Positions 1 through 43,222 of a stretch of DNA of 43,222 nt are shown here, piece after piece. A program made the translations under genes and the position numbers. This stretch comes from a virus, in the IMG/VR virus record IMGVR_UViG_3300034092_000355, positions 1 to 43,222 of that record. The stretch is one strand, 5' to 3'. The notes beneath the pieces are model-generated. The model was not told where the DNA came from, did not search any database, and saw only the letters and a list, made by a program, of their open reading frames with translations. Within the stretch, counting starts at the first letter, position 1, and every line of letters starts with the position of its first letter.

Positions 1-522
1 AACAACAAGTACGTGTCTTTGCCAAACGATTTCTTGTCTGTGTTTTCGTTGGCATTGGTGACAGGTGTTACCGGCGCAAACCTAGACACTGGCACGTACG
101 AGTACTTGCTCAACAAGGATGTAAACTTTATCCGGCAGGCTTACCCCAGCCCGAACGCAACAGGCGAGCCAAAATACTACGCTTTGTTCGGGCCAACGAT
201 TGTCAGTTCAGCGATCACCACTGAGCTATCACTCATCCTCGGCCCAACGCCTGATGCTGCGTATTACGTAGAGTTGCATTACTTCTACTACCCCGTTTCA
301 ATTGTCACGGCTGGCACATCTTGGCTTGGCGATAATTACGATCCCGTCCTGTTGTACGGCTCTCTGGTAGAGGCAAACACGTTCATGAAGGGTGAAGCCG
401 ACATGACCGCCTTGTACAACGGAAAATACACAGAAGCTTTAGCACAGGCCAAACGACTTGGTGATGGACTTGAGCGCGGAGATGCGTATCGGGACGGTCA
501 GTACAAGCAAAAGGTGATCTGA
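1..522 (+). CDS. Phage head-tail adaptor protein, 5'-truncated
   Basis: The reading frame is open to the left edge, so the true start probably lies outside the window; GTG at 13 would give 169 aa. The protein resembles the adaptor (head completion) proteins of podovirus-like phages of the SU10/P22 gp4 type, which bind under the portal and connect it to the tail. The recognisable part is the C-terminal half: a Tyr-rich strand region followed by the helical signature DPVLLYGSLVEA and FMKGE, then an amphipathic helix (YNGKYTEALAQAKRLGDG). It is followed after 1 base by the next structural gene, consistent with one late transcript. Family assignment rests on recall of this signature, not on a search. 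Confidence 0.7.
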   Translation, partial: NNKYVSLPNDFLSVFSLALVTGVTGANLDTGTYEYLLNKDVNFIRQAYPSPNATGEPKYYALFGPTIVSSAITTELSLILGPTPDAAYYVELHYFYYPVSIVTAGTSWLGDNYDPVLLYGSLVEANTFMKGEADMTALYNGKYTEALAQAKRLGDGLERGDAYRDGQYKQKVI

Positions 523-523
523 T

Positions 524-940
524 ATGGCATTTGACCAGACACTCACCACAAGCTTCAAGCAGGATATTTTGCTGGGTGTACACGACCTTGACACAGACAC
601 GCTGAAGATGGCCTTGTACTTGGCGACAGCCAACCTTGACGCAGACACCACCGTTTACACAGCAACAGGCGAAACATCCGGTACAGGCTATACAGCCGGT
701 GGCAATGTGTTGACAGGCGTTACGGTTCAGACCTCGGGCACAACAGCCTTTGTAGATTTTGCCAACCCCACATGGAACCCCGCCAATTTCACGGCACGTG
801 GCGCGTTAATTTATAACGTCACCAAGAGCAACAAAGCGATTGCTATATTGGACTTTGGCTCTGACAAGGTGGCGACCACCACCTTTGTTGTTGAGATGCC
901 AGCCAACACAGTGTCATCTGCGTTAATTAGAATTTCATAA
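524..940 (+). CDS. Virion structural protein, paralogue A
   Basis: A 138-aa protein rich in Thr, Ala and Gly with a beta-sandwich-like composition. It begins with a short helix (residues 1-20) followed by a segment of the form LKMALYLATANLDADT, and ends with a conserved strand pair (SNKAIAILDFGS, then FVVEMPANT). The 158-aa protein at 1154-1630 has the same layout and near-identical key phrases (YTATGETSGTGYTAGG against YSASNEVSGTGYSAGG), so the two are paralogues. Such proteins are common beside adaptor genes in aquatic podovirus-like phages and are usually listed as structural. The exact role (decoration, tail ring or fibre base) cannot be told from the sequence. Confidence 0.75.
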   Translation: MAFDQTLTTSFKQDILLGVHDLDTDTLKMALYLATANLDADTTVYTATGETSGTGYTAGGNVLTGVTVQTSGTTAFVDFANPTWNPANFTARGALIYNVTKSNKAIAILDFGSDKVATTTFVVEMPANTVSSALIRIS

Positions 941-948
941 GGACCAAC

Positions 949-1143
949 ATGCTTGTAACCACAACCAAAGGCGACATGGATGACTCCCTGCTTGAAAAGC
1001 GGGAAGGCACAGTGGATAATGACAACGAACTCACGACATGGGTTGAGTACTGGTTGGACGGAGAGCTTGTCCACCGTTCTGCGCATGTGACCTTGAAAAA
1101 AACAGCCGTCTTTGGTGGCGGCGAAACAGCTTCTTTTGCTTAA
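949..1143 (+). CDS. Small protein between structural paralogues
   Basis: A 64-aa protein with no recognised family. The composition is charged at the N-terminus (MDDSLLEKREGTVDNDNE) and beta-like afterwards (TTWVEYWLDGELVHRSAHVTLK). ATG at 949 sits 8 bases after the preceding stop and is preceded by AAGGACC, a usable ribosome site. Its place between two paralogous structural genes, on the same strand and with tight spacing, makes it a likely minor virion or assembly component. Function unknown. Confidence 0.6.
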   Translation: MLVTTTKGDMDDSLLEKREGTVDNDNELTTWVEYWLDGELVHRSAHVTLKKTAVFGGGETASFA

Positions 1144-1153
1144 AGGATAAATC

Positions 1154-1630
1154 ATGGCAAACACTCAATCAATGTGTACCTCGTTCATGGGCGAGCTAAT
1201 GACCGCAACCCATAACTTTGGAACGGCACCGACCCGCGGAACAAGCGCAACCGACACGTTTAAAGCGGCTTTGTATTTGACATCCGCCACAGTTAACGCA
1301 TCTACCACGGCGTACTCTGCTTCGAATGAGGTGTCTGGTACGGGTTACTCCGCAGGGGGCGTAACGGTAACGGCTGCAACCCCTCCTACGGCAACAAACT
1401 CTTCGGCAACTGCGGGGGTGGCGTTTTTTACCCCTTCGGCATCCATTGTTTACACAACAGTAACTTTGTCTACGGCGTTTGATGCGGTGTTGATTTACAA
1501 CTCTACGCAAAGTAACAAGGCGGTTTCTGTCCATACGTTTGGCAGTCAGACCATCACGGCGGGTACTTTTACTTTGACAATGCCTGCTGATACGACATCA
1601 ACTGCTTTGTTGCGTCTGGCTACAACCTAA
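1154..1630 (+). CDS. Virion structural protein, paralogue B
   Basis: A 158-aa Thr/Ala/Ser-rich protein, paralogous to the 138-aa product at 524-940. Both share the MALYL/AALYL strand, the SGTGYxAGG turn, the SNKAxxxxxFGS strand and the closing FxxxMPAxTxxxALxR. This copy has about 20 extra residues, mainly a Thr/Ala-rich insert near residues 75-100. ATG follows AAAGGATAA. The duplicated pair with a small gene between suggests an ancient tandem duplication. Role inferred from context only. Confidence 0.7.
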   Translation: MANTQSMCTSFMGELMTATHNFGTAPTRGTSATDTFKAALYLTSATVNASTTAYSASNEVSGTGYSAGGVTVTAATPPTATNSSATAGVAFFTPSASIVYTTVTLSTAFDAVLIYNSTQSNKAVSVHTFGSQTITAGTFTLTMPADTTSTALLRLATT

Positions 1631-1655
1631 GCGGAGGCGGCGTAAGCCGTAGACC

Positions 1656-2498
1656 ATGTTTGGTATATCCGCATTTGCACAGGCCCCATTTGCGGCTCTC
1701 GGTGAAAACGTAGTCGTCGTTGCCCTGACGGGCGTGTCCGCGTCCGGGAATGTTGGATCAGTTCTCAGTGGGCAAGAACTAACGGGCGTGTCTGCGTCTG
1801 GGGCTGTTGGGTCTGTAACAGGCTCAAGCACCGTTGCTCTGTCGGGTGTTGCGGCCTCCGGTTTTGTTGGATCAGTTACTGCGGCTTCGACAGTTGCCCT
1901 GACGGGCGTGTCTGCATCTGGAGAGGTTGGCACTGTTGCTCGCGGGGACACAGCATTTGCTCTGTCAGGGGTAGAGGCTTTAGGGGGTGTTGGTTCCGTC
2001 GGGGTGACAAACTCTCTTGCCCTGATTGGCGTGTCTGCGGCGGGGGCCGTTGGTACTGTTTCTCGCGGGCCAACATTATTTGCCCTGACAGGGGTTGAGG
2101 CTTCCGGCGCTGTTGGGACAATGATCTACAACGAGTCGGATGCAACATCCGGCGATGTGGCAATAGGCGAAGTTGGCACAGTAGCCCCCTCTCTCACCGT
2201 CGCTCTTACGGGGGTGGCGGCTTCAGGTTTTGCAGGCACGGTGAGCCACAGCAAAACAATTGCGCTGACTGGAAATTTGGCAATCGGAACCGCTGGATCG
2301 GTTGGGTTTACAGAGTCTTTTGCGCTGTCTGGGGTGCAAGCCTCGGGCGCGGCTGGAACTGTAATCGCCGTTTATTGGATTTTGGTAGATGACAGTCAAA
2401 CTCCAAACTGGCAAAATATCAACGATTCTCAAACACCCAACTGGGCGCTGGTAAATAACGCAGAAACGGCTGATTGGTCGTTGGTTGAGACGGATTAA
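1656..2498 (+). CDS. Repeat-built virion protein (about 11 GV-rich repeats, then W repeats)
   Basis: A 280-aa protein. After about 20 N-terminal residues come roughly eleven tandem units of 18-21 residues with the consensus ALTGVxASGxVGxV plus a variable linker of 5-8 residues. The last ~40 residues switch to a second, shorter repeat of about 11 residues ending in NW or DW (DDSQTPNW, NDSQTPNW, NNAETADW). Repeats of this kind fold as elongated beta structures in phage fibres and spikes. The repeats are imperfect at DNA level, so they are old or under selection to diverge. It follows the structural paralogues and precedes the fibre cluster. Probably a fibre shaft or tail-surface protein; not proven. 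Confidence 0.7.
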   Translation: MFGISAFAQAPFAALGENVVVVALTGVSASGNVGSVLSGQELTGVSASGAVGSVTGSSTVALSGVAASGFVGSVTAASTVALTGVSASGEVGTVARGDTAFALSGVEALGGVGSVGVTNSLALIGVSAAGAVGTVSRGPTLFALTGVEASGAVGTMIYNESDATSGDVAIGEVGTVAPSLTVALTGVAASGFAGTVSHSKTIALTGNLAIGTAGSVGFTESFALSGVQASGAAGTVIAVYWILVDDSQTPNWQNINDSQTPNWALVNNAETADWSLVETD

Positions 2499-2506
2499 GG
2501 ATACAT

Positions 2507-2965
2507 ATGGCTCTCGTACTTGCAGACCGGGTAAAAGAAACAACCACCACGACAGGTACTGGGACAGTAACGCTTCTGGGCGCATCAACGGGGTTCCAGT
2601 CGTTCGCGGCAGTTGGCGACGCCAACACCACCTATTACGCTATCGTGGCTCAAACCGGCACTGAATGGGAAGTTGGGATTGGTACGTATGCAACATCAGG
2701 CACAACCTTAGCCCGAACAGTGGTGTTGTCATCGTCTAACAGCGGATCAGCAGTCAACTTTAGCGCCGGAACAAAAGACGTATTTGTTACCTACCCGTCA
2801 GAACGCGCCGTGATTGGGGGTGAGGGTTATGTTGAAAACTCCGCAACGGTTGCTGTTAGCTCGACTATTACGGCAGGAAACAACGCCATGAGCGCGGGGC
2901 CAGTCACAATTAACTCAGGCATTACAGTAACAGTTCCTAGCGGTAGCCGCTGGGTTGTCGTTTAA
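2507..2965 (+). CDS. Tail-fibre-associated structural protein with duplicated C-terminal module
   Basis: A 152-aa protein. Residues 1-105 form a domain often seen in aquatic phages (VTLLGASTGFQSFAAVGD, then YYAIVAQTGTEWEVGIGTY and TLARTVVLSSSNSG). Residues ~115-152 form a second module (NNAMSAGPVTINSGITVTV and SGSRWVVV) that recurs at the C-terminus of the 322-aa fibre protein at 3023-3991. ATG follows AAGGATAC. Its position suggests it links the fibre to the tail or is a short fibre itself. The domain is recognised from memory of phage structural proteins without an assigned biochemical role. Confidence 0.7.
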   Translation: MALVLADRVKETTTTTGTGTVTLLGASTGFQSFAAVGDANTTYYAIVAQTGTEWEVGIGTYATSGTTLARTVVLSSSNSGSAVNFSAGTKDVFVTYPSERAVIGGEGYVENSATVAVSSTITAGNNAMSAGPVTINSGITVTVPSGSRWVVV

Positions 2966-3022
2966 CGGCAGTTGCCCACCATGCTTAAATCTGCGAAAAT
3001 AACTTGAACGTAAGGGAAAGAC

Positions 3023-3991
3023 ATGGCAAGCACGTATTCAGACCTTAAATTTGAGCTGATTGGCACGGGCGAACAAGCAGGCTCTTGGGGCAGCACGACC
3101 AACGATAACATTGGCACGGCTATTGAGCAGGCCCTTGTCGGATTAGGCAACCCTGTTTTTACCAGCGACACCAACCTGACTATCAGCCTGAGCAACACAG
3201 TTGCGCTTCAGACGGCGCGAGCCTTGGTCCTGAACGCTACGTCTACGGGCAGTCTGACGGTTACCCGTGAGTTGGTGGTGCCAACCATCGAGAAGCAGTA
3301 CATTGTTCAGAACAACACCTCGGGCGGTCAAAGCATTACCGTGAAGACCTCGGGCGGGACGGGTATCACGGTGCCCAACGGGCGCAAGGCGCATTTGTAT
3401 GTAGACGGCACCAACGTCATCCAGATGTTCGACTTCGTAGACATCAACGGTGGTGCAATTGACGGCACTGTTATTGGTGGCGCTACTACGGCAGCGGGTA
3501 GTTTTACAACACTCAACGCCACCGTCTTGACCGCCACCGCAGACTCGGCCTTCACGTCTACAGGTGCTGTGCAGATTTCCAAGGGAACGACAGCAGAGCG
3601 CCCCACGGGCGTTACGGGCAAGCTAAGGTTCAACACTACCACTGGTGAGTTTGAGGGCTACACGGGCGCTGGTTGGGCTTCTGTGGGCGGTTCTGCAATT
3701 GTCAACGACACCAGCACAGCGTCAAATATTTTCCCGCTGATGGCAAGTGCAACAAGCGGCACGGCCTTGACAGTCAACACCAGCAATGCCAAGCTGCTGT
3801 ACAAGCCTTCAACGGGGGAGTTTCAGTCAACAGTATTGGTGGCCTCAAACGGCATTGTGGTGAACAGCCAGACGGTGGCAGAGAATTACACTATTGCCGC
3901 AACAAACAACGCAATGTCCTCTGGCCCAATCACTATCAACTCCGGCATCACAGTCACAGTCTCCAGCGGCTCTCGCTGGGCTGTTGTTTGA
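3023..3991 (+). CDS. Tail fibre protein
   Basis: A 322-aa protein with an N-terminal virion-attachment-like domain (YSDLKFELIGTGEQAGSWG, residues 4-22) and a beta-helical or strand-rich middle with a GGAxDGTxIGGxTxAxGxFTTLxAT motif near residues 150-175, a hallmark of many phage fibres. A GRLRFNT-like strand (GKLRFNTTTGEFEGYTGAGW) lies near residues 195-215. The last ~40 residues repeat the C-terminal module of the 152-aa protein upstream (TINSGITVTV, SGSRWAVV). It would sit at the tail and contribute to receptor contact. ATG follows AAGGGAAAGAC. Confidence 0.8.
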   Translation: MASTYSDLKFELIGTGEQAGSWGSTTNDNIGTAIEQALVGLGNPVFTSDTNLTISLSNTVALQTARALVLNATSTGSLTVTRELVVPTIEKQYIVQNNTSGGQSITVKTSGGTGITVPNGRKAHLYVDGTNVIQMFDFVDINGGAIDGTVIGGATTAAGSFTTLNATVLTATADSAFTSTGAVQISKGTTAERPTGVTGKLRFNTTTGEFEGYTGAGWASVGGSAIVNDTSTASNIFPLMASATSGTALTVNTSNAKLLYKPSTGEFQSTVLVASNGIVVNSQTVAENYTIAATNNAMSSGPITINSGITVTVSSGSRWAVV

Positions 3992-4003
3992 AAGGAAACA
4001 AAC

Positions 4004-4678
4004 ATGACTTTAATTCTAAGCGGCACTGACGGCCTTTCTGATGTGGACGGCACAGCAGCCGCCCCTGCTATTCGCGGCACTGATGCCAACACCGGCATCT
4101 TTTTTGGTACAGACATCATCGGGTTTAGTGAAGGCGGTGTTGAGTCTGCGCGGTTCAACGCAGATGCCCAATTTGTTGCCGCCTCTGGTACAGCCGCGTT
4201 GCCCGTCATTACGACTACCGGCGATGTCAACACAGGCATCTTCTTCCCTGCCGCTGACACAGTGGCTGTCAGCACTGGCGGCACAGAACGCGCCCGTATC
4301 GAATCAACGGGAAATTTCCTTGTCAAGCGACAAATTACTTCATTTACCACAAACGGGTTTGGAGTTTTTCGTTCGGGAAGCAGTCTTGATGTTGCAGATG
4401 GTTCCACCATTACCTTATCTAGTGGGTCTGCTGCTCAATTGATTTGTGTTACATGTGGGACTTCTGGAAATGGGGGCACATTTTTTGCCAATTACAATGT
4501 AACAGTTTCACAAATTGGCGGGTCTGCTACTCAAATATCAACTACTGATGCAGGTGTTGTTGATATTGCTGTGTATAAATCTATAAATAACAACACAGTT
4601 ACATTTAAGAATCGCTCTGGATTTACAAAAAATTACACAATCTCTATTTTTTGTGCCGACAATGGTGACACAGTTTAA
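4004..4678 (+). CDS. Tail fibre or receptor-tip protein
   Basis: A 224-aa protein. The N-terminal half holds two copies of a fibre repeat (PAIRGTDANTGIFFGTD and PVITTTGDVNTGIFFPAAD), each followed by a short strand with a Gly-Gly turn (SEGGVESARF, STGGTERARI). The C-terminal half (from about residue 110) is unlike the N-terminus: Ser/Thr/Asn-rich with visibly more AT-rich codons. This fits a conserved virion-proximal half fused to an exchanged receptor-binding tip. The small gene at 4693 follows directly and may be its partner or chaperone. Confidence 0.75.
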   Translation: MTLILSGTDGLSDVDGTAAAPAIRGTDANTGIFFGTDIIGFSEGGVESARFNADAQFVAASGTAALPVITTTGDVNTGIFFPAADTVAVSTGGTERARIESTGNFLVKRQITSFTTNGFGVFRSGSSLDVADGSTITLSSGSAAQLICVTCGTSGNGGTFFANYNVTVSQIGGSATQISTTDAGVVDIAVYKSINNNTVTFKNRSGFTKNYTISIFCADNGDTV

Positions 4679-4692
4679 TTAAAGGAAAAATC

Positions 4693-4935
4693 ATGCAAGT
4701 TGAAATCAAAAACTTTGAAAACGAAACTGACAATAAGTTTGTCGGCTTTAATATTCGCAACGATGCAAACGCTTTGTTTATTATTGACAAACGAGTTCCA
4801 TTGGTAAATGGAAAAACTGATGAGCAATATGTCCAAGATGCGCTTGCTCTTGCAAAACCAGAGATTGACGAATGGTTGGCATCACAGTCTTTTGTTGGTC
4901 GCAAGTGGAATATTGCAACCAACTCTTTTGAATGA
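4693..4935 (+). CDS. Small protein paired with the upstream fibre
   Basis: An 80-aa acidic protein (VEIKNFENETDNKFVGFNI; later EQYVQDALALAKPEIDEWL). There is no signal peptide or membrane segment. It follows the 224-aa fibre and shares its AT-rich base use, and a similar small gene follows each of the next two fibre genes, so a role as fibre assembly chaperone or tip partner is plausible. Family not recognised. Its stop codon overlaps the ATG of a 19-codon frame at 4932. Confidence 0.65.
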   Translation: MQVEIKNFENETDNKFVGFNIRNDANALFIIDKRVPLVNGKTDEQYVQDALALAKPEIDEWLASQSFVGRKWNIATNSFE

Positions 4936-4991
4936 CTAAAACAGCAGCCATGACAACCCGCATCACCGCACTTGAAGGAGCAGCAGCATGA
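4932..4991 (+). CDS. Possible 19-aa coupled mini-gene
   Basis: A 19-codon frame starting MTKTAAMTTRITALEG and ending in Ala residues. Its ATG overlaps the stop of the upstream small gene (ATGA at 4932-4935) and its stop overlaps the ATG of the next fibre gene (ATGA at 4988-4991). The frame contains the ribosome site of the downstream gene (GAAGGAGCAGCAGC). TRITALE is a coiled-coil-like phrase often seen at the start of phage fibre-associated proteins, so this may be a remnant of such a gene kept as a translational coupler. No independent evidence for a functional product. Confidence 0.4.
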   Translation: MTKTAAMTTRITALEGAAA

Positions 4992-5599
4992 GCAGCATTG
5001 CAGTAACGGCCTCGGCAACCGGCACGGGCACAGTCACCCTGTTAGCACCCATCACAAACACAAACAGGACGCTGACGCTGCCTGATGCTACTGACACAGT
5101 GGCGGGTATTGCCGCGACTCAGACGCTGACTAACAAAACTATAAATGCAAGCCAATTAGTTGATGCGTCTGTAACACAAGCAAAACTTGGAACAAACGTG
5201 GCTGGCAACGGCCCTGCATTTAGGGCAACCCGTTCAACAGCGCAGACCCCATCAAGTAGCACTTGGACAAAAGTTACGTTTGATACAGAAACATTTGACA
5301 CAAATAGCAATTTTGCTTCCAGTAGATTTACGCCAACTGTTGCTGGGTATTATCAGTTTAATTGGTCGGGTGGTGTTACGGGGTCTGCAAGTGAAGCATA
5401 TGTGGCACTCTATAAAAATGGAAGTAATGAAATTTATAATTTTATGATTGGTGTCTTAACACAAAATGGGTATTTTGCAAATGATTTGCAATATGCTAAT
5501 GGCACGACTGACTATTTTGAAGTATATATTTATATTACTGATGATGCCCCGTCTTGTAGTGTTTTAAATATGTCTGGTTTTCTTGCAAGGGGCGCATAA
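4988..5599 (+). CDS. Tail fibre with C1q-like receptor-binding domain
   Basis: A 203-aa protein. Residues 1-75 carry a shared fibre N-terminus (GTGTVTLLAP, TNTNRTLTLPD, TQTLTNKTI). Residues ~78-203 look like a C1q/TNF-like trimeric jelly roll: PAFRATRST at its start, WTKVTFDTETFDTN, then RFTPTVAGYYQFN, which is the strongest C1q-type signature, and YVALYKNG. Such domains form trimeric tips on phage fibres and bind cell-surface ligands. The C-terminal half is strikingly AT-rich compared with the N-terminal half, suggesting recent exchange of the tip. The 54-aa XkdW-like gene follows after 1 base. Confidence 0.8.
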   Translation: MSSIAVTASATGTGTVTLLAPITNTNRTLTLPDATDTVAGIAATQTLTNKTINASQLVDASVTQAKLGTNVAGNGPAFRATRSTAQTPSSSTWTKVTFDTETFDTNSNFASSRFTPTVAGYYQFNWSGGVTGSASEAYVALYKNGSNEIYNFMIGVLTQNGYFANDLQYANGTTDYFEVYIYITDDAPSCSVLNMSGFLARGA

Positions 5600-5600
5600 C

Positions 5601-5765
5601 ATGACACTCTACGACAAAATCAAAGCACTGTATCCTACGCTGACTCAGCAGGACTTCCTGACCACCATCCGCTTGCAGAACGACTCTGACGGCAAGGGTG
5701 ACTACATTGCCGCTTGGGATCACCCGACCCTGGCACGACCCACTGAGGAGCAACTGAATGGCTAA
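5601..5765 (+). CDS. XkdW-like small protein
   Basis: A 54-aa protein beginning MTLYDKIKALYPTLT, with QDFLTTIRLQNDSDGKGDYI and AAWDHPTLARPTEEQL. This matches the small XkdW/YorD-type phage proteins, which typically lie next to tail-fibre genes and contain the YPxLTxxDF and I.LQNDSDG..YI.xW phrases. Function in the family is not established. I prefer ATG at 5601 to a TTG at 5583, which would lie inside the upstream gene. The stop overlaps the start of the next fibre gene (ATG at 5758) by 8 bases, so translation is probably coupled. Confidence 0.7.
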   Translation: MTLYDKIKALYPTLTQQDFLTTIRLQNDSDGKGDYIAAWDHPTLARPTEEQLNG

Positions 5766-6357
5766 CGGAACAATTGCAGCAAGCCAGCTTGAGATGCTGT
5801 CCCTAAGCGGGACGGGCATCATCACCATCACGCCACCGGCTACCAACACGAACAGGGCGATCACTCTGCCTGACGCAGCGGGTGCGCTTGTTGTGTCTGG
5901 CACAACCCCGAGCTTGAACGGCATCACCTTCCCCGCTACGCAATCGGCAAGCGCTGACGCAAACACGCTGGATGATTATGAGGAGGGGACTTTTACGCCA
6001 ATCATTGTTGGCGGCACTACTGCTGGTACAGCAACATATACCTCGCAAACTGGTCAGTACACAAAAATTGGAAATAGAGTTTTAATTAGCATTCGAATAG
6101 GTTATAACAGCGGAACTGGAACAGGGACTTTAAATATAGGTGGATTACCCTTTACAACAGATAGCGCAGGCGCATCTTTAAGTAACTATTCTGATGGTAT
6201 TTCAATGACAGCAGGCCATGTAATGCAACTTATAACAGGAACTAGTAACACACTAATAAATGTTAATTCAGTCGCAACTGGCGGCGGTTCTGATGCAAAT
6301 GTTGCTTATGATGCACAAGGATTTATGGCAGTAAATGGTAATTACAAAATTGCTTAA
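5758..6357 (+). CDS. Tail fibre protein with exchanged tip
   Basis: A 199-aa protein. The N-terminal ~75 residues are related to those of the 203-aa fibre upstream (GTGIITITPPATNTNRAITLPD here, in two overlapping phrases GTGIITITPP and TNTNRAITLPD). Next comes a junction phrase typical of phage receptor-binding tips (NTLDDYEEGTFTP, residues ~68-80), then YTSQTGQYTKIGNRVLISI, a repeat-strand signature of many fibre tips. The last ~100 residues are Ser/Gly/Asn-rich and AT-rich in sequence. It is likely a trimeric fibre contacting the host surface. The 80-aa gene at 6402 follows as the third small partner. Confidence 0.75.
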   Translation: MANGTIAASQLEMLSLSGTGIITITPPATNTNRAITLPDAAGALVVSGTTPSLNGITFPATQSASADANTLDDYEEGTFTPIIVGGTTAGTATYTSQTGQYTKIGNRVLISIRIGYNSGTGTGTLNIGGLPFTTDSAGASLSNYSDGISMTAGHVMQLITGTSNTLINVNSVATGGGSDANVAYDAQGFMAVNGNYKIA

Positions 6358-6401
6358 TTATCTACATTGGATTATGCAGTCGGACATTTAAAGGAAATCA
6401 A

Positions 6402-6644
6402 ATGGCACTCACCGAAACCAAAGTTATCGACCAAATCACCGTCACCGAGAACGGCATTGTGCTGTACCGCGAGGCTACACGCATCCTAAAAGACGGCGAC
6501 CAGATTGCTCAGACCTTTCACCGCACCAGCCTGACACCGGGCCAAGACCTCACTGGTCAACCTGCCAATGTCGTGGCAATCTGCAATGCGGCTTGGACTG
6601 CTGAAGTGGTTGCGGCGTATCAGGCTCAAGTCGCAGCAGCTTAG
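6402..6644 (+). CDS. Small conserved fibre-region protein
   Basis: An 80-aa protein (MALTETKVIDQITVTENGIV; later YREATRILKDGDQIAQTFHR). It ends in an Ala-rich helix (AWTAEVVAAYQAQVAAA). Proteins of this form, with the phrase VLYREATRIxxDG, follow fibre genes in many aquatic phages; no function is established for them. It is the last gene before the lysis cassette. ATG is preceded by AAAGGAAATCAA, a good ribosome site. Confidence 0.7.
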   Translation: MALTETKVIDQITVTENGIVLYREATRILKDGDQIAQTFHRTSLTPGQDLTGQPANVVAICNAAWTAEVVAAYQAQVAAA

Positions 6645-6666
6645 CAAGAAACGGACTGTGTAAATT

Positions 6667-6825
6667 GTGGACGCGCTGCCGCCATTACCGCCAGCAGCAC
6701 AAGCACCTGCTCCAACCTTTGAGTGCGTAAGGTGGTCGTGGTCCTCGGACCGCAAAGAAGTTTGGTGTCTCCAGTGGCGAGAAAAAGGCAAACCTGAACC
6801 TAAGAAGGTAGCGGAAAGTGATTGA
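6667..6825 (+). CDS. Small Pro-rich protein with CxRW...CLxW motif
   Basis: A 52-aa product if translation begins at GTG 6667. The N-terminus is Pro/Ala-rich (DALPPLPPAAQAPAP), followed by TFECVRWSWSSDRKEVWCLQW with two Cys 14 residues apart, and a basic end. The Cys and Trp pattern is familiar from small proteins that precede lysis genes in aquatic phages. The frame overlaps the next gene by 8 bases, consistent with coupling. The ribosome site is weak, so the start is uncertain. Possibly membrane-associated or secreted, but no signal peptide is visible. Confidence 0.5.
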   Translation: MDALPPLPPAAQAPAPTFECVRWSWSSDRKEVWCLQWREKGKPEPKKVAESD

Positions 6826-7288
6826 TCCGATTACAGCCCTTGCAGGCATACAGGCAGCAGTTGCGCTCATCAAGAAGGTCAGCAAAACCGTTGACGATGT
6901 GTCGTCTCTTGGGCCTGTCCTTGGCAAGTACTTTGACGCAAAGTCCACCGCCACCAAGGCGGTTGTTCAGGCCAAGAAGTCCAAGTCATCAATGGGCACG
7001 GCCATCCAGATCGAGATGGCGCTCGACCAAGCTAGACGGTTTGAAGATGAGTTGCAACTCCTGTTCATGCAGGCGGGGAAAATAGACGTCTGGAACCGCA
7101 TAAAGTCCAGAGCAGCGGCGATGGATGTGGAGTCTGCCCATGATGCGCGGCGGGAGCGTGAGTCTGCGGTCAAGCGCAATCAAGAGATGGATGAGGTTGT
7201 TGAGTTGGCCTTGCTGGCAGTTATCTTTTTTAGCTTAGTCGGGGTGATCTTATATTTCACTATTGGCATCCTTGAGCAGCAAAGATGA
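6818..7288 (+). CDS. Membrane-anchored coiled-coil protein of the lysis region
   Basis: A 156-aa protein starting at GTG 6818 behind AAGAAGG. It opens with an Ala-rich helix (DPITALAGIQAAVALIKK), has a long charged helical middle (residues ~60-125, YNRI-like segment VWNRIKSRAAAM), and ends in one clear membrane helix (VVELALLAVIFFSLVGVILYF, residues ~127-150). A similar protein occurs just before holin or endolysin genes in many marine and freshwater phages. No enzymatic motif. It could be part of the lysis apparatus, for example a spanin-like membrane linker, but classic Rz/Rz1 features are absent. The stop overlaps the next ATG (ATGA). Confidence 0.65.
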   Translation: MIDPITALAGIQAAVALIKKVSKTVDDVSSLGPVLGKYFDAKSTATKAVVQAKKSKSSMGTAIQIEMALDQARRFEDELQLLFMQAGKIDVWNRIKSRAAAMDVESAHDARRERESAVKRNQEMDEVVELALLAVIFFSLVGVILYFTIGILEQQR

Positions 7289-7893
7289 GTGACGAGCGTT
7301 TAAACCTAGTTGACAAAGTGCTGGCGTATGTCAGCAGCCCGTTCCGTCTCTTTGCAATGGTGCTGATGGCCGTGCTCACGTTTGCTGGCTACTTTGTATA
7401 TACAAACCAAGAGTTGTTGATAGGGGCGTACAAAGAGTCCAGAAAGATTCCCAGCATTGCCGAAGACCGCGTAGAAGACGCAGCAGCCCATCTGTTTAAA
7501 CAGTCTGGCGCACAGATCGTGGCGGTGTTCAAGGTCAACTCAATGTTTGGCACACGCATCCTGCACCGGGCCTACGCCAAGGACGGCAGGGACAAGACAA
7601 ACGACGGGCTGGACGTGGGGCTGTTTACACAGAACGCAGGCAACAATTCGGATGTGGTCAAGCTCATGGCTAACGAGATTCCGTGCAGCGAGTACAAGTC
7701 AGCGCAGTCGGAAATGGGTTTGTGGTACATCGCCAAGGGCGTTACCTATACGTGCCGTATCAGTGTGCCACCGGAACCGGGCAGATTTGTTGGGCAAATC
7801 ACCGTTGGCTGGGCTACCCAGCCTGAAGACATGGACAGCACCCGCGCCATGCTTCAAATTGCAGCAACCATGCTTTCAAGGAGTAAACAGTAA
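7285..7893 (+). CDS. N-terminally anchored membrane protein of the lysis region
   Basis: A 202-aa protein with a single membrane helix near the N-terminus (LFAMVLMAVLTFAGYFVY, residues ~22-39) and a large hydrophilic domain, presumably periplasmic. The outer domain contains two Cys (IPCSEY near residue 134 and YTCRIS near 156) that could form a disulphide, and strands such as GQITVGWATQ. The four-base overlap upstream (ATGA at 7285-7288) and the one-base overlap with the holin downstream place it in the lysis cassette. The family is seen in aquatic phages without known function; a role in envelope disruption is inference. Confidence 0.65.
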   Translation: MSDERLNLVDKVLAYVSSPFRLFAMVLMAVLTFAGYFVYTNQELLIGAYKESRKIPSIAEDRVEDAAAHLFKQSGAQIVAVFKVNSMFGTRILHRAYAKDGRDKTNDGLDVGLFTQNAGNNSDVVKLMANEIPCSEYKSAQSEMGLWYIAKGVTYTCRISVPPEPGRFVGQITVGWATQPEDMDSTRAMLQIAATMLSRSKQ

Positions 7894-8390
7894 TGGATTG
7901 GCTTAAACAAATCGCGCCCACAATTGCCACGGCAATGGGCGGTCCACTGGCGGGGATGGCTGTCTCGGCTATCTCCAAGGCAATCGGCGTAGACCCCGAC
8001 AAAGTGGGCGACCTGATCTCCAGCAACAAGCTGTCCGCCGAGCAGATTGCTCAAGTCAAGATCGCTGAGATCGAGTTGCAGAAACAAGCGCAGGAGCTTG
8101 GCCTCAACTTTGAAAAGCTGTCTGTAGAAGACAGGAAGTCTGCACGGGACATGCAAGCCGCCACGAGGTCAATTGTTCCCCCGGCCTTGGCCGCAATCAT
8201 CACGGTTGGGTTCTTTGGCATTTTGGGCATGATGCTTTTTGGCAAGGTTGACGGCAGCAACCCAACGATCTTGATGATGCTGGGCAGTTTGTCCACCGCT
8301 TGGACAGGCATCATTGCTTACTACTTCGGCTCCTCTGCTGGCTCACAGGCCAAGACAGACCTTCTTTCTAAGGCTCCGGCAATCAAATGA
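7893..8390 (+). CDS. Holin, GTA-type 3TM-like
   Basis: A 165-aa protein. It has a hydrophobic N-terminal segment (residues ~10-30, GGPLAGMAVSAISKAIGV), an amphipathic charged middle (IAEIELQKQAQELGLNFEKL, residues 57-76), and two membrane helices near 94-116 and 125-147. This is the layout of the holins of 3TMs family found in gene-transfer agents and many phages. Holins permeabilise the inner membrane to release the endolysin, which here is encoded immediately downstream with a 4-base overlap (ATGA at 8387). Family assignment is from layout and typical phrases; confident of a lysis role, less so of the precise family. Confidence 0.75.
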   Translation: MDWLKQIAPTIATAMGGPLAGMAVSAISKAIGVDPDKVGDLISSNKLSAEQIAQVKIAEIELQKQAQELGLNFEKLSVEDRKSARDMQAATRSIVPPALAAIITVGFFGILGMMLFGKVDGSNPTILMMLGSLSTAWTGIIAYYFGSSAGSQAKTDLLSKAPAIK

Positions 8391-8809
8391 CACCACACTT
8401 TACCCTCGCGGAACTGACCGTTACAAATCACCGTCAGTTTGACAACACGCCAAACGAAGCCGAGACAGCCAACTTGCAACGGCTTGCTGAGTTCTTGGAG
8501 CAGGTAAAAACTGTGCTGGGCGGCAAGCCGATTATGATTAACAGCGCCTTCCGGTCAAAGCAAGTCAACGACAGCGTTGGCTCCAAAGACACGAGCCAGC
8601 ATAGAATTGGTTGCGCGGCAGACTTCCGTGTTCCCGGGATGACTCCCGATGCTGTGGTACGTGCAGTGATTGCTGCGGGTTTACCCTTTGACCAAATTAT
8701 CCGTGAGTTTGATTCTTGGACGCATATCAGTGTGACAAACACACCGGACGGAACCCCACGTAAGCAGGCGCTTATCATTGATAAAGCGGGCACTCGACCT
8801 TTTGCCTGA
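8387..8809 (+). CDS. Endolysin, peptidase M15A-type
   Basis: A 140-aa single-domain zinc peptidase of the M15A (D-Ala-D-Ala carboxypeptidase-like) family, which cuts the peptide part of peptidoglycan. Visible features are the N-terminal HFTLAELTVT phrase, INSAFRS (residues 51-57), the zinc ligands H72 and D79 in SQHRIGCAADF, and the second histidine H113 in WTHISV. Length is normal for phage M15A endolysins. There is no signal peptide, so export would depend on the holin encoded just upstream. All expected metal ligands are present. Confidence 0.9.
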   Translation: MTPHFTLAELTVTNHRQFDNTPNEAETANLQRLAEFLEQVKTVLGGKPIMINSAFRSKQVNDSVGSKDTSQHRIGCAADFRVPGMTPDAVVRAVIAAGLPFDQIIREFDSWTHISVTNTPDGTPRKQALIIDKAGTRPFA

Positions 8810-8827
8810 TACGTGGGAAAATGAATC

Positions 8828-10741
8828 ATGCCTCTACAAAAACTCCAGCTAAGACCGGGAATCAACAAAGAGTCCACAACTCTGGCCAACGAGGGTACTT
8901 GGTTCGAGATGGACAAGGTGCGCTTTCGTTCAGGCTACCCCGAGAAAATTGGCGGTTGGACTCTCGATACCGGCACAACTAATTCTGCGCTGGCACCCCC
9001 TGCGGGGTCGTTTTGGGGCGTATGCCGCTCTTTGTTTAACTGGGTTACGCTGTCCGGCTACAACTTGTTGGGCGTTGGCACAAACCTCAAGTTTTATATT
9101 CAGAACGGCACCATTGGTATTTTTTACGACATCACACCTATCCGGCTTGTAGAGTCCGTAGCGGCTAATGCGTTTACTACCGTTAATGGTTCGACAACAG
9201 TTACGGTAAACGACACAAGCCACGGAGCCGCAACGGGCGACTTTGTAACAATCTCAGGTGTCGGGGGAGCGATAAACGGCATTCCAGCAACAGCACTTAA
9301 CCAAGAATTTAGACTCACGGTGCTAAGCGCCAATACGTACAGCATCGTTGTTTCTTCCCCGGCAAGCTCCTCGGGAACGACGGGCGCTGCCACGTTTACA
9401 TATCAAATCTCCATTGGCCCTGAAATCTTTACAGCCCCAAACGGTTGGGGCGCAGGCGGCTGGGGTGGCGTTACTGGCTCGTCAACGCCGACAGGTTGGG
9501 GGTTGTCTGCCACAACGGGAATTGCTTCCCAGCTTCGTTTGTGGAGTCAGTCTAACTACGGCGAAGACTTGATCTTTAACCCACGGGGTGGTGGCCTGTA
9601 TCTCTGGGAAACCAACGCCGACCCAAACATTTTTGACCGTGGCGTTCTGCTCACTAGCGGGGATACCCCAGACGTTTGCAACTTTGTCATGGTGTCGGAC
9701 GCTTCACGCTTTGTGATTGGGTTTGGTGTAAACGACTACGGCTCCGCCGTACAAAACCCTATGTTGATACGCTGGTCAGACCAAGAAGACTACACCCAAT
9801 GGACACCGGCTATCACCAACCAAGCTGGTAGTTTTACACTCAGTGACGGTTCTCAAATTATTACTGCTATGCAGTCGCGGCAAGAGATTTTGGTGTGGAC
9901 AGACTCTGCGTTGTATTCCATGCAATACCTTGGCCCACCATACGTATGGGGTTTTCAACTTCTCGCCGACAACTTGTCTATTGTTGGCCCCAACGCAACA
10001 TCTACAGCCAACAACATCGCCTACTGGATGGGCGTGGACAAGTTCTACATGTATTCTGGACGGGTGGAAACCCTGTATTGTCCTCTTCGTCAGTATATTT
10101 TTAACGACATTAATCTATCCCAGTCATATCAGTTTTTCTCAGGTACCAACGAGGGGTACAACGAGATTTGGTGGTTTTACTGCTCCGCAAATTCAACAGC
10201 GGTTGACCGATACGTGATTTACAACCACTTGGAAAAAATCTGGTCTTACGGCACCCTTGCAAGAACGGCGTGGCTTGACTCGCCGCTGCGAGCCTCGCCA
10301 ATGGCTACAGGATATAACGGGCAGCTTATATACCATGAAAGCGGTGTAGACGACGGCGCGACAAACCCGCCCACAGCCATTACGTCTTTCTGCCAATCTG
10401 CCGACATCAACATCGGGGACGGGCACAACTACGGCTTTGGTTATCGGATGATCCCGGACGTTACGTTCAACGGCTCTACGGTGAACAACCCCGCAGTTAC
10501 CTTTACGCTGCGGCCCCGGCAAAACCCCGGTTCGAATTACAGCGCATCGGCAACCCCTGCGGTCACTAGTACGCAGAACTACCAGTCCACCCGCAATTAC
10601 GAAGTGCAGCAGTTCACGGAGATCGTGTATGTACGTGTTCGTGGGCGTCAAATGGCGTTCCGAATCAGCTCGAACACCCTTGGGGTGCAGTGGCAGTTGG
10701 GTGTGCCGTCCATTGATATACGCCCAGACGGACGGAGGTAA
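8828..10741 (+). CDS. Tail nozzle or stabilisation-like structural protein
   Basis: A 637-aa protein starting with the phrase LQLRPGINKESTTLANEG followed by KVRFRSGYPEKIGGW, which marks a large structural protein conserved in podovirus-like aquatic phages. The body is strand-rich with regular blocks like a beta-propeller: LWSQSNYGEDLIFNPRGGGL, FVMVSDASRFVIGFG, RWSDQEDYTQWTP, ILVWTDSALYSMQYLG. Proteins of this position and size correspond to the tail nozzle or P22 gp10-like stabilisation protein. Residues ~120-195 hold an inserted Ig-like domain (TTVTVNDTSHGAATGDFVTI). Start ATG 8828, 18 bases after the endolysin. The specific role is inferred. Confidence 0.75.
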   Translation: MPLQKLQLRPGINKESTTLANEGTWFEMDKVRFRSGYPEKIGGWTLDTGTTNSALAPPAGSFWGVCRSLFNWVTLSGYNLLGVGTNLKFYIQNGTIGIFYDITPIRLVESVAANAFTTVNGSTTVTVNDTSHGAATGDFVTISGVGGAINGIPATALNQEFRLTVLSANTYSIVVSSPASSSGTTGAATFTYQISIGPEIFTAPNGWGAGGWGGVTGSSTPTGWGLSATTGIASQLRLWSQSNYGEDLIFNPRGGGLYLWETNADPNIFDRGVLLTSGDTPDVCNFVMVSDASRFVIGFGVNDYGSAVQNPMLIRWSDQEDYTQWTPAITNQAGSFTLSDGSQIITAMQSRQEILVWTDSALYSMQYLGPPYVWGFQLLADNLSIVGPNATSTANNIAYWMGVDKFYMYSGRVETLYCPLRQYIFNDINLSQSYQFFSGTNEGYNEIWWFYCSANSTAVDRYVIYNHLEKIWSYGTLARTAWLDSPLRASPMATGYNGQLIYHESGVDDGATNPPTAITSFCQSADINIGDGHNYGFGYRMIPDVTFNGSTVNNPAVTFTLRPRQNPGSNYSASATPAVTSTQNYQSTRNYEVQQFTEIVYVRVRGRQMAFRISSNTLGVQWQLGVPSIDIRPDGRR

Positions 10742-10744
10742 GCC

Positions 10745-11017
10745 ATGAGCAATCCTCTCGTCCGCGCTCCGCGTTTAGTAAGTCCACCGGCTGAATACAA
10801 CCAACAGTATATGGAGGTGTTGCTTAGCTCCATACGTCTGTATTTCAACCAGTTGGACAACCCCGGAGACATAGCTGGGGCTGCGTTAAACTTGAACCTT
10901 GATACGCTCCCAACCGACGCTGATCTCGCTACTTTAAGGCTTGGCGACGTGTACAGAGACACGCAGGATGGTGTGCAGGTAAATAGTCAAATGCTTCGCA
11001 TAAAGACAGCACCATGA
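10745..11017 (+). CDS. Small conserved structural-region protein
   Basis: A 90-aa protein (LVRAPRLVSPPAEYNQQYM; LLSSIRLYFNQLDNP). It follows the nozzle-like gene by 3 bases and precedes the internal virion protein genes. A helical N-terminal half containing the phrase RLYFNQLDNPG recurs in this position in related aquatic phages. There are no catalytic motifs, signal peptide or membrane segments. Likely a minor virion component; function unknown. Confidence 0.65.
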   Translation: MSNPLVRAPRLVSPPAEYNQQYMEVLLSSIRLYFNQLDNPGDIAGAALNLNLDTLPTDADLATLRLGDVYRDTQDGVQVNSQMLRIKTAP

Positions 11018-11051
11018 TAAACTCGACCCACCCCCGATTTCAGAGGCAACC

Positions 11052-13016
11052 ATGAATCAAACTGCACAAGGACTCGCTGCGCTAGGTCGCGGGCCTGACA
11101 CCATGCTGGTCCACATGGCCCCCGAAGAAGTCGCGGGTCTGCAAGCGCTTGCCCTGAAACACGGCGGCACGCTAACCATCAATCCAGAGACGGGTCTGGC
11201 AGAAGCAGGCTTCCTAAAAAGCATACTGCCGATGATTGCTGGTTTTGCGCTTGGCCCTGCCGGATTTGGGTTGTCTTCCGCTATGGCGGGCCTTACAGTC
11301 GGGGGCATTACTGCCCTTACTTCTAAGAGCTTGGAAAAGGGTTTGATGGCCGGTCTGGGCGCGTACGGCGGCTCCGGGCTTGGCGAAAGTCTAATGGGCG
11401 CAGGCACAAACGCGTTGTCCTCCGCTGGAGCTAACGCAGTTGTGCCCCCAGCCGCTGAATCAATTGTTCCCCAAGCGGTTGTACCAGAAAGTTTGGCAAA
11501 TGTTGTCCCCGCTTCTAGCGCCGGAGCTACGGCGGGTATGCAGCCCCTAGCGGGCGTTCCGGGCAAGTTTGTAACCGACGCGTTGCCGCAGCCAGCAGTA
11601 CCCGCAATCCCAACAACAACGCCAACAATTAGTCCAGCCGAGTTGGGTGGGACCGGTGACTTTGCTCGTTTTGACCGCGCTTATAGCGCTGAGTTGGGTG
11701 CGCAAGCCGGACCTTCGACCGGCGATTTTGCACGTTTTGACCGAGCTTATAGCCCCGGCTTAGGTGCCAGCCAAACGGACAAACTCGGCGCGGGATTCAA
11801 TGCCGTTACTGCCAGCCCCAGTGCCGCGTTGGAGTTTGCCAAAGCCAACAAACTGCCGCTTGCTGCTCTTGGGATTGCTGCGCTCTCTGGCTCAGACGAC
11901 AAAAATGTGCCTACTCTAACCAGTCCGGGTTTAATCCGCCCCTACACGTACTCCCGCACTAAGGTTCCCGGGGCTTTTGACCGCACGCCAAACGATCCGA
12001 TGTCGTCCAGAGAGCGTCAGTATTTCAACGACCAGTACACCGCACTCACCCCCTACAAAGCCCCCGGCCCAGAGTACATGGCTGTGGGCGGTCCCGTTGA
12101 GGACATGTCAAACGGTAACGACATGGCTGCGTACATGGGGCAGGATAAGTTTGACCGAGGCGGTTCTGTTACGGGCACGGTAGGTGGCTACACATACAAT
12201 CCTAGAACGGGGCTCTACACCAAACCCGGCGGGCAAGGAGCCACAACGGTTGCACCTACCGGGGGGCTTTCTGGGGCCAGTGGTTCGAGCGGTGGCGGGG
12301 ATAATTCCCTCAACTACGTTAATCCTAACGTGGCTAAAGAAACTTTTGAAGAGCAAAGTGCGCGTAATCAGAAGCTCAACGATTTTCTGACAGAGGTATT
12401 GCCAACAGTACTTAGCCCCTTTTCCACAATGGCTCGCGGACTTTATGACACGCCTATAGCGGGGGGTATTGCCAATTTCTTCTCTCCCCCCGGAAGCATG
12501 CCTAATTTCAGTATTCCGGTGGATAACACGGGCACCTATGCGGGAATGCCTGCAATGGGCCAAACAAGCTACGAATCGGGCGTGGGTAACCCCGCAGAAG
12601 GTGGCGGTGGCTCCAATCAAGAAAGCTCTGGTTTTACATCTGGTGCAGACCCCGGTGGTTATGGCGGGGGTGATTTGGGTTCGTTTCTTGCTGGTGGCGG
12701 TCTAACTGCGCTGGCTCAAGGCGGCATCGCCAATCTCGGCGACTACTCCGATGGCGGCAGACTTTTGCGCGGCCCCGGTGATGGCGTCTCGGACAGCATT
12801 CCCGCACGTATTGGGGCCAAACAAGAAGCCCGTCTTGCCGATGGTGAGTTTGTAGTCCCCGCACGCATTGTGTCTGAGCTGGGTAACGGCTCGACTGAAG
12901 CTGGCGCTCGTCAGTTGTACGCCATGATGGACCGGGTGCAGAAAGCCCGCAAGAAAACAGTCGGCAAAGACAAAGTGGCAACGAACTCCCGCGCAGCAAA
13001 ACTTCTGCCAGCATAA
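11052..13016 (+). CDS. Internal virion protein, first of three
   Basis: A 654-aa Gly/Ala/Pro-rich protein. Residues ~55-130 are hydrophobic and Gly-rich (IAGFALGPAGFGLSSAMAG), suiting membrane interaction during ejection. A 12-residue phrase (TGDFARFDRAYS) occurs twice at about residues 200 and 221. Low-complexity Gly/Ser stretches follow, then a conserved C-terminal block with GGRLLRGPGDGVSDSIPARI, LADGEFVVPARIVSELGNGS and a helical tail. That block is familiar from internal or injected proteins of many podovirus-like phages. With the next two genes it fits the set of proteins packed in the capsid and released ahead of the DNA. No catalytic motif seen. Confidence 0.75.
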   Translation: MNQTAQGLAALGRGPDTMLVHMAPEEVAGLQALALKHGGTLTINPETGLAEAGFLKSILPMIAGFALGPAGFGLSSAMAGLTVGGITALTSKSLEKGLMAGLGAYGGSGLGESLMGAGTNALSSAGANAVVPPAAESIVPQAVVPESLANVVPASSAGATAGMQPLAGVPGKFVTDALPQPAVPAIPTTTPTISPAELGGTGDFARFDRAYSAELGAQAGPSTGDFARFDRAYSPGLGASQTDKLGAGFNAVTASPSAALEFAKANKLPLAALGIAALSGSDDKNVPTLTSPGLIRPYTYSRTKVPGAFDRTPNDPMSSRERQYFNDQYTALTPYKAPGPEYMAVGGPVEDMSNGNDMAAYMGQDKFDRGGSVTGTVGGYTYNPRTGLYTKPGGQGATTVAPTGGLSGASGSSGGGDNSLNYVNPNVAKETFEEQSARNQKLNDFLTEVLPTVLSPFSTMARGLYDTPIAGGIANFFSPPGSMPNFSIPVDNTGTYAGMPAMGQTSYESGVGNPAEGGGGSNQESSGFTSGADPGGYGGGDLGSFLAGGGLTALAQGGIANLGDYSDGGRLLRGPGDGVSDSIPARIGAKQEARLADGEFVVPARIVSELGNGSTEAGARQLYAMMDRVQKARKKTVGKDKVATNSRAAKLLPA

Positions 13017-13033
13017 ATATTTGAGGAATCGAA

Positions 13034-14056
13034 ATGGCCGAACCAACACAAACAAACATTACGCAGACAAGCATCCCCGACTATGCGAAGCCGTACGTTG
13101 AGGGCTTGCTGGGTAAGACCGAAGCGCTGACCGCCACCCCGTACCAGACCTACGATGCCAACCGTATCGCCGGGTTTACCCCTATGCAGCAGCAGGCGTT
13201 CCAAGGCGCTCAAGGCATGCAGACTTCTGGCCTGTCTGGGCTTGGTGGTCAGTATGCGGGGGCAGCTACGCTGGGCGCTCTGGGCACGAACTACGGCCCA
13301 ACTCAGTTCCAAGGCGGACAGTTCGGGCAGCAAGACGCGCAGCAGTACATGTCTCCGTACATGCAGAGTGTTGTTGACATCCAGCAGCGCGAAGCCCAGC
13401 GTCAAGCAGACATTGCCGGTACACAGCGAGGCGCTCAAGCCGTTAGATCGGGTGCGTTTGGCGGTGGTCGCCAAGCCATTATGGACGCCGAAGCTGCCCG
13501 GAATCTGGCCATGCAAAAGGGCGACATTCAAGCGCAAGGTTTGCAGTCCGCTTACCAGCAGGCGCAAGCCCAGTTCAACGCCGACCAAGCACGCCGCATG
13601 CAGGCGCAGCAGCTCGGAGAGCAATCCAAACAGTACGGCGCGGGTCTTGGCCTTCAAGGTCTTCAGACGGCGTTGCAGGGTGCGGGTCAGATGGGTCAGC
13701 TCGGCGGTCAGCAGTTTGCTCAGGGCATGGACATCAACAAGCTCCAGCAGTCTTACGGCACGCAGCAACAGCAGCAAGAGCAGAACATCATGTCGCAGCA
13801 GTATCAGGACTTCTTGAACCAGCAGAACTACCCGTACAAGCAGTTGGGCTTCATGTCCGACATGCTGCGCGGCCTGCCGCTGTCGCAGTCGTCATCGCAG
13901 ATTTATCAGGCCCCACCATCAGCCTTGTCCACAGCAGCGGGTCTGGGTACGGCAGCGCTCGGCGCGTCTAGACTTGGGATGTTTGGTGCCGCAGGCGGCG
14001 CGGTAATAGACCGACCTGCCGGTCTGGCTGAGCTGGCAATCTCAAGAATGGCGTAA
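13034..14056 (+). CDS. Internal virion protein, Gln-rich helical
   Basis: A 340-aa protein. An N-terminal conserved segment (SIPDYAKPYVEGLLGKTEAL; FTPMQQQAFQGAQGM) is followed by a Gln/Ala/Gly-rich helical body (residues ~50-290) with phrases such as YMSPYMQSVVDIQQREAQRQ and SGAFGGGRQAIMDAEAARN. Similar Gln-rich proteins lie between the other internal virion genes of podovirus-like phages. The composition suggests a long helix bundle that can unfold for passage through the tail. ATG 13034 follows TTGAGGAATCGAA. No enzymatic motif. Role inferred from position and type. Confidence 0.75.
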   Translation: MAEPTQTNITQTSIPDYAKPYVEGLLGKTEALTATPYQTYDANRIAGFTPMQQQAFQGAQGMQTSGLSGLGGQYAGAATLGALGTNYGPTQFQGGQFGQQDAQQYMSPYMQSVVDIQQREAQRQADIAGTQRGAQAVRSGAFGGGRQAIMDAEAARNLAMQKGDIQAQGLQSAYQQAQAQFNADQARRMQAQQLGEQSKQYGAGLGLQGLQTALQGAGQMGQLGGQQFAQGMDINKLQQSYGTQQQQQEQNIMSQQYQDFLNQQNYPYKQLGFMSDMLRGLPLSQSSSQIYQAPPSALSTAAGLGTAALGASRLGMFGAAGGAVIDRPAGLAELAISRMA

Positions 14057-14065
14057 GGGTAAACC

Positions 14066-15817
14066 ATGATTAACGTCAATCAGATCACTTCGCAACTGGC
14101 CCGGATGCCAGACCAAGCGTTGCAGCAGTACGCCATGATGCACAAGAACGACCCGTACACGGTGTCGCTGGCGCTGTCCGAGTCTAACCGCCGCAAGCAG
14201 ATGCGCGATGCCGCGCAGGGCCAGCAAGGTATGGCACCGCAGCCCAAAGTGGTCGATCAAGGTATTGCCGGTATGGCGGCACCGAGCGAAATGAACCCCG
14301 CTCAAATGGAAGCGCTGATGCAGCAGTTGGATCGGAAAAAAGAACAGGAATACCGTGAGTTCACTAGGGGCGCGGCTCCGGCTCCGCAGCCCATGCCAGA
14401 AGATGTGGGTATCGGCGCTCTCCCAGCGCCCAACATGCAGGGCATGGCCGGTGGCGGCATCGTGGCTTTTGGTGGTGGCGGAGACGTGCAGCGGTTTGAT
14501 GGTGGTGGTGCGGTTGACGCCGCTCGCGCTAGGCGAGACGCCGCGCAGCAAACACTGTACACATACGGGCTTCGTCAGCGTAGGGATGATCCGCAGGGTT
14601 TTATGGCGGCACAAAACGAATTTAACACGGCGCAACAAGCTGTCGCCGCTGCGGAAGCTGCATATGCGGCAGAAATGTCCGGCACAGGCACCACACGAGC
14701 GGCAATGGGGGCGCAAGACGTTGGCGCAACCAAGCAATTTTCAACACTACCGGCAGTAGCTCCCGCAGTAGTACCCCCCGTAGCTGCTGCGCCGGGTGCT
14801 CCAACCCTCCGTTTCCCCCCTACTGCACCCCCCGCTTCCAGTGTTAAAACTCCCCCTGTTGCGGGTCCTCGTCCGGCTTCTGCTGCCAGTAATAAGCCCC
14901 CCGTTGCGCCTGTTGCTCCCGCCGCTCAAGCAGGGCTTGGCGATCTTGCCACAACGTATTCGGACATCCTTAAAAAGCAGGACTTTAAAGACCCTGCCGA
15001 AGCAAGGCTGGGCGCTTTGGAAGCGAAGGAACGGGCTGCTACCGAAGAAAACAAAGCTGCACTTTTGCGCGATCAAGCAAAATTTGACGACGCGTACAAG
15101 GGGCGTGAGAAACGCTTGTCTGACCGCGAATTGGACATTGGCAAGCAGAAAGACACCAACACAGGTTTGGCGCTTTTGAACGCGGGTCTGTCCATCATGT
15201 CCACTCCGGGCGGATTGGCTACGGCTATTGGCAAGGGTGCGCAGGTTGGCACCGCGCAGTTTGCTGCCGGTTTGGACAAGATTCGTTCCGCACAAGAGCG
15301 CTTAGACGATGCCAGAGACAAGATGGAGGACTTGAAGCTCAACCGTGCTGAGATGTCCGCCAAGCAAATCCGAGATGCCGAAAAAGACATCCGCAATGTG
15401 GGCATCGACGCAGAGAAGCGCGGTATTGATGGCCTCCGTATGGCTGCTGATGTGAACCGCAGAACAGCGGCGGACATGTTTAAGGCTACTGTGGACGTAG
15501 GCGTCAACCGCGAACGGATGGAGTCCGCGCAAAACATTGCCGAGATGCAAGAAAAAGGACAAAGCTCACGGTCTGCTGCGCAGATTGCTGCTACGCTCAA
15601 CACACCTGACCGGCTTATCTTCAATAAACTGCTCAAAGACAACAATAACGATGCCGTCGCAGCCGCTACTGCGCTTCAAAAATTAAAAACTGAAAAGTTC
15701 AGCGTAACCACTTCTTACGCTGACTATTTGAAATCGTTTGCAGGCAAAGACACTTTGACACCGCCCCTGTCTTTTGCCAACTATGCGGCACAATTTGGGG
15801 CTACCCTGCCGCGTTGA
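14066..15817 (+). CDS. Internal virion protein with Gly-rich and coiled-coil parts
   Basis: A 583-aa protein in three parts. Residues ~1-110 are helical (QITSQLARMPDQALQQYAMM). Residues ~125-150 carry a Gly-rich phrase (MAGGGIVAFGGGGDVQRFDG) related to the GGI-type phrase near the end of the 654-aa protein. A Pro/Ala/Val-rich linker runs at ~225-290, then a long charged coiled coil from ~310 to 480 (ERLDDARDKMEDLKLNRAEM) that includes a GLALLNAGLSIMSTPGGLAT segment near 370-390. The last third is familiar from the internal proteins of aquatic podovirus-like phages. Probably ejected with the neighbouring 2618-aa protein. Confidence 0.75.
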   Translation: MINVNQITSQLARMPDQALQQYAMMHKNDPYTVSLALSESNRRKQMRDAAQGQQGMAPQPKVVDQGIAGMAAPSEMNPAQMEALMQQLDRKKEQEYREFTRGAAPAPQPMPEDVGIGALPAPNMQGMAGGGIVAFGGGGDVQRFDGGGAVDAARARRDAAQQTLYTYGLRQRRDDPQGFMAAQNEFNTAQQAVAAAEAAYAAEMSGTGTTRAAMGAQDVGATKQFSTLPAVAPAVVPPVAAAPGAPTLRFPPTAPPASSVKTPPVAGPRPASAASNKPPVAPVAPAAQAGLGDLATTYSDILKKQDFKDPAEARLGALEAKERAATEENKAALLRDQAKFDDAYKGREKRLSDRELDIGKQKDTNTGLALLNAGLSIMSTPGGLATAIGKGAQVGTAQFAAGLDKIRSAQERLDDARDKMEDLKLNRAEMSAKQIRDAEKDIRNVGIDAEKRGIDGLRMAADVNRRTAADMFKATVDVGVNRERMESAQNIAEMQEKGQSSRSAAQIAATLNTPDRLIFNKLLKDNNNDAVAAATALQKLKTEKFSVTTSYADYLKSFAGKDTLTPPLSFANYAAQFGATLPR

Positions 15818-15848
15818 TTTTTGTAATAATAGGCAAGCGCTAAAACAT

Positions 15849-15867
15849 TCGGGGTTGCGCCCCCCGA
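15849..15867 (+). other. G/C stem-loop before the giant gene
   Basis: TCGGGG (15849-15854) pairs with CCCCGA (15862-15867) around a 7-base loop, inside the 69-base gap between the 583-aa and 2618-aa genes. It is followed by TCACAATTT rather than a clean T-run, so it is a weak terminator candidate. It may equally be a structure limiting read-through or protecting the message upstream of the giant gene. The rest of the gap is AT-rich (TTTTTGTAATAATAGG) and may hold a promoter, but no clear pair of boxes stands out. Confidence 0.4.
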
Positions 15868-15886
15868 TCACAATTTAAGAACTGCT

Positions 15887-18800
15887 ATGGCCGACAAAAT
15901 CCAACTCCCCAATGGTGCTTTTTTTCCTGTTAAGGAGGGCGAGAGTAAGGAGCAGGCACTGGCCGTAGCCAAGCAAATGTACCCCGATGCGTTTCAAAAA
16001 ACGCAATCTGCGGAGCCAAAACAAGACACATCTGGATTCAAAGCGGCAGCATCTGCCGGTGCTACCCGATTAGGCGGGGAGTTTGAACTACTCAAAGGCA
16101 AGCTCGGCGTAAAGAGCGAAGCCGAAGCGCAGAAAGAATACGAAGCCGCGCAAGCAAAAGCAGCCGCACGCTTTACCCCCACAGAGAAGGGCTTTACGGA
16201 AGCCCCGTTTTTGAAGTTTAAGGAACTTCTTGGCGGCTCTGTTCCGTACGTGGTTGCGCCTGCGGCTGCGGGTCTTGCTGCTTTGGCTGCTCCTGTTGCC
16301 GCTCCGGTTGCTGCGGGTCTTGGTTTGTTGGGCGCAAGCGCGGTGTCCGCAGGTCAGTTCACGGGCTCCAACCTTGCCGCGCAGGTAGACACAGGCAAGA
16401 CGCTGGAAGAAGCCAGCCTTGGCAAAGCGGTCGGCGCAGCAATTCCGCAAGCGCTAATTGACACGGCGGCTATGGCCCTCTTACCCGGTGTGGGTAAATT
16501 GTTTAGTTCTGTTGGTTCCAAACTGACTGCCGAACAAGCCAAAGCAATTGCATCACAGACGCTGGCCCGCACCGCTGCGGACTACACCGCAAAAACAGGT
16601 CTGGCAATGGGGCGCGAGGGTATTACGGAAGTTGCCCAACAGGTGCTTGAGCGTTTGCAAGCAGGACTTGCGATTGCAGACCCCGAAGCACGCAAAGAGT
16701 ACATTGACAGCTTTATTGGTGGCGCGGTATTAGGTGGGACTCTTGCCCCCGTTGGCCGTGCATTTGAGCGCAGTGGTGCCAAGAGCCAAGCGGCTGCCGA
16801 AGATCGCAAAACAAGACTGGCCGCAAAAGCCGAGGAGCAACGTCTTGCCGCTGAAGCCGATGCCAAAGAAGAGGCGTTTAAAAAGTCCCCTGATTACGCG
16901 CTCAAAGTAGCAGATGACTACGCCGCTGCCGAGAAAGCTAAAGCGGATTTAATGGCTCAAAAGCGCAAGATTGTTAAGGGATCGCCCACTGAGACTGCGG
17001 ACAAAGCGTTTAACACGATTATTACCAAGCAGCTTCAAGCGCAAGCGCCGGAGCTTAAAGCCCTTGGTGACGAATATGTTCGCCTTGAACCTATTATCAA
17101 GCAGGCAATTGAACAAAAACGAATTGAGACGCTGACCCCTGAAGAGTATTCGCTGGAGCAGATGCAGGCTGATGTTGCCGGTGCTGCCCCCCGCCGCACT
17201 CGTGACGAGCGTTTGGCGGCTTTGAATCAGCCAATTCCTGAAGAAGAAACGGCCCCCTCCCCCGACGCTGCGTACGTTGATGACCGTCTTGCATTGGCAA
17301 GAGCACAGGTTACCTTTACGGGGGACATTGAAAAGGATGCTCCCGATTACGTTGACTACCTGATGACCGACCCGCGCATGGCCCAGACCATCGTAAACAA
17401 TCAAACAGCGTTGCCGGGATTTAACCGTAAAGAACAAAACCTTATTCGGGACATATTAAAGGTAAAACTGGACGCATTTCCGCAACCCCAAGCAGGCACC
17501 GCTGCGTCTCAAGCTCGTGTTGGCATTGTTGAAGAAGAAGAGCAAGCTGCCATTGAAGCCCAACGCGCTGCGGACGAAGCCGAAGCTACCCGCATGGAGA
17601 CGGAACGCGCTGATGCACAACGCACTGCTCGGCTTGCCCCCGAGGTAGAAGGTATCAAGCGGTTAGGCAAAGTGCCCGAAGGTGCTTTTAGTTCCGCCAA
17701 CGCAGACGCTATTTTCCGCGACATGTATCTAAAACAAGCGGACGAGGAGCGCGTAGATCAATTGCTGTCTACGTTGCCCATGAGCAGCATCACGACGCCC
17801 GGTAAAATTTACGCAGGCTTGGGGTTTGAGACGGCCAGCCGCCGTGACTTACTCACCCGCATTGCAGTGGCCAAAGCCCACACAGGCACGGAAGACGTAG
17901 CGCAGTTGCGCGAAGCGTTGGCCAAACTTGATGCCGAAGCCGGTAGCAAAGCCAACATGAGCGAGCGCCTGCCCGGTGAAGGCTTGCTGCCCGAAGCAGA
18001 AAAGAAAACGATTGCGGCTGAAAAACTTGCCGACCAGCAGAGTCGTACATTGCAAGAGTACATCCAGTTTTTGGAAGATAAAAAACGCGGCAAGCCGCGT
18101 GGCACGCTGCGTCTGGGCCGCAAAGAACGACTCGAAACCGCTGGCGACGAGTTTAAAGCTGCGTACGCCAAGCAGCATGTCGATGAGGTGAATGCGCGTT
18201 TGGATGCGTTTGGTTTGCCCCAACTTACAGAAACAGAAGCCAAGATTGCCACGGGGCGTGTTATGCGCAACCTCAACGAGCTTGGTGAGCGTTGGACGGT
18301 ATCTAGCACAGCAGCGCCGGGATTGGGGACGTTTGCTGCGCCCGTTAAGGCTATGGAAGTTTTGCAAGAGCAGATTCGCAGCGGAATGTTCAAGACAATC
18401 AACGACGCGGCAGAGCGTGCTAACTTGGTGCGGCGCGGGGAAAAAGCCGGAAAGACTCGCACTGCTGAAGGCGGCGCACGCATTGCCACTCCTGACGAAC
18501 TCAAGCTCCGCGCCGAGTCCACCGTTCCAAAAAATGACAAGCGCATTGCTACCGAGTTGGCGACGCAGTTGCGGGATACGCTCGACCAGCGCACATACGC
18601 TAGGCCAGAACAACCAGCCCCTAAAGGCAAAGAGGGTTCTAATCGCGCAGACATGGCACTTGCCTTTGGCGCTCAAGAGCGCGGGATGCGTGCGGATATT
18701 GCCAGTCGCGCAGAGTCCCTTGACGAAGACACCAAGGACTTTGTTCGCCTTGCAGCCGACACGTTGGACCAGATCAAGGATGAATCGCTTATCACGCGCC

Positions 18801-21800
18801 TTAAAGAAGGTTTGCAAGACGTGGCTGAAGGCCGCAAAGTCAGCGCACTGACGCAGCAAGAACTCAAAGACTTTGTAGCCACTCGTGCCAAGGATGTGCA
18901 GAGCACCACGCGCCCCGGCGCTACCCCTGAAGAGTTGCAACGCACCAGCGCCCAGCCGCAAATGTCGCTGGCTGGTTTTGATGAAGTTGGAGAGCGTACT
19001 CAGCGTGCTACACCTAAGAACTTTCAGAAGATGCTTGACTCTAAGGATGTGCAGGGCATGCGTGCAGCTATTGCAAAAATGCGCACCGACAACATAGTGG
19101 CAATACAAGAAGCCGCACGTAACACCCCCGCAGCGCTGCGTGCAGCACGTACCGCCAAAGCTCGTGTAGCGTATAACGCGGCACTTGCACAGGAACAGAA
19201 AAACTCTTCAGTTGTCAGTAAGCTAAAAGCCGTGTTCACAGAAGAGCGGGCGGGCGCAAGAGAAGTTGTTGACGCGCTGCAAAATCAACTTGTTGGTTTG
19301 CAAAAAAGAATTGACGAAGTTGCCGAAGTTCGTTCGATGTTAGGAAAAGAAACAAACGACATGGCGTTGATGATACAAGCGCCAAGTGTTTTGGGGCAGG
19401 AAAAAGCACTTCAAAAACGTTTGAAAGAAACGCAGACTGCTTTGGATTTTGCTAAAGATTTGGTTGTTGCCGTAGACAAACAAAACGCTGCCAGTGCGAC
19501 GTTGTATGACATGCTCACTAAAGAAGTCACAACTACTACAGAAGTCAGGCGTACTAGAGAAACAGGCGGTCGGTTCCAAGCGTTTGAAAAACAGCAGCGG
19601 CGGGGCGAGCAAGCGGTTGAGGATGCGCGTAAAGAGCTGGATGCTGCTGAAAGGGCCGAACGTGAAGCCGCCGTAGAAATTAAAAAAACTAAGTCGGTAC
19701 AGTCGGAGTTTCGTGATACTGCGCAGCGTGCTCGTGAAGGTTTGGACTTGCCCGGACTGCGCAGCACGGTTGACACAACCAAGATGCGGACGCAAATTAG
19801 CAACATCCGCAGCGCTATGGGATCGCTCGATGCTCAGCTCAATGCGGAAACAGACCCCGTTAAGAAAGCAGCTATCCAAGCAAAGATAGACGCTACGGCG
19901 GCTAAGCTAGAAACTGTTTACGCGGACGCCCCGCGTATCACGACGGCTATTGCTGAAAAAGACCAGCTCTTGTTTGAGCAGACGTTTGATGACGTTCATA
20001 TTGCTGCGTACGACAAGCAGATGGCCAAGGCACGTATCAAGGGCGGTGAATACGGCCCTGCGCTTTCCAACCGCAGGCAAGGCACGGTAGATCGTCCACA
20101 AACCGGGGGACGTATTGTACAAACGGGCGAGAAACGTGCAACTCCAGCCAGTGAGATGGCCGGTAGCGCTCTTGAACGCGTTGCGCAGGAGCGTGCCGCG
20201 CTGCGTGAACTGGAAGACCGCGTAGCTTTCTTGCGTGCAAACGGCAAAGACAAAGTTAAGGGTCGGCTGACCGACGCTTTTAAGGCGCTGCAAGAAAAAG
20301 TTACAAAGCAAAAAGTGGTTGTCAGGGAAACGGAAGAAGCACAGAAAGCAACCGTTGCAGCCGTGCGCGACATCAACAAAGAAGAACGTGCCGAAAAAGC
20401 GCGGGTTCGTAAGGCAGAGGTAAAAGCTGAAGATGACGGCGTGGTGTTCCGCACAACTACCCGGGGCGGGCCTACGTTGGCTACCGAAGAAGTGTCCGCA
20501 ATTGCGGATCGCATCACCGCTGACTGGAAAAACGCTCCTGAAATTGTTGTAGTGGCAACGGAGAACGAACTGCCACTGCGTATATTGGGGCTGCTTGTCA
20601 AACGCGAAGCCACCAAAAACACCCCCGGTTTGTTTGATATTCCAAGTGGCAAGGTGTACTTGATCGCCAGCAATTTGCGTAGTGCCCAAGATGTGGTGCT
20701 TACAGTTGCACACGAAGCAACGGGCCACTTTGGTTTGCGCGATTTACTTGGCGGCGACTACACGCGCACGATGGACAGCCTCTACGCAGGTAATCCGGAT
20801 GTACGCAAACAAGCCGACGCGAAGCTGGCAAAGGAACCCGCGCTAACTCAGCAAGTTGCTGTGGAAGAAGTGTTGGCCGACATGGCCGAGACGGGCGGCG
20901 TTACGCCCGCCGAGAAAAGCGCATTGCGCCGTATTTACGAGGTTCTGCGTAACTGGTTCCGCACCACCTTCAAGCTGCCAAACGTCACCGATGCGGAAGT
21001 CCAGCAGCTCGTTGCCAATGCCCGCAAGCAGGTTATTGAGGGCGGCAAGAAAGCAGAAGGCGTTGCGCCGGAAGGCGGGATACTGCGCCGAACTAAGCAG
21101 ACAGAACCGGCTAACGCGTTGGAATCGCTAGCGCGGGAAATCACAGCACAGCCCCTAACGCTCAAGGAAAAGCTGGGCAACAACCTTGCACTGCAAACCG
21201 AAATGCAAGCAGTGGACATGCGTGCAGGTCTGCGCGAAACGCTCCGCTTTGGAGACGACAGTCTGTTTACCCAAGCCATGTACCACGTACGCAAGGCTGA
21301 GCAGAAAATGGCGCAGATGTTCACCGTCATGAACAGCGGTCCGCTGGTGGCGTACAAAGATGCCAAAGGGTTTATAGGGTATCGAAGTTCCAATGAAAAC
21401 AGCGCTCGTGATGTGTTTGACGCGATTGCTGACATCCCTGTGGACGATCCGCAGCTAAAGACCAATATTGCACAGGCGTATCTAGTTGCTATCCGCGCAA
21501 ACAACAAAGGCTTGTCCAAGCTGGATATGGGGGAACTGGGCGTTACACAAGAAGCCCTTGACGCGGCGCTGGCCGCAGCCGATGCCGACCCTGCTTTGAA
21601 AACCGCACTGGAGAACGTGCGCCGCAAGTACAACGCGTACAACAAGGGGCTTATTGAGTTCCTTGCTTCGACTGGCCGTATCTCTAAGAAGGCAGCAGCC
21701 GACTTGCTGAAAGACGGCGATTACGTTCCGTACTACCGTGTGCGCGACAACGGCATGGCTGAGCTGAACTTTGGCAACAACGTCACGTTCAACGTGGGCG

Positions 21801-23743
21801 ACATCCGCCGCCAGCCATACCTTGCGGAGCTTAAAGGTGGCCAGACCAAGTTGCTGCCCCTGAACGAAGCCATTCAGCAAAACACATTGTTGCTGACGGA
21901 CATGGCGCTGACCAACAATGCTGCGAAGAGCGTTGCGTACGGCTTGCAAGCGCTGGGCAAAGGCATGGGTCCCGTCGATCCTATTACAGGTAAACCCGGC
22001 AATCTGATGCCGATCAAGACTGGCCCCGGTCCTGCTGACGCACGCACCATCCGTTTCTTCCAAGAGCCTGACCCAAGCAACCCGAAGGACACCGGCGAGC
22101 GCCATCTGATTGTCAACACCAAAGGCACCGCAGCCGAAGGCATCCCCGCCGAGCTGGTCGTGCAGAGTTTGGAAGGCGCAAGCCTTGCGCTCCCCGGGTT
22201 TTTCAAGCTGGGCGGAGCTGCTGCCGATTTGCTGCGTGCTGGTGTGACCCGCACGCCCTTGTATATTGCCCGCAAGCTGATCCGTGAGCCTATGGCCGCA
22301 GCTTTTACAGGTGGCCTGAACAGCAACGTGTTTTCTGCGGTCTTCAAAGCAGGCGCTGAGTTTGTGCGCATGAGCCGTGGTACCAGTGACGCGCAAGCCA
22401 AGCTCATTGAGAAGGGTTTAATTCAGTCCAACATCTTTGCAGGCGACATGTCTGACATGAAGAAGATGGCTCTTCAGCTTGCCAGCGGCAAAGACCAGAG
22501 CGCATTTGACAAAGTGCTGGCCGCAGCCGACCGATACGCGATGCGTGCCGATGCTGCCACACTGGCGCTGGTGCTCAAAAACGCTGAAGAGAACGGGCTG
22601 TCAGAAGTTGAAGCTGACATGATGACGATGGAGTCCATGAACTTCTACAAGCGTGGGCTTTCGCCTACGCTGCAATACGCCAGCCGTTTGATCCCGTTCT
22701 TCAACGCGCAGATTCAGGGTCTGAGCGTTCTGATTAAGGCTGCTCGCGGCAATATGCCGTTTGAGGAACAGCAGCAAATCAAGCGCAAGTTCTTTAACAA
22801 TGCCATGCTGCTAATGGCTACGGGGCTTGTGTACGCAATGGCGATGGAAGATGACGAGACATTCCGCAACGCCCGCCCTCGGGACAAGTACTCCAACTTC
22901 TTCTTACCTATTCCGTTCGTGGATGAGCCCATTAAACTGCCCATCCCGTTTGAAGCCGGTTACTTCTTCTCGCTGGCGGTGGCTGCTGTCGATGGCATGC
23001 GTGCCGAGACTGATGGCAAGGCGCAGTTCCAAGCGCTGCGCGACTTGTTCTTGGGGTCTATCCCCGGCTACTCGTCTATGGGAATGCCTGCACTTGTTAA
23101 GCCTGCTTTTGAAGTATGGGCCGACAAGAACTTTTTGACCGGTGGTTCCGTGGAGCCTCGCCGTTTGCAGAGTGTCAACACTGAGGAGCGCTACCTTGCG
23201 ACCACCACAGAGCTGGCCAAGCAGATGAGCAAGGCGGTGCCAATCCTGTCACCCATTCAGATCGAGCACATTGTGCGCGGGTATCTGGGCGTGCTGCCCT
23301 TGGTGGCTGCGGCGGGAGCCAACAGTTTGTTTGAGGGTGAGAAAAAGGCGGAGAAACCCGAAAGCCGTGCGTCTGAATTACCGTTGATTGGCACCGCGTT
23401 CCAGAAAAAGTACGGTGGTGGCGATGCCGACGTGGTGTACCGCGAAGCGCAAGAAGCCATTGAGGCTCGCAACACATTTAACAAGATGCTCAGAGAAGGC
23501 CGCAGAGAAGACGCCGTTGCTTACCGCGATAAGAACAAGGCCGATCTAGCTATGGCTTCCGCTGCGGGGCAGTATCGGCAAGTGGTTGGTCGCATCAACG
23601 AGGACATCCGCCGTACGCAAGATCGCACTGACCTGACACCACAAGAAAAGCGCATCCGTTTGGATGCGCTGGATAAGGCAAAACAGGAACGCGCCGATGC
23701 GTTTATCCAAATGTCACGCAGAATAGCGGAGCGGGTAGGTTAA
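15887..23743 (+). CDS. Giant polyvalent internal virion protein with zincin-like and LPD38-like domains
   Basis: A 2618-aa protein, the largest gene in the window. It opens with a conserved segment (KIQLPNGAFFPVKEGES), then hydrophobic Gly/Ala segments at about 112-150 and 175-205 and a polyvalent-protein-like phrase (EVAQQVLERLQAGLAIADP, near 245-265; GGAVLGGTLAPVG after it). Long charged coiled-coil stretches follow (~300-1500). Residues ~1520-1720 look like a zincin metallopeptidase with HEATGH at 1609-1614 (HExxxH spacing) followed by FGLRDLLG. From about 2120 to 2480 it resembles large polyvalent protein-associated domain 38 (IARKLIREP, then ASRLIPFFNAQIQGL). Such proteins are packed in the capsid and injected. 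Activity of the peptidase is not shown; the third zinc ligand is unclear. Confidence 0.85.
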   Translation: MADKIQLPNGAFFPVKEGESKEQALAVAKQMYPDAFQKTQSAEPKQDTSGFKAAASAGATRLGGEFELLKGKLGVKSEAEAQKEYEAAQAKAAARFTPTEKGFTEAPFLKFKELLGGSVPYVVAPAAAGLAALAAPVAAPVAAGLGLLGASAVSAGQFTGSNLAAQVDTGKTLEEASLGKAVGAAIPQALIDTAAMALLPGVGKLFSSVGSKLTAEQAKAIASQTLARTAADYTAKTGLAMGREGITEVAQQVLERLQAGLAIADPEARKEYIDSFIGGAVLGGTLAPVGRAFERSGAKSQAAAEDRKTRLAAKAEEQRLAAEADAKEEAFKKSPDYALKVADDYAAAEKAKADLMAQKRKIVKGSPTETADKAFNTIITKQLQAQAPELKALGDEYVRLEPIIKQAIEQKRIETLTPEEYSLEQMQADVAGAAPRRTRDERLAALNQPIPEEETAPSPDAAYVDDRLALARAQVTFTGDIEKDAPDYVDYLMTDPRMAQTIVNNQTALPGFNRKEQNLIRDILKVKLDAFPQPQAGTAASQARVGIVEEEEQAAIEAQRAADEAEATRMETERADAQRTARLAPEVEGIKRLGKVPEGAFSSANADAIFRDMYLKQADEERVDQLLSTLPMSSITTPGKIYAGLGFETASRRDLLTRIAVAKAHTGTEDVAQLREALAKLDAEAGSKANMSERLPGEGLLPEAEKKTIAAEKLADQQSRTLQEYIQFLEDKKRGKPRGTLRLGRKERLETAGDEFKAAYAKQHVDEVNARLDAFGLPQLTETEAKIATGRVMRNLNELGERWTVSSTAAPGLGTFAAPVKAMEVLQEQIRSGMFKTINDAAERANLVRRGEKAGKTRTAEGGARIATPDELKLRAESTVPKNDKRIATELATQLRDTLDQRTYARPEQPAPKGKEGSNRADMALAFGAQERGMRADIASRAESLDEDTKDFVRLAADTLDQIKDESLITRLKEGLQDVAEGRKVSALTQQELKDFVATRAKDVQSTTRPGATPEELQRTSAQPQMSLAGFDEVGERTQRATPKNFQKMLDSKDVQGMRAAIAKMRTDNIVAIQEAARNTPAALRAARTAKARVAYNAALAQEQKNSSVVSKLKAVFTEERAGAREVVDALQNQLVGLQKRIDEVAEVRSMLGKETNDMALMIQAPSVLGQEKALQKRLKETQTALDFAKDLVVAVDKQNAASATLYDMLTKEVTTTTEVRRTRETGGRFQAFEKQQRRGEQAVEDARKELDAAERAEREAAVEIKKTKSVQSEFRDTAQRAREGLDLPGLRSTVDTTKMRTQISNIRSAMGSLDAQLNAETDPVKKAAIQAKIDATAAKLETVYADAPRITTAIAEKDQLLFEQTFDDVHIAAYDKQMAKARIKGGEYGPALSNRRQGTVDRPQTGGRIVQTGEKRATPASEMAGSALERVAQERAALRELEDRVAFLRANGKDKVKGRLTDAFKALQEKVTKQKVVVRETEEAQKATVAAVRDINKEERAEKARVRKAEVKAEDDGVVFRTTTRGGPTLATEEVSAIADRITADWKNAPEIVVVATENELPLRILGLLVKREATKNTPGLFDIPSGKVYLIASNLRSAQDVVLTVAHEATGHFGLRDLLGGDYTRTMDSLYAGNPDVRKQADAKLAKEPALTQQVAVEEVLADMAETGGVTPAEKSALRRIYEVLRNWFRTTFKLPNVTDAEVQQLVANARKQVIEGGKKAEGVAPEGGILRRTKQTEPANALESLAREITAQPLTLKEKLGNNLALQTEMQAVDMRAGLRETLRFGDDSLFTQAMYHVRKAEQKMAQMFTVMNSGPLVAYKDAKGFIGYRSSNENSARDVFDAIADIPVDDPQLKTNIAQAYLVAIRANNKGLSKLDMGELGVTQEALDAALAAADADPALKTALENVRRKYNAYNKGLIEFLASTGRISKKAAADLLKDGDYVPYYRVRDNGMAELNFGNNVTFNVGDIRRQPYLAELKGGQTKLLPLNEAIQQNTLLLTDMALTNNAAKSVAYGLQALGKGMGPVDPITGKPGNLMPIKTGPGPADARTIRFFQEPDPSNPKDTGERHLIVNTKGTAAEGIPAELVVQSLEGASLALPGFFKLGGAAADLLRAGVTRTPLYIARKLIREPMAAAFTGGLNSNVFSAVFKAGAEFVRMSRGTSDAQAKLIEKGLIQSNIFAGDMSDMKKMALQLASGKDQSAFDKVLAAADRYAMRADAATLALVLKNAEENGLSEVEADMMTMESMNFYKRGLSPTLQYASRLIPFFNAQIQGLSVLIKAARGNMPFEEQQQIKRKFFNNAMLLMATGLVYAMAMEDDETFRNARPRDKYSNFFLPIPFVDEPIKLPIPFEAGYFFSLAVAAVDGMRAETDGKAQFQALRDLFLGSIPGYSSMGMPALVKPAFEVWADKNFLTGGSVEPRRLQSVNTEERYLATTTELAKQMSKAVPILSPIQIEHIVRGYLGVLPLVAAAGANSLFEGEKKAEKPESRASELPLIGTAFQKKYGGGDADVVYREAQEAIEARNTFNKMLREGRREDAVAYRDKNKADLAMASAAGQYRQVVGRINEDIRRTQDRTDLTPQEKRIRLDALDKAKQERADAFIQMSRRIAERVG

Positions 23744-23937
23744 GAAACACGGTCGGGGAGGCGATAGAACCACACCCCGATGATGCCGTTACGGATGCCC
23801 GCAATAGCGCGGGCATCTCGGTATCTCAACGCTTGGTTCAGCCCCTTGATGCGCACGGCTTCCGTGTCGAGGCAGGGGACAAAGAACCCCTGTCCTCGCT
23901 CAGTCTTGTCCCACGGGAACCGAATTGAGTAGCTCAT
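23740..23937 (-). CDS. Small conserved phage protein at the convergence point
   Basis: A 65-aa protein starting SYSIRFPWDKTERGQGFFVP and containing LNQALRYRDARAIAGIRNG. I recognise the layout (SIRFPWDKxxxGQGFFVPCLDT, helix, IGVWFYR end) as a small protein found in many aquatic phages without known function; it resembles a tiny alpha-beta DNA-binding fold but this is speculative. ATG 23937 follows AAGGATA and lies inside the end of the primase-helicase gene (38-base overlap). Its stop overlaps the stop of the giant plus-strand gene by 4 bases. Confidence 0.75.
   Translation of the reverse strand: MSYSIRFPWDKTERGQGFFVPCLDTEAVRIKGLNQALRYRDARAIAGIRNGIIGVWFYRLPDRVS
23794..23817. other. Perfect 9-bp stem-loop near the tail-to-tail gene junction
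   Basis: GATGCCCGC (23794-23802) and GCGGGCATC (23809-23817) form a perfect 9-bp stem with a 6-base loop, about 50 bases past the stop of the giant plus-strand gene and within the 65-aa minus-strand gene. It could act as a bidirectional hairpin limiting collision of the two convergent transcripts. There is no T-run on either side, so it is not a standard intrinsic terminator, and it may simply be coding sequence for the ARAIAGIR segment. Confidence 0.35.
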
Positions 23938-26836
23938 TATCCTTCTCAGTAATAAGGCGTGAAATCTTCAGCACAGCCACACGCATCTGGGGGCCACGGG
24001 TCTTGGCGGTCATGTCCTTCTTGGAGATTTCCGACACCTTGAACAGCGCCCCAAGCTGACGCTTGAAGTCCGCGTAGCCGAAGCTCATGTTGGCGCAGCA
24101 AGCCTTGAGCATACTCTGCTCGATGAAGTAGTCAATGTACCCCGGCGTTGCGCCGTGCTCAATGCGCCCCATGATGCGTGATCTGGTGGTCGAGTCATCG
24201 ACCTCCTTGCCGTTGCCAAGCTCTGCCAGTACGCGGTTGCCCTCGACGTGGCGGATAACGATGAACTGGCCGTAGTGCTCGCGGGTATAAGCGTTCAGGA
24301 CATCTTCGGCGCTACGGGCGTTGCCTTTGATATTGTTGCGCATGCCGGTGACAATCCCGTGCAGGAACTCGATGATCTTGCCCATCGGTATGTCAATGAT
24401 ACCGGCATGGGTGCTCGACATGAGAATGCCAGCGCCGACCAGCTCGGCAATACCCGCCATCCAGAAGCGCTCATCATTGGTAGCGTTGAACTCCTTGTAC
24501 ATGTTCGACACGATCTCGGGCACCATTGTCTTGAGCAACTCGACGTTCTTGGCCATGTACTCGACCAGCATGTGGCCAGCTACCGCATAGTTGTGCTGCA
24601 AGGACTTGACGATCTCAATCTCGTGCGGCTCCCATGTCAGCGGCTGGTCCATGATGAACTCCAGCAGGCGGCGAAGCTCGCCCTCAGACGCATGGTTGCG
24701 GCCCCCCGTGAGCATATCAACGGCGTGGGTGTTGGACGACATGATCGCCACGGTCATCCATGTGGACAGGTTCAAGCGCTCTTTGTTGGAGCCGGACTCC
24801 ATACGCTCCTTGCCACGGCCCTCGGTCATGTCCAGCAGGAACTCGGGGAACCACTCGAAGTTGTTGCGGTTCTTGCTGGTGATCTCATCCGTAATCAGCG
24901 GGTTGCTGTTGAGTAGACCCAAGCGCTGCTGCATGGCTACGGGGGATGTGCCCTTGCCTGTGCGGTAGTGGGTGGGGTGGCCCCAGACGGATGCGGCTGC
25001 TTCCAGCGCCAGCGTCTTGCCTGTGCCGGACTCGGTTGAGCCGCAGTGGTAGGTCATGCCGTAGATACCCGTGAAGCGCATCAGGGGCGCTCCAGCACCG
25101 GCAAGCATGACGGCCAAGTGGGCGTACATCTTCTTGTGGATAAGTAGGTTGATGAACGCACGCCACGCCTCGATGGTGCCGGTTGGTTTGGTGTTTGCCA
25201 CGATGTTCTCAAGTCCGGCCATAGGCACGGAGATGGGCGCTGCTGCCTTGCTGTAAATCTTGCCAGCGAAGACGTAGGTATCGTCCTCTTGCCAGCCATA
25301 GTTTGATGGCACTTTAACGGCTGCCTTACCGGTACTTGCTTGTTCCACGCATGCCCTCACATATTCAAAAAGGTTTTTGTCATTACCAGCGCCAAAGGAG
25401 GCGATGATGTTTTGTTGAGCCAGTGCTTTGACTGTCTCGTCTTTGCTCACCACCGCTCTTTGCGGGATGGTGATTGTTGCTGGGCCTTCTGGCCGCAGCG
25501 CTAGCATGTGAACAGTGTGTTCACCGCCGCTGTTCAGGATATCCACCACGAACAGATCGTATGGCAACAACATCACCTGCTTCTTGGTTGTGTTGCCGTC
25601 AGCATCTTCCATCGACTTTTCGGAAAACACGCCGCCCTTGCTGCCGTAGCCGAACCCACGCGGAGGCGTAGGACGCAGCAGTTTCTTGACCTCGGGCGCG
25701 ATGCTAGGGCTTTCCGATGGGATAACGATTTCGATTTCTTTCTCAGCCACGTCCATTTCAATCACACGGCCAAGCGCAAGCGGGTTGGTGATCTTGCCAA
25801 AGTGTTGACACCCGTCACAGCCGCCCGGGTTCTCGCTCTCAAACTTCACGCACGGGTACGGCCCCTTGATCTGCGCCTGCTTTTCACGCATGCGCTGCTC
25901 GTCGTAGGGATGCAACCCACTGAGCCACGCCGCTGCACGCTCGCCGTCCGAACACTTCTGGGCAATGCTCAGCCAGCCACGCCACAAGGGCTCCATGCCG
26001 TCCTCTTCGGCGTTCTCTACGAAGTGCTTGAGCTGAGCGCAGCCGGTGCCGTTCTTGGTCTTCAGGAAGATCGTGCCGAACTTGGTCGTGCTGTTCTCAA
26101 ACAACTTGGCTCCGGCCATCGTAGTCGGCACTGCTGGCGCTGCATCTGGGCGCTTCCCCGGCAGGCTCAACGCAGACGTTGCCGCTGCTGGAGCCGTCGT
26201 AGTTAGCTTGGCTGCAATGGCTTGGCTGATGGTGTCAAAGTTAAAGCGGTCGCCCTCGGTCAGCAGCTTGACTTGCTTAGGCTCCCCGTACTTCCACGAG
26301 CCATCCTCTTTGTTCTTCTTAAAGTTGAACGTGTTGGGGATCCGCAGCACCCGTGCAGCGTCTGCTGTCACAGTCATGTCGATGTTGAGCTTTTGCTGCT
26401 TGCACAGGCGCTTCAAGTTCTCGGCAGTGGGCTTCCACACAGCCACATCGATGTCTTCAGTGAACGGCCAGTAGCAGTGCAGCCCGCCGCCAGAGAACAC
26501 GATCCACGGAGCGCCCAGCGCATCCAAGCCAGTTTCGGCAAGGAACGCACCGAGTGCCAGCGCAGCCTGCTTCTTGGAAGCGTAGCCGTCCATGTCGATG
26601 AACAGGGATTTGATGGAGCGAGCGTTCTCTGCCGTGCGCTTGCCCGATGTCTCGAACGATGCCAGTGCGAAGTAAACGTCCTGCTGTGCCTCGACCCAGT
26701 TGTCTACGGCAGGGTAAAAGTCTTCCAGATTCTCGACATACCGGTGCTCTTTCTTTTTTGTGCTCAGTTCCGCCGCGCAGTACAACCCGTTATCCGGGGA
26801 CGGCAAAACCACCGCAAGGAATTCAAGCGGGTTCAT
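23900..26836 (-). CDS. Primase-helicase: AEP primase fused to DUF927-type helicase
   Basis: A 978-aa replication protein. The N-terminal third is an archaeo-eukaryotic-type primase: acidic pair in FIDMDGY (D81, D83), SGGGLHCYWPF with H120, a third acid in NIDMTVTADA (D153), and ARVLRIPNTFNFK after it. A small Cys cluster (GGCDGCQHFG, near residue 345) follows a linker. The C-terminal half is a DUF927-like P-loop ATPase: STESGTGKT with K607/T608 and LITDEITS as Walker B. The first Gly of a classical Walker A is Thr here. It would unwind DNA and lay primers for the family A polymerase. ATG follows CCAAGGACGCTA. Very secure as a primase-helicase. Confidence 0.88.
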   Translation of the reverse strand: MNPLEFLAVVLPSPDNGLYCAAELSTKKKEHRYVENLEDFYPAVDNWVEAQQDVYFALASFETSGKRTAENARSIKSLFIDMDGYASKKQAALALGAFLAETGLDALGAPWIVFSGGGLHCYWPFTEDIDVAVWKPTAENLKRLCKQQKLNIDMTVTADAARVLRIPNTFNFKKNKEDGSWKYGEPKQVKLLTEGDRFNFDTISQAIAAKLTTTAPAAATSALSLPGKRPDAAPAVPTTMAGAKLFENSTTKFGTIFLKTKNGTGCAQLKHFVENAEEDGMEPLWRGWLSIAQKCSDGERAAAWLSGLHPYDEQRMREKQAQIKGPYPCVKFESENPGGCDGCQHFGKITNPLALGRVIEMDVAEKEIEIVIPSESPSIAPEVKKLLRPTPPRGFGYGSKGGVFSEKSMEDADGNTTKKQVMLLPYDLFVVDILNSGGEHTVHMLALRPEGPATITIPQRAVVSKDETVKALAQQNIIASFGAGNDKNLFEYVRACVEQASTGKAAVKVPSNYGWQEDDTYVFAGKIYSKAAAPISVPMAGLENIVANTKPTGTIEAWRAFINLLIHKKMYAHLAVMLAGAGAPLMRFTGIYGMTYHCGSTESGTGKTLALEAAASVWGHPTHYRTGKGTSPVAMQQRLGLLNSNPLITDEITSKNRNNFEWFPEFLLDMTEGRGKERMESGSNKERLNLSTWMTVAIMSSNTHAVDMLTGGRNHASEGELRRLLEFIMDQPLTWEPHEIEIVKSLQHNYAVAGHMLVEYMAKNVELLKTMVPEIVSNMYKEFNATNDERFWMAGIAELVGAGILMSSTHAGIIDIPMGKIIEFLHGIVTGMRNNIKGNARSAEDVLNAYTREHYGQFIVIRHVEGNRVLAELGNGKEVDDSTTRSRIMGRIEHGATPGYIDYFIEQSMLKACCANMSFGYADFKRQLGALFKVSEISKKDMTAKTRGPQMRVAVLKISRLITEKDNELLNSVPVGQD

Positions 26837-26851
26837 TAGCGTCCTTGGGGT

Positions 26852-27034
26852 TTACGCGAACAGGTCGAGTTGCTTTTCGTCGCGGACGGGGTATTCGTTG
26901 ATAACGGCGAGGCGGCAGAAGCGGGAGTACAACTCAAACTGAACGTCGAGCGGGAAGCCCTCTGCTGTCCAGATGTTGTCGCAGTGCAAGATCAACTCGC
27001 GGTTGCTCAGGCTTGAAGGTTGTAGTGTTGACAT
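26852..27034 (-). CDS. Small conserved protein upstream of primase-helicase
   Basis: A 60-aa protein (STLQPSSLSNRELILHCDNI; later VINEYPVRDEKQLDLFA). I choose ATG 27034, which has GGAA seven bases upstream; an ATG at 27046 gives four more residues but has its purine-rich site only 1 base away. It overlaps the end of the HTH gene by 28 bases and ends 15 bases before the primase-helicase, so the three are one transcript. Small helical proteins with the phrase LSNRELI occur beside replication genes in related phages. Function unknown. Confidence 0.65.
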   Translation of the reverse strand: MSTLQPSSLSNRELILHCDNIWTAEGFPLDVQFELYSRFCRLAVINEYPVRDEKQLDLFA

Positions 27035-27285
27035 ATTTTTTTCCATGCCTCGTCGGCAGAGCGTGAAGTTTGAAGGAATTTGAGCAGCGTTTCTACGCGG
27101 TGCTCGTACGCAGGAAAGATGTCTCCGCCTGCGAACCAGTTGTATGCGGTCTGGCGTGTAACGCCTAGCGCTTTGGAGATGCGAACGACAGAGAAGTCAT
27201 GGTGAACAGCCCAACGTCCGAGCTGATTGCCCGGAGTCTTCGGCGCACGCATAACCATGTCGATTGTTTTTTGTGAGTAGGCCAT
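27007..27285 (-). CDS. Helix-turn-helix DNA-binding protein
   Basis: A 92-aa protein with a Cro/CI-like helix-turn-helix at residues ~31-52: FSVVRISKALGVTRQTAYNW, where ISKALGV is helix two and RQTAYNWF the recognition helix. The N-terminus contains KTPGNQLGRWAVHHD, typical of single-domain phage regulators that sit beside replication genes. The C-terminal part is helical (HRVETLLKFLQTS). No strong ribosome site precedes ATG 27285; instead the G-run/C-run element A ends 10 bases upstream, so its translation or transcription may be controlled through that element. Target sites are unknown. It need not be a lysogeny repressor, since no integrase is visible. Confidence 0.75.
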   Translation of the reverse strand: MAYSQKTIDMVMRAPKTPGNQLGRWAVHHDFSVVRISKALGVTRQTAYNWFAGGDIFPAYEHRVETLLKFLQTSRSADEAWKKICQHYNLQA

Positions 27286-27295
27286 AAGGGTCTTA

Positions 27296-27394
27296 AAGGT
27301 GGGGGTACTCGCTGCGTCTGTGCCTTACTGGTTATTGCCACAATTCCCTGTTACGGGTCAGAGGCATCACAGCATCCGCTTTCCCCCCGAAACT
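27296..27394 (-). repeat. G-run/C-run intergenic element, copy A
   Basis: On the minus strand it reads AGTTTCGGGGGGAA at its 5' end and AGTACCCCCACCTT at its 3' end, 99 bases in all, filling the gap between a stop codon (27398) and the HTH start codon (27285). The end blocks match copy B (27993-28079): 14 of 14 bases at one end and 18 of 19 at the other (27376-27394 against 28061-28079). The interior differs but can pair internally (CTGTG with CACAG, CCC with GGG around GTAACA), and the end runs can close the structure (GGGGG with CCCCC). It could be a structured 5' leader, a protein-binding site or a paired operator. Confidence 0.6.
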
Positions 27395-27397
27395 TAC

Positions 27398-27682
27398 TTA
27401 GGTCTTGGCAGGGAACAGTTGGGCCAGCACAGCCTCATACTGGGTCTTGCGGCGCTCCAGCAGCGCTACCTTGTCCAGCTTGTCCAACAGGCTCGGGAAG
27501 TTGATGTCTTCCTTGGCGCACTGCTCTTGGATGTCTGCCTCAAGGCGAATGAGTTCATCGTCCAGCTTGGCCATCTCTAGCTCAGCTTGGCTGCGAACCT
27601 TGCGTGCTCGGATGGGTGCCAGTGCTTCGGACAGTTTCTCCTTGGACATGGCGATGATTTCTGCGAATGGTTTGAGTTTCAT
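27398..27682 (-). CDS. Coiled-coil protein
   Basis: A 94-aa, almost fully helical protein: KPFAEIIAMSKEKLSEALAP, then a basic stretch (IRARKVRSQAEL) and a heptad-like run (AKLDDELIRLEADIQEQCAK), ending ERRKTQYEAVLAQLFPAK. Small coiled-coil proteins of this look occur between ssDNA-binding and primase genes of many phages; no function is known. ATG 27682 overlaps the stop of the upstream gene by 4 bases and has AGGAGAAACATT upstream. It is followed at once by the G-run end of element A. Confidence 0.7.
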   Translation of the reverse strand: MKLKPFAEIIAMSKEKLSEALAPIRARKVRSQAELEMAKLDDELIRLEADIQEQCAKEDINFPSLLDKLDKVALLERRKTQYEAVLAQLFPAKT

Positions 27683-27978
27683 AATGTTTCTCCTGTGAGT
27701 AAAAGTTTGTTGTCTGGTTTGTTGAGGAATGCCAACGGGCTTTTTGGATCGTGTTTTGGTTTTTGGCTCTGTTCCTGACTCATCTGACCGAAAAGTGCTT
27801 GGCCTCCCTGTATGTGCCCGAAGCCTTGTTGCACGTACATCTGCTGCTGCTGTATGAGTCGGCGGTAGTCTTCCTCTTTCATGTGGCGAAGCTGCATCTC
27901 ACGCTCGTGCTCGTACCTCTCTCGCTCAAGATATACGTCACGGTTGGCATCGTAAAGCTGGTTCGTTGTTACTGCCAT
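27679..27978 (-). CDS. Charged helical protein of unknown function
   Basis: A 99-aa protein with a long charged helix (residues ~10-50: YLERERYEHEREMQLRHMKE, then a Gln run RRLIQQQQMYVQQ) and a flexible Ser/Pro/Lys C-terminus. No family recognised. ATG 27978 is preceded by CAAGGAGAAAGAC, a strong site, which itself begins just after the CCCCC end of element B. Its stop overlaps the next gene by 4 bases. Probably accessory to replication by position only. Confidence 0.6.
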   Translation of the reverse strand: MAVTTNQLYDANRDVYLERERYEHEREMQLRHMKEEDYRRLIQQQQMYVQQGFGHIQGGQALFGQMSQEQSQKPKHDPKSPLAFLNKPDNKLLLTGETL

Positions 27979-27992
27979 GTCTTTCTCCTTGT

Positions 27993-28079
27993 AAGGTGGG
28001 GGTACTGACGGTGCTCTCCTTGTGACGGCACCAGTTTATTGGTAGAGAGCGAGGCGACTCCCGCGTTCCCCCCGAAACT
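27993..28079 (-). repeat. G-run/C-run intergenic element, copy B
   Basis: An 87-base relative of the element at 27296-27394, with the same ends on the minus strand (AGTTTCGGGGGGAA and AGTACCCCCACCTT). It starts 3 bases after the stop of the ssDNA-binding protein gene and ends 15 bases before the ATG of the 99-aa gene. The interior differs from copy A but again can fold: GCTCTC pairs with GAGAGC, ACCA with TGGT around ATAAAC, and GGGGG with CCCCC at the base. Conserved ends, variable yet pairable middles and the same position relative to flanking genes suggest one functional element in two copies. Confidence 0.6.
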
Positions 28080-28081
28080 AA

Positions 28082-29053
28082 TTATTCGTCATCCCAGTCG
28101 GCAACGACATCGGCCAGCGCTTTCTTGCCGGGCACAGCCGTTGGCTTTGCCGCTGCTGCCTTCTTCACGACTGGCTCTTCGTCTTCCTCGGGCGCTTCGA
28201 CCACTGGGGCTGGCTTGGCCTTGGCTTTAGCCTTGGGGGCTGGTGCGGGGGCTTCGTCTTCCTCGGGCTCTTCGACCACTGGTGCGGCCTTGGCCTTCGG
28301 CGCTGCACCCTTGAGCGCATCAGCAGGCTTGCCCATGTCCATACCAGTGGAGTCCATCGTGATGGCTTTCTTGGCTTCGGCGGTGTCGCCCTGCTTGGTG
28401 GCTTCAGCGAACTCGTCATCAGTCAACCAGCGCATGGCCTTGAAGAACAGCTTGGGGGACTCGCTGGCAGTGTCGAACTTCATGCGGGTCACAACAGTGC
28501 TCGGGTCAACGCCTTGGGCCACGAGCCAGCGTGCGTACGCTTGCAGTGGGCGGTTGTCGCCTTCGTCCTTACCGAAGATCGAGGTGGCTGGCAGGGATAA
28601 CTGCATCACATCGCCTTCGATGTTGTTGGCCAAGACGACTGCCAAGCGCTGCTGGTAACGGCAAGCGCGGGTATTGCCAGTACCGGAACCGGCCACGTTC
28701 TGTGGGCAGGCTGCGCAGGTGTCGGACTGTTTGTTCTTGCTATTGGAGTCTGGTGTGTCGCCATCGTTGGACTGACAGTCAGGTTTGGCGGCGGTTGCGT
28801 CCTTGTCGTACTTGGCGGCGTAGAACACACGGGCCACTTTCGGTGCGGCCTTGACGATCACCACATCGAGGAAGCGCTCATCGACTGCTGCGATTTCTTT
28901 GCCGTCAGAGATCAGACGGAACACGCCACCTTTGATCGACACGCGTTTGCCGCTGGCACCACCACCCGCAAGGGCTTTGGCAATGTCAGACATCTCGGCC
29001 TTGCGTGCGAAGGCGGGTACTTGGGCGGGGTTAAACAGAGCTACATTACTCAT
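28082..29053 (-). CDS. Probable single-stranded DNA-binding protein
   Basis: A 323-aa protein. The N-terminal ~215 residues look like an OB-type phage ssDNA-binding core (RVSIKGGVFRLISDGKEIAA; FLDVVIVKAAPKVARVFYAA; LQAYARWLVAQGVDPSTVV) with four Cys spaced for a zinc site (C93, C113, C116, C131). The C-terminus is a long Ala/Pro/Lys linker with two related blocks (APVVEEPEEDEAPAP and APVVEAPEEDEEPVV) and a short acidic tail (DWDDE). Acidic tips in ssDNA-binding proteins contact polymerase and helicase. It lies between the SNF2 helicase side and the primase-helicase side of the replication block. Function assigned from layout and context; I did not confirm a family match. Confidence 0.7.
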   Translation of the reverse strand: MSNVALFNPAQVPAFARKAEMSDIAKALAGGGASGKRVSIKGGVFRLISDGKEIAAVDERFLDVVIVKAAPKVARVFYAAKYDKDATAAKPDCQSNDGDTPDSNSKNKQSDTCAACPQNVAGSGTGNTRACRYQQRLAVVLANNIEGDVMQLSLPATSIFGKDEGDNRPLQAYARWLVAQGVDPSTVVTRMKFDTASESPKLFFKAMRWLTDDEFAEATKQGDTAEAKKAITMDSTGMDMGKPADALKGAAPKAKAAPVVEEPEEDEAPAPAPKAKAKAKPAPVVEAPEEDEEPVVKKAAAAKPTAVPGKKALADVVADWDDE

Positions 29054-29064
29054 GGTCTTCTTTC

Positions 29065-29469
29065 TTACTTGCTTGGTTTGCGAACGGAAATATCGTACTC
29101 AGCGTTGGAGTTGAGTCCGGGTGGCAGAACGCCGGGGTTTTCTTCGAGGAACTGCTTCATGTTGGTCTGAGCAATTCGTTTCTCGAACAGGTCGAGCGCG
29201 TCATGCTGCGTCACAAAGGTCTTGAACGAGTCCCAGTCCGTTGTTGAGTAGCGTGTCTTGATCGACATGACAACAGTGCCTTGCGGCGTGTTGACGGATG
29301 TGACGCCAAGCGCTTGCATCTGGTCTTTCATTGCATGCTTGATGTCGTCTTGCGTAGCCTTGAGCAACTCCACTTTCGTGTCGTACTCTCTGGTCAGGGT
29401 TTCGATTTCGCTGCGAATCTTTCGGTAGACCTTCGCTAACTTGTCGAGTGGTATGACTGTTGTAGTCAT
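29065..29469 (-). CDS. Conserved phage protein next to ssDNA-binding gene
   Basis: A 134-aa protein. An N-terminal coiled coil (KLAKVYRKIRSEIETLTREY) is followed by GVTSVNTPQGTVVMSIKTRY, WDSFKTFVTQHDALDLFEKR and a closing FLEENPGVLPPGLN with EYDISVRKP. This arrangement is one of the commonest unnamed proteins in phage replication blocks, nearly always near recombination or ssDNA-binding genes. Its activity is unknown to me. ATG 29469 follows TAGGAGAAGCCC. It ends 11 bases before the ssDNA-binding protein gene, implying joint expression. Confidence 0.75.
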   Translation of the reverse strand: MTTTVIPLDKLAKVYRKIRSEIETLTREYDTKVELLKATQDDIKHAMKDQMQALGVTSVNTPQGTVVMSIKTRYSTTDWDSFKTFVTQHDALDLFEKRIAQTNMKQFLEENPGVLPPGLNSNAEYDISVRKPSK

Positions 29470-29504
29470 GGGCTTCTCCTATTTTTGTTTGTCTAAGGTT
29501 GGAC

Positions 29505-29532
29505 AGTGTACACAGGTTTCTGGTCTTTGCAA
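29505..29532 (-). promoter_or_regulatory. Weak sigma70-like promoter candidate
   Basis: In the 68-base gap upstream of the 134-aa gene, the minus strand reads TTGCAA (29532-29527), a 16-base spacer, then TACACT (29510-29505). Each box matches four of six consensus bases. The -10 side overlaps a GTGTACAC palindrome (29507-29514). This is the widest gap between 28082 and 32339, which makes a local promoter plausible, but the match is modest and the gap also fits a simple leader. Confidence 0.25.
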
Positions 29533-29537
29533 CTCCT

Positions 29538-31100
29538 TTATTTTTTAATTTCCATGTTGAACATCTCAGTCAAAAGTGAGTGACTGCTTACATTACTTTG
29601 CAAGGCTTTGAACATCTTCTTCTCGATGGGGCTACCCTCGATGTGAATGACCGTCACCTTGTCAGAGTTCTGACCCTTCCTGTCAGCGCGTGCAATGCAC
29701 TGCACGTACTGCTCAACAGACATCAACGGTCCGTAGAACACCACAGTGTCCGCAGCAGTTAGGGTAATCCCGTGTGCCGATGCCTGCGGTTGCATCACAA
29801 GGACTCGCGGGTTGGCTTCGGTTTGAAAGCGCTTGATGATGTCAGCACGCTTGGGCGCTGTAACGCCGCCGTGTATGCACTCCGCGCTGATGCCCTTCTT
29901 GAGCAGGTGCGTGTGCAGCGCGTCAATGCTGGAGCGGAACAGCGCGAAGATCAGAACCTTGCGGTCAGTCTCCTCAAGGATTTCTTCAATGACGCTAAGC
30001 CTTGGGCTGGCATCAAACTCTACTACCTCGTGGTCGTCCGTGTAGGCCGCACCACAACTGATCTGGAGCAGCTTGGACACGCTAGCTGCGGCATTGACCG
30101 CGCTGATTGTTTCCCCCGCCGCATGGATCATCATGCTGTCCTTGAGCAAGTTGTAGTACTTGGCCTGCTGCGGTGTGAGCGCCACTTCACGCGTCACGGT
30201 AACGACCGGTGGCAAGTCCAGACACTGCGCCTTGGTGAACCTGATGGCCGGTTGCAGCGCCTCATGCACGAGGTTCTTTGCGTCAGGCTTCGGTGCCCAC
30301 TTGAACATGGTGATCTTGTTCATCACTTTGTCGCGCCATGCTGTGAAGAACTTCGGAACACCCTCCGGGTTCACCAGCTTGGCCAAGCCATACGCATCGA
30401 CCGGAGACTGAGACGCAGGAGTTCCCGTCATCATCCACAAAAAAGTCTGGGGCTTGATGATTGTTGATAGGGACTTCCAGCGCTTGGTGCTCATGGTCTT
30501 GTACGCATTGGCCTCATCAACGATGACCAGATCAAACTTGCCGTTGGCCACGATCTCACTGGCGATCAGGTTCAAGCCCTCGTAGTTGGTGATGACGATC
30601 TCGTAGTTCTTCTGGATCATCTCGATGCGGCGCGATGCTTGCGGGTGGTGGGCAATGATGGCCGAGCGGTGGATGACGCTGTTGCTGATGTCTCCCATCC
30701 AAGCGGACTGCATGATCGACAACGGGCACAGGATAAGCACGCGCCTGATCTCCCCACGCTGCATCAGATAGTCAGCCGCCCACAGCGCACTGAGCGTCTT
30801 GCCTGTGCCGGGTTCACTGAACACGAACGCCTTGCGGTTAAGCGTCAGGAACGATGCCGTCTCGATCTGGTGCTCCATCGGCGTGTAGCGCCCGGGCCAG
30901 TCGTAGTTGCGTGTGATTGGCGATGGCAAGTTCTTGACGCCGAGGTTCTTGAGAACTCTGACTTCATCCAACCCCCAGAAAACTGCTACCGAACTTGATC
31001 CGTCATCGTGCTCTTCAACTACCTTGCTTCTCGGAATTACCCGATACTTCTCAGGGCTGCGCGTACGCAAGAGCAGCGCCTTGTTCTCGATGATTTCCAT
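29538..31100 (-). CDS. SNF2-family DNA helicase/translocase
   Basis: A 520-aa superfamily 2 helicase of the SNF2/RAD54 type. Motifs in order: Q-like TPMEHQIETASFL (residues 73-85), Walker A SEPGTGKT with K101, Ia VLILCPLSIMQSAW, DEAN at 195-198 as motif II (a DExx variant), MMTGTPASQSP as motif III, and C-terminal motifs VLIFALFRSSID, CIHGG, LVMQPQASAHGITL and QCIARADRKGQ as motif VI. Phage members of this family (such as T4 UvsW-like or aquatic phage SNF2 proteins) remodel branched DNA and help recombination-dependent replication. ATG follows GGAGAAGCA. It precedes the conserved 134-aa and ssDNA-binding genes in the same transcript. Confidence 0.9.
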   Translation of the reverse strand: MEIIENKALLLRTRSPEKYRVIPRSKVVEEHDDGSSSVAVFWGLDEVRVLKNLGVKNLPSPITRNYDWPGRYTPMEHQIETASFLTLNRKAFVFSEPGTGKTLSALWAADYLMQRGEIRRVLILCPLSIMQSAWMGDISNSVIHRSAIIAHHPQASRRIEMIQKNYEIVITNYEGLNLIASEIVANGKFDLVIVDEANAYKTMSTKRWKSLSTIIKPQTFLWMMTGTPASQSPVDAYGLAKLVNPEGVPKFFTAWRDKVMNKITMFKWAPKPDAKNLVHEALQPAIRFTKAQCLDLPPVVTVTREVALTPQQAKYYNLLKDSMMIHAAGETISAVNAAASVSKLLQISCGAAYTDDHEVVEFDASPRLSVIEEILEETDRKVLIFALFRSSIDALHTHLLKKGISAECIHGGVTAPKRADIIKRFQTEANPRVLVMQPQASAHGITLTAADTVVFYGPLMSVEQYVQCIARADRKGQNSDKVTVIHIEGSPIEKKMFKALQSNVSSHSLLTEMFNMEIKK

Positions 31101-31115
31101 TGCTTCTCCATGTTC

Positions 31116-31349
31116 TTATTTGTTGTCGCCTTGATTGGCGCTCTTGCTGCGTAGTCGCGTGTTGCCCGGTATGGTCTTGCCACCTTTGCGCAGGGGCTTG
31201 ATGTGGTCGATGTCCTTGCCTGCGCGGTCTACGCCCTTCTTGTCGTACGCCCGCCGTGCCTTCTGGCGTTCGTGTTGGTCTGAACTAGGGCCGGACTTGC
31301 CGGTTTCTAAATCGCGCTTGTACTCTTTCTTGTAGTCTCTGGTTGCCAT
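31116..31349 (-). CDS. HNH-type nuclease domain protein
   Basis: A 77-aa basic protein. The C-terminal half carries an HNH-like core: DIDHIKPLRKGGKTIPGNTR, with H49 and N63, then SANQGD with N72. The N-terminal half is Lys/Arg-rich (RDYKKEYKRDLETGK), suiting DNA contact. This small type, lacking extra domains, is common in phages and may nick DNA for packaging, recombination or homing. It is a compact free-standing unit between the SNF2 helicase and PD-(D/E)XK nuclease genes. No sign of an intron or inserted position typical of a homing gene. Confidence 0.75.
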   Translation of the reverse strand: MATRDYKKEYKRDLETGKSGPSSDQHERQKARRAYDKKGVDRAGKDIDHIKPLRKGGKTIPGNTRLRSKSANQGDNK

Positions 31350-31352
31350 GAT

Positions 31353-32021
31353 TTACCTCTTAGTGTTGAACTCGCAGCCAGCGCAGGGGCACCAGCCGCA
31401 GAGCGGGGTTCGTGTGGGGTTCCACACATTGTTTGCTACTGACGCCTCAATCTTAGCGACTCGCTCCCGATAGCGCCACCACTCAGCTTCGGCTTCGTCA
31501 ACCGTCATGCTGTGCTTGACCATCGAGTTCTTGACCACAAACAAAAGCGCAGAGTTAACCTTGCGTATGTGCGGGAAGTGCTTGAACACCATCAATGACA
31601 TGAGGCGTAGCTGGTCGCGGTCTGGGTACTTGTCGTTGCCCGTCTTGTAGTCCACGACCCACGCTGTCATGTTCTCGTCGTCGATGATGAGCAAGTCGGC
31701 AATACCCCGCGCCCATGCGTCTTTGGACTTCCAATCGCACACCCGCAAGTCCTGAGTCAGCGCCATCTGAAGCTCGGCTATCTTGCGCCCGGGCTTGGCG
31801 AGCAGCGCATCGAGCGTGTCCTTGACGTACTCGAACTCAGGGGGGATGGGCGTGCCGTCAGCCACGTACTCTTCTGCGGCCTTGTGCAGTATCGTTCCGT
31901 AGCGCGTTGCCTCAGTCTCAACGAACGGGTACTTCTTGAGAATCTTGACTTCGTGGTAGCGGCGGGCGCAGCCCTCGTAGTCCTTGAGGGAGCTGTGGCT
32001 CCACGTTACTGGTTTGGTCAT
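31353..32021 (-). CDS. Cas4/RecB-like PD-(D/E)XK nuclease with probable Fe-S cluster
   Basis: A 222-aa PDDEXK_1 family nuclease. Visible are TWSHSSLKDYEGCARRYHE at the N-terminus with C18, YGTILHKAAEEY containing H46, GIADLLIID with D109, VVDYKTGN with D124 and K126, and a C-terminal cysteine cluster (C208, C211, C213, C216). One N-terminal Cys plus three C-terminal Cys is the Fe-S arrangement of Cas4 and AddB-type nucleases. Such enzymes resect DNA ends, here most likely for recombination-linked replication. No CRISPR array is present. The start ATG 32021 has only a weak site (GCGAG). Confidence 0.88.
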   Translation of the reverse strand: MTKPVTWSHSSLKDYEGCARRYHEVKILKKYPFVETEATRYGTILHKAAEEYVADGTPIPPEFEYVKDTLDALLAKPGRKIAELQMALTQDLRVCDWKSKDAWARGIADLLIIDDENMTAWVVDYKTGNDKYPDRDQLRLMSLMVFKHFPHIRKVNSALLFVVKNSMVKHSMTVDEAEAEWWRYRERVAKIEASVANNVWNPTRTPLCGWCPCAGCEFNTKR

Positions 32022-32339
32022 TCAAAATCTCGCTGAGTTAATGGCCTTGGTAAGCCGGTGTGCAAACTCGGTAACAAACTTCTCGTCTCGGTTCAGCGTG
32101 TCACGCCCCATGTCGTGCAGGATTGCGTGGGTTACTTCGTGCCAGAACGACTCCTGTACTTGCGTCGGTGCGAATGGTTTGTGCGTCACATTACTGCGCC
32201 TGCCCAGCTTGATTGTCTGCGCCGTGTAGCTGATGCGTCCCATGACTCTCTTCTCAAGCATGGCCTCCACGATCTCGATTGAATACTGCTTGTTACCCAC
32301 GCGCACCTTGCGCGGTATGGGTGCTTTGATTACTGCCAT
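32022..32339 (-). CDS. Small HExxH metallopeptidase-like protein
   Basis: A 105-aa protein with a clear zinc motif: FWHEVTHAILHDMG, giving H67, E68 and H71, and further acids E86 and E91 that could supply the third ligand. The N-terminus forms strands (RKVRVGNKQYSIEIVE; RISYTAQTIKLG). This resembles the compact phage zincins related to the ImmA/IrrE type. In host settings such enzymes cut repressors, but the target here is unknown. ATG 32339 overlaps the stop of the 168-aa gene (TAATG) behind AAGGAGAAG. Confidence 0.8.
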   Translation of the reverse strand: MAVIKAPIPRKVRVGNKQYSIEIVEAMLEKRVMGRISYTAQTIKLGRRSNVTHKPFAPTQVQESFWHEVTHAILHDMGRDTLNRDEKFVTEFAHRLTKAINSARF

Positions 32340-32845
32340 TACTTCTCCTTGCTTTCTAAGAATTCTTTGAATAGCGCATCCAACCCACCCTTAGCAAAGG
32401 TGGCTGCGTCGGCCTCCCACTCGGCTTTCTCGGTTTCGTAGCGGCGCATAAACTCCTCCCACGAAATGGCGGGCTCTGGAATCGGCTCACCTTGTTCTCT
32501 TTCGTGCCAGTGTGCCATCACAAGCTCGACGTATTCTTTGTTCAGCCCGAACGCTTCGGCAACCGTTTGCCAAACACCGTCCGCCGCTTGTGCAGCCGTA
32601 GCCGTCAGAAGGCTGTCAATCGGGGAGCCCTCTTCAAAATCCTCGGGTTCATATAAACGCGCCGCAAAAAGTCGCGCTTCATCTCGCACTTCACACCAAT
32701 GTCTCGGCCCTGCTTTGTCAAAGTAAACGTGCATTGCGTCTCCAATATCGACTTCGGCTTCGTCATCGTCGTACTCGTTTAGGCTCCAACGAATTATGGT
32801 TTCAAACACCTCGTCCTTATCTTGCTTGTGGTACGGTCTCTTCAT
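32339..32845 (-). CDS. Acidic protein of unknown function
   Basis: A 168-aa acidic, mainly helical protein: EVFETIIRWSLNEYDDDEAE near the start, then MHVYFDKAGPRHWCEVRDEA, a helix around YVELVMAHWHEREQG and a closing EAEWEADAATFAKGG-like run. No family recognised and no catalytic motif. It lies between the DNA polymerase and the HExxH peptidase genes with tight spacing. ATG 32845 follows AAAGGAGAAGCAG. Confidence 0.65.
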   Translation of the reverse strand: MKRPYHKQDKDEVFETIIRWSLNEYDDDEAEVDIGDAMHVYFDKAGPRHWCEVRDEARLFAARLYEPEDFEEGSPIDSLLTATAAQAADGVWQTVAEAFGLNKEYVELVMAHWHEREQGEPIPEPAISWEEFMRRYETEKAEWEADAATFAKGGLDALFKEFLESKEK

Positions 32846-32856
32846 CTGCTTCTCCT

Positions 32857-34827
32857 TTAATTCTTCGCCAAGCCATAACGCTTGTGTGCGCCTCCGTCAG
32901 CGGCCAGTGGTATGCCCGGCATGTACTTCGGCTCCATAGTCATCTGCGCCAAAACCCATGTTTTAGCGTCAGCAACGTCCTCATCAGGCACAACAGCAAT
33001 CTGCTCGTCATGCACGGTTCCAGCCACGAAGTACCTCTTCGCGGTTCTCAGCATCCCATCAGTCATCACGCATCTCGCTACGCCCTGCGTGACATTGTTG
33101 GTTATTTTTCCTGCATACAGTTTAGTCTCATCTGCGCCGTATGTCCACTGCAACCTGCCTTTTTCATCTTTCCCCGGTTTCAGGTCAGGATATAGCAGGC
33201 TCATGCCAGAGGGCAGCACGATCTCCCCCTTCTTGAAGGTCACGCACTTGTGGGTGTACTCCTTGCCTTCGTACAGGCTGTACTGGATCAGGTGCCCGAA
33301 CATGTTCCACAGCGCCACCACAGGCTCGGCAGTCAGGCGGTACTTGTCGATGATGGCCTTGGCCGCGAGACAGTGGATGACCAACTCCGTCATGGTGCAG
33401 ATGTGCGGTATCTCTTCGAGCTTCTTGAGGTTGTCATCCCAGTCCAAGAACTTCTCGGCGGTCTCGGCAGTCACTCCAAGCGTCTTGGCGAACTCCTTGG
33501 TGTACCTGACCGGCGGTGCCCCAAGGAAACCGACGAGTAGCTGAGCCGCAAACGATGCCCAGCCAAGACCATAGCCGCACCCGAGTAGGGCCGATTTAGC
33601 AGACTGACGAAGGTCTGGATGCGACTCCTTGGTAAGCCCGGGAATGTTAAACATCTGGGAGCCGAAAGCGGCATAAGGGTCACCCCCTGCGCTGAAGATG
33701 TCGAGCATATTCCCGTAATCCGAAAGCCACGCGAGGACTCGCGGTTCAATCTGCGATAAGTCCCCCACGACGAGCTGGTGCCCCTCGGGAGCCATAATTG
33801 CTTTGCGTAGGAACGAGCCTCGTTTGAGGTTCTGCATATTGATGGCGCTGCCTTTGCTGGCCGTCCACCTACCCGTGCTGGCCCCGTAATAGCTGAGCGG
33901 GACCGGCAGCGCTCCGCGCTTGCTGATGTCGAGGAACCGCTGAGCACGCGTACGTTCAGTAGTTGATTTGACCGCCAGTCTCGCTTCGCATAGATGCGCC
34001 ACGTCTTCATTGGCTCCGTTGAGGAGGGCTTGGAACATAGCGTCATTTTTAGCGAGAGCAAGCGTGCTCTTGCCGGTTGTCTTACTGATTTTGCGCGGCG
34101 GCGGTATGCCGAGCGCTTCCAGTGCTTCTGCAAATTTAGGGTTCGATGCCAGTACAGCCTCGTCCACGCCGAGCCGATGTAGTAGTGCTTCACGTTTTTC
34201 CTTTTCTTCATGTAGTGCGTCAACCAGCATGGCGCTGTCAAGTTGTAGCACCGGGTTCGTGTACATCTTGAGCGTCATGTCTATAAGCCTAAGTTCCTTC
34301 GCTGGGTAGCCTCGTGATAGCCGTTGGAAGATTTGTTCGCATAGATATACGTCGTGTTTGCAATACTCTGCAAGTTCATGTTCCATGTTCGCGTCCAGCT
34401 CGGCCAGACCATCGGTACTGTATACGGCGGTCCCTTTGGCGGGAAGACCAAAAGCTGCTGCAAGTCGGGCGAGACTGTTGCCAACCTCAACGCCACGCAA
34501 AGCTCGCGCCATTGACAGGGTATCGAAGATGAAACAGGGGTGGGTGTCGTACTCCCATCCAAGGATGGATACGTCGAACTGTGCGTTATGAGCAAGGATG
34601 GCGGTTCGTCCCCAGTCGTACTGCTGAAGGTACTCAGATAGGTCTCGTCCTCGTACCCACTCAATTGGCTCATCGCTTCCGTATACATGGACGCAAGCTC
34701 CGAACGCGTGGAATCTCTCATGGCGTATGTACTCCTCGGTTGTCATCATGGACAGTGAGTAGCCGGTCTTGCGGTCCCACACTGTCTCAAAGTCAATGCT
34801 TACTATCTGGTCGTAGGGGGCGCTCAA
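32857..34827 (-). CDS. DNA polymerase, family A with 3'-5' exonuclease
   Basis: A 656-aa family A polymerase. The proofreading domain has Exo I DFET (D12, E14), Exo II NAQFD (N81, D85) and Exo III YCKHD (Y155, D159). The polymerase domain has motif A GDLSQIEPR with D356, motif B RQSAKSALLGCGYG (R407, K411, Y419) and motif C VHDEQ (H606, D607). The residue matching E. coli Pol I F762 is Leu415. It copies the genome with the primase-helicase to its left. It starts at TTG 34827, whose bases overlap the upstream stop (TTGA), behind AAGGAG. There is no 5'-3' exonuclease domain, as usual for phage enzymes. Confidence 0.92.
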   Translation of the reverse strand: MSAPYDQIVSIDFETVWDRKTGYSLSMMTTEEYIRHERFHAFGACVHVYGSDEPIEWVRGRDLSEYLQQYDWGRTAILAHNAQFDVSILGWEYDTHPCFIFDTLSMARALRGVEVGNSLARLAAAFGLPAKGTAVYSTDGLAELDANMEHELAEYCKHDVYLCEQIFQRLSRGYPAKELRLIDMTLKMYTNPVLQLDSAMLVDALHEEKEKREALLHRLGVDEAVLASNPKFAEALEALGIPPPRKISKTTGKSTLALAKNDAMFQALLNGANEDVAHLCEARLAVKSTTERTRAQRFLDISKRGALPVPLSYYGASTGRWTASKGSAINMQNLKRGSFLRKAIMAPEGHQLVVGDLSQIEPRVLAWLSDYGNMLDIFSAGGDPYAAFGSQMFNIPGLTKESHPDLRQSAKSALLGCGYGLGWASFAAQLLVGFLGAPPVRYTKEFAKTLGVTAETAEKFLDWDDNLKKLEEIPHICTMTELVIHCLAAKAIIDKYRLTAEPVVALWNMFGHLIQYSLYEGKEYTHKCVTFKKGEIVLPSGMSLLYPDLKPGKDEKGRLQWTYGADETKLYAGKITNNVTQGVARCVMTDGMLRTAKRYFVAGTVHDEQIAVVPDEDVADAKTWVLAQMTMEPKYMPGIPLAADGGAHKRYGLAKN

Positions 34828-35102
34828 TTAAATTTCTCCTTGGGTGGTGCGCCTACTGTGGCCATGAACGACGTCAGGTTGTGTGCGTAGTTAATCATGT
34901 TGGCAGCGGGTATCTCGTCACAGTTAACGGTACACATTGCGATCTGGTTGGTGTTGTCCCTGCCGAACAGCAGCACCGCCTCGTGGTCGTCATCTACAAA
35001 GCAGCGCACTATGCGGCTGATGAGGAGCTTGAGGTATTCCCGCTCGGCTTCGTCCAGCTCCCCGATTGCTCTGTCAATTTCTTCTCGTGTCATCTCATCC
35101 AT
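34824..35102 (-). CDS. Small protein coupled to DNA polymerase
   Basis: A 92-aa protein. The N-terminal third is an acidic helix (EEIDRAIGELDEAEREYLKL), followed by strand-like VRCFVDDDHEAVLLFG and helix NMINYAHNLTSFMATVG. No family recognised. Its stop TGA overlaps the TTG start of the DNA polymerase (34824-34827), and its start overlaps the VRR-NUC gene by 13 bases, so all three are translated in series. A role as a small polymerase accessory is possible by position only. Confidence 0.65.
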   Translation of the reverse strand: MDEMTREEIDRAIGELDEAEREYLKLLISRIVRCFVDDDHEAVLLFGRDNTNQIAMCTVNCDEIPAANMINYAHNLTSFMATVGAPPKEKFN

Positions 35103-35383
35103 TGCAGCTTCTCCCTTAGTTCCTGTATGTTTGTTTCGTTGACCACCATCGTCATGCCCCCTGCTGTGCGGATGGCGGCTAGCTCCCTGTCTTGCAGGGC
35201 CGTGGTGACTCCCTTACCTGCCTTGCACTCGATGGCAATGAAGCGCCCCCCGAAGCAGCAGATGATGTCCGGTATCCCCGCACGCCCGTAGCCATTGGCC
35301 GCAGGCGAGAAGTAATAGATACCGAACTCAACCAGCAGCTTACGCACTGCTGCCTTGACTTTGCCTTCGGGGGTTTGTGCCAT
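35090..35383 (-). CDS. VRR-NUC domain nuclease
   Basis: A 97-aa protein consisting of a stand-alone VRR-NUC (PD-(D/E)XK superfamily) domain: GRAGIPDIICCFGGRFIAIE with D39, then E52 and K54 in IECKAG, and Q64 in the following helix. Free-standing phage VRR-NUC proteins resemble Holliday-junction resolvases and structure-specific nucleases. It probably resolves branched intermediates together with the SNF2 and Cas4-like enzymes. ATG 35383 overlaps the stop of the DUF3310 gene (TGATG). Confidence 0.88.
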   Translation of the reverse strand: MAQTPEGKVKAAVRKLLVEFGIYYFSPAANGYGRAGIPDIICCFGGRFIAIECKAGKGVTTALQDRELAAIRTAGGMTMVVNETNIQELREKLQWMR

Positions 35384-35598
35384 CAGATCACTTCTTTGAG
35401 TTTTTGCATATAGTGCTTGGCCTTGCCTGCGTCATCGCTGCCGTCCTTACGGCCAGCACGCATGGCGTACTTGATGATGTTGCCCTTGAGAAATCCTTGG
35501 AACTCCTCTGGGGTAAGCACCGCTTCCATCAGCGCCCACGGCTGGATGGGCATGTCCTTGTAGTGGCTACCACTGACCTGTACTTCGTCTGCTTTCAT
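35383..35598 (-). CDS. DUF3310 family protein
   Basis: A 71-aa protein with the family signature: SGSHYKDMPIQPWALM at residues 9-24, then NIIKYAMRAGRKDGSDDAGK and KHYMQKLKE. DUF3310 proteins are very widespread in phages and often annotated, on little evidence, as nucleotide kinase-like. The HYK and KYxxRxGxKDG segments are intact. ATG 35598 overlaps the preceding stop (ATGA) behind AAAGGAGTAGCCC. Confidence 0.85.
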   Translation of the reverse strand: MKADEVQVSGSHYKDMPIQPWALMEAVLTPEEFQGFLKGNIIKYAMRAGRKDGSDDAGKAKHYMQKLKEVI

Positions 35599-35921
35599 TG
35601 GGCTACTCCTTTAGCTCGTTGTGCTTTGCTGTAAATGGTGAACTGCTTGGGCTTCAGCGCGATCAGGGCTTCTGTCTTGGTGGTGAACGGCACGGTGCCG
35701 TAGTTCGGGTTAGTCTCACGCACTCTCTCAACAGTCTTGGTTGACATTGTGCTGCGTTTGTAAGTCATGTCCTGTGTGACGGGCTTGTCGCCGCGCCTGC
35801 TTGCTTCTTCTACAACATAGCGCTTCCACTCGAACGCATTGGCGGGGGGCTTGGGGTTTAAATCTTTCAAAACAAAACATCCTTTGATGGGGTCATAACG
35901 GGACAGGGTGGCTATTGTCAT
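35595..35921 (-). CDS. Hypothetical early protein
   Basis: A 108-aa basic protein: IATLSRYDPIKGCFVLKDLN, FEWKRYVVEEASRRGDKPVT and a C-terminal segment TKTEALIALKPKQFTIYSKA. No family recognised and no membrane segment. ATG 35921 follows AAGGAGAAAGTAG and overlaps the end of the zinc-ribbon gene by 29 bases. Its stop overlaps the DUF3310 start (ATGA). Confidence 0.6.
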   Translation of the reverse strand: MTIATLSRYDPIKGCFVLKDLNPKPPANAFEWKRYVVEEASRRGDKPVTQDMTYKRSTMSTKTVERVRETNPNYGTVPFTTKTEALIALKPKQFTIYSKAQRAKGVAQ

Positions 35922-36090
35922 CTACTTTCTCCTTGGTTTTCTTTGGGCGTCCGCGCTTCTTGTCGGGGATTACCCGCTCTTCGGTTGTGAATGTGTGGTC
36001 GTTAGCGCATCTGCGTCTGCGCTCTACAAAGCCGCCCAAGTTCTTTGTCTGTTCGACTGTCGTCCACTCGTTACAGGTTGGGCATTTCAA
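35893..36090 (-). CDS. NrdR-like zinc ribbon with AT-hook, TTG start
   Basis: A 65-aa protein. The N-terminal zinc ribbon has CPTC (C3, C6) and RRRRCANDHTFTTEER (C28, H32), closely resembling the NrdR zinc-ribbon layout (CPxC, RRRRC, FTTxE). The C-terminus is basic with KKRGRPKKTK, an AT-hook core (RGRP). It lacks the ATP-cone of NrdR. I choose TTG 36090 because AAGGAGAAGAACAC lies right before it, the same ribosome site seen before ATG at 37041, while the longer upstream frame has no site. Likely a small DNA-binding regulator; targets unknown. Confidence 0.75.
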   Translation of the reverse strand: MKCPTCNEWTTVEQTKNLGGFVERRRRCANDHTFTTEERVIPDKKRGRPKKTKEKVDDNSHPVPL

Positions 36091-36265
36091 GTGTTCTTCT
36101 CCTTGGTTCAGGGTCACGCCAGATGTCCGGTGTTGCCCATGCAAACAGGCAGTGCCACATGGTTGCGGACTTGTTCCCAAAGCGGCCGTAGAAAAGTTTG
36201 GCAAGGTCAAGCTGGTTCTCACGCTCTTGCAGCCACCATTCACGGGCGGTTGTAGGTCTGGTCAT
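36071..36265 (-). CDS. Small early protein, Trp-rich
   Basis: A 64-aa protein: TRPTTAREWWLQERENQLDL, then AKLFYGRFGNKSATMWHCLF and a basic C-terminus. ATG 36265 sits in GAGGAGAACACATGA, where it overlaps the stop of the upstream gene; longer in-frame extensions would run back through that gene. The end overlaps the zinc-ribbon gene by 20 bases. No family recognised. Confidence 0.65.
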   Translation of the reverse strand: MTRPTTAREWWLQERENQLDLAKLFYGRFGNKSATMWHCLFAWATPDIWRDPEPRRRTLEMPNL

Positions 36266-36444
36266 GTGTTCTCCTCTTCGGGCCATGAGTTGGCGTTCAG
36301 CACGGCTGAAAGAATTTTGGCGTCCAGCTTTTCTCCGTGCTCTTCTTCGTACCAGCGCATAGTTTGACCAAGCCAGATTAAACGGTTGAGCGTTTCCTCT
36401 ACGGACAATCCAAACTGCTCGTTCAGTGGCTTCTGTTTTTTCAT
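36262..36444 (-). CDS. Small early protein ending in EENT
   Basis: A 60-aa protein: KKQKPLNEQFGLSVEETLNR and LIWLGQTMRWYEEEHGEKLD. A helical N-terminus and the phrase LSVEETLNRLI suggest a compact helical fold; not recognised. It starts within GGAGAGCACATGA and ends PEEENT, whose codons contain the ribosome site (GAGGAG) and start of the next gene. Confidence 0.65.
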   Translation of the reverse strand: MKKQKPLNEQFGLSVEETLNRLIWLGQTMRWYEEEHGEKLDAKILSAVLNANSWPEEENT

Positions 36445-36707
36445 GTGCTCTCCATAATTTTTTCAAGCAACGCAGCTTCGTTTTGTCTCCACTGCGGCAC
36501 TACATTCGGGTCATACAACATGTAGTGGTCGTACATCTTGAGCATGGTCTCGCGGTCAATGTAATAGTCGCGCGTCACAGCCAACTCAAAAATGTCTCTT
36601 GCAAGCCTACGCATCGCATTCTTGTGGAGATGGTCATCTCTGTCCCACTCAGACTTCAGTTTGGCTTGCCAGTTCAGGTCGTTACCGTTTCTGCGTAGCA
36701 CTCTCAT
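36441..36707 (-). CDS. Small early protein
   Basis: An 88-aa protein with a helical middle (DDHLHKNAMRRLARDIFELA) and Tyr-rich stretch (DYYIDRETMLKMYDHYMLYD). I choose ATG 36707, preceded by GAGGGAGTTGAACAC and overlapping the upstream stop (ATGA); a longer frame starts inside that gene. It ends KIMEST, again coded by the next gene's site (GGAGAGCACATGA). Family not recognised. Confidence 0.65.
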   Translation of the reverse strand: MRVLRRNGNDLNWQAKLKSEWDRDDHLHKNAMRRLARDIFELAVTRDYYIDRETMLKMYDHYMLYDPNVVPQWRQNEAALLEKIMEST

Positions 36708-36883
36708 GTGTTCAACTCCCTCAACATGGCTTGCACCGCCTTTGCAAACACCACTTGTCCCCAAGGCATAGGCGCACCTCGGTGTTCCGCTACCACCTCG
36801 TAGTAGATCGCTTCTAGTTGTGAATCACTCAGGTTTACCCACGGCTTCTTGTAGACCTGTGTGTCATCGTCATCGTCAATCAT
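36704..36883 (-). CDS. Small early protein with HRGxPMPWGQ motif
   Basis: A 59-aa protein starting MIDDDDDTQVYKKPWVNLSD and containing EHRGAPMPWGQVVFAKAVQ near residues 33-51. The LSDxQLEAI and HRGxPMPWGQVxFAxA phrases recur as a module in many small proteins of Burkholderiales phages and prophages. Its function is not known. It starts in AAGGAGAAGAAGAAATGA, overlapping the upstream stop, and ends RELNT, which encodes the next gene's ribosome site. Confidence 0.7.
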   Translation of the reverse strand: MIDDDDDTQVYKKPWVNLSDSQLEAIYYEVVAEHRGAPMPWGQVVFAKAVQAMLRELNT

Positions 36884-37041
36884 TTCTTCTTCTCCTTGGG
36901 CTGCGTTTCTTTAAATTGTTCGCACGTCCCCTCTGGCGTAAGCGACTTGACGCAGGGCTTTTCGATGACGGCGCACATCAGAATGACGGTGTGCTTGGTG
37001 CGTTGTTTTTGTAAATAAATACATTTCAGGCATGGCTTCAT
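36880..37041 (-). CDS. Small Cys-rich protein
   Basis: A 53-aa basic protein with five Cys (4, 7, 23, 30, 40), the first two in CLKC, suggesting a small zinc finger. The middle is hydrophobic (HTVILMCAVIEKPC) and the end Lys-rich (KEKKK). ATG 37041 follows AAGGAGAAGAACAC and overlaps the upstream stop. No family recognised. Being so short and tightly coupled on both sides, it is supported mainly by its ribosome site and overlaps. Confidence 0.6.
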   Translation of the reverse strand: MKPCLKCIYLQKQRTKHTVILMCAVIEKPCVKSLTPEGTCEQFKETQPKEKKK

Positions 37042-37346
37042 GTGTTCTTCTCCTTGAGTTCGGCTTCAATGGCTCGGTCAATTGCTTCATCCAAGTTCGG
37101 GCCGCGAATGTCTCGCAGACTCATGTGCCAGTAATGATTGCCACCCATGTCCAGCGACATTGCACGGGCCATACCCTTGATGTGTTGGTAGCGTGCAGCA
37201 TCCTTCTGCGCTGGCTGTGCCAAGGCTGCTTTAATGGCATCAATTGCAACAAAGCCCGCTTCACGCTCGGGGTCAGTCCAGACAAACTTCATTCCGTTTT
37301 CCAGCGCCTCCAGCGCCAGCTTCAGTGCTTCTGTTTCTTTGGTCAT
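37038..37346 (-). CDS. Small early protein with ALKLALEALE helix
   Basis: A 102-aa protein starting TKETEALKLALEALENG and including AIDAIKAALAQPAQKDAARY, a pattern frequent in small proteins of Burkholderiales phages and prophages. The C-terminal half (NHYWHMSLRDIRGPNLDEAI) is less typical. I choose ATG 37346, overlapping the stop of the 43-aa gene; extra upstream residues would lie inside that gene. It ends AELKEKNT, whose last codons hold the next gene's ribosome site. Function unknown. Confidence 0.65.
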   Translation of the reverse strand: MTKETEALKLALEALENGMKFVWTDPEREAGFVAIDAIKAALAQPAQKDAARYQHIKGMARAMSLDMGGNHYWHMSLRDIRGPNLDEAIDRAIEAELKEKNT

Positions 37347-37474
37347 ATCCACCCCAATCCTTGGCAAGCAGCCGCAATAAGAAAGACGCAGCCAACAGTA
37401 ATGCAGTAAACCCTGTCACAGTGTGGAGCTATCCAGATGATTCCCGTCAATATCAGAAGTTGAGGGTCAGTCAT
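37343..37474 (-). CDS. 43-aa membrane protein
   Basis: A very short hydrophobic protein with two membrane-like stretches (LLILTGIIWIAPH and CITVGCVFLIAAACQGLGW) separated by CDRVYC. ATG 37474 follows AAAGGAGGACGAGC, an excellent site, and overlaps the preceding stop; its own stop overlaps the next ATG. Coupling on both sides supports it as real. Possibly an early inner-membrane effector. Confidence 0.6.
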   Translation of the reverse strand: MTDPQLLILTGIIWIAPHCDRVYCITVGCVFLIAAACQGLGWI

Positions 37475-37625
37475 GCTCGTCCTCCTTTGCTTCATCAATC
37501 AGTTGCTGTTTAACAAACTCCAAGCAGCCAACCACGGTTGCCGAGTACAGGGTGTCATCGTATTTGTGGATTGTGTTGAGCAAGTCCTCCACAAAGCTGT
37601 CTATAAGTTTCTTTTGGTCAGTCAT
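37467..37625 (-). CDS. 52-aa helical early protein
   Basis: A 52-aa protein: TDQKKLIDSFVEDLLNTIHK, then a middle of YDDTLYSATVVGCLEF and an acidic end (LIDEAKEDEHD). The codons for AKEDE carry AAAGGAGGACG, the ribosome site of the following 43-aa gene. ATG 37625 follows AAGGGGACAAGC and overlaps the stop of the gene upstream. No family recognised. Confidence 0.6.
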   Translation of the reverse strand: MTDQKKLIDSFVEDLLNTIHKYDDTLYSATVVGCLEFVKQQLIDEAKEDEHD

Positions 37626-37846
37626 GCTTGTCCCCTTGCTCGGATTGCTTCGGCAATGAACTCGCTCACGGCATCGTCAGGGATAAACAAACTCTCAATT
37701 AACTGAGCACACGCCTCACGCTCATCAGCACGGACAAGCTCAATGAGCTTTGGCAAGTTCACATACCCGTCCCAGTCGTTCTCTACCCACGCTTGTCGAG
37801 CGAACTCTCTGTCTGCTTCGCTCATGTCTTTCATGCGCTTGTTCAT
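37622..37846 (-). CDS. Tandem REACA/RARG family protein, copy 3
   Basis: A 74-aa helical protein (MSEADREFARQAWVENDWDG; ELVRADEREACAQLIES) ending EAIRARGQA. It is the last of three neighbouring paralogues that share EREACA or EREECA followed by ~25 variable residues and AxxIRARG. The final codons provide AAGGGGACAAGC, the next gene's ribosome site. The family is common as multiple copies in Burkholderiales phages; no function known. It starts in GGGGGAACACATGA. Confidence 0.7.
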   Translation of the reverse strand: MNKRMKDMSEADREFARQAWVENDWDGYVNLPKLIELVRADEREACAQLIESLFIPDDAVSEFIAEAIRARGQA

Positions 37847-38043
37847 GTGTTCCCCCTCGCTCGAATGGCTTTGCCTACACCTAAATTTGTCCCTTCACAC
37901 CCCTCTATGTATTCGTCAGCCAGCTTCGCACACGCCTCACGCTCTGCTGCTGCGACAAGGGCGGCAAACTTAAACATAGATTCGGCTGTTTCAAAACTTG
38001 CATTCGCCTCACGCGCCATGCGGATGATGTCTTCTTGTGTCAT
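37843..38043 (-). CDS. Tandem REACA/RARG family protein, copy 2
   Basis: A 66-aa protein: TQEDIIRMAREANASFETAE, then AAAEREACAKLADEYIEGC and the closing KAIRARGNT. Related to its two neighbours. I choose ATG 38043, which overlaps the upstream stop and follows CAAGGGGGAACAC. The longer frame would begin inside the previous gene. C-terminal RARGNT is encoded by the next gene's ribosome site and start. Confidence 0.7.
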   Translation of the reverse strand: MTQEDIIRMAREANASFETAESMFKFAALVAAAEREACAKLADEYIEGCEGTNLGVGKAIRARGNT

Positions 38044-38261
38044 GTGTTCCCCCTTGCTCGGATGGATTCTGCACAAGCTAACTCAGGTCGGTCGCCATAA
38101 TAATCTTCCAAACTGTTAATTCCCTCGCAGTGTTTTGCACACTCTTCACGCTCATCAGCACGGACAAGGGCTTCAAAGCGCTTGAGAAACGGCAACAGGC
38201 TGTATTCGTCATCAATCACAACCATGCCAGCCTCACGGGCCATCTCAATGATTGTTTTCAT
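38040..38261 (-). CDS. Tandem REACA/RARG family protein, copy 1
   Basis: A 73-aa protein: KTIIEMAREAGMVVIDDEYS, EALVRADEREECAKHCEGI and the closing ESIRARGNT. First of three paralogues in a row. The LVRADERE(A/E)CA coding part shares an identical 23-base stretch (38146-38168) with copy 3 (37716-37738), supporting duplication or exchange by recombination. ATG 38261 overlaps the upstream stop (GCATGA). Function unknown. Confidence 0.7.
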   Translation of the reverse strand: MKTIIEMAREAGMVVIDDEYSLLPFLKRFEALVRADEREECAKHCEGINSLEDYYGDRPELACAESIRARGNT

Positions 38262-38419
38262 GCGTCCACCCACTTCCAGCCCAGCACCAGACGCACACCC
38301 ATGCGGTGAATCCAGAGGGGTTTTTTGGTCAGGTTGAAGGTAATTTCGCCCATGCGGTAGCCGCCAACATATTTGGGGGAGGTAAGCATCTTGAGCATTT
38401 CTGTGTCGTATATCGTCAT
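38258..38419 (-). CDS. 53-aa early protein
   Basis: A 53-aa basic protein: TIYDTEMLKMLTSPKYVGGY, RMGEITFNLTKKPLWIHRMG and LVLGWKWVDA. The strand-rich, Trp-containing end is distinctive but not recognised. ATG 38419 overlaps the stop of the membrane protein gene (ATATGA) and has GGAGTCTGCTGAT upstream. A longer frame would start inside that gene. Confidence 0.6.
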   Translation of the reverse strand: MTIYDTEMLKMLTSPKYVGGYRMGEITFNLTKKPLWIHRMGVRLVLGWKWVDA

Positions 38420-38679
38420 ATCAGCAGACTCCAAATCCAAGCGCCAGTAAAGAACAGTCCAAGGCAGATCACTGCCAGCACTGTAAAAATAGACCAAAGC
38501 ATGAACGCTCCAATCCTGTGCCATGTTTCTGGCACTGGGTCGATGTCGGCGGGTACGACGGGATACGGCTTGACCTTGCGCGTCTCTGGCTCAAGCTCTG
38601 CCGTGGTGAAGTGGCAGTCCATGCCGCAAGTCGGCTGGCGTGGGCATTCACGATAACCCGTGTCGCACATCCTTGTCAT
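38416..38679 (-). CDS. Small Cys-rich membrane protein
   Basis: An 87-aa protein with a Cys cluster at the N-terminus (C5, C12, C18, C22 in CDTGYRECPRQPTCGMDC), a Pro-rich linker, and one C-terminal membrane helix (FMLWSIFTVLAVICLGLFFTG, residues ~59-79). The Cys set could bind metal on one side of the membrane. ATG 38679 overlaps the preceding stop (GCATGA). No family with known function recognised. Confidence 0.65.
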   Translation of the reverse strand: MTRMCDTGYRECPRQPTCGMDCHFTTAELEPETRKVKPYPVVPADIDPVPETWHRIGAFMLWSIFTVLAVICLGLFFTGAWIWSLLI

Positions 38680-38882
38680 GCTGCCTCCTCGGTCTTGCCC
38701 AAGTACGCCTTCAGGCGCTTGACTCGTTGCTTGTTGTAAGTCACCAGCGCTTGTGCATATTCGACCCCTGATTCAGCCTTCAACAATTCATGCTCGGCGT
38801 GCATCAACTCGTGCGTAACGGCTTGTGTCGGCGTCACGGTCTTGAGCATCAACCTCAATTCGGTCCACATATATTTCCACAT
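38676..38882 (-). CDS. 68-aa helical protein
   Basis: A 68-aa protein: WKYMWTELRLMLKTVTPTQA, THELMHAEHELLKAESGVEY, ending KRLKAYLGKTEEAA. The phrase AVTHELMHAEHELL..E...EYA is reminiscent of small helical proteins found in several phages. Note that THELMH is HExxH, but without flanking zincin features I take it as chance in a helix. ATG 38882 follows GGAGGTTGAT, two bases past the upstream stop; the longer frame lacks a ribosome site. Confidence 0.65.
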   Translation of the reverse strand: MWKYMWTELRLMLKTVTPTQAVTHELMHAEHELLKAESGVEYAQALVTYNKQRVKRLKAYLGKTEEAA

Positions 38883-38883
38883 A

Positions 38884-39504
38884 TCAACCTCCAAACATTG
38901 TTTGCAATTCGCGGTACAGCATGTGCGCTTCCTTGATACTGAGCGTCTCCAACACCTGCTTGGCCGTGAGAAGTGTCGGCGCGGGGGCAGCTTGGGCATG
39001 GGACGCGTTGAGCGTAGCTATCCCTGCGCGTATCCCGTTTTGCTTCTTGATGGCCGCGATGTCGATGTTCACTTTCGCTGGTTGGCGTGGCGGTGGGTCT
39101 GCTTTGGTGGGGGCTTTCGTATTGGCCAGCTTCTTTCTCAGCAACGCTCCCATGTTGCGTATGGTGGCCGTTGCCTTCAGTGGACGGAACTCTGGAATGA
39201 GCGCCGTCAGCTTGCCGTCCTTGTCTCTGCTCAAGTGTCCTTGCCTAATCATCTGCGTGTACAGCGAGGTCAGCGAGCTTTTCTTGAACCCTTGCTTCTC
39301 CAGCGCTTGCACGGCTTGCGTTGCGGTTGTGTAGGGGTTGTCTCTGACATAGTTGAACGATGCTTGCGACACCCCCACTGTGGGTTGGAAGTAGTGCCTT
39401 TGCTTGGCGGATGCAGCTTGCTCCTGAGAAGATGTTGATAGGGGAGTCTCGGCTTTTTCCCACTCGTTCAGCACGGCATGCAGTGCGGTCTTCATATCTG
39501 GCAT
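38884..39504 (-). CDS. Probable winged-helix protein
   Basis: A 206-aa protein. Residues ~45-105 look like a winged helix: SQASFNYVRDNPYTTATQAV, then ALEKQGFKKSSLTSLYTQMI and the wing RQGHLSRDKDGKLTALIPEF. A basic linker with Pro-rich PTKADPPPRQPAK follows, and a final amphipathic helix (LLTAKQVLETLSIKEAHMLY). Likely DNA-binding, a candidate early regulator. I choose ATG 39504 behind CAAGGAGAAAACA, the standard site of this strand; an in-frame ATG at 39549 would add 15 residues behind a weak site. Confidence 0.7.
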   Translation of the reverse strand: MPDMKTALHAVLNEWEKAETPLSTSSQEQAASAKQRHYFQPTVGVSQASFNYVRDNPYTTATQAVQALEKQGFKKSSLTSLYTQMIRQGHLSRDKDGKLTALIPEFRPLKATATIRNMGALLRKKLANTKAPTKADPPPRQPAKVNIDIAAIKKQNGIRAGIATLNASHAQAAPAPTLLTAKQVLETLSIKEAHMLYRELQTMFGG

Positions 39505-39550
39505 TGTTTTCTCCTTGATTGAAATCGGGTATTGTCCACTATTAGACATG

Positions 39551-39592
39551 TTAGTGTTCACTCTTTTTTGTAAGGGGTTTCCCCCCCCTCAT
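39551..39592 (-). CDS. Possible 13-aa leader peptide with G8 tract
   Basis: A 13-codon frame (MRGGKPLTKKSEH). Its ATG overlaps the stop of the 30-aa membrane peptide and has GGAGG five bases upstream, a very good site. It contains a run of eight G (39588-39581) that can pair with the following CCCC, giving a hairpin GGGGAAACCCC. The stop lies just before an in-frame upstream ATG of the winged-helix gene. It could be a leader controlling that gene, or noise. Confidence 0.35.
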   Translation of the reverse strand: MRGGKPLTKKSEH

Positions 39593-39681
39593 AACGGCCT
39601 CCAGTAAAGTAAATCAAGCGCTACTACGATAAGCGCGAGTAGGAACACTACCCGCGTGATGGTGTCTCCTCTGTCAAACAT
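39589..39681 (-). CDS. 30-aa single-pass membrane peptide
   Basis: A 30-aa frame: N-terminal MFDRGDTITR and a membrane helix VVFLLALIVVALDLLYW, ending RPL. ATG 39681 is preceded by GGAGGAGCTGA, an ideal site, and overlaps the end of the DUF2591 gene. The hydrophobic stretch, ideal spacing and overlapping ends argue for a real mini-gene, similar to small toxic or lysis-modulating membrane peptides of phages; no homologue is recalled. The region 39505-39550 between this and the next gene holds nothing else evident. Confidence 0.55.
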   Translation of the reverse strand: MFDRGDTITRVVFLLALIVVALDLLYWRPL

Positions 39682-39967
39682 TCAGCTCCTCCGGTATCTC
39701 AATGTCATTGCCAAGTCGGCTTGCTACATAACAGCGCATGGCTGCGATCAGGGGTGTTGGGCCGGGGTGTTCGATCACGCCACGCCATGCAACCCAGCGT
39801 GTGAGGTGCCAAGCTGTTGCGATCTTCTCCCGCTCAATGATCGGGCCGCCTTGCTCCCAAGAGCTTGAGTACCAGTCCCAATTTTCTTGTCGCACGATGA
39901 TCTCTACACCCTCACACTTCGCCACTGCCCAATCAAGGGCGGCACCTGTCAGTTCATCTGTTTTCAT
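39674..39967 (-). CDS. DUF2591-like protein
   Basis: A 97-aa protein with the DUF2591 hallmark MKTDELTGAALDWAVAKCEG at its start, then a middle of WDWYSSSWEQGGPIIERE and a C-terminal part (GVIEHPGPTPLIAAMRCYVA). These proteins are common in phages and prophages and have no established function. ATG 39967 follows AAGGAGAAGACAA and overlaps the preceding stop (ATGA); a longer frame would lie inside the upstream gene. Its end (PEELNV) carries GGAGGAG, the site of the next mini-gene. Confidence 0.85.
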   Translation of the reverse strand: MKTDELTGAALDWAVAKCEGVEIIVRQENWDWYSSSWEQGGPIIEREKIATAWHLTRWVAWRGVIEHPGPTPLIAAMRCYVASRLGNDIEIPEELNV

Positions 39968-40233
39968 TTGTCTTCTCCTTGGTCGATATAGATGTTGTCG
40001 GCCACTGGCCCGATGCGGGTGCGGTGCTTGACCTCGCAGTTGCTGTTCATCATCCAGCAAGCTGTCTCGATGGCATCGCGCACATCCTCCATGATGGAAA
40101 ACCCAGCGCCATGCCGAGGCTCGTCAACACTGAACACTGTGGTTATGTAAACTCCTCCGAACTTCCAAGCCTGCTCCCAACTGTCGTAGTTGCTGGCGTT
40201 GTACATCTCAATGAACGTGTGTTTCTCAGTCAT
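39964..40233 (-). CDS. Small early protein ending YIDQGEDK
   Basis: An 89-aa protein: TEKHTFIEMYNASNYDSWEQ, AWKFGGVYITTVFSVDEPRH and a C-terminal YIDQGEDK. The end is nearly the same as that of the next gene upstream (YIDQGESK) because both encode the same ribosome site. ATG 40233 follows CAAGGAGAAAGCAA and overlaps the upstream stop. No family recognised. Confidence 0.65.
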   Translation of the reverse strand: MTEKHTFIEMYNASNYDSWEQAWKFGGVYITTVFSVDEPRHGAGFSIMEDVRDAIETACWMMNSNCEVKHRTRIGPVADNIYIDQGEDK

Positions 40234-40400
40234 TTGCTTTCTCCTTGGTCGATGTAGTGCTTGATGCGCCAGAGCATCTCTTGCATGCCTTCCCATGCAA
40301 CGCGACTAGGGGGCGTTCCGTCTATACCGCGCTGCACAGTGTTTAGCATCACATCGACGTACGTTTCGATCACGCCTTTGGATATGGTTATCTTGATCAT
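40230..40400 (-). CDS. 56-aa early protein ending YIDQGESK
   Basis: A 56-aa protein: MIKITISKGVIETYVDVMLN, RGIDGTPPSRVAWEGMQEML and RIKHYIDQGESK. A strand then helical body; the GTPPSRVAWEGMQ phrase is not known to me. ATG 40400 is one base before the stop codon of the gene upstream and follows GGGAGAAGTAA. Its final codons carry CAAGGAGAAAGC, the next gene's ribosome site. Confidence 0.65.
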   Translation of the reverse strand: MIKITISKGVIETYVDVMLNTVQRGIDGTPPSRVAWEGMQEMLWRIKHYIDQGESK

Positions 40401-40643
40401 TTACTTCTCCCATTTAAGGGTTGTGCCGCTGCCGCTGTAGTTGCAGAGGTCGTAGTTGGTCATGACTAGCTGCGTAAGGGTGTAGGGGTCTATGTCCCGC
40501 CCACTCAAATAGTGGCCCAATAGTATCGAGCCGTTGATGTGTCGGCTCAGGTCAGAGAACATAACCTCCTTCTCGTGTACTTCGGCAACCATGCGCTGCC
40601 CATGTTCGTCATACCCTCGGCCTGTGTTCCATTGATGTTTCAT
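40401..40643 (-). CDS. Small early protein
   Basis: An 80-aa protein: KHQWNTGRGYDEHGQRMVAE, VHEKEVMFSDLSRHINGSIL and LTQLVMTNYDLCNYSGSG. The N-terminus has the phrase WNTGRxYxxxGQR, common in small phage and plasmid proteins with no known role. ATG 40643 follows TTAAGGAGAAGTAA. The hairpin region at 40661-40707 lies just upstream and may affect its expression. Confidence 0.65.
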   Translation of the reverse strand: MKHQWNTGRGYDEHGQRMVAEVHEKEVMFSDLSRHINGSILLGHYLSGRDIDPYTLTQLVMTNYDLCNYSGSGTTLKWEK

Positions 40644-40660
40644 TTACTTCTCCTTAAAGC

Positions 40661-40707
40661 GCAGCCTGAGTCGGCAGGCTGCAAACCGTTTCCAACGGTG
40701 CAAACCG
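40661..40707. other. Two adjacent hairpins with flanking direct repeat
   Basis: In the 76-base gap between the peptidase gene and the 80-aa gene, GCAGCCTG (40661-40668) pairs with CAGGCTGC (40675-40682) around a 6-base loop, and ACCGTT (40685-40690) pairs with AACGGT (40694-40699) around TCC. GCAAACCG occurs at 40681-40688 and again at 40700-40707. On the minus strand the stronger hairpin is followed by GCTTTAAGGAG, so it lies just ahead of the next ribosome site. It may attenuate or process the transcript; it is not a classical terminator as the T-run is very short. Confidence 0.5.
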
Positions 40708-40719
40708 AAATGACACCCG

Positions 40720-41826
40720 TCAGACTTCGCAGTGAACTGTGTCGAACAGAGACAGCAACACAGTATCGGCATCGTAGACAGCGCAGTCAGACATCGCACG
40801 CTGCAACACCTCGTCAGTGAGCATGCGCTTGTTGAGGAACTTGAGCGCCATCATGGGGTCTTCTGGGTACGCCGCCTCTGCGATCATGTCGAGCAGGTCG
40901 TGATACATCCCACGCATGGCATCGCGCAGTGCGTCCTCCAGCATGTCGTTGTCCGTGTACCCGTAGGCGCTGGCGTCAGACCACTTGCCGTCCCATGAAG
41001 TCAGGCTGGTCGTGCTGTAGTAACTCTTCCAGTCCATCAGGGGCAGCTTCTCGATGACTGTCGGGTCACGCCCCACGGGCAGGGCATCCCACTTGATCTT
41101 GACGGCCGCAGCAGCCAGCGCTGTGAAGTGGAAGATGTCCAGAGTCTCGCGGTCTGAGTGCTCGTTGTCGTAGCCCACGCTGATGTTGGTGCATTCGGGG
41201 ATGATGTCAACGAACTCGGCAGTGTCGGTGTACACACCTGTGTCATCGCCCAGATACATCAGCACGCCGTCAGCACACAGCTCACCGGACAGTGCGTCAG
41301 CGAACTCATCAGAGCAGCACCTGCCCCACCCCTGATGCGTGATAACGCTGTCGATGCCGCGCCTGTCGAACGCAATGGCACGATCAAAGCAGGCCAGCAA
41401 CTCGGGGCTGTGGTCGGCAAGGTACTTAGCACCGATACCCCCGCGCTCCTCGCCCTGCGTGAAGATGTAGTACGCCGGTACACCAGCATGCAGCATGTGC
41501 ATCAGCATCGCGCAACCCGCACCATCGTCAGCACCAAGGGGCGCACCATCGGCATACCACTTGCCTTGAGTCTTCCTGATCTTGTTGGCACCTGTCTCAC
41601 GATGCACTGTGTCCACATGGGCTACGAACAGCGTGCGGTTGGTGTCGTCGAGTCGTGCGTCTACATGCAGGTTGCCCACCTTGTCATAGCTGACAGCGAT
41701 GTGCTTGCGCTTGGGTATGTGTGAGTGCAGCCAGTCCGTGAACTCGATGACTGCGCGTGTGCCGTGTGGCCGCTTCATTGACAGGGCGCGTGATAGCGTC
41801 TTGCAGAGTATTGATTTCTTGTTCAT
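40720..41826 (-). CDS. M20-type metallopeptidase
   Basis: A 368-aa zinc exopeptidase related to M20/PepT-like enzymes. Metal ligands appear in order: H70 and D72 in VAHVDTVH, the bridging acid in LGADDGAG (D100/D101), the catalytic E126-E127 pair in QGEERGGIG, D154 in AFDRRG and H223 in YDNEHSDRE. All expected ligands are present. There is no clear dimerisation insert, and the last ~110 residues (from MEDWKS-like segment at about 265) form an extra helical domain with MRGMYHDLLDMIAEAAYPED. An intracellular peptidase or amidohydrolase acting on peptides is expected. It overlaps the upstream gene by 4 bases (ATGA). Such enzymes are rare in phage genomes of this size. Confidence 0.85.
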   Translation of the reverse strand: MNKKSILCKTLSRALSMKRPHGTRAVIEFTDWLHSHIPKRKHIAVSYDKVGNLHVDARLDDTNRTLFVAHVDTVHRETGANKIRKTQGKWYADGAPLGADDGAGCAMLMHMLHAGVPAYYIFTQGEERGGIGAKYLADHSPELLACFDRAIAFDRRGIDSVITHQGWGRCCSDEFADALSGELCADGVLMYLGDDTGVYTDTAEFVDIIPECTNISVGYDNEHSDRETLDIFHFTALAAAAVKIKWDALPVGRDPTVIEKLPLMDWKSYYSTTSLTSWDGKWSDASAYGYTDNDMLEDALRDAMRGMYHDLLDMIAEAAYPEDPMMALKFLNKRMLTDEVLQRAMSDCAVYDADTVLLSLFDTVHCEV

Positions 41827-43222
41827 GTTGATTCCTTGATTGTTACTGTGGTTGGTTCAATGGACAGGCACGCATCCCGTACGGGGCATGGCTCGACTTC
41901 TTCTGGCTCGGGTACATAGTCCTCGTGGTACATGTTGCCGTCAAGCTCGACAGGTGCATCGTCATCGTACAAGTAGAAGTTGCCCGACCCTTGGCACTCC
42001 CATGTCTCGTCAAGCAGCGCCCACTCGCCATCGTGTAGCTCTACGCAGTTATCGCGCAGTTGGTAGTCGCCCACATGGTCACAGACAATCGCATCGTCAT
42101 CGCAGTGATACCACTCGTCACCAACACTGACCGCATCATCCATCGAGCAGTACTCGCCGTTCTCAAGCTCCACGATGCCGTTGTCACTGAGGTAGTCGCG
42201 GTCGTAGTAAGTGCCGTCAACCTCCACGGCGTCATCGTTGGGCACATAGTAGTCGTTGCCCCTGCGCCCAGTGACATGCGTGTACTCGTCGATGCAGCAT
42301 TCGCCAACGACATGATCGTCGTATATACCTGTGCCGCGCTGCTCGTCCTCACTGATGCGCTGGCCACAGTCCGCACAACTGCATGCGTTCTGCTCAGTCG
42401 CAGTGCCGTTTTGATTACTGCACTGCCAGTCACCACTGCTCGTGATGCGTAGATACTGTCTGTATGTGCCGTCAGGCATGCGCTCGTTCTCAATGTCAAC
42501 ATCCTGCGTCCCGCCGTCGATGTAAGGAGCGATGAAGTCGCAGTCGCTGTGCCCGCTCTTGATGTACGCCAGCCGCTCCCCCTTCCATTCGTTGCGCTTC
42601 TCGTACCCCTGCGAATGTAGCCACTGATGCAGCTCGTCATCGGGTTGCGAGTACCGCTCACCATCCTTGTGCCGATAGGTACGCACGAAGTACTTGGGGT
42701 TGCTCTCTAGGTTGTCCCGTTGCATGAGTAGCGCACGACCCACGATCTGATGCCCCAAGCGGCGGGTTGCCACATGCCAGCCGTAGCACGGCGCGTACAC
42801 CTCGTAGGGATGCGCCCCGAGTTCATCAAGCTCGTTGCGATCTCCCTCCTCGTTCTCATCGAACTTCATACATGAGGCGGGGCCATGTTGCACAGCACGC
42901 ACGATGGCCTCAGTGGTGCGCTCGATGTGAAAGCTAGCCGCTGTAGCGTACTTGGCTACGAAATCCCTTATGTGATGGTCTGCCATGCGCGGCCAGTGTT
43001 GCTTGATGTACTTGCCCAATGATGTCAGCGTCTGCCTGTCGGCCTCGCCTGCTCGCTCGTCCCGTGTGTAGGCAAGGCGGGTCACATCGGTCGTGGCCTC
43101 ATGCGGCCACTCAAGCAGCAACTGTTGCCAGTCTTCGGGGTCGTGCATCTGGAACGCATCGGCCACTGCGGGGTGCAGTTCGAATCTGTTTTGCAAACTC
43201 TGATGCCACTGGCGCGAGTAGC
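41823..43222 (-). CDS. Asp/Cys-rich modular protein, probably 5'-truncated
   Basis: A 457-aa product from TTG 43196, but the frame stays open to the window edge (in-frame SRQWHQSLQN precedes), so the true start probably lies outside. The N-terminal ~200 residues are helical (QTLTSLGKYIKQHWPRM; SFHIERTTEAIVRAVQ). Near residue 285 is a Cys set (ACSCADCGQ, then GECCIDEYTHV) like a zinc finger. The remainder is very acidic and made of loosely repeated units of the form DDAVxVxGxxYxxDY (DDAVEVDGTYYDRDY, DDAVSVGDEWYHCDD, DDAPVELDGNMYHEDY). No family with known function recognised. It is coupled to the M20-type peptidase by a 4-base overlap. Confidence 0.7.
   Translation of the reverse strand, partial: YSRQWHQSLQNRFELHPAVADAFQMHDPEDWQQLLLEWPHEATTDVTRLAYTRDERAGEADRQTLTSLGKYIKQHWPRMADHHIRDFVAKYATAASFHIERTTEAIVRAVQHGPASCMKFDENEEGDRNELDELGAHPYEVYAPCYGWHVATRRLGHQIVGRALLMQRDNLESNPKYFVRTYRHKDGERYSQPDDELHQWLHSQGYEKRNEWKGERLAYIKSGHSDCDFIAPYIDGGTQDVDIENERMPDGTYRQYLRITSSGDWQCSNQNGTATEQNACSCADCGQRISEDEQRGTGIYDDHVVGECCIDEYTHVTGRRGNDYYVPNDDAVEVDGTYYDRDYLSDNGIVELENGEYCSMDDAVSVGDEWYHCDDDAIVCDHVGDYQLRDNCVELHDGEWALLDETWECQGSGNFYLYDDDAPVELDGNMYHEDYVPEPEEVEPCPVRDACLSIEPTTVTIKEST

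Follow-up and report, generated by a model that had tools for sequence, protein, structure and literature searches.

The DNA analysed here, referred to as the window, is the whole 43,222-nucleotide stretch of IMG/VR record IMGVR_UViG_3300034092_000355. Its minus strand carries two intergenic elements, A (27296..27394) and B (27993..28079). B directly follows a gene for a 323-aa protein (28082..29053, minus strand), and two genes on A follows a 94-aa ORF (27398..27682, minus strand) and precedes a helix-turn-helix (HTH) gene (27007..27285, minus strand; HTH_23 at E 3.6e-4, below the Pfam cut-off), which, as a preliminary description of this DNA had remarked, has no clear ribosome site in its sequence. 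The 323-aa protein ends in an acidic tail (DWDDE) and matches phrog_27714, a family of unknown function, at E 2.7e-31; we treat its ssDNA-binding role as putative because it gave no Pfam hit, an AlphaFold model with a pLDDT of 46 and no Foldseek match in the PDB at E ≤ 0.001. The 94-aa ORF has no PHROG or Pfam hit, and no ssDNA-binding features were seen in it.

The preliminary description had pointed to two gaps with duplicated ends, each opening just after a stop codon and closing just before a gene start, and on these points it was accurate. Both 14-nt end blocks are exact at the two places, with no third site at up to two mismatches in a scan of the window (the first block has one extra site with three mismatches, at 14772). 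The elements start 2-3 nt after a TAA codon (27400-27398 for A, 28084-28082 for B), and a start codon lies 10-14 nt beyond the end of each. A joined end-block pattern whose gap limit allows B only gave 1 match, compared with 0.00 in 100 shuffles, while a wider joined pattern found A and B as its sole matches in the record.

The G-run of one end block can pair with the C-run of the other to give a 5-bp closing helix, P1. In A the arms are GGGGG (27384..27388) and CCCCC (27301..27305), on the minus strand like all features of both elements, and P1 is followed directly on its 3' side by ACC (27298..27300), an instance of RCC that resembles tRNA residues 73-75 and is the predicted contact for RNase P; the predicted RNase P cut falls between 27389 and 27388. 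Inside P1 lie the two strands of a conserved core, GAAAGCGGATGC (27372..27383), which includes the GAA of a loop-E-like step, and ACGCAGCGAGTA (27306..27317), which includes the AGUA; these columns are near-invariant in our alignments (A1 and A2), partly through being fixed by the search pattern. Helix P2 and a variable interior fill 27318..27371, with CTGTG (27372-27368) opposite CACAG (27322-27318). Element B has P1 arms at 28069..28073 and 27998..28002, ACC at 27995..27997, the same GAA/AGUA letters and, by analogy with the family, a predicted cut between 28074 and 28073. Its interior helix is GCTCTC/GAGAGC, and for both elements the interior pairing had been read correctly.

Folded by themselves, A and B do no clearly better than shuffles (z of −0.76 and −0.54 with flanks, −0.71 and −0.96 without), so the structural case rests on relatives. 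The family model R1 described below, run with filters off, scored A at 66.5 bits (E 1.9e-16) and B at 14.1 bits (E 0.069). Judged by these alignments, A is a full member of the family and B a second subtype that shares only the closing helix, the GAA/AGUA step and the RCC tail. Eight distinct sequences of the B type could be aligned, in which one inner pair is C-G (L100), U-A (L112) or, elsewhere, G.A. The differing interiors of A and B had been taken as compensatory change in a structured RNA; because the two are different subtypes, that particular comparison is not evidence of compensation, whereas the relatives support the claim strongly.

Relatives and their common fold

Viral contigs were scanned with TTTCGGGGGG-N50-80-GTACCCCCACC, which fixes only the ends, and the further copies that the preliminary description had thought worth seeking proved plentiful, at 118 stretches with gaps of 50-80. 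In most of them what is shared extends beyond the query (GAAAGCGGATGCTG ... CAG(AC or T)GCAGCGAGTA), and the core is conserved, with some variants, where the ends alone had been fixed. A second scan, hereafter the core scan, fixed the inner core and left P1 free. It returned at least 120 stretches in viral contigs, some of them already in the first scan; in GTDB (257 Gb of bacterial and archaeal genomes) the core pattern found 6 stretches, one of which (L240) lies inside a long ORF, is without P1 and looks like chance.

With P1 left free, the core-scan matches listed carried GGGG/CCCC, GGCC/GGCC, GAGGC/GCCTC, GTTGG/CCAAC and other arms, and among these listed matches the four inner P1 pairs were standard in 90, 91, 91 and 86 of 92 members, with GC, CG, TA, AT, TG and GT all seen. 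When P1 was read outward from the core until pairing stopped, 106 distinct P1/flank contexts were obtained, in which the helix measured 4 bp in 31, 5 bp in 59, 6 bp in 15 and 7 bp in 1. Model R1 was built from a set of 48 members (AC type, at most 84 nt). Over the whole structure 92.9% of their pair cells are paired, compared with at most 54.3% in slid controls, and double-change pair cells number 80 against 30.4 in shuffles, so that a covariance model and a covariation check, as had been proposed, uphold compensatory change among the relatives. The core is fixed by the search pattern in most of this set, and its invariance there is partly by construction.

These pairing patterns indicate that G-run and C-run pair as the two sides of the closing helix P1, whose sequence covaries freely, and that P1 encloses a loop-E-like GAA/AGUA step, the near-invariant core, helix P2 (two pairs of which covary) and the variable interior. 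The GAA and AGUA letters are present and near-invariant between the helices, though partly fixed by the search patterns; GAA opposite AGUA is what we take to be the letter pattern of the loop-E or sarcin-ricin (bulged-G) module. Compared with shuffles, the interiors show on average a better fold (mean z −0.83 over 122 interiors, −1.44 for the whole element), and few submodules recur among them, the commonest 9-mers having the same recurrence as in shuffles (3 and 3).

The element is apparently an undescribed folded RNA common to many environmental phages, and the earlier impression that it had not been described before holds for Rfam 15 and for PMC full-text searches. Rfam gave nothing at gathering score across the whole window; between 26900 and 28400, at E ≤ 5, the best values were a chance-level 0.36 and 2, on other stretches, with no C4 family among them. 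Among 12 relative loci only three tRNAs were matched, and nine loci with other hairpin classes gave nothing at E ≤ 0.5. PMC full text, a scope that excludes most subscription papers, yielded no description by topic and only unrelated subjects by sequence word. No DNA relatives of the 2.3-kb region were found among phage records. A blastn search of 50,697 phage records with A and a composite query recovered one record with the element, MW202879.1 (52.4 bits; source Manatee Spring), whose match to A is weak and partial yet which holds a complete element; an 18-base match in a Synechococcus phage was taken as chance.

Neighbouring genes and exchange of interiors

For the analysis of position we used 161 element-plus-flank combinations in which P1 of at least 4 bp was required, failures being dropped uncounted. 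A co-oriented upstream ORF of at least 70 codons ends within 40 nt of the element in 135 of the 161, compared with 15 of 161 in a mirrored control, and the median gap from stop codon to element is 6 nt when the arm is taken as 6 nt; by the same criterion 26 of the 161 have no upstream ORF. The ORF finder was crude, and in a looser pass 65 of 194 elements were covered by some ORF. The upstream ORFs fall into 40 clusters, and the largest of these appear ssDNA-binding or annealing and belong to unrelated families: phrog_27714 with a WDDE tail (30), PHROG SSB (14), DUF669 (8), PF10991 Enc34 ssDNA-binding (7), Pam3 gp34 with a DDVPF tail (5), a small protein with an acidic PF tail (5), PF00436 SSB (4), a cluster with an EDDPLPF tail (3), phrog_862 with DDDVPF (3), RecT (2) and a single protein with a DEDLPF tail (1). 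Only PHROG SSB, PF10991, PF00436 and RecT bear such a name in the libraries (27 of 135 ORFs; 21 of 66 among the core-scan matches listed); for the remaining clusters an acidic tail or DUF669 is what suggests the role.

The association was also seen in the core scan, from which the first scan's bias in P1 and flanks is absent. Among the matches listed, a gene that appears ssDNA-binding or annealing (henceforth ssb-like) precedes 40 of the 66 elements that have an ORF upstream (recognised by HMM name in 21, acidic tail in 17 and DUF669 in 2), set against a background of 71 related ORFs in 1507 from the same loci. The acidic-tail pattern alone occurs in 52 of 135 upstream ORFs and 76 of 2434 background ORFs. 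On the downstream side, 126 ORFs are spread over 40 clusters without HMM annotation, and at the 40 ssb-like loci listed from the core scan the downstream gene is the HTH gene in 3, another ORF in 30 and none found in 7. The suggestion that the element is a leader or operator of the gene after it is therefore not favoured for the family, which keeps its place at the upstream stop codon, and an HTH operator is not favoured as a general role.

At the HTH locus itself the picture is different, since 55 of the 57 distinct gaps in front of this gene hold a hairpin or the element. The gene upstream of the 57 gaps is an acidic-tailed, ssb-like gene in 39 and another gene in 18, of which 16 still have a hairpin. 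Two gaps after other genes (L297 and L316) are 2-3 nt long and have no hairpin; at L266 and L271 we found neither an upstream ORF nor, by eye, an evident hairpin. Conversely, an ssb-like gene runs into the next gene without a hairpin at L347, L352, L365 and L369, and in the contigs of L347 and L352 a hairpin follows the next small gene instead (L253, L259). Other hairpin classes take the place of the element here in relatives, and a bare hairpin of the GGGGGC-UUCG-GCCCCC type occupies the same gap at L265, L267-L269, L286 and L309. Upstream and downstream effects thus cannot be told apart at the HTH locus, and it is the other families of the core scan that carry the upstream link.

The element is usually present once. 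R1 gave exactly one match at E ≤ 0.1 in 29 of 30 long contigs (30.5-90.6 kb, a subset of the long ones picked from loci of the first two scans) and two in the remaining one, which rules out a multi-copy repeat of the REP or MITE kind; a weak second copy stands in tandem at L120, L155 and L209. When contigs were picked by their HTH gene, 9 of 21 had an R1 match at this threshold and 12 had none. The 161 combinations hold 122 interior clusters at 85% identity, 13 of which are found in at least two unrelated downstream flanks, and 20 of the flank clusters hold at least two interiors, the richest, at the HTH locus, holding 20. Among 38 pairs whose flanks agree at 85% or more on both sides, the interiors of 24 fall below 65% identity. 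In L007 and L094, for example, the immediate flanks agree at 100% and 99% and the contigs at about 93% over several kb, while the interiors agree at 49%. The interior of A occurs at an unrelated locus (L033, L094) besides the HTH locus and, combined with a different P1 and a terminal CUUG loop, at L199 and L211. Such comparisons indicate that interiors are swapped as cassettes between close relatives, an exchange that itself calls for explanation.

The tRNA-like end and a possible cut by RNase P

On closer inspection the 3' end of the element resembles a tRNA acceptor. RCC follows P1 at once in 73 of the 106 contexts and one base earlier in 14, with 0-3 at any other offset. The register is independent of the length or sequence of P1, RCC standing directly after 24 of 39 distinct P1 helices, and the first P1 pair, at the place of G+1-C72, is GC in 86 of 106. 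In the 99 contexts with RCC in register, the leader has C at −1 in 72 and G at −2 in 1 and at −3 in 2, set against 23% G further upstream, and leader positions could pair with RCC in only 14, 1 and 2 cases, the 14 being pairs of −1 with residue 73. The G-poor flanks may only reflect an A/T-rich spacer beside the stop codon. After RCC the base is mostly U, and the place of A76 is taken by A in only 17 of 106.

RCC is absent from 20 of 154 elements. Elements that follow an ORF have it more often (119 of 129) than those that do not (15 of 25; p 1.4e-4), while the relation between a promoter-like site and loss of RCC is not significant (12 with and 4 without RCC, versus 122 and 16; p 0.23); the three elements listed as having a perfect −10 box (L157, L198, L231) are without RCC. 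In the ssb/HTH gaps RCC accompanies 28 of 37 hairpins parsed as complex, other classes included, versus 3 of 19 parsed as simple, counts that are rough since the parser misassigned L355, L364, L369, L341, L359, L365 and L287 by eye. A complete tRNA or a mimic of the CCA end is not supported: ARAGORN found none in the window, Rfam no tRNA in the window, and U mostly follows RCC. Nor is ACCU likely to be a general anti-Shine-Dalgarno sequence, as ACC persists upstream of the HTH gene, which lacks a clear ribosome site, and in the three strictly convergent cases available (3 of 3).

RNase P substrates present a stacked acceptor-T-stem ruler of about 12 bp, to which P1 by itself would contribute 4-7 bp. 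According to two reports, the GGU of loop L15 in bacterial RNase P pairs with the RCC of the substrate (PMC11143913, PMC12710915), and according to a third, pairing of the leader with RCCA hinders the enzyme (PMC9433436). RCC in register after P1 makes an end like that of a tRNA acceptor and so suggests that RNase P cuts here; we count in the same direction the G-poor leader, given the hindrance just mentioned, and the higher frequency of RCC behind an ORF. Weighing most against it are the 20 of 154 elements without RCC, the upstream gene of A, which is not ssb-like, the ambiguity of the HTH locus and the bare hairpins that replace the element. Also counted against it are the U that follows RCC, the 12 of 21 related contigs without an R1 match, the 26 of 161 elements without an upstream ORF, the ssb-like genes at the HTH locus that no hairpin follows and the lack of Pfam or fold-search support for ssDNA binding by the 323-aa protein; moreover, a cut by RNase P would take away, not add, a 3' hairpin of the ssb mRNA.

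With these points on either side, we tentatively propose, as a serious possibility that falls somewhat short of probable, that the element is an RNase P-recognised, tRNA-end-like intercistronic RNA of phage ssb operons. The element would be transcribed together with a phage ssb-type replication operon, on the coding strand after the stop codon. Host RNase P would recognise P1 and RCC and cut at the 5' base of P1, and the cut would separate the ssb message from the downstream part; the core would then form a folded 5' terminus or, if its 3' side is trimmed, become a small stable RNA. For the interior, folding would be the sole requirement, and recombination between the conserved arms could then swap it freely. 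The fold class, the position, the gene association and the tRNA-like end are seen in the comparisons themselves; the co-transcription, the site of the cut and any effect on expression are what we infer from the family. The proposal makes the testable claim that replication operons of phages are processed by host RNase P acting on tRNA-end-like structures.

Rival readings and related systems

The same position could be served by a passive barrier, a stable intercistronic hairpin that blocks 3'-5' exonucleases or insulates genes with no specific enzyme, the elaborate RNAs being merely one route to a stable, RNase III-resistant stem. The place right behind the stop codon fits this, as do the bare hairpins that fill the same gap in relatives and the rarity of TTTTT within 12 nt of the hairpin (7 of 161), which means that most are not ordinary terminators and rules out intrinsic termination for them. 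What a barrier leaves unexplained is the near-invariant core in unrelated contexts, the RCC register whatever the P1, the clustering of P1 at 5 bp (59 of 106) and the usual single copy per genome, and we hold it to be unlikely, though still a credible contender. The fixed core, with its non-canonical pairs between two covarying helices, also resembles a binding site, as would be expected of a cis-regulatory RNA bound by a protein or ligand, whether for autogenous control of ssb, antitermination like that of HK022 put or control of the downstream gene. Some elements lie directly behind a −10-like box (L157, L198, L231), L122 and L197 resemble by eye leaders of the next gene, and at the HTH locus the presence of the hairpin goes with the HTH gene no less closely than with the ssb-like gene. 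The same core nevertheless stands behind unrelated upstream protein families, which excludes any single phage protein as the ligand, and the 126 downstream ORFs are spread over 40 clusters; we judge a regulator of this kind unlikely.

The exchange of interiors bears on two further readings. Host RNase P might excise a single-copy RNA from the ssb operon whose hypervariable interior is a strain-specific determinant acting in trans, in competition, exclusion or counter-defence, in the manner of the C4 RNA of P1/P7 immunity; Hartmann is said to have described, in 1995, an RNase P-processed phage antisense RNA of this sort. One copy in 29 of 30 long contigs and whole interiors switched in 24 of 38 close pairs are what such a small RNA would show, and it would then resemble, at the RNA level, a variable tail fibre or an immunity repressor, one scaffold accepting many interchangeable versions. 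We think it improbable, since no antisense partner of the interior stood above chance in its own locus (mean longest match 8.76 own versus 8.73 foreign, 99 loci) or above shuffles within the window, and L199 differs from L005 by replacement of the loop with CUUG, the rest being kept. A mobile DNA cassette (MITE, REP or attC-like), its frame being the site of a recombinase acting on folded ssDNA, would account for the same interior in unrelated flanks (13 of 122 clusters) and for the variety of interiors that a single locus can have (20 at the HTH gene). Against this, the element is not multi-copy, its orientation follows the upstream gene (135 of 161), and entire hairpins of other classes replace it in place, as recombination within the flanking genes would likewise bring about, so that we give a mobile cassette very little credence.

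The reading of the element as an RNase P substrate has partial precedents. The C4 antisense RNA of P1/P7 is likewise a small phage RNA within a longer transcript and is cut by RNase P, an acceptor-like end being the proposed shared feature; it differs in that our element has no Rfam C4 match (E ≤ 5) and no antisense target was found, and in that cleavage is here a prediction. The CI RNA of P4 is another phage substrate of RNase P. Gene 32 encodes T4's ssDNA-binding protein, and its pseudoknot sits in the 5' leader. E. coli polycistronic mRNAs are reportedly cleaved by RNase P as well, from work by Li and Altman in 2003; a polycistronic mRNA is the presumed substrate in both systems, those being host operons, and we know of no conserved element in them, whereas here the element is conserved and exchanged. 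The mobile regulatory cassettes of T4-type phages, said by Arbiol in 2010 to carry an early promoter and a stem-loop, are also intergenic hairpin cassettes shuffled among phages; in our family the frame is fixed, the interior varies and there is usually one copy per genome. REP and BIME sequences are multi-copy, simple hairpins found just after stop codons; the position is alike, and the element differs in its complex core and its single copy in 29 of 30 contigs. The gene 32 mRNA of T2/T4 is claimed as an RNase P substrate and contains a pseudoknot with ACCA behind it (PMC12710915). Our element shares with this ssDNA-binding-protein message a fold followed by ACC and is instead a hairpin with a loop-E-like core, placed after the gene.

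As far as we could find, RNase P processing had been raised only for single phage cases, the gene 32 mRNA and the C4 RNA. The present family is a structured RNA outside Rfam in well over a hundred environmental viral contigs, and it is repeatedly found at the end of unrelated genes of apparent ssDNA-binding type. Its fixed frame and switchable interior would form a natural series ready for RNA engineering. Among these interiors, T-loop-like hairpins, a motif chosen after being seen, occur in 6 of 122, compared with about 0.1 in mononucleotide shuffles.

Hairpin arrays and tandem copies of the element

In five of the loci recovered by pattern scans for the element, the folded intercistronic RNA, or by search with the HTH gene, the element is followed by tandem hairpins whose frames are unlike its own, among them ACGCATGRGGATTG..CAGTCCYCAGCCGT, TTGGTGAATGCGCAGGCTGATGCGC.. 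and GCCGGAGATCAGCRCCGGC. These arrays lie at positions 817–1300 in L135, 1061–1620 in L143, 1573–2290 in L165, 4104–4500 in L172 and, on the minus strand, 6400–7023 in L197. A −10-like box precedes the array in some cases, and genes that by eye resemble terminase lie near some of the arrays. It is possible that these arrays represent long multi-hairpin phage RNAs. In L120, L155 and L209, the first element is directly followed by a weaker second copy in tandem. We also observed tRNA genes within ~850 bases of elements (L189, 5001–5934; L190, 11371–12074), and, by eye, what resembles a tRNA 3′ end just upstream of the element in L236.

Hairpins of other classes

Among relatives at the HTH locus (the gap preceding the HTH gene), L265, L267–L270, L272 and L277 carry a ribosome-site-like GGAG on the 5′ side of a hairpin and the start codon immediately beyond its 3′ side, an arrangement that looks as though folding of the hairpin would join the halves of a split ribosome site. 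A separate structured class, GGGGAAGTAGTGG..GGGTTAGCGCC..CACTGCTTTATGTG..CACTGCTTCCCC, occupies this gap in L308, L319 and L321; it shares pieces with one of the array hairpins of L135 and is devoid of RCC, the bases resembling a tRNA acceptor end that follow helix P1 of the element. An additional class of >100 nt, GCTGGGCCGCAGGCAGCGG..GACTGCGTTTCCTGCCCTGCGTGTCCCAGC, was seen in L245, L252, L253, L259, L260, L264 and, as a variant, L285, and searches with two of these loci (L245 and L285) returned no match in Rfam.

Other repeats and folds in the window

The gap between the two gene blocks, at window 23744–23899, folds strongly, with a raw energy, taken without a shuffle baseline, of −76.6 kcal/mol over 156 nt. 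Ten copies of a 45-nt unit, spaced mostly by 60 nt, are found at 1719–2363, inside a plus-strand ORF (1656–2498). Repeated blocks at 37621–38168, present in three copies ~200–220 bases apart, span small minus-strand ORFs and are likely to be duplicated small genes.
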